In this document: positions 1 through 64,000 of the stretch, piece by piece
How positions within the stretch are numbered: position 1 is the first letter of the stretch
Layout: every line of letters starts with the position of its first letter
Assembly (NCBI GenBank): GCA_030262725.1
Contig: JAJSZS010000001.1
Location: 62,001 to 126,000, forward strand
DNA from: Candidatus Desulfofervidus auxilii
GTDB taxonomy: Bacteria; Desulfobacterota; Desulfofervidia; Desulfofervidales; Desulfofervidaceae
Direction: 5' to 3'
DNA: 64,000 nucleotides
The notes under the pieces: model-generated
The model's input: only the letters and a program-made list of their open reading frames with translations
The model's database searches: none
What the model was told of the DNA's origin: nothing
Translations under genes and position numbers: made by a program

Positions 1-2
1 AT

Positions 3-767
3 AAATTAGTTAAAGAAAATTTGCAATATTTAGTAGATTTAAAACTTTACAAAAAATTTTCAAAAAATTTAAGCTATTTTGAACAAAGTGATTTTTTTAA
101 ACTTCTGGATCAAATTTTACCTGTAGATTTTGCCCTTCTTATTCAGCGAGAAGGTTTATTAAGAAGACCTCGTTATCTTTTATCTCATTTTCGTGTAAAA
201 ATAGATTGGCCTATTGATGCTGCAGCAGAAGATCTAGCAAAATACTTACGTTATATTTCTAGAGATTTATATGAAAAAGGAGAAAAGTATGCTGAGCTTT
301 TACAGCAGAAATTCTTTGAATATTATGGTTTTCACCATACTGCTGGTGGTCGGCGATCTGCTGCTATCATTGCTGCTCAATATCTTAAACACCTTGAGTT
401 TATTTCCACTATTTATGTTGCTAGTGCTAGTTGTCGCTCTCTTATTCGCATTACAACAGAAGGCACTATTAGTAAATTTGTCCTTTTAAGATTAACTAAT
501 GAAGAGATAGAAAAAATAGCTATAGAAAATCATATGGATAAAGAAGAATTTGAAAAATATTTTATTTTTCATCGTTTTGATGAATATGGTATTGCTCTTT
601 TTCAGGTTATTTATACACATACAGAAGTTTCTACTCCGCCTTCTGATGGAAAATTAAGGGAATTAAATCCAGATGCTTATTGGATAATAGTAAATAAACA
701 ATTACTTTTACCTATATTGAAATTTCCTGAAATTCGCCCTATAGAATATCGTACTATTTATGCATAA
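3..767 (+). CDS. Unknown protein, C-terminal part (5' end outside window)
   Basis: The frame is open to the left edge, so the true start is upstream. The TTG at 21 is only the first possible start inside the window. At least 255 residues are visible. I recognise no family. The sequence is soluble-looking, with no membrane segment and no clear catalytic motif; a Gly-Gly-Arg-Arg stretch (HTAGGRRSAA) about 110 residues in stands out. The stop codon lies inside the hairpin of a terminator shared with the converging heat-shock gene. It is surely coding (long frame, codon use like its neighbours); function unknown. Confidence 0.7.
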   Translation, partial: KLVKENLQYLVDLKLYKKFSKNLSYFEQSDFFKLLDQILPVDFALLIQREGLLRRPRYLLSHFRVKIDWPIDAAAEDLAKYLRYISRDLYEKGEKYAELLQQKFFEYYGFHHTAGGRRSAAIIAAQYLKHLEFISTIYVASASCRSLIRITTEGTISKFVLLRLTNEEIEKIAIENHMDKEEFEKYFIFHRFDEYGIALFQVIYTHTEVSTPPSDGKLRELNPDAYWIIVNKQLLLPILKFPEIRPIEYRTIYA

Positions 768-790
768 GGCCCTCTTTGAAGAGGGCCTTT
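766..790. terminator. Bidirectional rho-independent terminator
   Basis: An inverted repeat (AAGGCCCTC, a short TTTGAA centre, then GAGGGCCTT) with A/T runs on both sides lies between two convergent genes. It starts at the stop codon of the left gene and sits 5 bases past the stop of the heat-shock gene, so it can serve both. Confidence 0.85.
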
Positions 791-794
791 ATAT

Positions 795-1238
795 TTATTC
801 AACCTTAATCTTAATCTCTTTCTTTTTAGCCTTTTCAGATTTAGGTAAAACAATCTTTAATATACCATTTTTATAAGAAGCTTCAATTTTATCTTCATCC
901 ACCTCTACAGGCAATCTGATAGTTCTTACAAAGCTTCCATAGCGCCGTTCTACCAAGTGATAATCCTCATCTTTTTCTTCTTTTTCTTGCTTTTTCTCTC
1001 CCTTAATAGAAAGGACATTACCACTTAATGTAATTTCTACATCCTTTGGATCAACTCCTGGAAGTTCTGCTTTTACAACTAGATTATCCTTTGTTTCAGT
1101 AACATCTAGTGCTGGAGCCCATCCCTCTATTGGTTCAAGTCCTACTCTTTCACCAAAGAAACTTTCCCAGAGTCTGTCCATTTCCTTTCTCAAGCTTTCG
1201 AGTTCCCTTCTTGCTCTCCAAGGTAGAATTTCAAACAT
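795..1238 (-). CDS. Small heat shock protein, Hsp20/alpha-crystallin family
   Basis: An ATP-independent holdase chaperone of 147 residues. The alpha-crystallin domain runs from about residue 38 to 138. It carries the family signature of an acidic/hydrophobic strand (VVKAELPGVDPKDVEI) and the A-x-x-x-N-G-I-L motif (ASYKNGILKIVLPK) near the C-terminus. A GTG nine bases upstream would add three residues, but AGGAGGTGAT is placed correctly for the ATG at 1238, so that start is chosen. It is monocistronic and convergent with the unknown left-edge gene. I see no CIRCE element upstream. Confidence 0.92.
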   Translation of the reverse strand: MFEILPWRARRELESLRKEMDRLWESFFGERVGLEPIEGWAPALDVTETKDNLVVKAELPGVDPKDVEITLSGNVLSIKGEKKQEKEEKDEDYHLVERRYGSFVRTIRLPVEVDEDKIEASYKNGILKIVLPKSEKAKKKEIKIKVE

Positions 1239-1335
1239 ATCTATCACCTCCTTTTTATTTTATTTTTTATTTTGTTTCCTTTTTTAAAGTAATCATTATT
1301 TTTAAGTAGTCAAGGATTTAATAAAAATAATCGGC

Positions 1336-1366
1336 TTGACATTTATGTAAAAATTAGGTGTAGTAT
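1336..1366 (+). promoter_or_regulatory. Probable sigma70-type promoter for the outer-membrane protein gene
   Basis: TTGACA at 1336-1341 is followed by TAGTAT at 1361-1366 (19-base spacer) or TGTAGT at 1359 (17-base spacer). It is 26 bases before the start codon at 1392, which has a strong Shine-Dalgarno. Confidence 0.5.
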
Positions 1367-1391
1367 AGGCTAAATTATGAAGGAGGGTGAT

Positions 1392-2198
1392 ATGAAGAAA
1401 AATGTTGTTAGCGGTATTGTAATTTGTTTGATAACTTTTTATTTTGATTTTGCTTCAGCTCAAATTCAAGGTAAATTTTGGTTTGGTGGTATGGGTGCAT
1501 ATCTTGATTATAAAGAGAAAGAAGCAGGTAAAGTTTTAGATAAAGATTATGGCTGGCTTCCTGGATTTGAAGGAGGGTTTTTATTAAGTGAAAGGGATTG
1601 GATGCTTAGAATTATGGGTAGAAGAGTTAGTGGTGATGTAACTTATGATGGTCAAACAAGCGAAGGAGTACCTTTAAAGTTTGATAATGAACATGAAACA
1701 ATTTGGTCAGTCGAATTGAATTATGGATATACTTTTAAAACTATAATTAACATTACTCCATATGTTGGTATTGGTTATCGGAAATGGGTGAGAGGGAAGG
1801 CTCAATTAGTTCAAGCAGCTGATGGTAGCTATACTTGGGATTATAAAGAAGTTTATAAATGGGGATATGTACCAGTAGGAGTAATTTTGGAGAAAAGGTT
1901 TTTAAGGTCTTTTAAAATAGGTTTTGATGCTGCTGTAGTATTTCCTTTTAATATGAAAATGACTGCGTATCTGAGTGAAATTGGTGGTTCAGATCTAGAT
2001 TTTGATTTAGGTTGGCATGTTGGAGGAAGATGTGAGTTGCCTATTGCCTGGTATATTAGACCTGCAACTGCTTTTTATATTAACCCTTTTTATCGTTATT
2101 GGAATATAGGAGAATCTAATATAGTATTTGGGTTTTATGAGCCTCATAGCATTACCCATTATTATGGTGTTAGTTGTGGGGTAATGTTTGAATTTTAA
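1392..2198 (+). CDS. Predicted outer-membrane beta-barrel protein
   Basis: The 268-residue product has a signal peptide (MKKNVVSGIVICLITFYF... ending ASA before QIQG). Alternating aromatic/glycine strands follow, and the C-terminus ends in Phe (GVMFEF), the usual BAM-recognised barrel end. The ATG at 1392 is preferred over that at 1377 because AGGAGGGTGAT directly precedes it. No specific transporter family is recognised; an 8-to-12-strand small barrel fits the length. It lies 15 bases before the PocR-domain gene and may be the first gene of that operon. Confidence 0.75.
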   Translation: MKKNVVSGIVICLITFYFDFASAQIQGKFWFGGMGAYLDYKEKEAGKVLDKDYGWLPGFEGGFLLSERDWMLRIMGRRVSGDVTYDGQTSEGVPLKFDNEHETIWSVELNYGYTFKTIINITPYVGIGYRKWVRGKAQLVQAADGSYTWDYKEVYKWGYVPVGVILEKRFLRSFKIGFDAAVVFPFNMKMTAYLSEIGGSDLDFDLGWHVGGRCELPIAWYIRPATAFYINPFYRYWNIGESNIVFGFYEPHSITHYYGVSCGVMFEF

Positions 2199-2213
2199 AA
2201 AAGGAGGGTGAAG

Positions 2214-2708
2214 ATGAAATTAACTGACATTTTACCAGTTGAAGAATGGCAAAAATTAGCAGAAGAAATTTTTAAAAAATTTGATATGAATGCTTCAGTA
2301 AATGATGAGGAAGGATTTATTATTCATCCTGCACCAGGTTGGGCTAATGAAATTTGTCCAAAGATTAAAGGAGGAGAAGAAACAAGAACAGTATGTGCTT
2401 CTGCACATCAATATTTGATGAAGATGGCTCAGGAAAAAAATGCTCCAGCAGAAGGAGAGTGTGATGTAGGTTTTACAAAATTTGTTGTTCCTATTTTTTA
2501 TGAAGGAAAATTTTTAGGTACTGCAGGAGGATGTGGTTTTTTAATGGAAGGTAATGAATTAGATACATTTTATATTGCTAAACTGCTTCATCTTAGTGAA
2601 GATGAAGTAGAAAATATGGCAGCGAAAGTTAAAGTATTTTCTGAATCAGATTTAAAGGAAGCAATAGCATTTGTTGAAAAACGCATAAAGGAAATTTTAA
2701 GTAAATAA
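2214..2708 (+). CDS. Stand-alone PocR-like sensory domain protein
   Basis: The 164-residue protein resembles the PocR ligand-binding domain, which is normally fused to regulators or kinases. It has an N-terminal helix pair, a D-x-x-G-F/I strand, a Cys pair 13 residues apart (EICPK and TVCAS), a GECDVGFTKFVVPI segment and an F-L-G-T-A-G-G-C-G strand. Four cysteines could bind a metal or cluster (inference). There is no output domain, so it must signal by interaction or simply bind a ligand. The start at 2214 fits AAGGAGGGTGAAG better than the GTG at 2208. The next gene begins one base after its stop. Confidence 0.7.
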   Translation: MKLTDILPVEEWQKLAEEIFKKFDMNASVNDEEGFIIHPAPGWANEICPKIKGGEETRTVCASAHQYLMKMAQEKNAPAEGECDVGFTKFVVPIFYEGKFLGTAGGCGFLMEGNELDTFYIAKLLHLSEDEVENMAAKVKVFSESDLKEAIAFVEKRIKEILSK

Positions 2709-3989
2709 ATGAGGATACTTCTTATTGAAGTAAATCCTTTTGCACCCCCAACTATACCTATCTCTTTAGGCTATATAGCAGCTTTTCTTAAAAAAGAAGG
2801 ATTTGATGTAAAAATTCTTAATATTTCTCAAGAAGGGGAGTATTCTATTAAAAAATTAGGAAATTTTATTAAGGAATTTTCCCCTCAACTTGTTGGCTTT
2901 AGTACTTATCAACGCAATATTTTATTTGTTTTAGGTTTTGCCCGTTTTATCAAAGAAATTAATAAAGAAATAAAAATCGCCTTAGGCGGCCCTCAAATTA
3001 CCTTTATGCCTAGTGAAGCTTTAAGAGAGATGCCTATGGTAGATTACCTCTGTCGTAGTGAAGGTGAGCTTAGTCTTTTAAGCATTGTCAAAGCAATAGC
3101 TGGTGGTAATCCTTTTAATGGTATACAAGGTGCAACATATCGGGTAGATGGAGAAATCAAAGAAGGTGAACCAATTAAAGGTTATGAAAATTTAGATAAT
3201 TATCCCTCACCTCATCTTATGGATATTTTTGATTATAATCCAGTGGAAGAAGTAATTTTGATTACTTCAAGAGGATGTCCTTTTAATTGTGTTTTTTGCT
3301 ACACACCTCAGGCATCTGGACATAAAATAAGATTTCATTCTATAGAAAGGGTGCTTGAAGAAATAAAATGGATAGTAAAAAAAGGGAAAAATCAGTTATG
3401 GTTTGCTGATCCAAATTTTTCTTTTAAAGGAGAAAGAGTTCATCAATTGCTTGAAGGGATTTTAAGAGAAGGACTCAAGGTAAAGATATGGTTAGAGACA
3501 AGAGTGGATTTAATTGATGAAGAAATGATTAAAAAGATGAAAAGAGCAGGGGTACATACAATTGCCTATGGACTTGAATCTGCTTCAGAGCGTATTTTAA
3601 AAATTATCAAAAAGAAAATTTCTATTGAACAGCTTGAGAAGGCTATTTTTCTTGCTCAAAAAAATGGGATTGAAGTTGAAGTCTTTTCTCTTTTTGCTCT
3701 GCCAGGTGAAACCTTTAAAGAAGCATTACAGACACTTGAATTTGTAAAGGCACATGGGATAAAAATTCAAGGCAATTCTAATGCACAGCAGATGCAACTT
3801 TATTTTGGTTCTCCCATTACAAATAATTATCAAAAATATGGTATCAAGCCTTTTTCAGAAAAAAGGCCATTATATATTTCTATTGGAGATAGATATGAAA
3901 CAGAAACTATGTCTAGAGAAGAGATAGCTACTATAAAAAAACTTTGGAGAGAGCATTCTTTAGATAAAGGGAGGAGAATAGTTTCCTAA
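2709..3989 (+). CDS. B12-binding-domain radical SAM protein
   Basis: The 426-residue protein has an N-terminal cobalamin-binding-like Rossmann domain (MRILLIEVNPFAPPTIPISL; GGPQITFMPSEAL), about residues 1-140. A radical SAM core follows from about 180 to 380, with the cluster motif C-x3-C-x2-C in RGCPFNCVFCYTP. The family does methylations and other difficult radical chemistry; the substrate cannot be told. The canonical His-on B12 motif D-x-H-x-x-G is not evident. Its ATG abuts the stop of the PocR gene and its stop overlaps the next start by one base, so translation is probably coupled. Confidence 0.88.
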   Translation: MRILLIEVNPFAPPTIPISLGYIAAFLKKEGFDVKILNISQEGEYSIKKLGNFIKEFSPQLVGFSTYQRNILFVLGFARFIKEINKEIKIALGGPQITFMPSEALREMPMVDYLCRSEGELSLLSIVKAIAGGNPFNGIQGATYRVDGEIKEGEPIKGYENLDNYPSPHLMDIFDYNPVEEVILITSRGCPFNCVFCYTPQASGHKIRFHSIERVLEEIKWIVKKGKNQLWFADPNFSFKGERVHQLLEGILREGLKVKIWLETRVDLIDEEMIKKMKRAGVHTIAYGLESASERILKIIKKKISIEQLEKAIFLAQKNGIEVEVFSLFALPGETFKEALQTLEFVKAHGIKIQGNSNAQQMQLYFGSPITNNYQKYGIKPFSEKRPLYISIGDRYETETMSREEIATIKKLWREHSLDKGRRIVS

Positions 3990-5338
3990 TGCATATTGTC
4001 TATATAAAACTCAATACAGATTTTTCTATTTCTTCATTATTGCCTGAATTGGATATGTTTAACGAAATATATTTTTTTATTGAAGATTTTAAAAAAAATT
4101 TTCAAAAATTGCTTATTATTATCAAAGAGATAACAAATTTTTTAGAAAAATACTCCTTTTGCCAAATTCGTTTACATTTGGTTCATCCATACGAAGAAGG
4201 TCTAGAATCTTTTTATAATACAATTTATCAAATGCTTAATCCATTTAATTTAGAAGGTTATAGTCACCAGATTACTCCACGTTTAATGATTTTTCCAATA
4301 ATTTTTTCCCCTCCATTTTCAAATACTTCACTTTTTTCCTTTTTAGAATCACATTTTATGCCACCTGGTGTAATTGTAAATAAAGGTGTAAAAGAAAAAA
4401 TAAAAAATATTGAGAGAATTTTTATTATGTCTCATTCTGATTTTTTACTTTCTATTGCTTATCAAAATTTTTTGTTAAATCTTTTAGAAAATATGCGTTT
4501 ATTGGGAGAAAATTGGTGCCTTTGTCCTAAGACAATAATTATTGATAAAGGGCAAATTTTTCCCTGTATACGTGCATATCAATTTAAATTGAAACATTTA
4601 CCTAAAGGTCTTTGTTCTCAATGTCGTTATGAGCTCCTTAACATATTTTCAAATACATCACTTATAGGTAATGAAGAATTAGTAAACCTTCATTTCCGGC
4701 TAGGTCTTACTTGTTTTGAAAAGGAAGAAATAGAAATAGCTTCAAAACATTTTTATCAAGCTTTAAAATTTGTTCCTTCTGATGAAAAAGAAGATGTTTA
4801 TTATTATCTTGGTCTATGTCAAGCACAACTTGGTGAATATGATTTAGCCATTGAATATTTAAAAAAAGCAAATATTCAGCATTACAATACTTATTTTTAT
4901 CTAGGTTTTTCTTATTTTCAAAAAGGAAATTTCTTGAAAGCAAAAGAAAATTTAGAAATAGCTTTAAATTTCTTTCCACCATTAGAAGAAAAATTGATGA
5001 TAGCACTCTATCTTGGCCATGTTTATAAAGAATTAAAGATGTATAAAGATGCTATTTTTTTACTTAAAGATATAGAGAAAAAAATACCTGTTAAAGAAAT
5101 ATATAATTTGATGGGTACATGTTATTTTAAACTTAATTCTTATGAAGAAGCTGTTTTTTGTTTTAAAAAGGCTATTTCTCTTGATCCTAATTCAGCCATT
5201 GATCATGCTAATCTTTGCTTGGCTTTAAAAGCATTAAATAAAAAAGAAGAAGCAAAATTTCATTGTGAAAAAGCACTATCTCTTGATCCAACTATTGAAT
5301 TTGCTTATAAAGCATTAAATGAATTGAAGGAGATATAA
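3989..5338 (+). CDS. Cys-motif plus tetratricopeptide repeat protein
   Basis: The C-terminal half of this 449-residue protein (about 230-445) is a run of TPR helices with typical pairs (LGLCQAQLGEYDLAIEYLKKA; FKKAISLDPNSAIDHANLCLA). The N-terminal half ends in a cysteine group: C-x-C-P, then C-I-R-A, then C-x-x-C (LCPK, PCIRA, CSQC, about residues 172-208). This recalls the auxiliary-cluster SPASM domain of radical SAM enzymes, but no radical SAM motif precedes it. Start and stop codons overlap both neighbours by one base. It could be a scaffold or electron-transfer partner for the radical SAM protein (inference). Confidence 0.7.
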   Translation: MHIVYIKLNTDFSISSLLPELDMFNEIYFFIEDFKKNFQKLLIIIKEITNFLEKYSFCQIRLHLVHPYEEGLESFYNTIYQMLNPFNLEGYSHQITPRLMIFPIIFSPPFSNTSLFSFLESHFMPPGVIVNKGVKEKIKNIERIFIMSHSDFLLSIAYQNFLLNLLENMRLLGENWCLCPKTIIIDKGQIFPCIRAYQFKLKHLPKGLCSQCRYELLNIFSNTSLIGNEELVNLHFRLGLTCFEKEEIEIASKHFYQALKFVPSDEKEDVYYYLGLCQAQLGEYDLAIEYLKKANIQHYNTYFYLGFSYFQKGNFLKAKENLEIALNFFPPLEEKLMIALYLGHVYKELKMYKDAIFLLKDIEKKIPVKEIYNLMGTCYFKLNSYEEAVFCFKKAISLDPNSAIDHANLCLALKALNKKEEAKFHCEKALSLDPTIEFAYKALNELKEI

Positions 5339-6324
5339 TGTTTTTAGAAACAGCTATTTCTGATTTAAAAAAGCTTTCTGGGAAAAAAATAAAAATATAT
5401 TTAATTAATAATCAGCAATCAGAAATATCTTTAAAATTAAAAGATTTTACTTTATTTTTAAAAGAACATTTGCCAGATATAAAAATAGAAATCAAAAAAG
5501 AAATTTTACCAGCATATCCTGCAATTAAATTAACTGATGAAAAAGAAAAAATACAAATTTATTACATGGCTATACCTGAAGGAGGAGAATGGTTGCCTTT
5601 TTTAAAAGCTTTAGAAGCAATAACAACAGGAAAAAGTTTTTTAAATCAAAAAGAACTTGAAAGAATAAAAAATATTAAAAAATCTATAGAAATTAAGGTA
5701 TTTATTACTCCTATCTGTCCTTTTTGCCCTTTAGTGGTAGAAAAAGCTAATCAATTAGCAATAGCACATTCATCTATAAAAACATTTGTTATAGACAGTA
5801 ATTTTTATTCTGATTTGGCTAAGCAATATAAAGTCACTGCATCACCTACAGTGGTTATTAATAAGGATTATTTTTTAGTAGGTACAGAGGCAAGGGAAAA
5901 ATTAATAGATTTTTTAGAAAAGGCTAACCAAATAATGTATGATGCTGAAGTATTAAAGTCTTTGTTAAAACAAGCACAGGCAGATCGTGTCATAGAGCTT
6001 TGTCAAAAGGATGAAAAATATTTATATAATTTATTAAGTTTATTAAAAGCACCAGAACTCTTTACAAGGATTGGTGTAATGAGGGTTTTAGAAGAATTGG
6101 CAGAAAAAAGAGAAATTAAAGAAAAAATTTTGCCTTCAATAATAGCAATGTTAGATACAAAAGAAGAAAGAGATAAAGGAGATATTCTTTTTTTATTAGG
6201 ATTAATTGGTAACTTAGAAGTTGTGCCAATCATTCAAAAAATAGCTGAAAATGCCTCTCCTGTAATTAAGGAGATTGCGCTTGAAGCGATTGAGCAAATA
6301 AAAGAAAGAGAAACTTTACATTAA
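5338..6324 (+). CDS. Thioredoxin-fold protein with C-terminal HEAT repeats
   Basis: The 328-residue product has two thioredoxin/glutaredoxin-like folds as in protein disulfide oxidoreductases. The first (1-105) has no CxxC. The second has the redox motif C-P-F-C (TPICPFCPLVVEKA, about residue 125) and the cis-Pro region ASPTVVIN. Residues about 210-325 form HEAT-like helical repeats. Last gene of the PocR/radical SAM operon, it overlaps the previous stop by one base and folD convergently by nine bases. A redox service to the operon's Cys-rich proteins is plausible. Confidence 0.78.
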   Translation: MFLETAISDLKKLSGKKIKIYLINNQQSEISLKLKDFTLFLKEHLPDIKIEIKKEILPAYPAIKLTDEKEKIQIYYMAIPEGGEWLPFLKALEAITTGKSFLNQKELERIKNIKKSIEIKVFITPICPFCPLVVEKANQLAIAHSSIKTFVIDSNFYSDLAKQYKVTASPTVVINKDYFLVGTEAREKLIDFLEKANQIMYDAEVLKSLLKQAQADRVIELCQKDEKYLYNLLSLLKAPELFTRIGVMRVLEELAEKREIKEKILPSIIAMLDTKEERDKGDILFLLGLIGNLEVVPIIQKIAENASPVIKEIALEAIEQIKERETLH

Positions 6325-7179
6325 GCCATATCTTTTTTTATAAGCTAATAATGTATTTTTAAGAAGCATAGCTACAGTCATCGGTCCAACTCCCCCTGGT
6401 ACAGGTGTAATAGCCGCTACTTTAGATGAAACATCTTCAAAATCTACATCTCCACATAGTCCTTTTTCTGTGCGATGTATGCCTACATCAATAACTATTG
6501 TCCCTTTTTTTACCATATTTTGTTTAATAAAACGTGGTTTACCAATTGCTACAATAAGGATATCTGCCCTTAAAGTATGAAAAAGAAGGTCTTTAGTAGC
6601 AGTATGGCAGACAGTAACTGTAGCATTGCCTGTATTTTTTTGCATGAGTAAAGCTGCTAATGGTTTACCAACGATATTGCTTCTGCCAAGAATAACTACT
6701 TCTTTACCTCTTGTCTCAATGCCTGCACGACAAAGTAATTCCCATATACCAGCTGGAGTACATGGTATAAAGCTAGGTTCACCTATTAATAAGCGGCCTA
6801 GATTATAAGGGTGAAAACCATCGGCATCTTTCTCTGGGTTAATAGTTTCAATAATTGCTCTTTCTGAAATAGAAGGTGGTAATGGAAGTTGCACTAAAAA
6901 TGCATCTACTGTTTCTTTATGATTTAATTGATTAATAAGTTCACATAATTTTTCTTGAGAAGTATCTTCAGAAAGATGATATAATTCAAATTCTATTCCA
7001 ATCTCTTTACATGCTTTTTCTTTAGCCCTTATATAACTAGCTGAAGCAGGGTGTTCCCCTACCCAAATAACAGCTAGACAAGGAGCTCTCTTAATTTTTA
7101 TTTTGAGACTTTCAATTTCTTCAGCTAATTCTTGTCGTATTTTTGAAGCAATTTCTTTACCACTAATGATTATAGCCAT
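6316..7179 (-). CDS. folD: Bifunctional methylenetetrahydrofolate dehydrogenase/cyclohydrolase FolD
   Basis: Interconverts 5,10-methylene-, methenyl- and 10-formyl-tetrahydrofolate with NADP. At 287 residues it has full family length. Signatures are present: VQLPLPPSI, the DGFHPYNLGRLL substrate segment, PCTPAGIWELL, and the NADP-binding GRSNIVGKPLAALL. The start is preceded by a GGAGGGGG Shine-Dalgarno and overlaps the end of rodA by ten bases, making folD the last gene of the mre/mrd transcript. In an anaerobe with a formate dehydrogenase it may also serve C1 metabolism (inference). Confidence 0.97.
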   Translation of the reverse strand: MAIIISGKEIASKIRQELAEEIESLKIKIKRAPCLAVIWVGEHPASASYIRAKEKACKEIGIEFELYHLSEDTSQEKLCELINQLNHKETVDAFLVQLPLPPSISERAIIETINPEKDADGFHPYNLGRLLIGEPSFIPCTPAGIWELLCRAGIETRGKEVVILGRSNIVGKPLAALLMQKNTGNATVTVCHTATKDLLFHTLRADILIVAIGKPRFIKQNMVKKGTIVIDVGIHRTEKGLCGDVDFEDVSSKVAAITPVPGGVGPMTVAMLLKNTLLAYKKRYGLM

Positions 7180-8261
7180 TTCCCCCTCCTATCAATATTT
7201 ATCAAAATACCCACTCCAATAAAGTTAATAAGTGTAGAAGAACCTCCATAACTCATAAATGGTAAAGGAATACCTACTACTGGAAGTAGCCCTAATGCCA
7301 TAAAGATATTGATAACTATCTCCCAGAAAAACATACTGATAATACCTGCTGCTAATAAAAAAGTAAATGAATGGCAGGCATTTTCTGAAATTTTTATTCC
7401 TGTAAGAATAAGAAGGAGATAAAATACTAGCAAAAACATACATCCTATAAATCCCCATTCTTCAGCAAATACCGAAAAAATAAAATCCGTATAATGTTCT
7501 GGTAAAAATCTCAATTTATTTTGAGTTCCTTTTAAAAATCCCTTTCCCCAAAATTGTCCTGAACCTATAGCAATCTTTGTTTGTTTTATATGATAGCCAA
7601 TTCCAAGTGGATCTTTTTGAGGGGAGAGAAATCCTAATATTCTTGCTTTTTGATAATCTTTTAATCCAAATTGCCAAAAAACAGGTAATAGAGCGAAACT
7701 GACTATAATAGCACCAATAATAATTTTATGATTTACTTTACTTAAAAAACACATAGTTCCAAAAATAATTAAAAGAAAAAGAGCAGTTCCTAAATCAGGT
7801 TCTAAAATAATAAGAAAAGCAGGCAATAATGTTAAAATTAGCATTTTTAAAAATACTTTTAAATTTTGAATTTCTATGTCTGTTTCTGCTAAATAACGGG
7901 CAAGAACAATGATTAATGTTAATTTAGCCAGTTCTGAAGGTTGAAAAGAAATAGGACCAAATCCTAGCCATCTTTTTGCTCCCATAAGTGGTGAGGCAAT
8001 TATAAGCACAAGAAGTAAAAGAAAAAGATTAAAGATATAAATTGGGTAAGCATAAATATAAAGACGACGACAATCTATTTTTGTTATAAGCCATAAAATG
8101 AAAAAACCTAAACAGACCCAAATGATTTGTTTTATAAAAAGAGTTTTTGTTTCTAAATAACTTGTAGCACTATAAAGATTAAACAGTCCAATAATTGATA
8201 AGATAAATACAATAAACCACAATTGTCCAGAAAGTGTAAGAAAAAATCTAATTTTTTCCAT
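7170..8261 (-). CDS. mrdB: Peptidoglycan glycosyltransferase RodA (SEDS family)
   Basis: A 363-residue polytopic inner-membrane protein that polymerises lipid II for lateral wall growth together with PBP2. About ten hydrophobic segments are visible. SEDS hallmarks include GAKRWLGFGPISFQPSELAKL, the EPDLGTALFL loop, and the C-terminal P-F-x-S-Y-G-G-S motif (PLPFMSYGGSSTLIN). It overlaps mrdA by 14 bases and folD by ten, as expected of an operon. Confidence 0.97.
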   Translation of the reverse strand: MEKIRFFLTLSGQLWFIVFILSIIGLFNLYSATSYLETKTLFIKQIIWVCLGFFILWLITKIDCRRLYIYAYPIYIFNLFLLLLVLIIASPLMGAKRWLGFGPISFQPSELAKLTLIIVLARYLAETDIEIQNLKVFLKMLILTLLPAFLIILEPDLGTALFLLIIFGTMCFLSKVNHKIIIGAIIVSFALLPVFWQFGLKDYQKARILGFLSPQKDPLGIGYHIKQTKIAIGSGQFWGKGFLKGTQNKLRFLPEHYTDFIFSVFAEEWGFIGCMFLLVFYLLLILTGIKISENACHSFTFLLAAGIISMFFWEIVINIFMALGLLPVVGIPLPFMSYGGSSTLINFIGVGILINIDRRGKWL

Positions 8262-10050
8262 ATAAATATGCCTCTATTAAATCTCTAGCTAAAGGTGCTG
8301 CAGTTATACCACCTTTTCCACCATGTTCAATTAAAACTACTATTACAATTTTGGGATTTTTAGCAGGTGCAAAACCAGCAAACCAAGCATGGTCTTCAAT
8401 AGAAAGTTTATTTTTGGTATTAATAGAAACTAATTGTGCAGTTCCTGTTTTACCAGCAATAGTTACTAAATGAGAACGGGCATGGTAACCTGTACCAGAA
8501 GGATGATTCATAACACCAATCATAGCATCTCTAATAATTTTTAAATTTTTTGCTGAAATAGGTAACTTACATTTTATTTCAGGTTTTATTTCTTTTATAA
8601 TTTCTCCCCTTACTGAAACTATCTTTTTAACTATTTTTGGTTTATAAATATATCCTCCATTGGCTATTGCTGCAAAAAATTGAGCAAGCTGGAGAGGTGT
8701 AGCTAAGAATGCTCCCTGTCCTATGGACATATTTAAGGTTTCTCCTTCTGGCCATCTTGTTTTTTTAGTCTTCCAATACCAAGTGGGATTAGGTACTAAT
8801 CCTTTAGCCTCTTTTATTTCAATACCTGTAAGTTTTCCAAATCCACATTTATAAGCATACTGTGCTAATCTTTCTGCTCCTAACCAAAGACCTAATTGAT
8901 AAAAAAATACATCACAAGATTGAATAATTGCCCGCTTTACATCCATCCAACCATGTCCTATTTTTTTCCAGCAATGGAATACACGATTGCCAAGTGGAAA
9001 TCTTCCAGAACAATAAATTTTAGTTCTTGGAGAAATTACTTTTTCTTCTAAAGCAGCAATAGCTGTTACTATTTTTAAGAGTGATCCTGGTGGATAAAGT
9101 CCAGCTGTAACTCGATTTTCTAAAGGATGGCCAGGATGTTTTTTAATTTTATTCCATGTTTTTTCATCCATACCTTGAACAAAAAGATTTGGGTCATAAC
9201 TAGGGCTACTAGCAGAAATTAAAATCTCTCCTGTAAATGGGTCAAGAGCCACAATGGCTCCTTTTTTTCTTTTTAGTAAAATTTCAGCTTTTTTTTGAAG
9301 ATTTGCATCCAAAGTAAGATATAGATTATTACCAGGTTCTGGTGAAATTTCTTTCAAAGTGCGAATAATACGTCCAAGTGCATCTACTTCTAAATAACGT
9401 TTCCCTTTTTTACCAGCTAAATTTTTTTCATAGCTTTTTTCTAAACCACTTTGACCAACAAAATCTGTAGGTTCGGCATCAGGCAATGTTTTTAATTGTT
9501 TTGGGGTAATAAGACTTACATAACCAAGAAGATGAGATGCGAGAATTCCATTTGGATAAAATCTTAAAGGAATAACAGTAATTTTTAAAGCTGGGAAAAA
9601 ATAAGAGCGTGTTTCAATAATAGCTACCTCTTTCCAAGAAAGTCCTTTTTTTAAATAAACAGGACTCAAGGGATATTTTAGTTCTTTTTTAATTAATTTT
9701 AGTACTTCTGAGCAATCTTTTTGAAGAATAGAGGAAAGGAAAGAGGCATATAATTTAAGCATTTTTTTATTTTTAGGTAACTTTTGAGGATAAAGTAAAA
9801 GACAAAAACTTGGGCGATTTGTCGCAAGAATAATGCCATTTCTATCATAAATGATGCCTCTTGCTGCTGGGATAGATTCTATTTCTAAGCGATTTTTTTC
9901 AGCTAAAAAGGCATATTCCCTTCCTCGAGCAAGTTGCAAATAAGCAAGTCTTATTCCAATAACAGCTAAAAGACAAAAAACTATTAGACGAAAATGAATA
10001 AGACGTTTTTGCCATTTTTTTAAAATTCTATTTTGATTAACTGGCATCAG
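8248..10050 (-). CDS. mrdA: Penicillin-binding protein 2 (MrdA)
   Basis: The peptidoglycan transpeptidase partner of RodA, 600 residues from the ATG at 10050. A longer frame reaches a TTG at 10089, inside mreD, and is less likely. It has one N-terminal membrane anchor (LIVFCLLAVIGIRLAYL) and a pedestal domain with AARGIIYDRNG. The transpeptidase domain has S-x-x-K in PGSLLKIV, S-x-N-like SCD and K-T-G in AGKTGTAQL. It overlaps mreD by 14 bases and rodA by 14. Confidence 0.96.
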   Translation of the reverse strand: MMPVNQNRILKKWQKRLIHFRLIVFCLLAVIGIRLAYLQLARGREYAFLAEKNRLEIESIPAARGIIYDRNGIILATNRPSFCLLLYPQKLPKNKKMLKLYASFLSSILQKDCSEVLKLIKKELKYPLSPVYLKKGLSWKEVAIIETRSYFFPALKITVIPLRFYPNGILASHLLGYVSLITPKQLKTLPDAEPTDFVGQSGLEKSYEKNLAGKKGKRYLEVDALGRIIRTLKEISPEPGNNLYLTLDANLQKKAEILLKRKKGAIVALDPFTGEILISASSPSYDPNLFVQGMDEKTWNKIKKHPGHPLENRVTAGLYPPGSLLKIVTAIAALEEKVISPRTKIYCSGRFPLGNRVFHCWKKIGHGWMDVKRAIIQSCDVFFYQLGLWLGAERLAQYAYKCGFGKLTGIEIKEAKGLVPNPTWYWKTKKTRWPEGETLNMSIGQGAFLATPLQLAQFFAAIANGGYIYKPKIVKKIVSVRGEIIKEIKPEIKCKLPISAKNLKIIRDAMIGVMNHPSGTGYHARSHLVTIAGKTGTAQLVSINTKNKLSIEDHAWFAGFAPAKNPKIVIVVLIEHGGKGGITAAPLARDLIEAYLYGKN

Positions 10051-10505
10051 AAAATAATATATCGTAAACTTTAAAAACAATTGGAGCAAGAAGAGTAGTA
10101 GTAAAAATAAATATGATAATTTCTTTAAATGTTTCTTGCAAATTTAATTCAAAGATTAAAGACCATATATATTGCCAACCTTTTAAAAATAACATGCCTA
10201 TAAAAACAAAAATAGTCTGAGTAGAAATTTTAAGCCAAATGATTTTTTCTTTTATTTTAAAACCCCACCATCTAAGACATAAAAATCCACTAAGATAAAT
10301 ACCTAAGAGATTTCCCTTATAAACATCAAGTATTGCTCCCCAAAACGCTATAGGTAAAAAAGTGGGTGAGGAAAAAGCTATATAAAAAATATTGAGCAAA
10401 AATATAAGAAAACATAAATAAGTAAAAGAATTTTTAGCAGGAAATAAAGATAAAAAAAACCATATACTAGGTAATAACCAAAAAATTAAAAAATGTTTTT
10501 TAAAT

Positions 10506-10513
<8 letters not shown>
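10037..10513 (-). CDS. mreD: Rod shape-determining protein MreD
   Basis: A 158-residue membrane protein with about five hydrophobic helices, sitting between mreC and mrdA exactly where mreD is expected. Sequence conservation of this family is low, so the call rests on size, hydrophobicity (FLLNIFYIAFSS; GAILDVYKGNLLGIYLSGF) and order. The FWGAILDVYKGNLLGI segment resembles the conserved G-x-x-x-D-x-x-x-G-x-x-G-x-x motif of MreD. It overlaps mreC by eight bases. Confidence 0.88.
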
Positions 10514-12399
<1,886 letters not shown>

Positions 12400-12404
12400 T
12401 TATT

Positions 12405-13937
12405 TTAATCAACTACTAAACACCTTCCAGTCATTTCTTGTGGGATTGAACAACCGATTAAATGGAGGATGGTTGGAGCAACATCTCCTAAGATGCCTGA
12501 TTTTAATTTTATTTTTGGAACAGGATCCTTTACAATAATAAAAGGTACAGGATTTAATGTATGAGCAGTATGTGGCTGTCCAGTTTCATCATCTATCATT
12601 TCTTCAGCATTTCCATGATCTGCTGTAACAAAAGCAATACCATTTTGTCTTTTTATTTCATTAAGAATTTCTCCAAGACATTTATCTACTGTTTCACAAG
12701 CCTTAATAGCTGCTTCTAAAACTCCTGTATGTCCTACCATATCTCCATTAGCAAAATTTAATACAATGAATTGATATTTTTTTGTTTTTAAACGTTTAAT
12801 GAATTCAACCGTTACTTCAGGTGCACTCATCTCTGGCTTTAAATCATAAGTAGGTACTTCTTTTGGTGAAGGGATAAGACAACGTTCTTCTCCTGGGAAG
12901 GGTTTTTCCTTACCTCCATTGAAAAAATATGTAACATGAGCATATTTTTCTGTTTCAGCAATTCTTAATTGTTTCCATCCCTGCTGGCTAATAACTTCTC
13001 CCAAAATATTCTTCAAATTCTCAGGTGGAAAAGCAACAGGTAAATTAAATTTAATATCATATTCTGTCATACAGACAAAATAATTTAAAAATGGCCATTT
13101 TTGTCGCGGGAAATAAGAAAAATCTTTAGAAGTTAAAGCACGAGTGATTTCTCTTACTCGATCTGCTCTAAAATTAAAAACAATCACTACATCATTATCA
13201 TCAATAGTAGCTATTGGTTCCTTATTATCTGAAATAATTACTGTTGGTTTTATAAATTCATCTGTTTCTCCACGCTCATATGCATTTTTTACTGCTTCTA
13301 TAGCACTTTTTGCTAAAAATCCTTTTCCTAATACTATTGCTTCATAAGCCAATTTTATTCTTTCCCAACGATTATCTCTATCCATAGCATAATAACGCCC
13401 TGAAACAGTAGCAATTTTCCCTACTCCTATATTCTTAATATTTTCCTCTACATCTTCAATATATTTTAAAGCACTTTTCGGTGGAGTGTCTCTACCGTCT
13501 GTGAAAGCATGAATAAATACTTGATTTACCCCTTTTTCTTTTGCCAATTTGCATAGAGCATAAAGATGATCTAACGAACTATGTACTTGCCCATCAGAAA
13601 CAAGTCCTAAAAGATGAAGTTTTTTTCCTTTTGCCCTTGCCATAGCTTCTAACAAAATCTTATTTTTAAAAAAATTGCCATCTTTAATAGCTTTACTAAT
13701 ACGAGTAACATCCTGATAAACAATTCTTCCAGCCCCTAAATTAAGGTGACCTACTTCAGAATTGCCCATTACTCCTTCTGGTAGACCTACTGCTTCACCA
13801 TGTGCTTTAAGTGTTGTCCAAGGGTAAGTAGCCATTAAATAATCCATCACAGGTGTATTGGCAAGAGCTACAGCATTTCCTTTTTTTTTAGGATTTAACC
13901 CCCAACCATCTAAAATAATAAGAACAACAGGTCCCAT
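12405..13937 (-). CDS. gpmI: 2,3-bisphosphoglycerate-independent phosphoglycerate mutase
   Basis: Interconverts 3- and 2-phosphoglycerate using two Mn ions. At 510 residues it is full length. Metal site 1 is ILDGWG (Asp10) and the phosphoserine nucleophile is Ser60 in VMGNSEVGHLN. Later metal ligands lie in HAFTDGRDTPP, NFANGDMVGHTG and VTADHGNAEEM. The start codon overlaps the stop of rsfS. Confidence 0.97.
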   Translation of the reverse strand: MGPVVLIILDGWGLNPKKKGNAVALANTPVMDYLMATYPWTTLKAHGEAVGLPEGVMGNSEVGHLNLGAGRIVYQDVTRISKAIKDGNFFKNKILLEAMARAKGKKLHLLGLVSDGQVHSSLDHLYALCKLAKEKGVNQVFIHAFTDGRDTPPKSALKYIEDVEENIKNIGVGKIATVSGRYYAMDRDNRWERIKLAYEAIVLGKGFLAKSAIEAVKNAYERGETDEFIKPTVIISDNKEPIATIDDNDVVIVFNFRADRVREITRALTSKDFSYFPRQKWPFLNYFVCMTEYDIKFNLPVAFPPENLKNILGEVISQQGWKQLRIAETEKYAHVTYFFNGGKEKPFPGEERCLIPSPKEVPTYDLKPEMSAPEVTVEFIKRLKTKKYQFIVLNFANGDMVGHTGVLEAAIKACETVDKCLGEILNEIKRQNGIAFVTADHGNAEEMIDDETGQPHTAHTLNPVPFIIVKDPVPKIKLKSGILGDVAPTILHLIGCSIPQEMTGRCLVVD

Positions 13938-14293
13938 TATAAATCCTCTTTTAAATTATATCTTTCTTCCCAGTTTATTCTCGGAGCATCTACCCAAAGA
14001 CCTTCAAGGTCATAATATTTTCTTACAGGTTCAAAGAAAATATGAATAACTAATTCATCAAAGTCTAAAAGCACCCAATGACCTTGAGCAAAACCTTCTA
14101 TACCTAATGGTTTATGTCCTTTTTCCTCCATTTTTTTCAAAATTTCTTCAGCAATAGCTTGACTATGCCTATCTGAATTAGCACTCATAATCATAAAATA
14201 ATCAGCAATATTAGAAAGACCACGCAAATCAAGCAAAACAATTTCAGTAGCCTTTTTTGAAAGAGCTGCTTTTAAACTAATCACATTTTTCAT
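13937..14293 (-). CDS. rsfS: Ribosome silencing factor RsfS (Iojap)
   Basis: A 118-residue factor that binds ribosomal protein uL14 and blocks subunit joining in starved cells. The family segments LRGLSNIADYFMIMSA, HSQAIAEEI and HWVLLDFDELVIHIF are clear. The ATG at 14293 follows GAGGGAGAA and is preferred over the upstream start at 14320, which would lie deeper in nadD. The pair nadD-rsfS is a widespread arrangement. Confidence 0.95.
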   Translation of the reverse strand: MKNVISLKAALSKKATEIVLLDLRGLSNIADYFMIMSANSDRHSQAIAEEILKKMEEKGHKPLGIEGFAQGHWVLLDFDELVIHIFFEPVRKYYDLEGLWVDAPRINWEERYNLKEDL

Positions 14294-14927
14294 TTCTCCC
14301 TCGATAAAGTCCATAAGCATAAATATACTCCTCTACGCTGCTAGGAACAAGGTAACGAATAGATTTTTTCTCCCGAATTAAACGTCTGATGTGAGTTGCT
14401 GAAATATTTAAAGAAGATATTGGACAATAATATACAATCTTTCCTGTAGGAAGGTAAAAGCAATTTTTTTCTATTTTAATCTTAGAAAAAAAATAGTTTA
14501 AGGTTTCTATCATATATTTTTTAGGAGCTTTACGTGGGATAACAATAAAATGAGTAAGCTGAAAGAGCTTCTCTGGTGTTTTCCAAGTTTTAATACCTAA
14601 AAAGGCATCTAGACCAATAATAAAAAACATTTCAATATCTTTTTTTTCACTAATAAGGATTTCTAAAGTATCTACTGTATAAGACTTTCCTGCCCTTTTT
14701 CCTTCTATATCTGAAACAAAAAAATAAGGATTATTTGCAATAGCTTTCTTTACCATCTCATATCGGTGAGAAAAATCTACCAATTCTGTTAAAGGTCGAT
14801 GGGGTGGTATACTAGCAGGTATAAATAAAATTTTATCCAAATTTAATTTTTCTCTAACTTCTTCTGCTGCTCGCAGGTGTCCAACATGAATAGGATTAAA
14901 AGTACCCCCAAAAATTCCTAACTTCAC
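14277..14927 (-). CDS. nadD: Nicotinate-nucleotide adenylyltransferase NadD
   Basis: Adenylates nicotinic acid mononucleotide in NAD synthesis. The 216-residue protein has the nucleotidyltransferase signature GGTFNPIHVGHLRAAEE at the N-terminus and the ISATHIRRLIREKK motif near the C-terminus. Length is normal. It overlaps rsfS by 17 bases and starts one base after proA. Confidence 0.97.
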   Translation of the reverse strand: MKLGIFGGTFNPIHVGHLRAAEEVREKLNLDKILFIPASIPPHRPLTELVDFSHRYEMVKKAIANNPYFFVSDIEGKRAGKSYTVDTLEILISEKKDIEMFFIIGLDAFLGIKTWKTPEKLFQLTHFIVIPRKAPKKYMIETLNYFFSKIKIEKNCFYLPTGKIVYYCPISSLNISATHIRRLIREKKSIRYLVPSSVEEYIYAYGLYRGRNEKCD

Positions 14928-14928
14928 T

Positions 14929-16185
14929 TTAAGTTCTTATCTGTCCCTGTCCAAATACAATAAATTTAGTTGTTGTCAATTCTTCAAGCCCCATTGGCCC
15001 ATAGGCATGAAGTTTTGAAGTACTAATTCCAATTTCTGCTCCAAGCCCAAGTTGATTACCATCATTAAATCTAGTAGAAGCATTTACCAATACTACTGAT
15101 GCATCCACTCTTTCTAAAAATTCCCAAGCCCTAGCGTAATCTTCAGTAATAATAGCTTCAGTATGATTTGAACCATAACGGGAAATGTGCGCTATAGCTT
15201 CTTCCATGCTTGTTACTACTTTTACTGCTAAAATTAAATCTAAATATTCAGCTGGCCAATCTTCTTCTTTAGCAGGTTTTGCTGAAGGGAAAATAGTACA
15301 AGTTTTGGGACATCCTCGAATCTCTACTCCTGCTTCAGAAAAACGTTTTAACATTACTGGTAAAAACTTCTCTGCTATACTTTCATGTACAAGCATAGTT
15401 TCCATTGCATTACATACACCAGGTCTTTGTACTTTAGCATTAAAACAAATCTCTTCTGCTTTTTTCAAATCAGCTTTATCATCTACATATACATGACATA
15501 CTCCTTTATAATGTTTAAGCACAGGTATCTTAGCATGTTCTGTCACAAATCTAATAAGTCCTTCTCCTCCACGTGGAATAATTAAATCGATATAATTTTC
15601 CATTTCAAGTAATACTAAAATAGCTTCTCTATCAGTAATAGGAACAACTTGAATTGCCGCTTCTGGTAAACCTAATTTTTTTAAAGCATCACTCATAATT
15701 TTACCTAAACACAAATTTGAATTAATAGCTTCAGAACCACCTCTTAAAATAACAGTATTACCTGCTTTTAGACATAAAGCCGCTGCTTCAATTGTTGCAT
15801 CAGGCCGAGCTTCATATACCATAGCAATCACACCTAAAGGAATACGCATTTTCCCTACTTTTAATCCATTTGGACGTTGCCACATTTTAACAATATTACC
15901 TACTGGATCAGGGAGAGCAATAACCTCTTTTAAATTGTTAATCATACCTTCTATTCTTTTTTCATTAAGTGTAAGACGATCAATCATTGCTTTAGAAAGT
16001 CCTTTTTCTTTTGCAAAGCTTATGTCTTTGGCATTAGCTTCTAATAAATTAGACATATTGGTTTTTAATCCTTGAGCAATTTCTTCTAAAACAGCATTTT
16101 TTATATTTGTATTAGCTCTTGCTAATATTTCAGCTGCTTTTTTAGATGCTTTTGCCATCTGCAAAATTTTTTCCCTTATTTCCAT
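14929..16185 (-). CDS. proA: Glutamate-5-semialdehyde dehydrogenase ProA
   Basis: Reduces gamma-glutamyl phosphate in proline synthesis. The 418-residue protein has the aldehyde-dehydrogenase fold, with the catalytic cysteine in [13 protein letters not shown] and the ends [15 protein letters not shown] and [20 protein letters not shown]. The ATG at 16185 is preceded by TTGGAGGTAGAG, so the TTG at 16197 is rejected. No proB is adjacent. It heads the ten-gene minus-strand block. Confidence 0.97.
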
Positions 16186-16280
16186 CTCTACCTCCAATTT
16201 TTAATACTGACAGGGAAATTAACACAAGGAAACAAAATAAGCAAGAGAGTTAAATAATTAAAATTTTTTAAAAAAAACCT

Positions 16281-16309
16281 TTGACAAATATTTTAAAATG
16301 TTGTAAAAG
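16281..16309 (+). promoter_or_regulatory. sigma70-type promoter of the ATP synthase operon
   Basis: TTGACA at 16281-16286, a 17-base spacer and TAAAAG at 16304-16309. Transcription would start about 28 bases before the GTG start of the first atp gene. The region 16198-16342 must also hold the divergent proA promoter, for which I see no strong match. Confidence 0.6.
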
Positions 16310-16342
16310 AACACAGATTAATTCTAAGGAAGGGGTAGAGCT

Positions 16343-16783
16343 GTGATTAGTGTAAGTGTTGATAAGTCATGTTTAATTCATTTGGTAAATTTTGTTATTC
16401 TTATTTTTATTTTAAATGCTCTTCTTTATAAACCAATTCGAGAAGCTATACGTCAGAGAAAACAAAGATTTGAAAAAGATCAAGAAGAAATATCTCGTTT
16501 AGAAGCGGAGAGTGAGAAGAAGTTAAAGGAGTTTGAAATAGCCCTTGAAGAGGCTAGAAAAAATGGTATGGCTCAAAGAGAAAGTATTGTGAAAGCAGCT
16601 CATCAGGAAGAAAAAAGTCTGTTAGATAAAATTAGGAAAGAAATGGAGGAATATTTAGAGAAAGTAAAAGCTGAGGTTAGTAAAGATATGCAAGAGGCAA
16701 GAGAAAGATTAAAAGGTGAAATAAAAGCCATTTCTGCAGATATAGCACAGAAGATTTTAGGGAGGCCAGTAAATTATGAATAG
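16343..16783 (+). CDS. ATP synthase Fo subunit b' (AtpF')
   Basis: A peripheral-stalk subunit of 146 residues: one N-terminal membrane helix (LVNFVILIFILNALLYKPI) followed by a long charged coiled coil rich in E/K/A. Two consecutive b-type genes followed by delta is the b'-b-delta order seen in many Desulfobacterota. It uses a GTG start behind AAGGAAGGGGTAGAG. It overlaps the next gene by eight bases. Confidence 0.9.
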   Translation: MISVSVDKSCLIHLVNFVILIFILNALLYKPIREAIRQRKQRFEKDQEEISRLEAESEKKLKEFEIALEEARKNGMAQRESIVKAAHQEEKSLLDKIRKEMEEYLEKVKAEVSKDMQEARERLKGEIKAISADIAQKILGRPVNYE

Positions 16784-17411
16784 TTTAAAAATAATTTCAA
16801 TTATTTTTATCAGTTTGATTTTTTTAACAGGAATGGCTTTTGTAGGGTATTGTGTAACAGAGCATGAAACTCATGCTGTCCATGAAACCCATGAAGCACA
16901 TGAAGAGCATCCACATGCTGAACATCATTATGGTAAAAGTCAATTAATAGATTTACTTAAAAGGGCTGTTAATTTTGCCATTTTTGTTGTAATTATTTAT
17001 TTAGCGGCAGCTAAACCTGTAAGTAAGTCGTTAAGAGCAAGAGAGGAAGAAATTAAGAAAACTTTGGATGAATTGGAAAGGGCAAAACAAGCAGCTCATC
17101 AGAAATATTTGGAATATGAAGCAAAATTGGCTCAATTAGATAAAGAGAAAGAAAAAATTATTCAAGAATTTATTTCTTTAGGAGAATCAGAAAAACAAAA
17201 AATTTTAGAAACTGCAGAAAAAATGGCGCAACAGATTAAAGAAGCAGCTAAACGAACAGCTGAACATGAGGCTAAAGCGGCAAAGGAACATTTGAGAGCA
17301 GAAGTGGCAGAGATGGCTACTAAAATGGCTGAAGAGATTATAAGAAAGAATTTTAAACCTGAAGATCAGAAAAAACTTATTGAAGAATATTTATCTAAAA
17401 TAGGAGGGTAA
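16776..17411 (+). CDS. atpF: ATP synthase Fo subunit b (AtpF) with His-rich N-terminal segment
   Basis: The second stator subunit, 211 residues. A hydrophobic segment at 5-25 looks like a signal or extra membrane helix. A His/Glu-rich stretch follows at about 29-52 with some ten histidines, then the usual membrane helix (AVNFAIFVVIIYLAAAKPV) and a long coiled coil. If the first helix is cleaved or inserted, the His-rich part lies in the periplasm. Signal-like N-termini are known in some deltaproteobacterial b subunits; the strong His content is notable. Confidence 0.92.
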   Translation: MNSLKIISIIFISLIFLTGMAFVGYCVTEHETHAVHETHEAHEEHPHAEHHYGKSQLIDLLKRAVNFAIFVVIIYLAAAKPVSKSLRAREEEIKKTLDELERAKQAAHQKYLEYEAKLAQLDKEKEKIIQEFISLGESEKQKILETAEKMAQQIKEAAKRTAEHEAKAAKEHLRAEVAEMATKMAEEIIRKNFKPEDQKKLIEEYLSKIGG

Positions 17412-17413
17412 CT

Positions 17414-19491
<2,078 letters not shown>

Positions 19492-19501
19492 GGAGGGATA
19501 A

Positions 19502-20389
19502 ATGCCAGCCTTAAGAGATATAAGAAGAAAGATACAGGCGGTTAAAAAGACAGAACAGATTACACGTGCAATGAATATGGTGGCAGCAGCAAAATTGCGG
19601 AAAGTGCAATTGCGGATGGAAGGTTTTAGGGTTTATGCCAGCAAATATCAAGAAGTGATCAGTAGATTAGCAGCTATTAGTGGGCTTGAAGAGGGTGCTT
19701 TTCCTCTTTTGCAAAAAAGAGAAGAAATAAAGTCTATCCATTTAGTAATATTAACAGCAGATAGAGGTTTATGTGGAGCTTTTAATGCGAATTTAATTGC
19801 AAGAGCAGAAAAATTTATTAAAGAAGTTAGAGAAAAAGGGCAAAATATTATTTTAACAGTTTTTGGACGTCGTGGGGTAAGCTTTTTTAACAGATACTAT
19901 CGTGATATTGTGAAAAAGACTTATGAAGATGTAGTTGGTAAAGTAGATTATACATTTGTTGTTAGAATGGCACGTGAATTATCAACTTCTTTTCTTTCAG
20001 GCGAAGTAGATGAAATATATTTACTTTATGCTAAATTTGTTAGTATGATAAAACAAGAGCCTACGATAGAAAGGCTTTTACCCATTGTTCCGGAGGGTGT
20101 TTCAGAAAAAGCTGTTGAAGTAGAATATATTTATGAACCTAAAGCAGTTGAAATATTGCAAGAAATTTTACCTAAAAACATTAACATACAATTATATAGC
20201 CGCATTTTAGAAAATGAGGTTTCAGAACATGCTTCTAGAATGAGGGCTATGGATAATGCAACAAACAATTGTAGAGAGATGGTACAACAATTAACATTAG
20301 TTTATAATAAGGCAAGGCAAGCAAGTATTACTAAAGAATTGATGGATATTGTTGGTGGTGCAGAAGCCCTCCGGGGCAGGGGTGGATAA
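19502..20389 (+). CDS. atpG: ATP synthase F1 subunit gamma
   Basis: The 295-residue central rotor shaft. Its N-terminal helix (ALRDIRRKIQAVKKTEQITR) and C-terminal helix (EHASRMRAMDNATNNCREMV) form the coiled coil inside the alpha3beta3 ring, and LTADRGLCGAFNANL is the conserved Rossmann-like segment. AAGGAGGGATAA precedes the ATG. Confidence 0.98.
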   Translation: MPALRDIRRKIQAVKKTEQITRAMNMVAAAKLRKVQLRMEGFRVYASKYQEVISRLAAISGLEEGAFPLLQKREEIKSIHLVILTADRGLCGAFNANLIARAEKFIKEVREKGQNIILTVFGRRGVSFFNRYYRDIVKKTYEDVVGKVDYTFVVRMARELSTSFLSGEVDEIYLLYAKFVSMIKQEPTIERLLPIVPEGVSEKAVEVEYIYEPKAVEILQEILPKNINIQLYSRILENEVSEHASRMRAMDNATNNCREMVQQLTLVYNKARQASITKELMDIVGGAEALRGRGG

Positions 20390-20413
20390 AGAAAAAAATA
20401 ATGGGAGGTTTAA

Positions 20414-21823
<1,410 letters not shown>

Positions 21824-21834
21824 AGGGGTATAAA

Positions 21835-22275
21835 ATGGCAGGAAAACTTCTTTTAGAAATAATTACTCCAGATAGATTAGTGTTAAGAGAAGAAGTTGAT
21901 ATGGTAGTGGCTACAGCTAAAGAAGGAGAATTTGGCGTTTTGCCAGGTCATGCACCTTTTTTGTGCTTGTTGGAGATAGGGCCTGGGCGGTATAAAAAAG
22001 ATGGTAAAACTGAATATATATCAATTGTTGGGGGTATTTGTGAAGTATTTGAAAATAAAGTGACAATTTTAACAGAAGCAGCAGAATTGGCTCGTGAAAT
22101 AGATGTTGAAAGGGCTATGCGAGCAAGAGAAAGGGCATTGAGAAGATTGCGTCAAAGAGAAAATATAGATATAGCTAGAGCAGAAGCTGCCTTAAGAAGA
22201 GCAATAATGCGGCTAAAGGTAGCTCATCAAGCTGGCTTAATTGAAAGTATTCCTCCAGCAAGCATTTCAGAATAA
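21835..22275 (+). CDS. atpC: ATP synthase F1 subunit epsilon
   Basis: A 146-residue rotor subunit: an N-terminal beta-sandwich (LLLEIITPDRLVLREEVDMV; GEFGVLPGHAPFL) and a C-terminal two-helix domain (RAMRARERALRRLRQRE) that can act as a brake on hydrolysis. It is the last gene of the operon. No a or c subunit genes follow, so the membrane rotor must be encoded elsewhere. Confidence 0.97.
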   Translation: MAGKLLLEIITPDRLVLREEVDMVVATAKEGEFGVLPGHAPFLCLLEIGPGRYKKDGKTEYISIVGGICEVFENKVTILTEAAELAREIDVERAMRARERALRRLRQRENIDIARAEAALRRAIMRLKVAHQAGLIESIPPASISE

Positions 22276-22295
22276 ATAAAAAATTTAAAAACATA

Positions 22296-22325
22296 AAAAG
22301 CCCCCTTTAAGGGGGCTTTTTTGTT
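22296..22325 (+). terminator. Rho-independent terminator of the atp operon
   Basis: AAAAGCCCCC, a short TTTAA loop, GGGGGC and then a run of six T. It is 20 bases past the atpC stop and is one of the strongest hairpins in the window. Confidence 0.92.
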
Positions 22326-22330
22326 TTATA

Positions 22331-22359
22331 TTGAAATAAATGTAAAATTTCCATAAAAT
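22331..22359 (+). promoter_or_regulatory. Promoter, predicted leaderless, for the 22366 gene
   Basis: TTGAAA at 22331-22336, a 17-base spacer and TAAAAT at 22354-22359. The ATG is six bases later at the expected transcription start, and there is no Shine-Dalgarno. Confidence 0.6.
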
Positions 22360-22365
22360 AAAAAT

Positions 22366-22956
22366 ATGCTTGTTAAAACTTCTTTAATGGAATATTTTAA
22401 AAATGCTGTTGAAAAAGCTATCTCTGAATTGCAGGTAAAAGTAAATGAATTGACCGCATTTTATATAGTTAATCTTCTTACTGTTTTTTTCCGTACTGAA
22501 AGAGTTTATATAGGTGCAGAAGATTTACGTTATAAAACCATTGCTCAAGTATTTTTAGAAAGTAAATTTTATGATATCACACGTCGTATAAAGGCTTTAA
22601 AGCATATAGCTGATTATAGTCTTTTTATGTCTGGATTTTTCTCTGAAAGCTTCAAACGAAAACTTGTAAGTATAGATTATTTTATTACTTTGGGGAGTAA
22701 AGCATACTTGGATCTGGCTAGTATTTTAGTAGATATGAGAGAGAAGACCTTAGTTGATGTTTATCGTGAATTGGGTGAGAAATTTCCTATACTTGTGGAT
22801 GTATTGGCGGAGGTTAGTGAAAAGGCTATTCAAAGAAGAAGTGATTTATTGCAAGTATATGAGAAATGGCTGCGTACTCATAGCCAAAGAGAGGAAAAAA
22901 AATTGAGGAAATGTGGAATTTATCCTTTAAATATTGATTTTACTAAATTACAATAA
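22366..22956 (+). CDS. Unknown alpha-helical protein
   Basis: The 196-residue product is predicted to be mostly helical with no membrane segment or signal peptide. I recognise no domain. It resembles paired hypothetical proteins conserved in Desulfobacterota (from memory, not searched). Its stop overlaps the start of the next gene by one base, so the two are co-translated. The immediate upstream DNA is a promoter, so it is probably the head of a two-gene operon. Confidence 0.75.
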   Translation: MLVKTSLMEYFKNAVEKAISELQVKVNELTAFYIVNLLTVFFRTERVYIGAEDLRYKTIAQVFLESKFYDITRRIKALKHIADYSLFMSGFFSESFKRKLVSIDYFITLGSKAYLDLASILVDMREKTLVDVYRELGEKFPILVDVLAEVSEKAIQRRSDLLQVYEKWLRTHSQREEKKLRKCGIYPLNIDFTKLQ

Positions 22957-23594
22957 TGATAATTGATGAACTCCAACAAGCTCTTGAAGACATATATGGT
23001 ATTCGATTTCCAGCCAGGGCTAAAGATTATCTTATAAATCAGCAAATTTTAAAAATCTTGATAGAAAAAAATTTTATTGATGCTTCTTTTTTAAAGAAAA
23101 AAGGGGCATTATTTATTTATGAGGAAGATGATGGTGTAAGTCTTTCTCTTTATTTACATGAAAGATTATTTGATGGATTAGAAAAACCACTTTCATGGGG
23201 AAATTTGCAAAAATTTTGCACTATTGCTGAAGAAATAAGCCATTTTTGTCATTTTCTTTGGTTTTTTGAAATAGAACGTAAAACAACACAACTTGAGTTA
23301 GAGCTTTTAGGAGAAATAGATAAATATTTGTTAAGTTTTCTTTTTATGACTTTAAATAGAGAAAATCTTATTCAGCTTCGACAAAAAATTTTTGGCGATT
23401 TTCTTCCATTAAAAGAGATAACATCACAACAACGACAAAGATATTATGATTGTTATTGGTTAGCTTCAAAATACTGTCGTTATTTAGAAGAGAGATTTTT
23501 AAAAAAATTCCGAATAAATGCACTTTTTACAGAAATTAGATGTTTTCATTGTCTCTCTCCTCCAGAGAAGATAAGTGTTATTTTGCGGTGTTAA
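22956..23594 (+). CDS. Unknown protein, partner of the preceding gene
   Basis: The 212-residue product is soluble-looking, with an acidic N-terminal half and the segment AEEISHFCHFLWFFEIERK. No known domain is recognised. A few cysteines lie near the C-terminus (RCFHCLSPPEK, then a final Cys), where a C-x-x-C pair might bind metal. Translation is coupled to the upstream gene by an ATAATG overlap. It converges on the repeat-protein gene with a four-base overlap. Confidence 0.72.
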   Translation: MIIDELQQALEDIYGIRFPARAKDYLINQQILKILIEKNFIDASFLKKKGALFIYEEDDGVSLSLYLHERLFDGLEKPLSWGNLQKFCTIAEEISHFCHFLWFFEIERKTTQLELELLGEIDKYLLSFLFMTLNRENLIQLRQKIFGDFLPLKEITSQQRQRYYDCYWLASKYCRYLEERFLKKFRINALFTEIRCFHCLSPPEKISVILRC

Positions 23595-24877
23595 AATTTT
23601 AAAAAATAAAATAATTTTAAGTATTTTTTTTCTTCTGATTTGATTATTTGAATCATACCTAAAAATAACGAAAAACATTGTTTATTTTTCTGTTTTTCCC
23701 ATTTGAAAAGAGGAAAAAATTGATAAAATTCTTTTTCTTTTCCTTTTTTATGTTGATAAATACCCCAGAATAAACAAGTATAGATGCTTTTTTGAATTCT
23801 TTCAGAATAATATAGTCGTAAAAGTGGAGCAAGATTTCTTTCAAATCCTGGTTCTTCTACAGGCAATATGGCAGGGAAATAAGTTTTCATTTTATTTTTT
23901 TCTGATTTATAATAAAAAATAGGCCAAAATTTAATAAGTTTTAATATTATTTTGCCTTTAGTATAATGGCGTTCATATCTATTAACAAAAATAAAATAAT
24001 CAGTAATAATTTTTTTGTTTTTTTCATACTCTATCTGTCTTTTATAAAAAGGATAAGCTAAATAAAGTCTCTTAATGTCCTCTCCTTTTTCATATCGAAA
24101 AAGAGGTAAAATGTTTAAGGCAAAAAATTTATCACTTTTTGTCCAACCTATAAAAGGCCAAGGACAATCATAATGACGATAATCTTTATAACGATAAAAT
24201 TTGAAAAAAGGCCATAAAAATGTATAAGAATGACTTAGCGGTGTTTTTTCTGAGATATAAAAAGGAAAAATGGAGAAATATGTTTTAGGTTCTGAAGAAT
24301 TCAATTTAGTTTTTTGATAGATAAAAATAGGCCATAAAAAATAATATTTTTTAAATTCTTTCTTTTTAAAATCATAACCAAAAAAAGGCAAAAATTTAAA
24401 TGCACTTCTTCTTTCTCCTCGATGAATGGTAAAGAAAGGAAAAAGAAAGCGATAAGTTTTAAAATCTTCTTCCTGAGAATAAGTATATATGGGCCAAAGA
24501 AAGAAGAGGATTTTTTTCTTGCCAAATCGATGTTTAAACTGTCCATAAATTGGGAAAATACCTCCATATTTTTCTCCATTTTCTGTTTTACCCCAAAAAA
24601 TGAGAAAAAATTCATTATAATTATTGCTTTTTTCTATTAATGGAAAAACAGAAAGGTGTTTTCTTCTTTCGCTCTTTCTATATCTGATTAAAGGATAAAA
24701 GATATCTAAAGAAAAAAAATTTTTTGTTTTTTGGTAAGAGAAAAATGGACGCAAAATAAGTTCTGTGCTTTCAGGTTCATGAACATAAGAAAAAAATGGT
24801 TCAAAATAAATATTATTTGTTTCAGAAAAGACTTGTTTGGGTAAAATGATAATAAAACATAAAAAAATATATTTCAT
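23591..24877 (-). CDS. Secreted protein with about 15 short Pro-aromatic repeats
   Basis: The 428-residue product has a signal peptide (MKYIFLCFIIILPKQVFS). It then repeats a unit of roughly 20-30 residues built on [L/I/F]-[W/F/L/Y]-P-[I/F/L]-[F/Y/I]-x-[Y/F/x], for example LWPIYTYS, LFPFFTIH, FLPFFGYD, LWPIFIYQ, IFPFYISE, LWPFFKFY, FWPIFYYK and FFPLFKWE. Such repeats suggest successive beta-hairpins in the envelope. The start at 24877 falls one base after the mlaD stop. I do not know a named family; its place behind mlaE-mlaD suggests an envelope role. Confidence 0.72.
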   Translation of the reverse strand: MKYIFLCFIIILPKQVFSETNNIYFEPFFSYVHEPESTELILRPFFSYQKTKNFFSLDIFYPLIRYRKSERRKHLSVFPLIEKSNNYNEFFLIFWGKTENGEKYGGIFPIYGQFKHRFGKKKILFFLWPIYTYSQEEDFKTYRFLFPFFTIHRGERRSAFKFLPFFGYDFKKKEFKKYYFLWPIFIYQKTKLNSSEPKTYFSIFPFYISEKTPLSHSYTFLWPFFKFYRYKDYRHYDCPWPFIGWTKSDKFFALNILPLFRYEKGEDIKRLYLAYPFYKRQIEYEKNKKIITDYFIFVNRYERHYTKGKIILKLIKFWPIFYYKSEKNKMKTYFPAILPVEEPGFERNLAPLLRLYYSERIQKSIYTCLFWGIYQHKKGKEKEFYQFFPLFKWEKQKNKQCFSLFLGMIQIIKSEEKKYLKLFYFLKF

Positions 24878-24878
24878 T

Positions 24879-25883
24879 CTACTTAGCGACACCAATAGCT
24901 GTACCTAATACTGAAATAGGTGTTTGTTCTCTTACTACAGTGGAGGTTTCTCTAACATTTCTTAATGTTTCTTTAACTTCTTCATAAAGACTTTCATCAT
25001 TAACAAGCTTCCCCAATGTGCCTTCTCCTGCTTCAACTTTTTTTACAATACGATTTAAACGCTCAATAGCTTCCTTTGCCTGTTCATACATATTTTCATC
25101 TTTACATAATTTACCCAATGTTCCTTTACCTTCTTTGATATCTGCTAGTAATGTTTTTAAATCACTTACTGTTTCTTTTGCCTCTTGATAAAGGGTTTCA
25201 TCATTAATAAGTTTACCAAATGTCCCTTGTCCTTTTTCTATTTTTGCTATAATTTCGTTAAACCTTTGTGCAATATCTTTTATATCACTATAAAGTGCAT
25301 CATCATTAACAAGCTTACCTACTGTTCCTTCTCCTTTTCTTATTTTTTTAGAAATTTCTGCCATATGAGCTGTTGCTTTTTCTATATTTTTAGTAATCTT
25401 TTTCAAAGTTTCCTTTTCTGTACTTAAATAGTCATTAATCTGTTCAGTAACCTTATCTATCTTTTCTAAAACTTGATCAATATTTGTTACTGGAGAAGTA
25501 TCAAGAATTTTTCCTCCTGGCTTGATATACTTATCAGATTCTCCTTGAATAATTTCTACATATTTTGTACCTACAACACCTGTTCCACGCACTTTTGCCT
25601 TTGCATCTTTACTGATTTTTACATTAGGTTTAATTAACATTACTACCTTTGCTTTTCCATTTTCTAAGGAAATTCTTTTTACAGTTCCTATATCAACGCC
25701 TGCCATAACCACTGCGTTGTTAAGTTTTAATCCACTAACATCATCAAAAATTGCCAAAACTTCATAACCCTTCATAAATATAAGCTTTTTGTGTTTAGTA
25801 ATCTTTATTGTCATATAACCTAAGACCAACAAAGATGCTAATACAAACAATCCTACTTTAAAACTTAATGTAAAATTTTTCAT
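24879..25883 (-). CDS. mlaD: MCE/MlaD-family lipid transport protein
   Basis: The 334-residue substrate-binding component of an Mla-type phospholipid transporter, anchored by one N-terminal helix (VGLFVLASLLVLGYMTIKI). The MCE domain follows at about 38-115 (VLAIFDDVSGLKLNNAVVM; GVVGTKYVEI). Residues about 180-325 hold four copies of a unit like GEGTxGKLxxDExLYxxxK spaced about 40 residues apart. The gene lies nine bases after mlaE. No MlaF ATPase is in the cluster. Confidence 0.93.
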   Translation of the reverse strand: MKNFTLSFKVGLFVLASLLVLGYMTIKITKHKKLIFMKGYEVLAIFDDVSGLKLNNAVVMAGVDIGTVKRISLENGKAKVVMLIKPNVKISKDAKAKVRGTGVVGTKYVEIIQGESDKYIKPGGKILDTSPVTNIDQVLEKIDKVTEQINDYLSTEKETLKKITKNIEKATAHMAEISKKIRKGEGTVGKLVNDDALYSDIKDIAQRFNEIIAKIEKGQGTFGKLINDETLYQEAKETVSDLKTLLADIKEGKGTLGKLCKDENMYEQAKEAIERLNRIVKKVEAGEGTLGKLVNDESLYEEVKETLRNVRETSTVVREQTPISVLGTAIGVAK

Positions 25884-25892
25884 TTCATCCTC

Positions 25893-26666
25893 CTATTCCC
25901 AAAACACCAAATAATTAAATATAGTAGTAAATACATAATTATCAATTAAAATAGTAACCATAGAAATCACTACTGTTTTTGTAACAGCATTACCTACACC
26001 TTTTGCTCCTTTTTCTGCATAAAAGCCTTTATAACAAGCAATTGCTGGTATAAGAAAACCAAATGTCATTGCTCTTAATAATCCCCTTAAGATATCAGAA
26101 AATTCTACTACTTGGATAGTATTTTCAATATAGCTTCCTGCATTAACACCTAAAATCTTTGTAGAAGCTACATAGCCCATTAATACTCCAGATGCATCGC
26201 AAAATATTGTTAAAACAGGTAACATTACAATGCAGGCCAAAAATTTAGGTACTACAAGATAATGTATTGGGTCTATTGCCATAACTTCTAATGCATCTAT
26301 TTGTTCAGTAACTCGCATAGTGCCCAATTCAGCAGCATAGGCAGCTCCTACCTTTGCAGTTACCATAAAACCTGTAAGTACTGGAGCAAGTTGAGCTACA
26401 ACAGCCATAGCTACAGTTGAACCCAACCAATCCACTGCACCCAATTTCCGAAATCCAACATAACTACCCAAAGCTACTACCATACCTGCAAAAGCTCCAG
26501 TTACAAGGATTACAAAAAAGGATTGAATACCTACGAATTCCATCTCTTGTAATAAAAGTCTCCATCTAAAAGGAGAAGAAAATACATTTCTTATTATTTT
26601 AAAGAAAAAAAAGGTAAAATTACCCAATTCATTAATAAATTCAATCAGTATGTTTAAAAATCGCAT
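25893..26666 (-). CDS. mlaE: MlaE-family ABC transporter permease
   Basis: A 257-residue polytopic protein of the MlaE/YrbE family. Its signatures include GAFAGMVVALGSYVGFRKLGA, LGTMRVTEQIDALEVMAIDP and GAKGVGNAVTKTVVISM. It overlaps the end of the PBP1A gene by 13 bases and precedes mlaD, so wall and lipid-transport genes share a transcript. The ATP-binding partner is not here. Confidence 0.96.
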   Translation of the reverse strand: MRFLNILIEFINELGNFTFFFFKIIRNVFSSPFRWRLLLQEMEFVGIQSFFVILVTGAFAGMVVALGSYVGFRKLGAVDWLGSTVAMAVVAQLAPVLTGFMVTAKVGAAYAAELGTMRVTEQIDALEVMAIDPIHYLVVPKFLACIVMLPVLTIFCDASGVLMGYVASTKILGVNAGSYIENTIQVVEFSDILRGLLRAMTFGFLIPAIACYKGFYAEKGAKGVGNAVTKTVVISMVTILIDNYVFTTIFNYLVFWE

Positions 26667-28612
26667 TCTTTATAAATTATCTCAAGTATATCCTTTTTTT
26701 CTTTTAAATTAGGCAAGTTGCCCTTACGAAAGCATTCTATATGAGAGCCTATTTTAGCAAAAGTTACATTTGGTGGTATAGAAAATGGCTTTATAGGTAA
26801 TTCCTTTTCTACTTCTTTCATAAAATAGAGCCAAATTGGAGCAGCTGCCCTCCCGCCTGTTTCATGTTCTCCTAAGCTTTTTAAAGTGTCATAACCTATC
26901 CAAACACCAGTGACATAATAAGGAGTATAGCCAATAAACCATGCATCAGTATAATCATTAGTAGTACCTGTCTTTCCAGCTGCAGGTCTTTTGAATCTTC
27001 TTACTCTTCTACCTGTACCTTTTTTTATAACATCTGCAAGGATATTTGTAATAATATAAGCAGTATCTGCAGATATTACAGGTTGTGGTTGAGGTAAATT
27101 TTCTTCTAATATATCACCCTTTGAATCTATTATTTTAGTAATAGCTATAGGTCTTAAATATTGCCCTTGATTAGCAAATACAGCATAAGCAGTGGTAAGT
27201 TCAAGTAAAGATACACAATTGCTTCCTAAAGCCAGAGAAAGGTCAGGATTAAGAGGAGAAGTAATACCTAATCGTCTTGCATAACTAATAGCATATTTTA
27301 TTCCAATATTATTAAGTAGTCTTACAGTAACTGTATTTCGAGAATGGACAAGGGCTTCTCTTAAGGATGTTTTTCCATAAAATCGCCCCTCATAATTATG
27401 AGGACGCCAAACCTTTATACTTTTATCTTTTTCATTTTCTTCTACAAAAATAATTGGATAATCATATATAATTGATGCAGGTGTATAGCCTTTATCCAAA
27501 GCAGCAGCGTAGATAATAGGTTTAAAAGCAGAGCCAGGTTGGCGACATGCTTGAACAGCACGATTAAATTGACTTTTTTTAAAATCTTTCCCCCCAATCA
27601 TAACTTTTATAAAACCAGTATTGGTTTCTAGACATAATAATGCTCCTTCTGGATTTCCTTTTTCATCCAGATGTCTTTTTTTGAGTTCTTCAATTCCCCT
27701 TAATAAAGCCTTTTGAGCAAATTCATGCATATCAATGTTGGCAGTAGTATAGACAGAAAGACCACCTTGATAAGTAAGTTTATATCCATATTTTTTTATA
27801 AGATATTGCCGTATATATTCAAGAAAATAAGCACATGCAGGATAAGAATAATTTATCCTTTTTAATTTAAGAGGCATATTATATGCTATTTCTGCTTCTT
27901 CTTTTGAAATATAACCACAAGTAACCATTCTATTTAAAACATAATGTTGTCTTGCTTTAGCTTTGGATAAATTTTTATATGGTGAATAATAACCAGGCCC
28001 TTTGGGAAGTCCAGCAATTAAAGCTGCTTCTGCTAAATTCAATTCCCATACATGTTTGCCAAAATATGTTCTAGCAGCTGCTTCTACACCATAAGCACCA
28101 TGTCCAAAATAGATTTGATTTAAATAAATAGTTAAAATTTCATCTTTACTAAGGCGCTTTTCTAAAAGGTATGCCAACATAATTTCTCTTGCTTTACGGG
28201 AAATGGTGCGCTCATGTGAAAGTAAAAGAGATTTTACTGTTTGTTGTGTAATAGTGCTTCCTCCTTGTACAATAGCCATTGCTTTTATATCAGTAATAAG
28301 GGCTCTTAACATTCCCAACCAATCAAGTCCTTTATGTTCATAAAAACGCTCATCTTCTGCTGCAATAAAGGCTTTAATAAGATAAGGAGGTATTTGGTCA
28401 AGTGAGACAAAATAACGTCTTTCAGTAAAAAATTCCCCTAATACTTCGCCATTATCAGCATAAACTACTGTTGTTAAAGGGGGTTGATAATCTTCTAAGT
28501 GTTTTATATCTGGCAAAGAAAAAAACAAATAAGTACCATATCCAAGAATACCAAGAAAGGCAAGAATAATAAAAGAAGCTATTATAATAATGAAATATTT
28601 TAAAATACGCAT
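26654..28612 (-). CDS. mrcA: Penicillin-binding protein 1A, bifunctional
   Basis: A 652-residue class A PBP. It has one N-terminal membrane helix (YFIIIIASFIILAFLGILGY). The glycosyltransferase domain has EDERFYEHKGLDW, GGSTITQQTVKSL and LNQIYFGHGAYGVEAA. The transpeptidase domain has S-x-x-K in PGSAFKPI, S-R-N in HSRNTVTV and K-T-G in AGKTGTTNDYTDAW. The start at 28612 (MRILKYF) is chosen over 28627 because a -35/-10 pair ends six bases before it and the longer start would lie inside the promoter spacer. Confidence 0.96.
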   Translation of the reverse strand: MRILKYFIIIIASFIILAFLGILGYGTYLFFSLPDIKHLEDYQPPLTTVVYADNGEVLGEFFTERRYFVSLDQIPPYLIKAFIAAEDERFYEHKGLDWLGMLRALITDIKAMAIVQGGSTITQQTVKSLLLSHERTISRKAREIMLAYLLEKRLSKDEILTIYLNQIYFGHGAYGVEAAARTYFGKHVWELNLAEAALIAGLPKGPGYYSPYKNLSKAKARQHYVLNRMVTCGYISKEEAEIAYNMPLKLKRINYSYPACAYFLEYIRQYLIKKYGYKLTYQGGLSVYTTANIDMHEFAQKALLRGIEELKKRHLDEKGNPEGALLCLETNTGFIKVMIGGKDFKKSQFNRAVQACRQPGSAFKPIIYAAALDKGYTPASIIYDYPIIFVEENEKDKSIKVWRPHNYEGRFYGKTSLREALVHSRNTVTVRLLNNIGIKYAISYARRLGITSPLNPDLSLALGSNCVSLLELTTAYAVFANQGQYLRPIAITKIIDSKGDILEENLPQPQPVISADTAYIITNILADVIKKGTGRRVRRFKRPAAGKTGTTNDYTDAWFIGYTPYYVTGVWIGYDTLKSLGEHETGGRAAAPIWLYFMKEVEKELPIKPFSIPPNVTFAKIGSHIECFRKGNLPNLKEKKDILEIIYKECDF

Positions 28613-28618
28613 ATAATT

Positions 28619-28647
28619 AACATACATTGCTATATTACCTTTGACAA
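28619..28647 (-). promoter_or_regulatory. Promoter, predicted leaderless, for the PBP1A-mlaED operon
   Basis: On the minus strand: TTGTCA (28647-28642), a 17-base spacer, TATGTT (28624-28619), then six bases and ATG at 28612. Its -35 overlaps the -35 of the divergent ftsK promoter. Confidence 0.6.
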
Positions 28648-28669
28648 GGCTTTATAAGCATGGTATTTT
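28641..28669 (+). promoter_or_regulatory. Promoter, predicted leaderless, for ftsK-lolA
   Basis: TTGACA at 28641-28646, a 17-base spacer and TATTTT at 28664-28669. ATG at 28677 lies seven bases after the -10, at the likely first transcribed base. No Shine-Dalgarno is present. Confidence 0.62.
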
Positions 28670-28676
28670 TTGTGAT

Positions 28677-30590
28677 ATGAAAAGAAAGATATTTGCTTTA
28701 TTTCTTGTCATAATTAGTTTATTTTTATGCTTTATCTTAGTCAATTCAACTTTTGGTTTTAAATTAAAAAATATATTTGGTGAATCAATTTGGTTTTTAA
28801 TTATTGGTTTTTTTTATCTAGGTATTAATGCTTGGAGAAAAAACTCTATTTTTCACATATTTACAACATTAATAGGTATTTTTTGTTTATTAGTGGCATC
28901 TTCTACTATATTAGATTTTGTCTTTTCTTCTGGAGGAAAATTTGGTAGCTTCTGCCATAAATATTTAATATCTTATTTTCCAGCTTGGTCAGCATGGTTA
29001 ATAGAAATGGGTCTTTTTTTTATTGGTTTGTTTCTTATAGGAGAAAAAGCATCTTATGGTTTTGAAAAAATATCTATTTGGTTTAAACAAGCCTTTTCTT
29101 TAAAGATTAATCAAGAAAAAAAGGTTAAAACAAAACCTTCACATAAACCTCAAAAAGAAATAATAGTTTCTGAAAAAGGTTGGCAATTTCCTTCTTTAGA
29201 AATATTTATCCCTGGCGAAAAAAGGAAACAAATAGATAATACCTATTTTGAGACAACAGCTCGTTTACTTGAAGAAACTTTAAGAGACTTTGGAGTAGAA
29301 GGAAAAGTGGTGCGAGTTAATTCTGGTCCTGTAGTTACTATGTATGAATTTGAACCTGCTCCTGGAGTAAAAATTAGCCAAATTGCTTCTTTAGCTGACG
29401 ACCTTGCACTCAATTTAAAAGCAGGGAGTATAAGGGTAGTTGCTCCTATTCCTGGTAAGGCTGTGGTTGGTATTGAAGTGCCAAATGCTGAAAGAGAGAT
29501 AGTACGTCTTTATGATATTCTTTCATCAACAGCCTTTAAAAAAGCACAAGGTAAACTCATTCTTGCACTAGGTAAAGATATTTTTGGTGAACCTGTAGTA
29601 GCTGATTTGACTAAAATGCCTCATCTTCTTATTGCAGGTGCTACAGGAACAGGAAAAAGTGTATGTTTAAATGCACTTCTTTGTGGTTTTTTAGTCCGTT
29701 GTACACCAGATGAATTAAAACTCCTTTTAGTTGATCCCAAGCGTATTGAGCTTTCTTACTATAATGATATTCCTCATTTACTCTATCCAGTAATTACTGA
29801 TATGGAAGAAGCTACACAGGCATTAAAATGGGCAGTAAGGGAGATGGAAAGAAGATATGACCTTTTAGCAAGGATTGGAGCTAGAAATTTAGAAAATTAT
29901 AATAAAAAACGCCTTTCTCTTCCTTCAGAACAAAAGGAAATATATCCTCACTTGCCCTATCTTGTAATTGTCATAGATGAATTAGCAGATTTAATGGTAG
30001 TGGCTGCTAGAGAGGTTCAAACTTCCTTAGTTCGTTTAGCTCAAATGTCTAGGGCAGCAGGTGTACATCTTATCCTTGCTACTCAAAGACCCTCAGTAGA
30101 TGTTATTACTGGTGTTATAAAAGCAAATTTTCCTGCTCGTATTTCATTTCAAGTCTCTTCTAAAGTAGATTCAAGAACTATTTTAGATGCTACTGGAGCA
30201 GAGAGATTGCTTGGTATGGGAGATATGCTTTTTCTTCCTCCAGCTACTGCAAAACTTCAGCGTTTGCATGGTGCCTATATTTCTGAAGAAGAAATTAATT
30301 CTTTGGTAAATTTTTGGAAAACACAAGCAAAACCTGAATATATTCCTGCATTTTCAGAAGAAATAGAGACATATAGAATAGAAGATGATTTTGATGATGA
30401 AAAATATCGTGAAGCTGTAGAATTAGTTGTAAAAACAGGAAAGGCATCTATTTCTATGGTACAGCGCCATTTACGCATTGGTTATAATAGAGCAGCTAGA
30501 TTAATTGAGCGTATGGAAAAGGAAGGGATTGTTAGTCCATCTGATGGTATACGTCCTAGGCAAGTATTAATAAAGGGAATAAAAGAATGA
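28677..30590 (+). CDS. ftsK: DNA translocase FtsK/SpoIIIE
   Basis: A 637-residue septal motor that pumps chromosome ends during division. Four N-terminal hydrophobic helices lie within the first 145 residues, with a short linker. The motor domain has Walker [10 protein letters not shown] and Walker [13 protein letters not shown], followed by a C-terminal winged-helix gamma domain ([20 protein letters not shown]). A non-ATG start at 28641 would lie within the -35 box, so ATG 28677 is used. It overlaps lolA by an ATGA. Confidence 0.96.
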
Positions 30591-31225
30591 GAAATCTTCT
30601 ATTATTTTTTCTTTTTGGAACGATAAATACTGTTTATGCCTTAGATGTAAATTTTATTTTAGAAAAGTTGCAAATAAGATGTAGAAGTTTGGAAAGCATT
30701 AAGGCTGAATTTATTCAAAAAACACAAGTTGTTACTGCTGGTCCAATAAAGATAAAAGAATTTGAGGGAATAATGTATCTAAAACGACCAAGCAAAATCC
30801 GTTGGGATTATTATAAACCATCAATATATCAAATTATCAGTGATGGAGAAAACATCTGGTTTTATGATGCAGAAGAAAAACAGGTAATGATAGGCAAATT
30901 AAAAACTTATATGGATAAACGTTTGCTTTTGTCATTATTCTTAAATATTAAAAATTTAAAAAAATTTTTTAAGATTGATTATGAAGAAAAAGATAAATTT
31001 TTTATTCTGACTTTAATTCCTTATCAATTAATACCTTCTTTAAAAGAAGCTCAAATTTGGATAAAAAAAGATAATTTTGAAATAAAACAAGTTGAAACAA
31101 AAGATTTTTATGGTAATAAAAACAAATTTCAATTTGTTAGTATATTTTTTAACCCAAATCTAGAAGACAAATTCTTTATATTTCAAACACCTAAAGGAAC
31201 AGAGATTATTCATTTACCAGATTAA
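30587..31225 (+). CDS. lolA: Outer-membrane lipoprotein carrier LolA-like protein
   Basis: The 212-residue periplasmic carrier has a signal peptide ([18 protein letters not shown]). Family features include [29 protein letters not shown] and [17 protein letters not shown]. It follows ftsK with a four-base start/stop overlap, as in many proteobacteria, and would carry lipoproteins from LolCDE to the outer membrane. Confidence 0.92.
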
Positions 31226-31800
31226 GACTTATCTATATCTTCCAAAACCTCAATTTCTTCTTCAGAAGAAGACCCTTCTACTTCTTCTAATATTTCAATT
31301 CCTTCTATTTTTTCCTCAGGCATTTCTTCTTTTGCTTCTTTTTTAATTTCTTCTTCAGCACTTTCCATCTCTTTTAACTCTTCCTGTGCCTTTTCTAATT
31401 CAGCAAATATTGTATCTGCTTCTGGAGGTAAAAAAGAGCCTGTTTCTGATGTTTTCTCTCTTTCTGCAAATAAACTTTCTTCTATTTCTGGTTCAAGTTC
31501 CATTTCAACTATTTCTGCCTCTTCAGGTGGTGTTTCTTCAGCTTTTGTTCTTGTTAAAGGTTCAGGTTCAGGAGTAAATGTAGTTTCTAAAGGAGGTTCA
31601 ACTGGAGGGGGAGATATAGTTTCTTCTGTTGTGCTTTCTTGAGAGGCTACCTTTTCTAAAAGATCTTCAAGTAGATTTATCTCTTGAGGTTTAAAAGCAG
31701 TTATACCAAATTGTTCTTTTAGCTCTTTCCAATCCTGACCACATTTTGGACATGCATCTAAAAAATCAAAAGAATGAAATCCACATTTTGGACATCTCAT
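31222..31800 (-). CDS. Zinc-ribbon protein with long acidic tail
   Basis: The 192-residue product begins with a four-cysteine zinc ribbon (C3, C6, C17, C20: RCPKCGF and ACPKCGQDW). The rest is low-complexity and strongly acidic (Glu/Pro/Thr), probably disordered. There is no membrane segment. Its function is unknown; similar N-terminal ribbons followed by disorder occur in several deltaproteobacterial hypotheticals. It overlaps lolA by four bases convergently. Confidence 0.75.
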   Translation of the reverse strand: MRCPKCGFHSFDFLDACPKCGQDWKELKEQFGITAFKPQEINLLEDLLEKVASQESTTEETISPPPVEPPLETTFTPEPEPLTRTKAEETPPEEAEIVEMELEPEIEESLFAEREKTSETGSFLPPEADTIFAELEKAQEELKEMESAEEEIKKEAKEEMPEEKIEGIEILEEVEGSSSEEEIEVLEDIDKS

Positions 31801-31806
31801 ACTTTG

Positions 31807-31835
31807 CTTTTACCACATGCCTTTTAATAAAGCAA
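31807..31835 (-). promoter_or_regulatory. Promoter, predicted leaderless, for the zinc-ribbon gene
   Basis: Minus strand: TTGCTT (31835-31830), a 17-base spacer, TAAAAG (31812-31807), then six bases and ATG at 31800. Confidence 0.5.
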
Positions 31836-31843
31836 GCATAAAT

Positions 31844-32644
31844 TTATTCTTCTCTTTCTAAAATAAATTCAGGATTTTCTTCAATCTCTCTTAAAGTTTC
31901 TATTATTTGATCAAATGTTTCATTAAAATCAAAGATATCTCTTTCTCTCTTATGAGGATTGGCATAGGATAAAATTTGATTGTAAAGAAATGGATGAAAT
32001 TTTCCCATTTCCTTAGCCTTTTGTACAATGTCTTTTAAAATTTGATTTGCTTCTAAAATTTTTTCTGCCCTTTTATTCCTTTCTCTAAATGCTTCTTTTA
32101 GTGGTAAGTCCAAGAATAAATCACATTTTTTTAAAATACTTTCAAAAGAAGAACCAGCAAGTTTTTCTGTATTTTTATAGGCAATACCTAAAGTAACATA
32201 ATAGCCTTGTTCAATGGCATCAATTATTTCTGGATCATTTTCTGCCATTTCAGGTTCTTTTTGTAAAATTTCTTCATAAACTTGAAGAGCAACATAGGAT
32301 TTTTCTCTAATATTAAGTTCCTTTTCAATATTAAAATTCATCATCAATTTTGCCATCTTTTTTGGAACAATAATAGCTGGTATTTTTTCAAGTTCTAATT
32401 CTTTTGCTGCTAAAAATCTATGTTGTCCGTCAATGATTACATATTTTCCTTTTTTATCTCCCTCAACTACCATAATCGGGACAGTGAATCCAATCTTTCT
32501 TAAAGATTGTAAAAGGTGTTTTACATGATATTGAGATGGCTTTCTTTGATGAGAAATAACTTCAAGAGAATCTAATGGAAGGAGGGTAAAAATAAACCTT
32601 TCCCCCTTAAGTGGCTCTTTATATTCAAACTTTTTCTCTGACAT
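31844..32644 (-). CDS. ParB/Srx-like N-terminal-domain protein
   Basis: The N-terminal third of this 266-residue product resembles the ParB/sulfiredoxin-like fold: HVKHLLQSLRKIGFTVPIMV and the hallmark VIDGQHRFLAAKELELEKIPA (G-x-H-R). Members of this superfamily bind or hydrolyse CTP/ATP or cut DNA. The C-terminal part is helical and unassigned. There is no ParA partner and no parS-like repeat nearby, so a chromosome-partition role is unlikely. It lies beside a HEPN/MNT pair but seems to have its own promoter. Confidence 0.75.
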   Translation of the reverse strand: MSEKKFEYKEPLKGERFIFTLLPLDSLEVISHQRKPSQYHVKHLLQSLRKIGFTVPIMVVEGDKKGKYVIIDGQHRFLAAKELELEKIPAIIVPKKMAKLMMNFNIEKELNIREKSYVALQVYEEILQKEPEMAENDPEIIDAIEQGYYVTLGIAYKNTEKLAGSSFESILKKCDLFLDLPLKEAFRERNKRAEKILEANQILKDIVQKAKEMGKFHPFLYNQILSYANPHKRERDIFDFNETFDQIIETLREIEENPEFILEREE

Positions 32645-32650
32645 ATTTAT

Positions 32651-32678
32651 ATGTTAATCATTTTTATCTTACAGACAA
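32651..32678 (-). promoter_or_regulatory. Possible promoter for the ParB-like gene
   Basis: Minus strand: TTGTCT (32678-32673), a 16-base spacer, TAACAT (32656-32651), then six bases and ATG at 32644. The spacer is one short of optimum. Confidence 0.4.
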
Positions 32679-32691
32679 GAATATTTGAGAA

Positions 32692-33108
32692 TTAATCTTT
32701 TATCTTGATAATTTTTGAGGCAACTTCAACTATTTTTTTAGCCCCTTCAATGGCTCTTAATGCATCTTCTTTTGTATATTCTTCAGTAGGTATAAAATCA
32801 ATATCACCATAAAAGGAAAGCTCTCTTTCTTTTCTTAACCATTTTGAAATTTGAGCAAGCTCTGAAAGAATAGGTTGTATTTCTTTAGGAAACTTCTCTT
32901 TATTATCAAGGATTATCATTCCAACATCATGCCATTTAGGAGGATCTATTCCAACTTGTCTTAACATTGCTTTTTGTGCCAATTCAACGATTTCTTGTGC
33001 TTCTCTAATTACATCTGAATAATCTTCCTCTTCTAAAAGCACCTGAAGTATTTTTAATCTTTTTTGAGCCTTTATTAAATAGCTTTGAGCTAAACTTACA
33101 TTGGTCAT
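32692..33108 (-). CDS. HEPN-domain protein
   Basis: The 138-residue all-helical product matches the HEPN domain: IREAQEIVELAQKAML, then KWHDVG and the C-terminal ALRAIEGAKKIVEVASKII. HEPN proteins are often RNases paired with minimal nucleotidyltransferases. The usual R-x(4-6)-H ribonuclease motif is not evident: the nearest Arg-His pair (RQVGIDPPKWH) has nine residues between. Its start overlaps the stop of the MNT gene by four bases. Confidence 0.85.
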   Translation of the reverse strand: MTNVSLAQSYLIKAQKRLKILQVLLEEEDYSDVIREAQEIVELAQKAMLRQVGIDPPKWHDVGMIILDNKEKFPKEIQPILSELAQISKWLRKERELSFYGDIDFIPTEEYTKEDALRAIEGAKKIVEVASKIIKIKD

Positions 33109-33602
33109 ATATCTATTATATCGCCTACTTTATAATCTGGTTTTAATACCCAATACCATGCATTGCCTTTAAAAATGCGTTTTGCTCCAATTTTTTTAAG
33201 CTTTTCTTTTAAAGAAAAAAGAAAATTTTTAAAAAAATCATCTTTATCATAAAGTATTTTTGCATCAAAAACCATGTCCAAAAAAAGCCAACTGCCTCTT
33301 AAAACTTCTTCCTTTGTTTTAAAAATAGGCGAAAAATAAGGATATACACCTTTTTTATACAATGCCTTTAATTCAAATTCTAATTTTCTTTCTATATTTT
33401 TCTCAAATTCTTCTACTCTTTTCACTCTACCTTTAGGCAATTTTTCAGCTACAATCAAAATATCAATATCAGAGTCTGGTCTAAAACTATCCCTTGCCAC
33501 AGAACCAAATATAACAAAACTAACAAGCCTATTTTGATAATATACTTTAGAAAGTTCTAAAGCTTTTTTAACTAAATCCTGATATATCTTCTTATAAGAC
33601 AT
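33105..33602 (-). CDS. Minimal nucleotidyltransferase (MNT) domain protein
   Basis: The 165-residue product has the polymerase-beta type nucleotidyltransferase signature G-S-x-A-R-x(6)-S-D-I-D-I (FGSVARDSFRPDSDIDILIV) at about residues 31-50. It is the expected partner of HEPN proteins in type VII-like toxin-antitoxin modules, in which the MNT protein adenylylates the HEPN toxin. It is the first gene of the pair. Confidence 0.9.
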   Translation of the reverse strand: MSYKKIYQDLVKKALELSKVYYQNRLVSFVIFGSVARDSFRPDSDIDILIVAEKLPKGRVKRVEEFEKNIERKLEFELKALYKKGVYPYFSPIFKTKEEVLRGSWLFLDMVFDAKILYDKDDFFKNFLFSLKEKLKKIGAKRIFKGNAWYWVLKPDYKVGDIIDI

Positions 33603-33609
33603 TTACACC

Positions 33610-33638
33610 CTTATAACATTTACTTTTAAAGGATGCAA
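33610..33638 (-). promoter_or_regulatory. Promoter, predicted leaderless, for the MNT-HEPN pair
   Basis: Minus strand: TTGCAT (33638-33633), a 17-base spacer, TGT then TATAAG (33615-33610, extended -10), then seven bases and ATG at 33602. Confidence 0.55.
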
Positions 33639-33640
33639 AT

Positions 33641-33674
33641 AAAAAAGCCCCTGAGATATTATCTCAGGGGCTTT
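33641..33674 (-). terminator. Rho-independent terminator of the porin gene
   Basis: The stem GCCCCTGAGA(TA) pairs with (TA)TCTCAGGGGC at 33647-33671. Read on the minus strand it is followed by six T. It is 16 bases past the porin stop. Confidence 0.9.
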
Positions 33675-33689
33675 AAAATCAAATTTTAA

Positions 33690-35096
33690 CTAGAAGTTAA
33701 TTTGGATCGCATTAATTAAAGCAACAGCATCAGAAGCTTTTGCAACTTTATTACCATCAGCATCATATGCATCATAATAATCACCTACTTGGAGGTAACC
33801 AAATTCAAGATGATAATGGAGATTGTCAGTAATCTTATAAGATGCAACTACATCCCATTCAAATCCAATGTCATCTGCACCATTGATATAATTTCCATTT
33901 GCATCTAACCGATCCACAGCAGCCCAGATATAACCAAAGGCAGTAGAGACTTCTAGATTTTCAATTGGCTCAGCACTAGCAAAGAGCTTAAAGAAATAGC
34001 AGTTTGAGAGCTCATGATGGGTAATTTCATGTTCTGTGTTACCATCCCAATAATTAACACCATCTGGTGCCATAAGCTGTGGACCAATGGGAAGGTGTCC
34101 ATAGATTACAAAAGGTGAATACCAGTAGGAGGTATGAAAACCACTTTTTTCAGTTTCTTTAGGAGTTTCACCAGAAAGATAAGCAAATTCAAGACCTACT
34201 TTAGCAAGATCCAAATCATAGCTTAAGTCACAAGCTACTGCATAGGCATCTACATCTGCATGTTCTTCATATCCAGTTCCATTTTCCCTAATGTGACCCC
34301 ACATATAAACAAATTCAACATTTGCAATAAGTTTCTCAAGGGCTACAATTTTTAAAGCATTGCTAATGAAATACTCATCTCCACCATTTCCACTATATAC
34401 CCTTGCACCAAAATAGGGTGAATATGTAATTGTAGCAATGTCTAAAGGTAATTCTACACTACCAAATATAGAGTATTCATTAAGGTCATCCTTATCTAAA
34501 AGAATATCGTCTTCCTCCCACTTTTCAAAACCAACACCTACAAAAAATTTTGGTTGCCGATATACATACTGAATCCTATTCTCATTCATGGACTTAATCA
34601 ATCCTTTGCCCCAAAATGTCCATTGACGACCTACCTTAAATTCACCACCTAAAATAGGCTCAATATAAGTGAAATAAGCACGCTGAAAAACAATGTGGTC
34701 GCCTCCTCTATCCTCCGCTTCACCATTTTCTATATTACCCCAATGATTACCAAACACACCATCATAGCTGTCTTGATGTGTTAATGGATTTGCAGCCATA
34801 CTGCCATTATAACCTAGTCCTGTATCAGCCTGTGCAAAGAAAGAAAGATTATCACTAATCTTTGCACTTAATTCAAGACGCAATCTATTGTCCCAAAAGG
34901 TCATCGCATCGTCATATGTTGCCTTTTGCCATCTATGATGGGCTTTGTCATATTCATACCGCTTACTTGTCCCACCATAATCATAATAAGTGCCTCTGAT
35001 TCTATAACTACCACTGATGTTTACATCAGCTAGTGCTGGCATCACTAACCCAATTGCCAGCACTAAAGTTAACAAACCTAAAAACCACTTTCTCAT
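33690..35096 (-). CDS. Outer-membrane porin-like beta-barrel
   Basis: The 468-residue product has a signal peptide (MRKWFLGLLTLVLAIGLVMPALA). Many amphipathic strands follow, and the C-terminus ends in Phe (NAIQINF). The content of aromatic, Asp and Gly residues and the segments GSYRIRGTYYDYGG and FKVGRQWTFWGKGLIK recall porins or alginate-export-like barrels. The substrate is unknown. It is monocistronic, with its own strong promoter and terminator and a GGAGGGGG Shine-Dalgarno, as for an abundant protein. Confidence 0.88.
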   Translation of the reverse strand: MRKWFLGLLTLVLAIGLVMPALADVNISGSYRIRGTYYDYGGTSKRYEYDKAHHRWQKATYDDAMTFWDNRLRLELSAKISDNLSFFAQADTGLGYNGSMAANPLTHQDSYDGVFGNHWGNIENGEAEDRGGDHIVFQRAYFTYIEPILGGEFKVGRQWTFWGKGLIKSMNENRIQYVYRQPKFFVGVGFEKWEEDDILLDKDDLNEYSIFGSVELPLDIATITYSPYFGARVYSGNGGDEYFISNALKIVALEKLIANVEFVYMWGHIRENGTGYEEHADVDAYAVACDLSYDLDLAKVGLEFAYLSGETPKETEKSGFHTSYWYSPFVIYGHLPIGPQLMAPDGVNYWDGNTEHEITHHELSNCYFFKLFASAEPIENLEVSTAFGYIWAAVDRLDANGNYINGADDIGFEWDVVASYKITDNLHYHLEFGYLQVGDYYDAYDADGNKVAKASDAVALINAIQINF

Positions 35097-35181
35097 TTTC
35101 CCCCTCCTCTAAAGAATTTTTAAATTTTTAATTCTTTTTTTACCTTTTCCATCTCACCTCCTTTCTTTACAAATCATCGCT

Positions 35182-35210
35182 TAATTAGCATTAATAGAAA
35201 AATTTGTCAA
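35182..35210 (-). promoter_or_regulatory. Strong sigma70-type promoter of the porin gene
   Basis: Minus strand: TTGACA (35210-35205), a 17-base spacer ending in TGC, and TAATTA (35187-35182), an extended -10. It leaves a leader of about 80 bases before the porin start. Confidence 0.65.
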
Positions 35211-35218
35211 GAAAATTT

Positions 35219-35860
35219 TTACTTTCTATAAAAAATATTTAAAGAAATATTTTTTAATTTACTTTCTTCCACACCTTTTAAAGGGATTACCATTGCTTTG
35301 ATTACCTGTGAGAAGAATTTACGCAAAAATGGATTTAAAGGAATAGATATACCATTTACAAGAAGTCTTATATCTTCTTTTTTGGATTTTTTTAAAAAGG
35401 TTTCTTCTATAAAGTCAGTAATAGCTTTTATATTTTCTAAATTAAATTGAGGAATGTTGAATTCTAATGGTTCATCTGTCACTAAAGCAATGACACCTTT
35501 TGCACAAAACAATTTGTATCCTTTCCTATGTACTTCTATTTTAGGAAACTTACTAGTTTTTAACCCTTCAATCAAAACAATATCTACATCATTTAAAAGT
35601 CTATAAGCTTCCTCAATAATAGAATCTTTTAAATTTTTTATTAAAACAATTTTTTCTTCTGAAGCAAGGATAACAGTATCTGTGCCTATTTGAGTATATC
35701 GCCAAGAGTCTTTGCCCTCTTTATCCAAAGAAAAACCTTTAGCTGCATGTTTTAATACGCCTACTTTATAACCTCTTTGTTTTAAATTTACTACTAATTT
35801 TTCTATAATAGTAGTTTTACCTACACCATTAGGTCCAATAAAACAGACAAAAGGCACCAT
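35219..35860 (-). CDS. mobB: Molybdopterin-guanine dinucleotide biosynthesis protein B
   Basis: A 213-residue GTP-binding adapter for molybdenum/tungsten cofactor maturation. Walker A is GPNGVGKTT, followed by GVLKHAAKGF and the MobB segment VLIEGLKTSKFPKIEV. An AAGGAGGT Shine-Dalgarno precedes the ATG. It is divergent from mobA and the formate dehydrogenase genes, fitting a cofactor supply role. Confidence 0.93.
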   Translation of the reverse strand: MVPFVCFIGPNGVGKTTIIEKLVVNLKQRGYKVGVLKHAAKGFSLDKEGKDSWRYTQIGTDTVILASEEKIVLIKNLKDSIIEEAYRLLNDVDIVLIEGLKTSKFPKIEVHRKGYKLFCAKGVIALVTDEPLEFNIPQFNLENIKAITDFIEETFLKKSKKEDIRLLVNGISIPLNPFLRKFFSQVIKAMVIPLKGVEESKLKNISLNIFYRK

Positions 35861-35894
35861 TTTTTACCTCCTTCTTTTAGTACATGATGTCTGA

Positions 35895-35923
35895 TTGTCT
35901 GTCAATTAATTCTATGTTAAACT
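35895..35923 (+). promoter_or_regulatory. Promoter, predicted leaderless, for mobA-fdhA-fdhB-fdhE
   Basis: TTGTCT at 35895-35900, a 17-base spacer ending in TGT, and TAAACT at 35918-35923 (extended -10). The ATG at 35929 is five bases later. Confidence 0.45.
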
Positions 35924-35928
35924 TGGAC

Positions 35929-36543
35929 ATGACAAGTATTATTTTAAGTGGTGGGAAAGGTTCACGTTTTGGTTCTCATAAAGGACTTATAAAAATTGGT
36001 GGTATTCCTATTATTGAAAGAATCTTAAAAATACTAAATCAATTTAGCAAAGAAATTATTATTGTTACAAATGAACCTTTACTTTATTCTTATCTTGAAG
36101 TAAGGATTGTAGTGGATATTATTCCATTTAAAGGCCCATTAGGAGGTATTTATACAGGTCTTTTTTATACTAATTTTTTTCCTGCTTTTATTGTTGCTTC
36201 TGATATGCCTTTTATATCTAAAGAAGTTGTTTCTTATCTTATTTCTCAATGGGAGGAAAATTTAGATATTTTAATACCTGCTGATGATAAAGGCTATCAT
36301 CCTCTTTTTGCCCTTTATGGAAAAAGATGTCAGGATATTTTTAAGCAAAAATTGTTAAAAGATAATTTAAGTGTTCATAAGGCAATTAAATATTTAAAGA
36401 AAAAGGTAATTCCCATTTCTGTTCTCAATCAAATAGACCCTACTGGTAAATCTTTTTTTAATTTAAATACTCCTGAAGATTTAAAAATAGCAGAGTTATT
36501 TGAGGAGGAAAAATATGGAATTGAATCGAAGAGAATTTATTAA
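35929..36543 (+). CDS. mobA: Molybdenum cofactor guanylyltransferase MobA
   Basis: Attaches GMP to molybdopterin, making the MGD cofactor that formate dehydrogenase needs. The 204-residue product begins MTSIILSGGKGSRFG, with the nucleotide-binding G-G-x-G-S-R-x-G-x-x-K. The segments PFKGPLGGIYTGL and ASDMPFIS follow, and it ends in NLNTPEDL. Upstream ATGs at 35884 and 35914 fall within the probable promoter. Its end overlaps the fdhA start by 29 bases. Confidence 0.93.
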   Translation: MTSIILSGGKGSRFGSHKGLIKIGGIPIIERILKILNQFSKEIIIVTNEPLLYSYLEVRIVVDIIPFKGPLGGIYTGLFYTNFFPAFIVASDMPFISKEVVSYLISQWEENLDILIPADDKGYHPLFALYGKRCQDIFKQKLLKDNLSVHKAIKYLKKKVIPISVLNQIDPTGKSFFNLNTPEDLKIAELFEEEKYGIESKRIY

Positions 36544-39538
36544 ACTTTCAGGGGCAGCAATAGCTAGTATAGCTTTAGGTAATCTTGGTTTTAATTTAAG
36601 AGAAGCCTATAGTCATTCACAGGTATTAAAAATTAGAATGGCTAAAGAGACAACTACAATTTGTCCTTATTGTGCTGTAGGATGTGGTATTATCTGCCAT
36701 ACAGATTTGGTTACTAAAAAGGTAATTAATACAGAAGGTGACCCAGACCATCCTATTAATGAAGGAGCACTTTGTGCAAAAGGAGCAGCTCTTTTCCAAT
36801 TAATTAATAATCCCAATAGGATAACTAAACCACTTTATCGTGCTCCTTATAGTGATAAATGGCAAGAAGTGACCTGGGAATGGGCATTAGAAAAGATTGC
36901 TAGGTGTGTGAAAGAAACAAGAGATAGATTTTTTATTATAAAAAATGAAAAAGGACAAATAGTAAATCGAATTGAAGCTATTGCCCATGTTGGTAGTGCT
37001 GCATTAGATAATGAGGAATGCTGGCTTATTCAAGCTATGATGCGTGCTTTAGGTTTAGTTTATATCGAACATCAAGCACGTATCTGACACAGTGCTACTG
37101 TAGCGGCTCTGGCAGAGTCGTTTGGACGTGGTGCAATGACAAATCATTGGATTGATATTAAAAATGCTGATGTAATTCTTATTATGGGAAGTAATCCGGC
37201 TGAAAATCACCCCATTTCTTTTAAATGGATAATGGAGGCTAAAAAGAATGGTGCAATTGTTATTCATGTAGATCCAAGATTTACTAGAACCTCTTCCAAA
37301 GCAGATTTTTGGACATATCTTCGTCCTGGCACAGATATCGCTTTTTTAGGTGGTATGATTAATTTCATTATTGAAAATGAAAAATATTTTAAAGAATATA
37401 TAAAAGAATATACCAATGCCTGTTTTATTGTAAATGAGAAGTATGATTTTAATGATGGTCTATTTGCTGGCTATGACCCAAAGACTAAAACATATGATAA
37501 ATCATACTGGGCTTTTGAAAAGGATTATAGAGGCGTCCCTAAAAGGGATAGAAGTTTGAGACATCCTAGATGTGTTTTTCAACTCCTCAAAAAACATTTT
37601 TCCCGTTATACTTTAGATAAAGTTTCTTCTATTACTGGTACTCCTAAAGAAGATTTAAAAAAAGTTTATGAAATTTATGCCTCTACTGGAAAGAGAGATA
37701 AGGCTGGAACAATTATGTATGCTATGGGTTTGACACAACATACTACTGGTGTTCAGACTGTTAGAGCAATAGCAATTATTCAACTACTTTTAGGCAATAT
37801 TGGTATAGCAGGTGGTGGTGTTAATGCATTGCGTGGCGAATCTAATGTACAAGGTTCAACTGATCACAGCATACTTTATCATATTTGGCCTGGTTATCTT
37901 AAGGCAGCTCGTGCCTCTTTGCAAACATTAGAGGCATATAACAAAAAGTTTACTCCAAAAAGCAATGATCCAATGAGTGCCAATTGGTGGCAAAATTATC
38001 CTAAATATAGTATTAGCTTACTTAAAGCCATTTTTGGAGAAAAAGCAAATAAAGATAATGATTTTGGTTATAATTGGTTACCAAAATTAGATGATAATAA
38101 AGATTATTCTTGGTTAACTCTATTTAATGAGATGTATAAAGGTAAAATTAAAGGTTTTTTTGCTTGGGGACAAAATCCTGCCTGTAGTGGTGCTAATGCC
38201 AATAAGAATAGAAAAGCTTTAGCAAATTTAGATTGGTTAGTTAATGTTAATATATTTGAAAATGAAACAGGTTCTTTTTGGAAAGGGCCAGGGATGAATC
38301 CAAAGGATATTAAGACAGAGGTTTTCTTTTTACCTTGTGCTGTTTCAGCGGAAAAGGAAGGTAGTGTCACTAACAGTGGTCGCTTAATGCAATGGAGATA
38401 TAGAGCAGTTGAACCTCCATGTGGAGTAAAAACAGATGGTGAAATTATTGTTGAGCTTATGAAAAAAATACGTGAGCTTTATAATAAAGAAGGTGGAGTA
38501 TTTCCAGAGCCTATTTTAAATCTCAATTGGCCTAATAAATATGATCCACATTGGGTAGCTAAATTGATTAATGGTTATTTTACAAAAGATATTACAATAA
38601 AAGGAAAAAAATTTAGAAATGGTGAATTAATACCAGATTTTACATACCTTCAGGCAGATGGTTCTACTTGTTCAGGTAATTGGCTTTATTGTGGTAGCTA
38701 TACAGAAAAAGGTAACATGGCAGCTAGAAGAGATAGAACTCAAACAGAAATGCAGAAAAGAATTGGACTTTTTCCTAATTGGGCATGGTGTTGGCCAGTT
38801 AATAGGCGCATCCTTTATAATCGTGCTTCAGTAGATAAAAAAGGGCAACCTTGGAATCCAGTCAAAGCAGTAATTAAATGGACAGGTGAAAAATGGATTG
38901 GAGATGTGCCAGATGGTGAATGGCCACCTCTTTCTTATGGTAAGAAATCCCGTTATCCATTTATTATGAAGATAGAAGGTCATGCCCATATCTTTGGCAT
39001 TGATTTAATAGATGGCCCATTTCCAGAATATTATGAACCATTAGAGTGTCCCATTGAGAAAAATATTATGTCATCTCAAAGAATAAATCCTACTATTAAA
39101 CTTTATCAAACCAATCTTGATAAATTCTGTACTTGTAATTTGAAATATCCTTTTGTTGCTACTACATATCGTATAACTGAGCATTGGCAAACAGGTGTTT
39201 TAACTAGATGGCAGCCTTGGCTTTTAGAGACACATCCACAACAATTTGTAGAAATAAGTGAAGAATTGGCAAAACTAAGAGGGATTAAAAATGGTGATAA
39301 AGTAATTGTTGAATCAGTAAGAGGAAAAATAGAAGCAGTTGCTATTGTAACAAAAAGATTACGTCCATTTAAAATTGCCGATAGAATTATACATGTAGTG
39401 GGATTGCCTTGGTGTTTTGGTTGGTTAGTGCCTAAAGATGCTGGTGATAGCTCAAATATATTAACACCAAGTGTTGGTGATCCAAATACACTCATTCCAG
39501 AAACAAAAGCGTTTATGGTTGATGTGAGAAAGGTATAA
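36515..39538 (+). CDS. fdhA: Formate dehydrogenase catalytic subunit, selenoprotein (TGA = Sec)
   Basis: A molybdenum or tungsten bis-MGD enzyme oxidising formate, 1007 residues when the in-frame TGA at 37085-37087 is read as selenocysteine (residue 191). The ATG at 36515 follows TTGAGGAGGAAAAAT. A twin-arginine signal (NRREFIKLSG) implies periplasmic export with its partner. The [4Fe-4S] motif CPYCAVGC...C is at about 51-85. The residues around the TGA (EHQARI, then HSATVAALAESFGRG) match the FdnG-type active site. Both halves lie in one frame and a hairpin follows the TGA. It would otherwise be mis-annotated as two proteins. Confidence 0.96.
37104..37120 (+). promoter_or_regulatory. Bacterial SECIS-like hairpin
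   Basis: CGGCTCT, loop GGC, AGAGTCG: seven pairs including one G-U, beginning 16 bases after the TGA. Its loop has a GG start and lies about 23 bases past the codon, which fits the known bacterial SECIS geometry for SelB recruitment. Confidence 0.75.
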
Positions 39539-39549
39539 AGGAGAAAAGG

Positions 39550-40239
39550 ATGGGGAAGGCATTTTTTATAGACACAAGTAAATGTATAGCCTGTAGAGGC
39601 TGCCAGATTGCCTGTAAAGAGTGGCATGGATTGCCTGCTACAAAAACAGAACAATGGGGAAGCTATCAAAATCCAAAAGACTTAAACTTTTATACATATA
39701 AATTGGTGCGTTTTAGCGAGTATGAAAAAAATGGCAAACCAGTATGGTATTTTTTCCCAGACCAATGTCGGCATTGTATTGATCCACCATGTAAAAATAT
39801 TGCGGATAGTTATGTAAAAGGGGCTGTTGTTATAGATAATGAAACTGGAGCAGTTATTTATAATTTAGAATTAATAAAAAAGGTGCCTTTTGATGAGATT
39901 AGAGAAGCTTGCCCTTATAATATACCTCGTCAAGACAAAAAGACAGGTATGATTTCAAAGTGTGATATGTGTATTGATCGAATAAAAGCAGGTTTATTAC
40001 CAATGTGTGTAAAGAGCTGTCCTACTGGGGCAATGAATTTTGGAGAAAGAGAAGAAATGTTAGACTTAGCAAAGAAACGGTTAAAAGAATTAAAAAAGGA
40101 TTATCCAAAGGCACAGCTTATTGATATAGATGCTGTTAGAGTAATTTATTTAGTATTAGATGAACCTATGCTTTATCATGAATTTGCTATAGCAAGCTTA
40201 AAAAAGACTTTTTATCAAAATGCAAAAAATTTTAAATAG
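39550..40239 (+). CDS. fdhB: Formate dehydrogenase iron-sulfur subunit
   Basis: The 229-residue electron-transfer subunit has four cysteine clusters: CIACRGCQIAC, CRHCIDPPC, the partial C-P-Y group, and CDMCIDRIK...CVKSCPTGA, giving four [4Fe-4S] centres. It begins 11 bases after fdhA behind AAAGGAGAAAAGG. There is no C-terminal membrane anchor and no gamma (cytochrome b) gene, so the pair resembles the soluble periplasmic FdhAB of sulfate reducers that feed cytochrome c3. Confidence 0.95.
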   Translation: MGKAFFIDTSKCIACRGCQIACKEWHGLPATKTEQWGSYQNPKDLNFYTYKLVRFSEYEKNGKPVWYFFPDQCRHCIDPPCKNIADSYVKGAVVIDNETGAVIYNLELIKKVPFDEIREACPYNIPRQDKKTGMISKCDMCIDRIKAGLLPMCVKSCPTGAMNFGEREEMLDLAKKRLKELKKDYPKAQLIDIDAVRVIYLVLDEPMLYHEFAIASLKKTFYQNAKNFK

Positions 40240-40990
40240 ATTAGAAAATTTAAAAAAGAAGTATCCTATATATAACAATTTTTTTGATTTTTATGGTAAG
40301 ATATTAATAACTCGTAAAAATTTTTCTAAACCTAAAATTGAAAGAAATCTGAAAATAAATGAGGAATTTCCTCTTTTAGAAAATTTTAAAATAGACCTGG
40401 AACATGCTCAAGGGCTTTTTTTTGTTCTTTGTCAAAATTTAAAAGATATTAAAGAGATTAAATCTAAAATAGAAAAAATAGAAAATTATTATTTAAAGCA
40501 TCCTCATGAATTAAAAAAAATTTTTAAAGATTTTTTAAAAAAAGGAATAGATAATTTTTTGTTAAAATTTCTTATCTTTCATAGTTTAAAACCTTCTCTA
40601 GAAGAATGCATGAAAATAGTGAAAGATAAAATAAAAGATATAAACTGGATAAAAGGATGTTGTCCTATATGTGGTCATTATCCATATATGGCTATTTTAA
40701 AAAAAGATGGGAAAAGGTTTGTAAAGTGCGCTTTTTGTAGTTATGAATGGCAAATTGAGCGTATTTTTTGTCCTTTTTGTGGCCAGAAAAATCATGAAAA
40801 AATAAAATATTTTGAGGTGGAAAAAGAGCCAGGTTATAGAGTATATGTATGTGATGAATGTAAGCGATATTTAAAAACTGTGGATGAAACTATGATTGAA
40901 AATGTAGCTGACTTAGAATTGGTGGATGTGGCTACCCTTTACTTGGATGTCCTTGCGAGGGAAAAGGGGTATAAAAACTATTTTAGTTAA
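40220..40990 (+). CDS. fdhE: FdhE-like formate dehydrogenase accessory protein
   Basis: The 256-residue protein has paired C-x-x-C rubredoxin-like motifs in its C-terminal half (CPICGHYP, CAFCSYEW, CPFCG, CDECKRY), as in FdhE, which assists maturation of respiratory formate dehydrogenases. The N-terminal helical half is weakly conserved. It overlaps fdhB by 20 bases. fdhD is not in the window. Confidence 0.9.
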   Translation: MQKILNRLENLKKKYPIYNNFFDFYGKILITRKNFSKPKIERNLKINEEFPLLENFKIDLEHAQGLFFVLCQNLKDIKEIKSKIEKIENYYLKHPHELKKIFKDFLKKGIDNFLLKFLIFHSLKPSLEECMKIVKDKIKDINWIKGCCPICGHYPYMAILKKDGKRFVKCAFCSYEWQIERIFCPFCGQKNHEKIKYFEVEKEPGYRVYVCDECKRYLKTVDETMIENVADLELVDVATLYLDVLAREKGYKNYFS

Positions 40991-41552
40991 AGTGGCTGTT
41001 ATACCATCTATTTTGTTTTAACAAGATGTAAAGTGCCTCGTCTATAGAAAGTAAAGTATTTTCTGCTTCTTTCACATCAAAGTTTTTATTAAATGCCTTA
41101 GTTTCAAGTTTTTGTTTGTAATTATGTTTTAAATATCCATCTTTTGTCATAAGACCAATATTATTTCCTTCCACAAAAAAGACAAATCTCTTTTTATAAT
41201 CACCAAAAAGACTTTTTCCTACCGCAGTATATGGTGCTTTTATATTTAAAAGTTCTATTATGGTTGGAATTAGATCTGCCTGAGAGCCCAAATAATTTAT
41301 CTTTCTATGAGAAAAGAGTTTTGGTGAATAGATAACCAATGGAATCCAAAATCTATCTCGCAAGTCATTTCCCTGAAATCGTCCCAGGGTGTGGTCTGCG
41401 GTAAAGATAAAGACTGTATTTTCAAACCAATCGGTCTTTTTTGCTGCTTTCATGAATTCTCCAATGGACCAGTCTGCATAATAAAGGGTATTTAAAAAGC
41501 CTTCTAAAGACTCTGGTGCATGAGGGTATTTTTCAAATCTTTTATCTAGCAA
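40983..41552 (-). CDS. C-terminal fragment of a frameshifted alkaline-phosphatase/LTA-synthase-like enzyme
   Basis: The 189 residues hold the second half of a sulfatase-fold catalytic domain, including the metal-binding FTADHTLGRFQGND and FWIPLVIYSP. It follows on from the upstream frame: adding one base in the A7 run at 41581-41587 (T7 on the coding strand) would join FFAFF to FSGTTHPPY and LLDKRFEKYP. It has no plausible start of its own. The last gene of the YcaO-HD operon, its end overlaps fdhE by eight bases convergently. Confidence 0.8.
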   Translation of the reverse strand: MLDKRFEKYPHAPESLEGFLNTLYYADWSIGEFMKAAKKTDWFENTVFIFTADHTLGRFQGNDLRDRFWIPLVIYSPKLFSHRKINYLGSQADLIPTIIELLNIKAPYTAVGKSLFGDYKKRFVFFVEGNNIGLMTKDGYLKHNYKQKLETKAFNKNFDVKEAENTLLSIDEALYILLKQNRWYNSHFN

Positions 41553-42898
41553 TATATAAGGTGGATGAGTAGTGCCTGAGAAAAAAAGGCAAAAAATGGT
41601 TCTTTTATTTCATCCAGTCTTTCTTTTAAAAACATCAATCCTTCATAGTCGTAACCAAAGGCAGGTTCTTTATCTGTCATGTATCTCTGTCGCATGGGTA
41701 TATCTTCCTTTCCATAAAATTCCTCAAAACCTAAAGCAGCAGCAATACCTTCCATTCTAAAAGACCGTCTCTTTGAGGTCTGTACAAAAATGGTAGAATA
41801 TCCATAATCCTTCAAAATCTTCCCCAGTCTTGTTATGTCAACTATCTCAAGTCCTTTGCCTAGATAAGGTAGACCAGGTAAAGTAGGAATTCCCACTAAG
41901 ATAGCAGCAATGCCTTCTATACTCCTTTGGCCATTGGCATAAAAATTTAAAAACATCAGACCATTTTTTGCTATCTTATCAAAGTTTGGGGTTACACCAT
42001 AATGAGATTGTGAAAAGCTATCAATGAATTTAGCACTCCAACTCTCGAGCAAAAAGAATACTATGTTATATCTACTAGCAGTTATAAAAAATTTCTTTTT
42101 CATCCTCATTAAGGGATAATTTTCATTAATGATAATTTCATCTTTTTCTACTATATATTGCTGGGACAATTTTATCGCTTCAGTTTCATCATAAAAGTTA
42201 TGGTTTATGTACTTTGTGCTTCTCAAAGTATGATAGGCAGTGAAAACACCATTTAAGACAAGGTTCCCATATTCGGTTTTTCCATATTTGAAAGCATCTA
42301 TGACATTGATAGGTTTGCCATGAAACTGAAACGTGCCCCTTATTGAGAAGACAAGAAAAACAATGAGCAAAAATAGTCTTATTAATTCAGCACTAAAACG
42401 AATCTTTTGTGTTGAATAGTGTTTATTAATGAAACGGTAGATCCATAACAATAAAAAGATTAAAAAAATTATCAAAATAATCAAATGCAGCAGATATTGC
42501 TCATATATATGAGTTAGAAGATAATCAATATCATTCATAATGAGAACAGCTTCTGCTCCAATGTGTCTTTTTACATAACCAAAAAACACAATATCGATTG
42601 TTAAGATACAGGCTATGATAAAAAGTTCTATCAATACCAATAATGACCAAAATCTGTACCAGCTTTTTCTTAAAATAGGTAGGTTTATCATTAAAAGAAG
42701 CATGCCAAGGAAAGTAGCAAAGGTACACAGGTCAAACCTAAGCCCATCCACAAAAGCCATCAGGAACTGTCTAAAATTTAAAGGACTAAATATATCTCTA
42801 TAAATAAAAAGAAGGAAAAGCCTTGCTGTAAGAAATGTTCCTAAACCTAACGCCAGCAATAAAAGAGAAAGCCTAAGCCTAAAATCAAACCACCTCAT
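41546..42898 (-). CDS. N-terminal fragment of the frameshifted LTA-synthase-like membrane phosphatase
   Basis: The 450 residues comprise about five membrane helices (first 165 residues) and the first half of a sulfatase-fold domain (NIVFFLLESWSAKFID; GQRSIEGIAAIL; GYSTIFVQTSKRR). This is the layout of lipoteichoic-acid-synthase or phosphoethanolamine-transferase-like proteins. It ends in a non-homologous tail (SQALLIHLIYC) after a one-base frame change at a seven-A run. In a diderm an envelope glycan or lipid head-group transferase is the likeliest role. It overlaps the HD gene by 14 bases. Confidence 0.82.
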   Translation of the reverse strand: MRWFDFRLRLSLLLLALGLGTFLTARLFLLFIYRDIFSPLNFRQFLMAFVDGLRFDLCTFATFLGMLLLMINLPILRKSWYRFWSLLVLIELFIIACILTIDIVFFGYVKRHIGAEAVLIMNDIDYLLTHIYEQYLLHLIILIIFLIFLLLWIYRFINKHYSTQKIRFSAELIRLFLLIVFLVFSIRGTFQFHGKPINVIDAFKYGKTEYGNLVLNGVFTAYHTLRSTKYINHNFYDETEAIKLSQQYIVEKDEIIINENYPLMRMKKKFFITASRYNIVFFLLESWSAKFIDSFSQSHYGVTPNFDKIAKNGLMFLNFYANGQRSIEGIAAILVGIPTLPGLPYLGKGLEIVDITRLGKILKDYGYSTIFVQTSKRRSFRMEGIAAALGFEEFYGKEDIPMRQRYMTDKEPAFGYDYEGLMFLKERLDEIKEPFFAFFSQALLIHLIYC

Positions 42899-43655
42899 TG
42901 ATTTTTTTCTCTAAATATTTTTCAAGATAAATTTTGATTTTTTTAATATCATCTGTTTTTGGTAAGAAATTAATAAGCTTTTCTATATAGCGCCTTTGTT
43001 TGATATAACGATATGTAGGTGTAAAGTTAATATCAAATAGCCAGCTTAATTGCATAAGTTTCATATCATTTGTGGTTTGCATAAGGCTTAAATCTGAAAT
43101 ACGGGAACTTAAAATATCCTCTATAATTTTTTTTGAATAGTCATTCCTTTCAGGCAATTCTAATTCAATGACAGGGTTGTAATGAGCATTTTCATAATAT
43201 TTAATAAAGACATAAAAAATGTCTAATTTATCTGCATCTCTTATTAATTTAGAATAAAATAAACATTCTGAATCTTCATTTTTTGGTAAAATGCGTTTGT
43301 TATGATAAGCAATAGCCTTACAAATTAATTTTTTTTCTCTTTTTGAAATACCTTTAAGTATTTTATTCAATTGCAATATTTTAACACTTAAAAGTGCATG
43401 ATTTACAGATTTGGCATCCCTGAATGTGCCATATTTATAAAATTGTTCAAATCGACCTAAATCATGAAAAAGTGCAATAGTTTGAGCTAGATAAAGTTTT
43501 TCTTTATCAAGCTTTAAATCTTTTCCTATCTGAATGATATTTTTACATACACGATAAGTATGTTCTTTTTTTAATTTTATATTTTCATTATTGCCAAATT
43601 GTTTCACATAATTCTTAAACCAATTATGAAAAAAGAGAATATCTTTATAATTCAC
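42885..43655 (-). CDS. HD-domain phosphohydrolase
   Basis: The 256-residue product has the metal-binding H...HD...D order of the HD superfamily: an early His (EHTYRVCKNI), ALFHDLGRFEQF, CKAIAYHNKR and RDADKLDIFYVF. The family cleaves phosphate esters, often of nucleotides or signalling molecules; the substrate is unknown. Overlapping its upstream (YcaO) neighbour by four bases and the phosphatase gene by 14 puts it firmly in one operon. Confidence 0.85.
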   Translation of the reverse strand: MNYKDILFFHNWFKNYVKQFGNNENIKLKKEHTYRVCKNIIQIGKDLKLDKEKLYLAQTIALFHDLGRFEQFYKYGTFRDAKSVNHALLSVKILQLNKILKGISKREKKLICKAIAYHNKRILPKNEDSECLFYSKLIRDADKLDIFYVFIKYYENAHYNPVIELELPERNDYSKKIIEDILSSRISDLSLMQTTNDMKLMQLSWLFDINFTPTYRYIKQRRYIEKLINFLPKTDDIKKIKIYLEKYLEKKINEVV

Positions 43656-45376
43656 TTTTGGACAATTCTTAAATAGTTTTTGAATAATCTTTTGTTAAAA
43701 CTGGAATACCTATCTAAGTCAGGTAACATTTCTAAGCCTGGTACTATTGTCCTTATAACAGGAATATCTAAGTCTTCTTTTGTTAAATTTACATAAATTG
43801 GATGAAAACCATTCATCAACAATAATTTTTCTAACATCCATAAATCCTTATTTACATCTCCTGAAGAATAATTTGGAAGTTCTTCATATTTTTTTATTTG
43901 AACTCCATCTGTTAAAGGTATTGTTGAATAATCTCCATATAAAAAATATCTACAGGTTAATTCACATAATGCCCTATTAATAGCAATCTTTCCATTTAGA
44001 TGTGCTCCCCAACCTCTTGAAATTCCACCTCTTTTATGTATAAAAAAGGCTCTGTAACAAGGAATTCCCAATTCAGTTGTTAAATCTAAAAAATATATAT
44101 GTACACCCCTTTTCCTCCAAGCATCTAAAATATTGCTAATAATTGGGTCTTTTGCTTCTAATAAAAAACATCTATCTAATGAAAATAAACTGACTTTTTC
44201 TGAATCTCTCTCTATATATTCCAATAAAGCAGTAAGTTTTGCTTCTTCTATTGTATTTCCTGAAGCTAAACCATTTGTAGAAGTGCCTTGACTATAAATA
44301 TCTATCTCATCAAAATTTCCTGAAGAAATAAGAAAGGCAAATTGTGCTGGTATATAAATCTCATGACTGCCCATTTCATCAACTTCTTCTGCAATAATCC
44401 AATATAGCTCTTGGTTTTCATAAGGGATTTCAAGATTCATTTTATTTGGATCTAAAACATGATATCCTTTTTCTATTAAATCACTATATCTAGCTTTAAT
44501 TAATTTAAATTCCTTTTTATAACCAATAGACTTGTTATTAGAAAAGTTTGCTAAAGCTGAATATCTTTCTACTATTTCCATTAAAGCAGAAGCCCTTGCC
44601 GCATCTTCACTAAAACCTTTTCCATATTCTCCCAAGATTCCCCAAAGTGTCCAATTGTTTTTCCCTACAGATATCTCTATCCGAAAATTCCAATTCCTTA
44701 TAAAGGCATAAGGACTAATAGAACATGTTAGTTTTATTTCATCATCAAGCAATAATTCTTGAATTTTTGGATTTTTTAAAAGTCTATTTACAGTTTCTTT
44801 TGGATCCATACTTCTTACAGCTGTTCCTGTATTAAATGATTTTCCTTCTGTTCCTGAATATACATCCTTAATATGAACCATTTTTTTATCTTCAATAAGA
44901 CTATTTAAATCATAAGGTATAGGAAACTTTATATTATTTAAAGATGGTAAACTCTCATGCATATATTTATTTTTTGCAAATATATCCATCCAAAAACAAC
45001 GAGTATCAAGATTTTCACTTAAAGACCATCTTATATAGATTAAAGGTGTATGCTTAGCTAAGATTTTTTTATCTATATCATTAAATTTTTTTCTTAAATT
45101 AAAAAATTTATTATAACAGATACAAATTTCATAAAAACATGCCAATGATAATAAATCATCTTTTTTCTTTGCTTCTTCTATTAATTCATCAAGTTCATTT
45201 TCACTGAGTTTCACTAATTGATATAATAAATATTTATGCATAAATTTATCATTAGGATGAATATGAAGATATTCAAGAATTTCTTTAATAGATATTTCTC
45301 TAACAGGTACAATAGAAAGAAGGTCAAAACCAGTACTGAGAGTTAATTGCGCTTTATAAGTTATTTTCTTAATCAT
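43652..45376 (-). CDS. YcaO-domain protein with helical N-terminal extension
   Basis: The 574-residue product has a YcaO ATP-binding domain over roughly the last 400 residues. Its signature motifs include FSEDAARASALMEIVERYSA, LASGNTIEEAKLTALLEYIE and AINRALCELTCRYF. YcaO enzymes activate backbone amides with ATP, making azolines or thioamides. No TfuA or RiPP precursor lies nearby, and the C-terminus lacks the Pro-rich tail of azoline-forming cyclodehydratases. The N-terminal 150 residues look TPR-like. ATG 45376 is preferred to the TTG at 45388, which abuts a -10-like TATAAT. Confidence 0.85.
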   Translation of the reverse strand: MIKKITYKAQLTLSTGFDLLSIVPVREISIKEILEYLHIHPNDKFMHKYLLYQLVKLSENELDELIEEAKKKDDLLSLACFYEICICYNKFFNLRKKFNDIDKKILAKHTPLIYIRWSLSENLDTRCFWMDIFAKNKYMHESLPSLNNIKFPIPYDLNSLIEDKKMVHIKDVYSGTEGKSFNTGTAVRSMDPKETVNRLLKNPKIQELLLDDEIKLTCSISPYAFIRNWNFRIEISVGKNNWTLWGILGEYGKGFSEDAARASALMEIVERYSALANFSNNKSIGYKKEFKLIKARYSDLIEKGYHVLDPNKMNLEIPYENQELYWIIAEEVDEMGSHEIYIPAQFAFLISSGNFDEIDIYSQGTSTNGLASGNTIEEAKLTALLEYIERDSEKVSLFSLDRCFLLEAKDPIISNILDAWRKRGVHIYFLDLTTELGIPCYRAFFIHKRGGISRGWGAHLNGKIAINRALCELTCRYFLYGDYSTIPLTDGVQIKKYEELPNYSSGDVNKDLWMLEKLLLMNGFHPIYVNLTKEDLDIPVIRTIVPGLEMLPDLDRYSSFNKRLFKNYLRIVQK

Positions 45377-45389
45377 ATTTTTAAACAAA

Positions 45390-45418
45390 ATTATAATCTA
45401 AGAAAGCATTTAAGAAAA
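45390..45418 (-). promoter_or_regulatory. Weak candidate promoter for the YcaO operon
   Basis: Minus strand: TTTTCT (45418-45413), 17 bases, a perfect TATAAT (45395-45390), then 13 bases to ATG 45376. The -35 is poor. Confidence 0.35.
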
Positions 45419-45439
45419 GATATTATTTTGACAATAACC

Positions 45440-45468
45440 TTGACTTTCAACATATATTAAGTTATTTT
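45440..45468 (+). promoter_or_regulatory. Promoter of the tRNA-Gln/tRNA-Glu transcript
   Basis: TTGACT at 45440-45445, a 17-base spacer and TATTTT at 45463-45468, nine bases before the first tRNA. Confidence 0.6.
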
Positions 45469-45477
45469 TAAAATAAA

Positions 45478-45551
45478 TGGCGGATCGTCTAGTGGTAGGA
45501 CGGCAGGCTCTGGACCTGCTAGCCGGGGTTCGAATCCTCGTCCGCCAGCCA
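45478..45551 (+). tRNA. tRNA-Gln (anticodon CTG), CCA encoded
   Basis: The acceptor arms TGGCGGA/TCCGCCA pair fully. The anticodon stem GCAGG/CCTGC encloses the loop CTCTGGA (anticodon CTG), and the T-arm is CGGGG-TTCGAAT-CCTCG. Discriminator G is followed by encoded CCA. Confidence 0.95.
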
Positions 45552-45559
45552 TTTTAAAT

Positions 45560-45635
45560 GGTCCCATCGTCTAGTGGCCTAGGATACTGGCCTCTCACGC
45601 CAGAGACACGGGTTCAAATCCCGTTGGGACCACCA
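45560..45635 (+). tRNA. tRNA-Glu (anticodon CTC), CCA encoded
   Basis: The acceptor arms GGTCCCA/TGGGACC pair. The anticodon stem CTGGC/GCCAG holds the loop CTCTCAC (anticodon CTC), and the T-arm is ACGGG-TTCAAAT-CCCGT. CCA is encoded. It lies eight bases after tRNA-Gln, probably in one transcript. Confidence 0.95.
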
Positions 45636-45723
45636 TGAATGCACATTGACATTGTACCTGCAGTCTGTTATTTTCAGAATTACGGAAGTTTAGAAATTTA
45701 GATACTTAACAAGGTAATAAGAA

Positions 45724-45945
45724 ATGATTGAAATTATGTTTGAAAAAGATAAAGCAATTTTGAAGTTTCCTAAACAGTTGATGGCTATGGATTATGTTCA
45801 ACAATTTTTAGAAAAATTACGGGTAGAGTCAATAATTGAAAAAAGCAAATTAACTGAGGAACAAGCGTGGGAATTATCAGAACAAATTAAAGAGGAATGG
45901 TGGAACAAGAATAGAGAAAGAATTTTGAAAAGAATAAAGGATTGA
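45724..45945 (+). CDS. Small antitoxin-like protein
   Basis: The 73-residue product (KLTEEQAWELSEQIKEEWW) is of the kind found upstream of PIN-domain toxins in thermophiles, by memory of such sequences rather than by search. The DNA just downstream carries a decayed PIN segment. The start has AAGG nine bases before it. It may persist as an orphan antitoxin. Confidence 0.6.
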   Translation: MIEIMFEKDKAILKFPKQLMAMDYVQQFLEKLRVESIIEKSKLTEEQAWELSEQIKEEWWNKNRERILKRIKD

Positions 45946-45952
45946 AAATACA

Positions 45953-46099
45953 TTGACGGATAGTAGTTTAAAGAAGGCTTTTGAATTATGTGAAGATATA
46001 GACGAGAAAGATGTTCCTTTTTTGAACCCTAATTTAGGCGTTCATCACAAAAAGGTTTTGACCCACAAAATGCTCCCCAGGGCTCACCACAGGAGTTAA
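45953..46099 (+). pseudogene. Remnant of a PIN-domain (VapC-like) toxin
   Basis: This open stretch without a normal start encodes KKAFELCEDIDEKDVPF, which resembles the C-terminal core of PIN ribonucleases, where D-I-D-x-K-D-x-P-F supplies acidic metal ligands. The N-terminal two-thirds and the last catalytic segment are missing, and the downstream residues (LNPNLGVHHKK) no longer match. It lies eight bases after the antitoxin-like gene. Confidence 0.55.
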
Positions 46100-46130
46100 A
46101 GGAAGGATTGACTTAAATATCTAAGAATTA

Positions 46131-46159
46131 TTGACAAATTTATTCCCCTAAAGTAGGAA
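46131..46159 (+). promoter_or_regulatory. Possible promoter for manC
   Basis: TTGACA at 46131-46136, a 17-base spacer and TAGGAA at 46154-46159. The leader is about 20 bases and includes the Shine-Dalgarno AAAGAGGGAAAAAG. Confidence 0.4.
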
Positions 46160-46186
46160 TTAGTAAAATTAAAAAGAGGGAAAAAG

Positions 46187-47566
46187 ATGAAAGTATTTAT
46201 CCTTGCTGGAGGTAGTGGTACTCGACTTTGGCCCCTTTCTCGTGAGTCCTATCCAAAGCAATTTTTAAAAATTAATAAAAATGCTTCTTTACTTCAGCAA
46301 ACCATTCATCATTTCTTGAATCTTGTTGTTCCAGAAGACTTGATAATCATTACTAACCAGAATTATTTCTTTCATGTAAAATCAAATTTACGGGAAATGG
46401 GACTTAATATACCTCATATTCTCCTTGAACCTATCGGGAGAAATACTGCACCAGCTATTGCTTTAGGGATAAAATATTGTCAAGAAGTATTGAGTTGTTC
46501 TTCTAAAGAAGTAATTCTTGTCTCTCCTTCTGATCATATAGTTTCCCCAGAAGAAAAATTTCTTAATTATCTTAAAAAGGGAATTTTGGTAGCAGAAAAG
46601 GGTTATGTTGTTACTTTTGGGGTTAAACCTTTAAAGCCAGAGACTGGTTATGGTTATATTAAATTAGGAGAAAAAAAGGATGGGTTTTATACAGTTGAAA
46701 CATTTATTGAAAAACCAGGGATTGAAAAGGCAAAGGAATTTGTTTCTTCAGGAAATTATTATTGGAATGCTGGTATTTTTGCCTTTCAATTAGATACTAT
46801 TTTAAAGGAATTTCAACAGCATGTTCCAGATATTTTCCAATTTTTTAAACAAGAATTAGAGATAATGAAAAAACAGTTTGTTAAAATGCCTACTATTTCT
46901 ATTGATTATGCTATTATGGAAAAGTCTAAAAGATTGGCAGTAATTCCTATGAAACTTTCTTGGAATGATGTAGGTTGTTGGGATGCTGTTTATGATGTTT
47001 TGAAAAAGGATAAAAAAAGGAATACAAAAATAGGTGATGTAGTTACCATTGATACAAAAAGTTCTTTTATTTTAGGACAACGTTTAATTGCTGCTATTGG
47101 CTTAAAAAATATTTTGGTAGTAGAGACCCCTGATGCCATCCTTATTGCTAAACGTGGTGAGACACAGAAAGTAAAAGAAATAGTAAAAAAATTGAAAGAT
47201 ACTGGAAGAAAGGAATACATTGAACCTATTACCGTTCACCGTCCTTGGGGTAGCTTTACAGTATTAGAAGAAGGAGAGAGATATAAGATTAAAAAGATTG
47301 TAGTTTATCCTGGAGGAAGATTAAGTCTTCAGATGCATTATCATCGGAGTGAGCATTGGGTAGTTGTTCGAGGTACAGCCAAAGTGAGGATTGGAGATAA
47401 AGAAATGTATGTAAGAGAAAATGAAAGTGTTTATATTCCTAAAACCACACTTCATCGTTTAGAAAACCCAGGTCGAGTTAATCTAGAGATTATAGAAGTT
47501 CAAAATGGCGAATATATTGGTGAAGATGATATTGTTCGTTTTGAAGATGATTATGAACGAATATAA
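46187..47566 (+). CDS. manC: Mannose-1-phosphate guanylyltransferase / mannose-6-phosphate isomerase
   Basis: Makes GDP-mannose for surface glycans. The 459-residue product starts MKVFILAGGSGTRLWPLSRE, the nucleotidyltransferase G-G-x-G-T-R-L-x-P loop, with ...YPKQFLKI following. EKPG at about residue 180 binds sugar-phosphate. The C-terminal cupin (HRPWGSFTVLEEG; LSLQMHYHRSEHWVVV) gives the isomerase activity. It is immediately followed (no gap) by the K+ channel gene. Confidence 0.96.
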   Translation: MKVFILAGGSGTRLWPLSRESYPKQFLKINKNASLLQQTIHHFLNLVVPEDLIIITNQNYFFHVKSNLREMGLNIPHILLEPIGRNTAPAIALGIKYCQEVLSCSSKEVILVSPSDHIVSPEEKFLNYLKKGILVAEKGYVVTFGVKPLKPETGYGYIKLGEKKDGFYTVETFIEKPGIEKAKEFVSSGNYYWNAGIFAFQLDTILKEFQQHVPDIFQFFKQELEIMKKQFVKMPTISIDYAIMEKSKRLAVIPMKLSWNDVGCWDAVYDVLKKDKKRNTKIGDVVTIDTKSSFILGQRLIAAIGLKNILVVETPDAILIAKRGETQKVKEIVKKLKDTGRKEYIEPITVHRPWGSFTVLEEGERYKIKKIVVYPGGRLSLQMHYHRSEHWVVVRGTAKVRIGDKEMYVRENESVYIPKTTLHRLENPGRVNLEIIEVQNGEYIGEDDIVRFEDDYERI

Positions 47567-48592
47567 ATGTCTGATCTTAGACAAATTATTAAGTGCATAA
47601 TCTTATTTAATTTTATTATCTTATTAGGAATTTGTGGTTATATCTTTATTGAAAGATGGTCTTTTTTAGATGCTCTTTACATGACAATTATTACTCTTAC
47701 CACAGTAGGTTTTGGTGAAGTACATCCTCTTACTCCTGCAGGAAGAGTTTTTACTTTAATTTTTATTCTATGTGGTGTGGGTGTAGCAGCATATGTGTTT
47801 ACTACCATAGGTCGCATTTTATTAGAAGGTTATTTAAAACGGGTATTTGGGAGGAAAACAATGGAAAGGAGAATAAAATCTTTAAAACATCACTATATTG
47901 TTTGTGGATATGGTCGTATTGGTCGGCATGTTTGTAAGGAACTTTCTCAATATAAAATACCTATTGTGGTTGTAGAAAAAAATACTAATTTGTTAGAAGA
48001 TATTGAAGAACATGGTTTTCTTTATGTTCATGGAGAGGCTACTCGTGAAGAGGTGTTAATAAAAGCTGGTATAAAAAATGCTGCTGGGCTTATAGCTGTA
48101 GCAGGTTCTGATGCTGATAATGTTTATATTGTTTTAACAGCAAAAGAATTAAATCCAAAATTAAACATTATAAGCCGGGCTGGGGAAGAGGATGCAGTAA
48201 AAAAATTATTACGTGCAGGAGCGAATAAAGTGATTGCGCCTTATGAAATTGGAGCAAGGAAAATTGCCCGTATGGTAACTCATCCTTTAGTAACAGATTT
48301 TATAGAATTAACTGTTTATCGAGGTATTGAATTACAAATGGGAGAGATTCCTATTGGTGAAAAAGCGGAAATAAAAAATGTTTCTCTTAAAGATTCAGGT
48401 TTAAGACAAAGGTTTGATGTTATTGTAGTTGCTGTAAGAAAGGCAACAGGTGAAATGATTTTTAATCCTTCACCAGAAACAATCATTGATTCTGGGGATA
48501 TTTTAATTATATTAGGTAAGTCAGAAAATTTAAAAAAACTTGAGGAGGTAATGGATTCAGCCTCATTTTATACCCATCGCCATATCCTTTAA
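47567..48592 (+). CDS. Two-helix potassium channel with RCK (TrkA-N/C) domains
   Basis: The 341-residue, MthK-like product has membrane helix 1 (LFNFIILLGICGYIFI), a pore loop with the selectivity filter T-V-G-F-G-E in TLTTVGFGEVHP, and helix 2. Cytosolic RCK follows with HYIVCGYGRIGRHVCKEL (Rossmann GxGxxG) and a C-terminal RCK_C domain. It gates K+ flux in response to nucleotides or Ca. The ATG follows the manC stop directly, and its end overlaps rluB convergently by 30 bases. Confidence 0.93.
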   Translation: MSDLRQIIKCIILFNFIILLGICGYIFIERWSFLDALYMTIITLTTVGFGEVHPLTPAGRVFTLIFILCGVGVAAYVFTTIGRILLEGYLKRVFGRKTMERRIKSLKHHYIVCGYGRIGRHVCKELSQYKIPIVVVEKNTNLLEDIEEHGFLYVHGEATREEVLIKAGIKNAAGLIAVAGSDADNVYIVLTAKELNPKLNIISRAGEEDAVKKLLRAGANKVIAPYEIGARKIARMVTHPLVTDFIELTVYRGIELQMGEIPIGEKAEIKNVSLKDSGLRQRFDVIVVAVRKATGEMIFNPSPETIIDSGDILIILGKSENLKKLEEVMDSASFYTHRHIL

Positions 48593-49288
48593 TTTCTTTA
48601 TCTCTTTCTCAGTGAGAAATCGGTATTCACCTGGTTTTAAATTCCCAAGTTTTAAAGACCCTATTTGAATACGTTTTAAGCGTAATACAGGATGACCTAT
48701 AGCAGCACACATCCTTTTAATTTGTCGATAACGCCCTTCATGAATAGTTAATTCAATCCAAGCATTGTGTTTAAGAATACTTATGAGTTTTACTTTTGCA
48801 GGTAATGTTTTTCCTTCTTCTAAATCTATTCCTTCTTTAAATTTTTTTAACTCCCAATACTTTGGAATACCTTTTACTTTCACTAAATATGTCTTTGGAA
48901 TTTTATAACGAGGATGAATTAGCAGATTAGCAAAGTCACCATCATTTGTTAATAAAAGAAGCCCTTCAGCATCAAAATCCAATCTTCCAACAGGAAATAT
49001 TCTTACCGGGATTTGTTTTAATAAGTCTGTTACTTTTGGTCTACCTTTTGGGTCATAAAGTGTGGTAAGATAATATCTAGGTTTATAAAGCATAATGTAA
49101 AGAAGTGGGGGGAAGACAAGGCATTTTCCATCTATTTCAATGATTTGTTTTTCTGGATCTGCTTTTGTTCCTAATGATGTGACAATCTTTCCATCTATTT
49201 TTACTCTCCCTGCTTGAATTAATGCTTCTGCCTTACGGCGAGAGGTAATACCAGCCCGTGAAAGTATTTTTTGTAGTCTTTGTTTCAT
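48563..49288 (-). CDS. rluB: 23S rRNA pseudouridine synthase RluB/RsuA family
   Basis: The 241-residue product has an N-terminal S4 RNA-binding domain (RLQKILSRAGITSRRKAEAL) and the RsuA-family catalytic motif GRLDFDAEGLLLLTNDG with the catalytic Asp. EGRYRQIKRMCAAIGHPVLRL closes the domain. It lies at the end of the scpA-scpB-rluB run, a widely conserved order; its start overlaps the scpB stop. Confidence 0.95.
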   Translation of the reverse strand: MKQRLQKILSRAGITSRRKAEALIQAGRVKIDGKIVTSLGTKADPEKQIIEIDGKCLVFPPLLYIMLYKPRYYLTTLYDPKGRPKVTDLLKQIPVRIFPVGRLDFDAEGLLLLTNDGDFANLLIHPRYKIPKTYLVKVKGIPKYWELKKFKEGIDLEEGKTLPAKVKLISILKHNAWIELTIHEGRYRQIKRMCAAIGHPVLRLKRIQIGSLKLGNLKPGEYRFLTEKEIKKLKDMAMGIK

Positions 49289-49794
49289 TATGAAAGATCA
49301 GTCAATTTAGGAAGTTCAGATAAATCTTTAAGTCCAAATACTTCTAAAAAATAAGCAGTAGTAACATAAAGAAGTGCAGTACTGCCCTGTTTTCTACCAG
49401 CAGTTTTTATTAAATTGAGTTTAAGTAAAGTTTTTAAACTCATAGAAACATCTACCCCTTTTATAGCCTCTATTTCTTTACGTGTAATAGGTTGACGATA
49501 AGCAATAATAGCTAAAGTTTCTAAGGCAGACCGACTTAGCCGAAAGGGGGATTTTTGTTTAAGTGAAACTATATAAGAACGAAATTCAGCCTTTGTTTGC
49601 AAACGAAATCCTCCTGCTACCTCTACTAATTCTATTCCATGTTCTGGGGATTGATAATCTGCCTGTAGTGCTTTCAATGCTTGTTTGATATCTTTAACAC
49701 TATATTCTTTAAGTATTTTTTTAAATTTACTAAGCGTCAAAGGGGTGTCTGCTACAAATAAAAGTGCTTCAAGTACTGCCTTAAGATTCATCAA
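49288..49794 (-). CDS. scpB: Segregation and condensation protein B
   Basis: The 168-residue winged-helix kite protein of the SMC-ScpAB complex has the N-terminal helix LKAVLEALLFVADTPLTLSK and the ScpB signature ALETLAIIAYRQPITRKEIEAIKGVDV. It lies one base after scpA. Confidence 0.96.
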   Translation of the reverse strand: MMNLKAVLEALLFVADTPLTLSKFKKILKEYSVKDIKQALKALQADYQSPEHGIELVEVAGGFRLQTKAEFRSYIVSLKQKSPFRLSRSALETLAIIAYRQPITRKEIEAIKGVDVSMSLKTLLKLNLIKTAGRKQGSTALLYVTTAYFLEVFGLKDLSELPKLTDLS

Positions 49795-49795
49795 A

Positions 49796-50515
49796 TTATA
49801 CTACTTCTAAATGTGGTGTTTTTTTAGGAGCTAAAACACGTTTTATTCGAATAGGAGCCCAAGGAGAGGTTTGATAAAGAATTATTACACCATCTTTAGC
49901 CATATAAAGAATGGCTAAAAAAGTGACAATCATTTCTGCCTTAGTTGTTACTTCATCAAATAGTCTTTCAAAAAGGATCTCTTGTTCATCCTGTAAACGT
50001 GTAAAAATTTCTTTTATTTTTTCTTCTAAATTAATAGGTTCTATTTCCTCAGGTACAATCTCTGCTAATTTAGCAGCTTCTAGTACTTGTCTAAAAGCAT
50101 CTAATAAGTCAAAGATGGTTGGAAAGATAAATGTTTCTTCTCCAATAATTTCTTCAATGCCATATCTTACAAATACATCTCTATGTAGAATTTGTCGTTG
50201 TTCTAAGAATTCTGCCATATCTTTTACTTTCATGTAATCTAAAAGTGCTTGAGTAATTTCTTCTCTAGGGTCTTCTTCCTCAGGTGAGGCTAATAACATA
50301 CGGGATTTAATATGTACTAAAGTAGCTGCCATTAAAAGGTATTCACTTGCTAAATCTATATTAAGTGATTTCATAAAGCGTAAATAATCTAGGTATTGCT
50401 CAGTAATAAGTGCTATAGGAATATCATAGATGTCTACTTGATGCTTCTTCACTAAGTGAAGAAGCAAATCTAACGGTCCTTCAAAGAATTCTAATTTAAT
50501 TTGTAATGGTTCCAT
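49796..50515 (-). CDS. scpA: Segregation and condensation protein A
   Basis: The 239-residue kleisin bridging the SMC heads. Clear features are the N-terminal IKLEFFEGPLDLLLHLVKKHQV motif region with DIPIALITEQYLDYL, and the C-terminal winged helix (MIVTFLAILYMAKDGVIIL). It starts at the last base of the phosphofructokinase stop codon. Confidence 0.97.
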   Translation of the reverse strand: MEPLQIKLEFFEGPLDLLLHLVKKHQVDIYDIPIALITEQYLDYLRFMKSLNIDLASEYLLMAATLVHIKSRMLLASPEEEDPREEITQALLDYMKVKDMAEFLEQRQILHRDVFVRYGIEEIIGEETFIFPTIFDLLDAFRQVLEAAKLAEIVPEEIEPINLEEKIKEIFTRLQDEQEILFERLFDEVTTKAEMIVTFLAILYMAKDGVIILYQTSPWAPIRIKRVLAPKKTPHLEVV

Positions 50516-51837
50516 TAGTTTTTCAACCTCGGTTGTCCTGTAGTTTCTAAAACACTAAACCAAAGAGCACTATTTGGATCAATAGTTTTTCTTTTAGTTA
50601 TGGCTGCTTTTATAGGAATATGAACATATGTATTGTGCCAAGAAGAAACAAGCATTTCTGTTTTTCCAGCCATTCCTGCATGTACAGCATTTTGGGCTAA
50701 AAAACCACAATAAATATGATCATTAGCATTAGCAGGTAAACTGCGAATGATATAACTTGGATCTATATATTTCAAAGTAATAGGAATTTTAAGACTCGCA
50801 AAATATGATTGAATTTTTTCTACTAAAAATTTGCCTATATCTCCTAATCTAGGATTTCCTGATGGATCTGTGCCTAAGTCCTGATCAGCAAAGTATTTTT
50901 GTCCTGCTCCTTCAGCGACTACAATTACAGCATGTCTTCTTGCTTTTAATCTACGACGTAATGCTTCAAGTAATCCATGTTCACCTTCTAAATCAAAGTC
51001 CACTTCTGGGATAAGAGTAAAGTTTACTTCCCTTAAAGCTAAAGTAGCATAAGCAGCAATAAAACCAGAGTGTCTTCCCATAAGTTTTACTACTCCAATA
51101 CCATTATAAGCAGCTATAGCTTCTGTATGTGCAGCTCGAATAGCTTCAGTTGATTTTTCAACTGCTGTATCAAACCCAAAGCTTTTTTCTACAAGATAAA
51201 TGTCATTATCTATAGTTTTAGGAATACCAATTACACTACACTTTAATTCTCTACGTTTGATTTCTTGAGAGATTTTTTCTGCTGCTCTTAAGGTACCATC
51301 ACCACCTATCATGAATAAAATTCCAATATTTAATCTTTCAAGTGTATCTACAATTTCTTCTATATTTTGTGGCCCACGTGAAGTGCCTAAGATAGTTCCA
51401 CCTAATTCATGAATACTAGCTACATATGCTGGAGTAAGTTCTATAAGTTCATGACCATATTTTGGAATAAAACCTTCTAAACCATATTTAAATCCATAAA
51501 TATTTTTTACTCCATAAACATGATATAATTCCATGACCAAAGCTCGAATAACGTCATTTATACCAGGACATAACCCTCCACAAGTAACAATGCCACACTT
51601 TAATTTTGCAGGATCAAAATATATTTTTCGTCTAGGACCAGCCATTTCAAAGGAAAGAAAAGGTTGATGATTTTTAAGACAAGTTTCTACATAACTTTGA
51701 GTAACATTAACAAGTACTCTTTCTCCTTCTTCTACAAAGTGCCGAATGATATTACCTTTCTTAATAATGGGAGATTCAACCTTTGCTGGGCCAAGGGTAG
51801 AGATGTTTGTTTCTATATTTTCTATCAATTCAAACAT
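50515..51837 (-). CDS. pfkA: 6-phosphofructokinase, plant/TP0108-type
   Basis: The 440-residue glycolytic kinase is longer than E. coli PfkA (320). Phosphoryl-donor residues are mixed: GGDGTLRAA is ATP-type (Gly where PPi enzymes have Asp), while PKTIDNDI has the Lys of PPi-type enzymes. That combination marks the long ATP-dependent group in plants, trypanosomes and Treponema TP0108, so ATP is the expected donor. KLMGRHSGFIAAYATLA gives substrate contacts. It overlaps the upstream dapA-like gene by eight bases. Confidence 0.93.
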   Translation of the reverse strand: MFELIENIETNISTLGPAKVESPIIKKGNIIRHFVEEGERVLVNVTQSYVETCLKNHQPFLSFEMAGPRRKIYFDPAKLKCGIVTCGGLCPGINDVIRALVMELYHVYGVKNIYGFKYGLEGFIPKYGHELIELTPAYVASIHELGGTILGTSRGPQNIEEIVDTLERLNIGILFMIGGDGTLRAAEKISQEIKRRELKCSVIGIPKTIDNDIYLVEKSFGFDTAVEKSTEAIRAAHTEAIAAYNGIGVVKLMGRHSGFIAAYATLALREVNFTLIPEVDFDLEGEHGLLEALRRRLKARRHAVIVVAEGAGQKYFADQDLGTDPSGNPRLGDIGKFLVEKIQSYFASLKIPITLKYIDPSYIIRSLPANANDHIYCGFLAQNAVHAGMAGKTEMLVSSWHNTYVHIPIKAAITKRKTIDPNSALWFSVLETTGQPRLKN

Positions 51838-52723
51838 CTTTTCCCCCTATATATTGATTCATCCACTTTTTCATTCGCTGAATAGCTTTTTTTGTTAAAG
51901 GTTGAGGGAAAGGAGTATAATTTTCAGAAAATATCCCTTTTTCCATTAAAGCCCATTTTATCACACCAGGATGTGTATGACAAATTTGATATAATTTTTC
52001 TATAGCCAATGCTATGGCAAATATATCTTGATTTTTTTTCATAATTTTTTGCCATAATTCTGGAATAAGGTTTGCTGTAATTGTCATAATACCATCACTA
52101 GTAGGTTGATGTAGAAAAGCAAGTTCATCTGCTTCATAAAAATAAAAATCACGACCATGTAAAGCACGCTGATAATTGAGAAAACGTGTTAAATTTCCTT
52201 GAAATACCATACCCTTAATAAAATCACGTTTTGTTAATTTCTTAAAAACAGCTGTACGGATATTTTTGTGTTTTAAAAATTTTTTTCTCATTTGTACTAA
52301 TCTTGGATGATTGTCTAAAATAAATATTGCTTTAGTCTTTGCTCTTAAAGCATCAATATGTTGAGGTAGACCACGATTGCTTCGATACCAAAGTGGTAAA
52401 ATTTCAATAATAATATGGTCAAAATAATTTTTAATAATTTTTAAAGTAAAATGTGCCAATTTAAAAGTAGAATTTTCATCAGAAGTAGTGATATCAAAAA
52501 ATAAAGGTATTTTTTTATCCCATAAGTTTAATGCAAGTTCAAATAATGCCTTTTTTTGTTCATAAGTAAAATAAACCCCTTCTAAAGAAAAATTGCTTCC
52601 TACAGCTATAGCAGCTACAAATGGTCTGACACTTTCCCAAAGACGTATAAAAGAGTTTTTATCTATTTCCCCACTTTTTTTAAGTGGTGCTAATAATGGA
52701 CAAATTAAACCTTTTGGTAACAT
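51830..52723 (-). CDS. Divergent dihydrodipicolinate synthase/N-acetylneuraminate lyase-like protein
   Basis: The 297-residue TIM-barrel aldolase relative shows the N-terminus GLICPLLAPLKKSGEIDKNSF and the SDGIMTITANLIPEL segment of the DapA/NanA family. The usual catalytic Tyr region (Y-N-x-P) reads LDNHPRL. The Schiff-base Lys region is in AVFKKLTKRDF, where two Lys could serve. The usual G-T/S-T-G-E loop is replaced by GSNFSLEG. It may be a non-DapA aldolase or an inactive homologue. It lies between the sugar-phosphate genes kdsD and pfk. Confidence 0.75.
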   Translation of the reverse strand: MLPKGLICPLLAPLKKSGEIDKNSFIRLWESVRPFVAAIAVGSNFSLEGVYFTYEQKKALFELALNLWDKKIPLFFDITTSDENSTFKLAHFTLKIIKNYFDHIIIEILPLWYRSNRGLPQHIDALRAKTKAIFILDNHPRLVQMRKKFLKHKNIRTAVFKKLTKRDFIKGMVFQGNLTRFLNYQRALHGRDFYFYEADELAFLHQPTSDGIMTITANLIPELWQKIMKKNQDIFAIALAIEKLYQICHTHPGVIKWALMEKGIFSENYTPFPQPLTKKAIQRMKKWMNQYIGGKDV

Positions 52724-52732
52724 TTTGCTCCT

Positions 52733-53710
52733 TTAAGTAAAAGAAAAAGTAGCTTTATTTAATAAATCTTTAAGAAATATTGCCCCTAAAAAATGATTTT
52801 TTTCATTAACAACACCTAAAACATCTAACCCTTTTTGACGCATAAGTTCTAAAGCATCAATAGCTGGTGTTTTTGGAGAAATGGTTTCTACTTTAATACA
52901 GACTTCCTTTACATACATTTTTGCTACTTTCTCTTTCTCAATAAACAATTTTGCTTTTACATTATTATCTATTAATCCTTGTAGTTGTTGTCGTTTTACT
53001 ACCCAGAGAAATTCATTTTTTACCAATTGTGGGAAAATGGATTTTATTTTCATACTAGGTTTTATAAGCAAAAGATTATCTGTCTTTTGCATAAGATCCT
53101 CTACTTTTGGTCCTAACTTTTTTCCTAAATGTCCTGCAGGATGAAAACGACGAAAATCTTCTGCAGTAAAACGCCTTCTTTCAAGTAAAACTACAGCTAA
53201 AGCATCTCCCATAGCCAAAGCAGCTGTTGTACTAGCTGTTGGTGCGAGTCCTAAAGGACAGGCCTCTCTTTTTACTCCTGTATCAATTACAATATCACTA
53301 TGCTTTGCTAAAGTAGAATTAGGATTGCCAGTAAGAGCAATAAGTGGCGCACCTAAACGTTTAAAACTAGGAATAAGGATAGTAATTTCACCAGTTTCAC
53401 CACTATTAGAAATAGCTAAAATAATATCTTTTTTTGTTACCATACCTAAATCACCATGCATTGCCTCTACAGGATGTAAAAAAAGAGCAGGAGTACCAGT
53501 ACTATTTAAAGTAGCAACAATCTTTCTTCCTATGATGCCTGATTTACCTACTCCTGTAACAATCACCCGACCATCAGTTTTAAGAATAATTTCTACTGCC
53601 TTAGCAAATTCTGGCCCAAGTTTATCAATAATACCTAAGATACCTTCAGCCTCTATTTTTAAAACTTCTTTTGCCCTTCTTAAGATATCCTTAATCTCTT
53701 TATTTTTCAT
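52733..53710 (-). CDS. kdsD: D-arabinose 5-phosphate isomerase (KdsD/KpsF)
   Basis: Makes arabinose-5-phosphate for KDO of lipopolysaccharide. The 325-residue product has an N-terminal SIS domain (VIVTGVGKSGIIGRKIVATL; FLHPVEAMHGDLGMV; ISNSGETGEI) and two C-terminal CBS domains (about 205-322). Full family length. Its start overlaps the last base of the purF stop. Evidence that the host is an LPS-bearing diderm. Confidence 0.96.
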   Translation of the reverse strand: MKNKEIKDILRRAKEVLKIEAEGILGIIDKLGPEFAKAVEIILKTDGRVIVTGVGKSGIIGRKIVATLNSTGTPALFLHPVEAMHGDLGMVTKKDIILAISNSGETGEITILIPSFKRLGAPLIALTGNPNSTLAKHSDIVIDTGVKREACPLGLAPTASTTAALAMGDALAVVLLERRRFTAEDFRRFHPAGHLGKKLGPKVEDLMQKTDNLLLIKPSMKIKSIFPQLVKNEFLWVVKRQQLQGLIDNNVKAKLFIEKEKVAKMYVKEVCIKVETISPKTPAIDALELMRQKGLDVLGVVNEKNHFLGAIFLKDLLNKATFSFT

Positions 53711-55101
53711 TATTTTTCAAGCCAATCTTTAGAAAATTCTCTTTCAAGAGGAATAGGATATTCTCCATTAAAACAGGCAAGACAGAATTTTTCTTTTGGG
53801 ATAGTAGCTGCTCTTAATAATCCATCAATACTTAAATAATAAAGGCTATCTAATCCTAAAAATTTTTTTATTTCTTCTACACTTTTGGTAGCAGCAATAA
53901 GTTCTCCTTTTGAAGAAAAATCTATACCATAAAAACATGGATAACGATGAGGAGGACAGCTTACAAGCAAATGGACCTCTTTTGCACCAATTTCTCGTAA
54001 TGTTTTTATTCTGGTACGGCAAGTTGTACCTCGGATGATAGAATCTTCTAAAATGATAATACGTTTGCCTTTAAGTAATTCTTTTACAGGATTAAGTTTT
54101 ACTTTTACTCCAAATGCTCGCATAGTTGGAGATGGCTGAATAAAAGTACGACCTACATAATGATTTCTAATCATTCCCATTTCAAATGGCAAATTAGCTG
54201 CTTGAGCATAGCCAATTGTGACATAATTTCCTGAATCAGGAAAAGGCATGACAAAGTCAGCTTCTATTAACCTTTCCTTTGCTAATTCCTTTCCTTGAGC
54301 TTTACGGAAAAGATATACATTTCTACCAAATATGATGCTGTCTGGTCTAGCAAAATAAATTAATTCAAAAATACAGTAAGCATGACGATGGACAGAAGGA
54401 AGATGAAGTGAAAATGTTTCTTTTTCATTAATAAAGAGAATTTCTCCAGGTTCAATTTCTCTTATATATTCAGCTTCGATTAAATCTAAAGCACAAGTTT
54501 CAGAAGCTATAACATAACCACCATTTTTTAATCTACCTAAACATAAAGGGCGAAAACCAAATGGGTCACGAGCAGCAATAAGTGTATCTTCAGTCATAAG
54601 TACTAAAGAATAAGCACCTTTTAATTTACTCAATGCTTTAGCTAATCCTTCCTCTAATCCTAAATAAAAGTAACGTACCCAGAGGTGGATAATAATTTCG
54701 CTATCCATAGTAGATTGAAAGATAGCGCCATCTTCTTCTAATTGTTTTCTTAACTGATAAGCATTTACAATATTTCCATTATGTGCAATTGCTAATGTTT
54801 TTCCTAAATGATAAACAACAAAAGGTTGAGCATTTCGAAAGAGAGAAGAACCTGTAGTAGAATAACGTACATGTCCAATGGCAACATGTCCAGGAAGATT
54901 ATTTAAGATTTCTTCATTAAATACCTCTGGCACCAATCCCATTCCCTTGTGTTCATAAACTCTTTTACCATCAGAGACAACAATCCCAGCACTTTCTTGT
55001 CCTCTGTGCTGAAGCGCATAAAGGCCAAAATAAACCAATTTAGCTGCTTCTGGATGGCCAAAGACCCCAAATATACCACAATTTTCTTTAAGCTTTTGCA
55101 T
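53710..55101 (-). CDS. purF: Amidophosphoribosyltransferase
   Basis: First committed step of purine synthesis. The 463-residue product has an N-terminal glutaminase whose nucleophile Cys8 (KENCGIFGVFGH) would be exposed by removing seven residues, followed by a PRTase domain (IILEDSIIRGTTCRTRI). Further cysteines (AYCIFEL, YPCFYG, FCLACFNG) are placed as in the oxygen-sensitive [4Fe-4S] Bacillus-type enzyme, fitting an anaerobe. It heads the purF-to-rluB operon and appears leaderless. Confidence 0.97.
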   Translation of the reverse strand: MQKLKENCGIFGVFGHPEAAKLVYFGLYALQHRGQESAGIVVSDGKRVYEHKGMGLVPEVFNEEILNNLPGHVAIGHVRYSTTGSSLFRNAQPFVVYHLGKTLAIAHNGNIVNAYQLRKQLEEDGAIFQSTMDSEIIIHLWVRYFYLGLEEGLAKALSKLKGAYSLVLMTEDTLIAARDPFGFRPLCLGRLKNGGYVIASETCALDLIEAEYIREIEPGEILFINEKETFSLHLPSVHRHAYCIFELIYFARPDSIIFGRNVYLFRKAQGKELAKERLIEADFVMPFPDSGNYVTIGYAQAANLPFEMGMIRNHYVGRTFIQPSPTMRAFGVKVKLNPVKELLKGKRIIILEDSIIRGTTCRTRIKTLREIGAKEVHLLVSCPPHRYPCFYGIDFSSKGELIAATKSVEEIKKFLGLDSLYYLSIDGLLRAATIPKEKFCLACFNGEYPIPLEREFSKDWLEK

Positions 55102-55109
55102 GTTTTAGT

Positions 55110-55138
55110 TTTATAAACCAGAGCTTCATGAAAAGCAA
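55110..55138 (-). promoter_or_regulatory. Promoter, predicted near-leaderless, for the purF operon
   Basis: Minus strand: TTGCTT (55138-55133), a 17-base spacer, TATAAA (55115-55110), then eight bases and ATG at 55101. No Shine-Dalgarno is seen. Confidence 0.55.
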
Positions 55139-55144
55139 TTCTTT

Positions 55145-56044
55145 TTATCTATCAAAACAAACAATAAGATTTTTTCCTTTTTGTTTTGCTTGATAAAGGG
55201 CTTTATCTACTCTCTCTATTAAAGTAAAACAGTTATCCTCAGGAAAAGCTTTATCAGCTCCTATACTAACAGTAAGACGTCCTTTTATTCCATGACAATG
55301 TGGTATATTTGCTTTATAAACAATATTTATAAGTCTTTTACCCAAAAGACAGGCTCTTGGAAGAGGCGTATTAGGCAAAATTACTAAAAATTCTTCTCCA
55401 CCATAACGACCAAATATATCAGTTTTTCTTATGTTTTCTTTTATAAGATTCGCCAATTCTTTTAAAACTTTATCTCCAGCAAGATGACCATATGTATCAT
55501 TGTAAAGCTTAAAATTGTCTATATCAAGCATAAGTAGAGAAAGTGGTAAATTGTGTCTTTTTAATTGTGAAAGTTCTAAATTAAGCATCTCAAGAAGTCC
55601 TTCTCGATTTAAAATACCTGTTAAAAAATCAATTCTTACTTTTTCTTTAAGTTTTATATTTTCTTTAATAAGATTGACAATATTTTTAATTTTTAATCGC
55701 AATTCAGATTCAGACAATAATTTTGTCTTCTCAATAAAATCTATAGCACCTAATTCTAACCCCTCTAAACGACTATCAATATCATCTTTTACTGTATAAA
55801 AGACAATTGGTATAGAAGCTAAAGCAGGATGTTGTTTTATTTCTTTCACTAAAGTAAAGCCATTTTTTTCAGGCAAAATTATATCCATGATAATCAGATG
55901 AGGATTTGTTTGAAAACAAAGAGGAATAACTTCTTTTGGAGATTTAGCTATTATTACTTTAAATCCCTCTTTCTTTAATATACGACTTAAAAGACGCTGC
56001 ATGGCTGGGTCATCTTCTACAATCATTATTTTAATTTGTTCCAT
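55145..56044 (-). CDS. Response regulator with GGDEF diguanylate cyclase output
   Basis: The 299-residue product has a receiver domain at 1-125, with the acidic pair VEDD, the phosphoacceptor in LIIMDIILPEKNG and Lys in EKTKL. A GGDEF domain follows at 135-299, with the active-site GRYGGEEFLV and an inhibitory I-site RxxD five residues before it (RKTD). It should make c-di-GMP when phosphorylated. The start overlaps the end of the hybrid kinase gene by 14 bases, so the two form one signalling pair. Confidence 0.94.
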   Translation of the reverse strand: MEQIKIMIVEDDPAMQRLLSRILKKEGFKVIIAKSPKEVIPLCFQTNPHLIIMDIILPEKNGFTLVKEIKQHPALASIPIVFYTVKDDIDSRLEGLELGAIDFIEKTKLLSESELRLKIKNIVNLIKENIKLKEKVRIDFLTGILNREGLLEMLNLELSQLKRHNLPLSLLMLDIDNFKLYNDTYGHLAGDKVLKELANLIKENIRKTDIFGRYGGEEFLVILPNTPLPRACLLGKRLINIVYKANIPHCHGIKGRLTVSIGADKAFPEDNCFTLIERVDKALYQAKQKGKNLIVCFDR

Positions 56045-58838
56045 ATTCTTTTACCTTTTGACAAAGTTGGGTGAAAAGAAGATTTATAATTTCTTTCTCT
56101 CCTTTTTTAATCTCTTCTTCTAACATTTTTCCTAAAAGGGAAATTTCAGTGAATCCATAAGCTTGACCAGAGCCTTTTAGATTATGTGCTAGACGTAAAA
56201 ATGTATCAATATCTCCTGTTTTAAAAGCACTTTCCATTTTTTGGATAGTTTCTTTTAAGTAATTAATATAATATTTTCTATCTTCCTCTTCTTCAACTTT
56301 TCTGCTAGCTTCAATATATTTTTTTAATATACATAAAATTTCCCTTTTACTTACTGGTTTAGCTAAATAGTCATCTGCACCAGCTTCCAAACAACGTTTC
56401 TTATCTTCTTTTAAAGCATAAGCTGTAAGAGCAATAATAGGAATATTTCTTGTTTCTGGATCTGACTTAAGATGTCTTGTTGCCTCATAACCATCTAATT
56501 TTGGCATTCTCATATCCATGATAATAAGGTCATAGGCTTTTTTATGAGCAGCATTAATAGCTGATTCACCATCTTCTACGACATCTACACTAATTCCTTC
56601 TTTTTCTAAAATATTTTTAATAAGACGCTGGCTAGCAGGGTCATCTTCAGCTAAAAGCACCAAACCTTGAGGTATTTCAAAAAATTTTTTAAGTAATCCA
56701 ATAATTTTTTCTTTGTTTTCTCCTTCTTTTTCCACTAATGCTATTGTTTTTTCTTTTAATTCATAAATTTTTCTTTTACTAAGTTTCTTTGATATAAATA
56801 CAACTATTGGAACATCTTTTATCTTGTTAAATTTTAAATTTGAAAATAATTTAAATATGTCAATTTTAGGCAAAAATGGATTAATAATAAGAAGAAAAGG
56901 GATTTTTTGATCTAGTGCTTCTATTGCATCTTTAGCTGATAAAAATGTTTCTGCTTTGTATCCTAATTTTTTAATAATTTTTGCTATAAATTCAACTGTA
57001 GTTTCATCATTATCAATAATAAATATATCACCTTTTCTATGTAAATAAGGTAAAACAACTCTAAGAATTTCTTTTTTAGTAATAGGTTTTTTTAGATAAT
57101 CTGCTATTCCGAATGTAAATAGTTTTTCATTAAATGTAGAATATATAATTACTGGGATTCTTTTTGTTTTTTCATTTTGTTTTAATTCCTTTAAAATCTC
57201 AAATCCAAATATATCAGGCAAAAGAAGATTAAGCATAATGAATGATGGATGAAGTTTCATTGCCATTTTAATTGCTTGATTTCCCTCTTTTAAAGTATAT
57301 GTACTTAATCCTCTGGTTTGCAAATAAGATAAAATAAGCTTTGCAGTAAGTTCATCACCTTCAATAAGAAGGACATCTGCTTTTGGCAGAATTTCTTCTT
57401 TTTTTGCTTCTTCTATAGGAAGATTTACCTCAAAAATTGTGCCTCTTTGTATTTGACTTTTAACTTTTATTGCTCCTCCTAATTTTTCTATTACTTCTTT
57501 AGTAATAGCTAAACCAAGCCCTAATCCTCCCTCTTTTCTTTCAAAAGGTAAAAAACGTTCAAAAATATGAGGAAGTTTTTCTTTTGGAATGCCACAGCCT
57601 GTATCTTTTATAGTAAAAATAAGTTTTTTATTCTTGTGTTTTACACTAAGAGATATATATCCATATTCTGTATATTTTAAAGCATTATGCAAAAGATTAA
57701 GTAAAGCTTGCCTTAATCTTAAAGGATCTGTAAGAATACGTTCTGGTAATTTTTTGCTTAATGATAATTTAAATTTAAGCCCTTTAATAAGGGCTCTTTG
57801 TTTAATAATACTAGCTACTTCTTCAATTAATTTTTTAAGTGATGTTGGCTTTTTCTCTATTTTAAAAATACCTGCTTCTATTTGGCTTATATCTAACACT
57901 TGACTAATTAAATCATTTAAGTGTTTGGCAGAATTAAATATGGTTTTTACATATTCTTTTTGTTGTGGTGTTAGATTTGTTTCAAATAATAATTCTGTAA
58001 AACCAAGTATAGCATTTAAAGGAGTACGCATCTCATGAGACATATTTGCGAGAAAAGCAGTTTTTGCTCTATTGGCAGAAAGGGCTTCTTCTTTTGCTCG
58101 AATAAGTTCCATTTCTTGTTTTTTTCTTTCTGTAATATCTATTAAACTACCTACAATAGCTGGTTTCCCTCGATAAGTAATACTCTGACTGCGTACTTCG
58201 CAAGTAATGATTTTCCCCTTAGCAGTAAGCCCTTGAAATTCATATTGATCTGTCTTTTTACGATCAGAAAGTTTATTTTTAATTGCTTTTTCTACAATTT
58301 TTCTAGAAGTAGGCGCAACAAATTCTAATAGGTTTTTTCCTATCATTTCTTTTGGAGTAGTTTCGAAAATTTTAGCAATTTTAGGATTTACATAAGTAAA
58401 TTTACCTTCTTCAATAAAAAATACTCCTACTGGGGTTTCTTCGGATAAGGCTTGAAATCTTGCTTCAGCTTCTATAAGTGGTGTTATATCTCTTAGAACA
58501 GTTAAACTAGTTTTTTTATCAGGTAAAAGGATAATTGTGCCATCAACTTCTCTACGTTGACCTTTATGTGTAATTAAAGTAAAAGAATAGCGAGAAGGTA
58601 AGGTTATTTTTTTTCTTCTTTTATAATAAAAAAGAAAGTGTTTTTTGTCTTCTTTTGCCACATAATCAAAGAAAAATTTTCCCTCTACTTTTTTATCTTC
58701 TACTAGCATACAAAAAGCATCATTTGCCATTACAATTTTTCCATTTTCATCAATAAGCAGGATGGCATCGGGATTTTGTTCAAAAAGTAAACGATATTTT
58801 TCCTCAGCAGCTTTTGATTCTTTTATATCCTCACTCAT
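56031..58838 (-). CDS. Hybrid sensor histidine kinase: PAS-PAS-HisKA-HATPase-REC-REC-REC-Hpt
   Basis: The 935-residue cytoplasmic multi-domain kinase has no membrane segment. Two PAS domains (about 10-125, 127-240) precede the phosphorylated His in MSHEMRTPLNAILGF. The ATPase boxes are LLHNALKYTEYG, DTGCGIPKEK and GGLGLGLAI. Three receivers follow. The first two have Asn at the phosphorylation site (FIMLNLLLP, LLIINPFLP) and the third is intact (LIIMDMRMPKLDG). The Hpt domain has LAHNLKGSGQAYG. Its partner is the GGDEF regulator. Confidence 0.93.
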   Translation of the reverse strand: MSEDIKESKAAEEKYRLLFEQNPDAILLIDENGKIVMANDAFCMLVEDKKVEGKFFFDYVAKEDKKHFLFYYKRRKKITLPSRYSFTLITHKGQRREVDGTIILLPDKKTSLTVLRDITPLIEAEARFQALSEETPVGVFFIEEGKFTYVNPKIAKIFETTPKEMIGKNLLEFVAPTSRKIVEKAIKNKLSDRKKTDQYEFQGLTAKGKIITCEVRSQSITYRGKPAIVGSLIDITERKKQEMELIRAKEEALSANRAKTAFLANMSHEMRTPLNAILGFTELLFETNLTPQQKEYVKTIFNSAKHLNDLISQVLDISQIEAGIFKIEKKPTSLKKLIEEVASIIKQRALIKGLKFKLSLSKKLPERILTDPLRLRQALLNLLHNALKYTEYGYISLSVKHKNKKLIFTIKDTGCGIPKEKLPHIFERFLPFERKEGGLGLGLAITKEVIEKLGGAIKVKSQIQRGTIFEVNLPIEEAKKEEILPKADVLLIEGDELTAKLILSYLQTRGLSTYTLKEGNQAIKMAMKLHPSFIMLNLLLPDIFGFEILKELKQNEKTKRIPVIIYSTFNEKLFTFGIADYLKKPITKKEILRVVLPYLHRKGDIFIIDNDETTVEFIAKIIKKLGYKAETFLSAKDAIEALDQKIPFLLIINPFLPKIDIFKLFSNLKFNKIKDVPIVVFISKKLSKRKIYELKEKTIALVEKEGENKEKIIGLLKKFFEIPQGLVLLAEDDPASQRLIKNILEKEGISVDVVEDGESAINAAHKKAYDLIIMDMRMPKLDGYEATRHLKSDPETRNIPIIALTAYALKEDKKRCLEAGADDYLAKPVSKREILCILKKYIEASRKVEEEEDRKYYINYLKETIQKMESAFKTGDIDTFLRLAHNLKGSGQAYGFTEISLLGKMLEEEIKKGEKEIINLLFTQLCQKVKEYGTN

Positions 58839-58878
58839 TTCATTTAGAAATTAAGAAAAATTGAAAAAATCTATTTTC

Positions 58879-58907
58879 ATGCTATCATAGGTGAGCATAA
58901 AAGACAA
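58879..58907 (-). promoter_or_regulatory. Probable promoter for the hybrid kinase-GGDEF pair
   Basis: Minus strand: TTGTCT (58907-58902), a 17-base spacer ending in TGA, and TAGCAT (58884-58879, extended -10). The leader is about 34 bases; no Shine-Dalgarno is evident. Confidence 0.45.
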
Positions 58908-58918
58908 GAAAGATTGTT

Positions 58919-60967
58919 TTAAATAGGAATCTTGCTTAAATCAGCTACTTTAAGAAATAGTTTTTTTATTTGAGTAAGCAAAGCTAACCTATTATTACGT
59001 AAACTTTTTTCTTCTGTCATTACAAGTACATGATCAAAAAAATTATCAATAAAAGGTTTTAATATTGTGAGTGTTTCAAGTGCCTTAAGAAAATCATTTT
59101 TTTCAAGCAATCTTTTTATTTCTTGCTCTACTTCTATATATTTCTCATAAAGTTTCTTCTCTTCAGGTGTCTGAAAAAGGTTTATTTGTGGATTTCTATC
59201 TATTGGATTTTGGATAATACGGTATACGCGTTTATAGGCAATGACTAATGGCTCAAATTGAGAAGTTTTGGAAAATTTAAATAAAGCATCTGCTTTTCTA
59301 AAAATAGAAGGCACATTTCCATCAAATACACTAAGTACTGCTTCTACAATAGGATAAGGATAATTCTTTTCTTGAAGAAGTGAAGCAAGACGAGTTTTAA
59401 AAAAAGAAATAATTTTTTCTTTTATTTTTTCAAATTTTCCATATGTTTTTAATGATAACTCTATTAAATTAAAAAGAGAAAAAGAAATGTTTTTTTCAAA
59501 AAGGATACGTAATATACCAATTGCCTGTCGTCTTAAGGCAAAAGGATCAGCTGTACCTGTAGGAATTAAACCTATTCCAAAACAACCAACAATAGTATCC
59601 ATTTTATCTATTATGGACAAAATAGCTCCTTCTATTGTTTTAGGTAGTGTTCCTCCCGCTTCTACTGGTAAATAATGTTCACTTATAGCACAAGCGACTG
59701 CTTCACTTTCCCCTTGTGCTTTAGCGTAAATTCCACCCATTATTCCCTGTAATTCTGGGAATTCATTTACCATTTCTGTTGTCAAATCTGCTTTACATAA
59801 AATAGTTGCCCTTAAAATTATATCTTTCTTTTCAGGAAAAAGGCTTTCTGTTATCCAAGTTGCAAGCGATTTTAATCTTTCTACCTTCTCAGCCATAGTA
59901 CCAAGTTTTGCTTGAAAAATTATGTCTTTAAGTTTTATTATTCTTTCAGATAAAGGTACTTTTAAATCTTCTTGATAAAAAAAGCGAGCATCAGCTAGAC
60001 GAGCTCTAATTACCCTTTCTAATCCAATTTTTATAGGCAAAATATCTTTAACAGAGATATTTATAATAGCAATAAAAGCTGGCAAAAGGTTACCATTATT
60101 ATCTCGAATAGCAAAGCATTTTTGATGTTGTTTCATTACAGTAATCAATACTGGTTCTGGTAAAGAAAGAAATTCTTCATCAAATTTACCTCTAACTGCT
60201 ACCGGATATTCTACAAGAAAATTTACCCAATTTAATAAATTTTTGTCTAAAATAGGAGAGCCATTTATTTCTTGAGCTATTTTTTCCAATAAATTAATAA
60301 TACGTTTTTCTCTTTCTATTGGGTCTATAATCACAAATACTTTTTTAAGTACTGATGAATATTCTTCAGGATGAGAAATGATAATAGGATTAGGAGCCAT
60401 AAAACGATGACCAAAAGTCAAATTATTGCTTTTTATTTCTTCTAGAGAAAATGGAATGACATCCTTATCTAAGATGGCTAATATCCAATGGATGGGACGA
60501 GCAAAATGAATTTTACTTTTATGCCAACGCATTGTCTTGGGAAATGGTAAAGAAAGAATATATTTTGGTAATAATTCTTTTAAGATTTCTAAAGTAGGTT
60601 TACCTTTTTCTTTTATTTTTAATCCTACATATTCTCCCTTTTTTGTTTTAATTTTAACAAGTCTTTCTACTGAAACACCATGTTTTTTAGCAAAACCAAA
60701 GGCAGCTTTTGTTGGTTTATTATCAGCAGTAAAAGCTAATTTATATGGTGGCCCAATTATATCTATCTCCTTTTCTGCTTGGGTTTCAGGTATGCCAGTA
60801 ACTAAAACTGTCAATCTTCTAGGAGTAGCCATAGTTTTGATATGATCAAAATTTAATCTTTCAGCTTTTAGTCTTTCAGCTAAAATATTTTTCATATCTT
60901 CCAAAATTTTTGGGAAAATGCTAATTGGTAATTCTTCAGTACCGATTTCAAGTAATAAAGTTTTCAT
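58919..60967 (-). CDS. glyS: Glycyl-tRNA synthetase beta subunit
   Basis: The 682-residue product begins MKTLLLEIGTEELPISIFP, a diagnostic start of this family. MATPRRLTVLV, FPKTMRWHK, HQKCFAIRDNNGNLLPAFI and DPFALRRQAIGILRIL follow. Together with GlyQ it forms the bacterial alpha2beta2 enzyme. It begins one base after the glyQ stop. Confidence 0.98.
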   Translation of the reverse strand: MKTLLLEIGTEELPISIFPKILEDMKNILAERLKAERLNFDHIKTMATPRRLTVLVTGIPETQAEKEIDIIGPPYKLAFTADNKPTKAAFGFAKKHGVSVERLVKIKTKKGEYVGLKIKEKGKPTLEILKELLPKYILSLPFPKTMRWHKSKIHFARPIHWILAILDKDVIPFSLEEIKSNNLTFGHRFMAPNPIIISHPEEYSSVLKKVFVIIDPIEREKRIINLLEKIAQEINGSPILDKNLLNWVNFLVEYPVAVRGKFDEEFLSLPEPVLITVMKQHQKCFAIRDNNGNLLPAFIAIINISVKDILPIKIGLERVIRARLADARFFYQEDLKVPLSERIIKLKDIIFQAKLGTMAEKVERLKSLATWITESLFPEKKDIILRATILCKADLTTEMVNEFPELQGIMGGIYAKAQGESEAVACAISEHYLPVEAGGTLPKTIEGAILSIIDKMDTIVGCFGIGLIPTGTADPFALRRQAIGILRILFEKNISFSLFNLIELSLKTYGKFEKIKEKIISFFKTRLASLLQEKNYPYPIVEAVLSVFDGNVPSIFRKADALFKFSKTSQFEPLVIAYKRVYRIIQNPIDRNPQINLFQTPEEKKLYEKYIEVEQEIKRLLEKNDFLKALETLTILKPFIDNFFDHVLVMTEEKSLRNNRLALLTQIKKLFLKVADLSKIPI

Positions 60968-60968
60968 G

Positions 60969-61838
60969 TTATTTCTTTAATAAAGGATAACCTAGAGCTT
61001 TTCTCTGAGAAAGATAAGCTTCTGCTGTCATTCTTGCTAAGTGTCTCACACGAGCTATATATTGTGTTCTTTCCGTAACACTAATAGCACCTCGAGCATC
61101 TAATAGATTAAAGATATGAGAGCATTTAAGACAACATTCATAACCAGGTAAAACAATGCCTTTTTTTAACAATTTTTCCCCTTCTTTTTCAAAATTTTCA
61201 AATAATTGAAAAAGCATTTTTGTATCAGCTAATTCAAAATTATACTTACAACCTTCTACTTCTGTTTGAAAATGTATATCACCATAACTGATATTGGGAG
61301 CCCACATGATTTCAAAAACACTATCTACACTTTGAAGGTACATAGCAATGCGTTCAAGTCCATAAGTAATCTCTACTGAAACTGGATCAAGATCAATTCC
61401 TCCTGCTTGTTGAAAATAGGTAAATTGAGTGATTTCCATTCCATCTAACCAAACCTCCCAGCCTAAACCCCAAGCTCCAAGGGTAGGTGATTCCCAATCA
61501 TCTTCTACAAATCGGATATCATGAGCTTTTAGATCAATTCCTAATGCTTCAAGACTCTTAAGGTATGTTTCTTGTACTTCTAAAGGAGAAGGTTTTAAAA
61601 TGACTTGATATTGATAATAGCGTTGAAGTCTATTGGGATTTTGGCCATAACGACCATCTGTAGGGCGACGAGAAGGTTGAACATAAGCTACTTTATAAGG
61701 TTCTGGACCTAAGACACGTAAAAAAGTAGCAGGATGAAAAGTTCCAGCTCCTACTTCTAAATCATAAGGTTGTTCAATAACACATCCCTGATTAGCCCAA
61801 AACCTATCCAAAGCAAGTATAATTTCTTGAAAATACAT
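60969..61838 (-). CDS. glyQ: Glycyl-tRNA synthetase alpha subunit
   Basis: The 289-residue catalytic subunit has the family segments [57 protein letters not shown] and [13 protein letters not shown] (class II aaRS core). The ATG follows a perfect TATAAT by seven bases, so the message may be leaderless. Confidence 0.98.
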
Positions 61839-61845
61839 ATAATCA

Positions 61846-61874
61846 ATTATAGGGAGATTTTACGCACAACATAA
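61846..61874 (-). promoter_or_regulatory. Promoter, predicted leaderless, for glyQ-glyS
   Basis: Minus strand: TATAAT (61851-61846) seven bases before ATG 61838. The -35 at the 17-base distance is the weak TTATGT (61874-61869). A second TATAAT lies at 61913-61908, without a good -35. Confidence 0.45.
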
Positions 61875-61958
61875 TACTTTACTTCAACCCTGCAATTCTT
61901 AACCTTTATTATACTATTTAATAGCTGTCAATAGACTTTTAAATTTACCTTTTGATTC

Positions 61959-61987
61959 TTGTCTTTATAGTTTTATCAGATTATTAT
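61959..61987 (+). promoter_or_regulatory. Promoter, predicted leaderless, for the surA-pyrE-mnmG run
   Basis: TTGTCT at 61959-61964, a 17-base spacer, TATTAT at 61982-61987, then six bases and ATG at 61994. Confidence 0.6.
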
Positions 61988-61993
61988 TAAAAT

Positions 61994-62914
61994 ATGTTTT
62001 TGCTAAAAATAACTATATTAACATTATTGTTTATTCAGCCTGCTTTTGGCAAACTTTTAGATAGAGTTGTAGCTATTGTAAATGAAGATGTAATTACTCT
62101 TTCTGAATTAAAAGATGCCATAAAACAGTTAACTCCCTTTACTGATCCTTCACCTGAGATAGAAAGGCAAGTGCTTGAAGAGTTGATTAATACTCATCTT
62201 GCTGTTCAAGAGGCTAAAAAACGAGGTATTGAAATAAAAGAAAAAGAAGTAGAAAATACTATAAAAGAACTTATTTCACAAAAAGGTATAACATTAACAG
62301 CATTTAAAGAAGAATTATTAAAAAATGGAATATCTTATGAAGATTATAAAAATTGGTTAAAATATCAATTAATTAAACGTCGATTAATAGGTTTAGAGGT
62401 TCAAGGGAAGGTTACTGTTACAGAAGAAGAGATAAAAAATTATTATGAAAATAATAGAAAAAAATACAAAGGTTATACATTATTTAAATTACGCCATATT
62501 TTGTTGCCTTTTCCGCAAACATTAACTCAAGAGAAAGAAATAAGAAAAATTCAAGAAAAAATTTTGAGAAAGCTCAAGATGGGTGTTTCCTTTTCAGAAT
62601 TGGCTAAATTATATTCCAAAGCGCCTACTGCTTCTGATGGAGGAGATTTAGGTTGGTTTAAAGAAGAGGAATTAGCTCCTGTAATTAAAGAGACTGTAAA
62701 GACTCTTAAAGTAGGTGAATATAGCTTATGGATAAAGACTGATGTAGGTTATCAACTTATACAATTGATAGAGAAGAAAAAAGTGCCTGAAAAGACTCTT
62801 TCTGAAGTAAGGGAAGAGATATATAAAATTCTTTATCAAAAGAAACTAGAAGAAAGATATCAACGTTGGTTAAAAGAGCTTAGAGAAAAAGCATATATAA
62901 AAATTTTGCTTTAA
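61994..62914 (+). CDS. SurA-like periplasmic peptidyl-prolyl isomerase
   Basis: The 306-residue product has a signal peptide (MFLLKITILTLLFIQPAFG) and a SurA N-terminal chaperone domain (DRVVAIVNEDVITLSELKD). One parvulin domain follows at about 160-265 (RHILLPFPQTL; FSELAKLYSKAPTASDGGDL). E. coli SurA has two parvulin domains; this shorter form is common outside Gammaproteobacteria. It would assist folding of outer-membrane proteins such as the two barrels in this window. Confidence 0.9.
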   Translation: MFLLKITILTLLFIQPAFGKLLDRVVAIVNEDVITLSELKDAIKQLTPFTDPSPEIERQVLEELINTHLAVQEAKKRGIEIKEKEVENTIKELISQKGITLTAFKEELLKNGISYEDYKNWLKYQLIKRRLIGLEVQGKVTVTEEEIKNYYENNRKKYKGYTLFKLRHILLPFPQTLTQEKEIRKIQEKILRKLKMGVSFSELAKLYSKAPTASDGGDLGWFKEEELAPVIKETVKTLKVGEYSLWIKTDVGYQLIQLIEKKKVPEKTLSEVREEIYKILYQKKLEERYQRWLKELREKAYIKILL

Positions 62915-63481
62915 ATGAGCTCAAAAGACAAATTATTTCAATTACTTTATAAAAATTCTTTTCTTTATGATCCAAATAAGAGATTTAAACTTTCTTCTGG
63001 AAAGTATAGTGATTTTTATATTGATGGTAAAAAAACAACGCTTACTGGTGAAGGGATGGCATTAGTAGGTGAAGTGATTTGGAAGGAAATAAAAAATCTT
63101 AACATAGATGCTGTTGGTGGTTTAACACTTGGAGCAGATCCTATTGTTTGTGCGGTAGTTATGCAGGCTTTTAAAGATGGGAAAAAGATAGATGGTTTTA
63201 TTGTACGTAAAGAGCCTAAAGGGCATGGTACAAAAAGCTGGATTGAGGGAAATATTAAGAAAGGCATGAAAGTAGTTATTGTTGAAGATGTTGTTACTAC
63301 GGGTGCATCAGCTCTTAAGGCTATTGAAAGGGCTGAAGAGGCTGGGCTTAAAGTAATAAAAGTGATAATATTAGTAGATAGAGAAGAAGGTGGAAAACAG
63401 GCGATAGAAGAAAAAGGTTATGATTGTTTAGCTATTTTTAGCCGTTCAGATTTTATGAAATTACATAAAAAAGATGCCTGA
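62915..63481 (+). CDS. pyrE: Orotate phosphoribosyltransferase
   Basis: Converts orotate and PRPP to OMP. The 188-residue product has the PRPP-binding motif [19 protein letters not shown] with the two acidic residues and the flexible-loop segment [32 protein letters not shown] is the N-terminal signature. It starts at the base after the SurA-like stop and overlaps mnmG by eight bases. Confidence 0.96.
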
Positions 63482-64000
63482 AGTCTTTGATGTTATAGTT
63501 GTTGGAGCAGGTCATGCTGGTTGTGAGGCGGCTTTAGCTGCTGCCCGTATGGGTCATCTTACTCTTTTGCTTACTATCAATATTGAACGTATTGCCCATA
63601 TGAGCTGTAATCCTGCTATAGGTGGATTAGCTAAAGGGCATTTGGTAAAGGAGATAGATGCCTTAGGTGGGGAGATGGCTAAAAATATTGATGCCACAGG
63701 TATTCAATTTAGGCGTCTAAATACTAAAAAAGGGCCTGCTGTCTGGTCATCTCGTGCTCAAGCAGACAGAGAGCTTTATCGGCTTAGGATGAGATCTGTT
63801 TTAGAAAAGACAGAAAATTTGTTTATAAGGCAGGCTAAGGTAAGTGAAATTTTGGTTGAAAATGGTGTAGTAAAGGGGGTAAAGACAGGTATTGGTGAGG
63901 TTTTTCTAGGCAAAACAGTGATTTTGACTACAGGCACTTTCCTTACTGGTCTTATTCATATTGGACTTACCAATTTCCCTGCTGGTAGAATGGGGGATCC
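63474..64000 (+). CDS. mnmG: tRNA uridine-5-carboxymethylaminomethyl modification enzyme MnmG, partial
   Basis: This is the first 175 residues only; the gene continues past the right edge. The FAD-binding loop [21 protein letters not shown] gives G-x-G-x-x-G. The GidA signature is [19 protein letters not shown] (with ALGGEM following), then [13 protein letters not shown]. With MnmE it modifies wobble U34 of tRNAs. It starts eight bases before the pyrE stop, so it is translationally coupled. Confidence 0.95.

Follow-up and report, generated by a model that had tools for sequence, protein, structure and literature searches.

The recoding of UGA by SelB, acting with Sec-tRNASec and a hairpin directly 3' of the codon, is an established mechanism in bacteria, and among the most widespread families of bacterial selenoproteins the formate dehydrogenase alpha subunit FdhA heads the list (PMC9312934). 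An earlier survey likewise recorded FdhA in 67 of 75 selenocysteine (Sec)-using organisms (PMC1794560). In the Desulfovibrio vulgaris enzyme the active site includes U192, H193 and R441, with regulatory cysteines at C845 and C872 (PMC11323313). The in-frame TGA of the formate dehydrogenase gene presented below is almost certainly read as Sec, a well-known arrangement with no novelty in itself; it causes little surprise, since of all bacterial selenoproteins FdhA is described as the most widespread. Here, we compare with these systems a locus in the window (the whole stretch of 64,000 nucleotides that was analysed), in which the following features were identified.

35219..35860, minus strand: mobB, MGD cofactor biosynthesis (TIGR00176, 128 bits, above cut-off)
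35884..36543, plus strand: mobA-like molybdenum cofactor guanylyltransferase (PRK00317.1-3, 141 bits, below the cut-off of 164)
36503..36508, plus strand: AGGAGG, 6 bases before the ATG of fdhA, a probable Shine-Dalgarno sequence (direct reading)
36515..39538, plus strand: fdhA, predicted Sec-containing formate dehydrogenase alpha subunit, 1007 aa, Sec191 (TIGR01553; W-FdhA structures)
37085..37087, plus strand: in-frame TGA, predicted Sec codon 191 (opposite a residue printed X, Sec, in 1h0h)
37102..37122, plus strand: SECIS-type hairpin of nine pairs, GGC loop at 37111-37113 (RNAfold; codon conservation)
39550..40239, plus strand: fdhB, short-type 4Fe-4S beta subunit, 229 aa (match to D. vulgaris FdhB)
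40220..40990, plus strand: fdhE-like formate dehydrogenase accessory protein with a diverged N-terminal part (Pfam FdhE_central and FdhE_C)

With a probability of about 98%, we read this locus as the fdhA of a periplasmic, Sec-containing Mo/W formate dehydrogenase (FdhAB), in which UGA 191 is read as Sec by means of SelA, SelD, SelB and the hairpin; Sec insertion, the metal, export and activity are what we infer from sequence.

A single fdhA frame with a TGA at the active site

When the region is called with translation table 11, two ORFs are returned, at 36500-37087 (195 aa) and 37136-39538 (800 aa), just as the original prediction had expected of a naive annotation. Direct reading confirmed that both lie in one frame, the sole stop within 36515-39535 being the TGA at 37085-37087, which is codon 191 of the 1007 in the read-through frame 36515-39538. 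The annotation is accordingly to be corrected from two called ORFs to one selenoprotein gene. The whole window was also scanned for same-frame ORF pairs parted by one TGA. One further pair was found, at 53142, and was rejected as a second recoded gene, being the antisense shadow of a coding ORF at 52733-53710.

The joined protein matches TIGR01553 (formate dehydrogenase-N alpha) with 1520.4 bits over residues 3-1006 and model positions 2-1009 of 1009, well above the curated equivalog cut-off of 814.2 bits, and is collinear from end to end with the alpha subunits of both FDH-N and W-FDH enzymes. Its scores against individual structures are 1466 bits for the W-FdhA of D. vulgaris Hildenborough (W/Sec FdhAB; 6sdr, 8cm4), 1462 bits for the W-FDH of D. 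gigas (1h0h) and only 974 bits for E. coli FdnG (FDH-N, 1kqf). The last of these shares with the window protein the TIGR01553 equivalog, an equivalent Sec position and a Tat-type N-terminus (NRREFIKLSG in the window FdhA). The original prediction, which had pointed to an FdnG-type active site, can be refined in that the protein stands nearer to Desulfovibrio FdhAB, which is soluble and periplasmic, than to the membrane-bound FdnGHI of E. coli.

The correspondence extends to the residues around the metal site. The TGA falls where a Sec or Cys metal ligand had been predicted, aligning with the crystallographic Sec of D. gigas 1h0h (EHQARIUHSATVAALAES in the window FdhA versus EHQARIXHSATVAALAES in 1h0h, where X is selenocysteine) and also with the Sec of the D. 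vulgaris FdhA structures. A 4Fe-4S cysteine motif (C50, C53, C57 and C87) is followed by U191-H192 and R440, the counterparts of D. vulgaris U192, H193 and R441, so that Sec, the following His and the catalytic Arg are all shared with the Desulfovibrio enzymes. The D. vulgaris cysteine pair C845/C872 similarly corresponds to C845/C874 in the window protein, the match of C872 to C874 being read from the alignment. Unlike the D. vulgaris and D. gigas genes, the window gene is AT-rich, is found in Desulfofervidaceae and has its start overlapped by the mobA-like gene; the metal of its product may be either W or Mo.

Codon 191 in homologues and the selenocysteine machinery

Relatives of fdhA were collected by a contig search, which gave 80 loci, and by a second search of 39 genomes chosen by kinship. 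The three closest loci, at 79-80% identity, are titled Candidatus Desulfofervidaceae. Of 94 sequences aligned by codon, among them the window's own, 90 have TGA at codon 191 and four have TGC, and none has a residue other than Sec or Cys at this position or lacks a residue there; relatives missing it, which would have spoken against the original prediction, did not appear among the homologues examined. A wider set counted by motif gave 102 loci with TGA and five with TGC, with some loci present in both searches and three loci without a motif match left out.

These counts bear on the possibility that a sequencing error or a true nonsense mutation produced the TGA, leaving a pseudogene or a Cys gene. 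A single TGA-to-TGC substitution would indeed yield a Cys enzyme, of the kind encoded by the four homologues with TGC. However, the same TGA recurs in 90 of the 94 sequences, in many independent genomes and across phyla, and the remainder of the window frame is intact at 79-80% identity to relatives in the same family. Together with the freezing of the hairpin codons described below, this makes an error or a pseudogene extremely improbable.

A reading of UGA as Sec also depends on the host possessing the Sec machinery. We searched the host genome (a Candidatus Desulfofervidaceae bacterium; 2.27 Mb in 72 contigs, 99.99% complete) and found all four components whose absence would have counted against the prediction: SelA (638 bits), SelB (392 bits, model positions 1-580 of 581), SelD (385 bits), which has an in-frame TGA of its own in an ASGUAAK motif, and the selC tRNA-Sec (77 bits), to which ARAGORN assigns the anticodon TCA.

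A TGA codon might instead be read as another amino acid, such as Trp, or Cys if a selC*-type tRNA-Cys decodes it, through general or local recoding that involves no selenocysteine. Relatives in the same family do carry selC*-like tRNA-Cys genes, some of them adjoining a second SelB-like gene. Yet these tRNAs have a GCA anticodon and not UCA, the top tRNA-Sec candidate of the host has the anticodon TCA, and a profile search of the host genome found one SelB above cut-off and no second. Moreover, the equivalent residue in a solved homologue is Sec, and general reassignment of TGA predicts in-frame TGA codons in many genes, whereas the window scan produced one credible case. We consider recoding to a different amino acid to have hardly any probability.

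Under the preferred reading of UGA 191 as Sec, SelA would make Sec-tRNASec(UCA) with selenophosphate supplied by SelD, and SelB bound to the hairpin at 37102-37122 would deliver it at UGA 191. The resulting 1007-aa apoprotein would take up the bis-MGD cofactor, for which mobA and mobB lie adjacent, together with a 4Fe-4S cluster, with Sec191 as a metal ligand beside His192 and Arg440. FdhA would then probably be exported by Tat together with FdhB, and FdhAB would be expected to interconvert formate and CO2.

A frozen hairpin 3' of the TGA

The hairpin reads CGGCTCT-GGC-AGAGTCG at 37104-37120, 16 bases 3' of the TGA, and is lengthened by RNAfold to nine pairs at 37102-37122; its GGC loop begins 23 nt after the UGA. 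According to Zhang and Gladyshev, a bacterial SECIS reportedly takes the form of a hairpin 3' of the UGA whose apical loop opens with one or more Gs, and the hairpin at 37102-37122 has both features. At the Rfam gathering thresholds, a search of the window returned two tRNAs only and no SECIS match.

Much of the original description of a SECIS-like hairpin has stood, namely its position and its GGC loop, to which we can add a strong constraint at the nucleotide level; folding energy alone is weak evidence, and we rejected it as an argument, since the energy is within chance (z -1.2), being matched by 25 of 200 shuffles. The constraint was measured as excess synonymous codon identity, that is, codon identity above the expectation from each gene's own codon usage. 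Among the 90 TGA-bearing sequences this excess is 0.563 for codons 197-204, as against 0.054 elsewhere in the gene (sd 0.039, maximum 0.200, 497 windows), which puts the hairpin some 13 sd above the remainder of the gene in the freezing of its synonymous sites. Codons 197-202 (37103-37120) read GCG GCT CTG GCA GAG TCG, each being found in 77 to 89 of the 90 sequences, and these frozen codons span Desulfobacterota, Nitrospirota and the window's own lineage. In an fdhA with a third-position GC of 18%, CTG is one of 72 Leu codons and TCG one of 45 Ser codons, and both of these single occurrences lie inside the hairpin. Two pairs show compensatory changes, in an alignment too conserved for this to carry much weight; covariation is scarce because the hairpin sequence hardly varies. 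The frozen synonymous codons and the unique CTG and TCG support the view that the hairpin at 37102-37122 is probably a working SECIS.

Among the four Cys homologues, the hairpin sequence is lost in L077, has one change in L034 and is retained in L053 and L070. Its full or nearly full retention in three of them is the pattern expected of a recent Sec-to-Cys change, and SECIS-like remnants after Cys codons, as well as repeated Sec-to-Cys changes in FdhA, have been described before (PMC1794560). Two of these loci were each found together with a Sec (TGA) copy of fdhA in a single MAG, L034 with L065 and L053 with L052, the Cys (TGC) copies still retaining the SECIS sequence wholly or for the most part.

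Across phyla, this group of genes shares an almost invariant block, GCGGCTCTGGCAGAGTCG, whose loop is GG(C/G); three more distant homologues (L115, L116 and L120) carry GCCGGTCTGGC in its place. The SECIS of E. coli fdhF has a GGU loop. Like that element, the window hairpin lies directly 3' of the UGA within the coding sequence and has a G-rich apical loop; it differs from the E. coli element in its GG(C/G) loop, which counts as a point against the preferred reading, in its nine-pair stem and in the position of its loop, about 5 nt beyond that of GGU in the 3' direction. The GCCGGTCTGGC of the three distant homologues resembles the E. coli GGU type. It is conceivable, if somewhat doubtful, that GCGGCTCTGGCAGAGTCG with its GG(C/G) loop forms a SECIS subclass of its own in sulfate reducers and Nitrospirota, unlike the E. 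coli GGU type in register and loop, in which SelB would read sequence and not shape only. That distinct classes of bacterial SECIS may exist has already been suggested (PMC9312934; PMC12013277), and a hairpin frozen across phyla provides a useful data set for defining them.

Gene neighbourhood, relatives and other loci in the window

The genes flanking fdhA resemble those of a soluble periplasmic FdhAB operon more than FdnGHI, as judged by the short FdhB and by the fdhE-like, mobA and mobB neighbours. FdhB matches the 236-aa FdhB of D. vulgaris (6sdr_B) with 280 bits over residues 1-220 and E. coli FdnH with only 151 bits, and it is short and without a membrane anchor, as is characteristic of soluble periplasmic FdhAB. 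ORF calls and profile searches found no cytochrome b (gamma subunit) gene adjacent to fdhA, so that the locus has neither the gamma nor the long beta subunit that accompany E. coli FdnG. The fdhE-like protein scores 58.7 bits against TIGR01562, under the cut-off of 187.65, while its Pfam FdhE_central and FdhE_C domains are both above their cut-offs. Upstream, the mobA-like gene runs with its 3' end into the start of fdhA, and mobB is oriented divergently from mobA. As annotated from sequence, this set of putative neighbours (mobB, mobA, fdhB and the fdhE-like gene) fits a D. vulgaris-like periplasmic FdhAB operon. The locus leaves known biology unchanged, and adds to the Desulfofervidaceae lineage a predicted periplasmic formate dehydrogenase and with it a possible link to formate in metabolism.

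In three relatives (G002, G003 and G004) we observed a second SelB-like protein (303-325 bits to TIGR00475) adjoining a selC-like RNA gene (at L149, L148 and L147, respectively). ARAGORN reports tRNA-Cys(GCA) for the RNA gene in L147 and L148, with which that of L149 aligns closely. This pairing matches the selC*/selB* arrangement published by Mukai et al. (2017), as reviewed in PMC7609411. A further member of the family, the single-contig G001, possesses tRNA-Sec(TCA), SelB and a SelD that contains a TGA, as well as a selC*-like tRNA-Cys(GCA), with no second SelB above cut-off (loci L133, L137, L145 and L150). Neither a SelA match nor a full-length FdhA came out of a search of this genome, for which masked sequence or a diverged SelA may account.

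Elsewhere in the window, a gene at 43652-45388 on the minus strand encodes a stand-alone YcaO-domain protein of 578 aa, whose C-terminal half bears the domain; genes for an HD-domain protein (42885-43655) and for a sulfatase-like membrane protein (41546-42898) appear to belong to the same operon. The sulfatase-like gene (40983-42898, minus strand) appears to be in two ORFs, 41546-42898 and 40983-41552, which overlap by a few bases, through either an assembly frameshift or a real break. Finally, overlapping HEPN and nucleotidyltransferase (MNT-like) ORFs at 32692-33602 on the minus strand look like a HEPN/MNT toxin-antitoxin-type pair, and adjoin a gene for a ParB_N-domain protein at 31844-32644.
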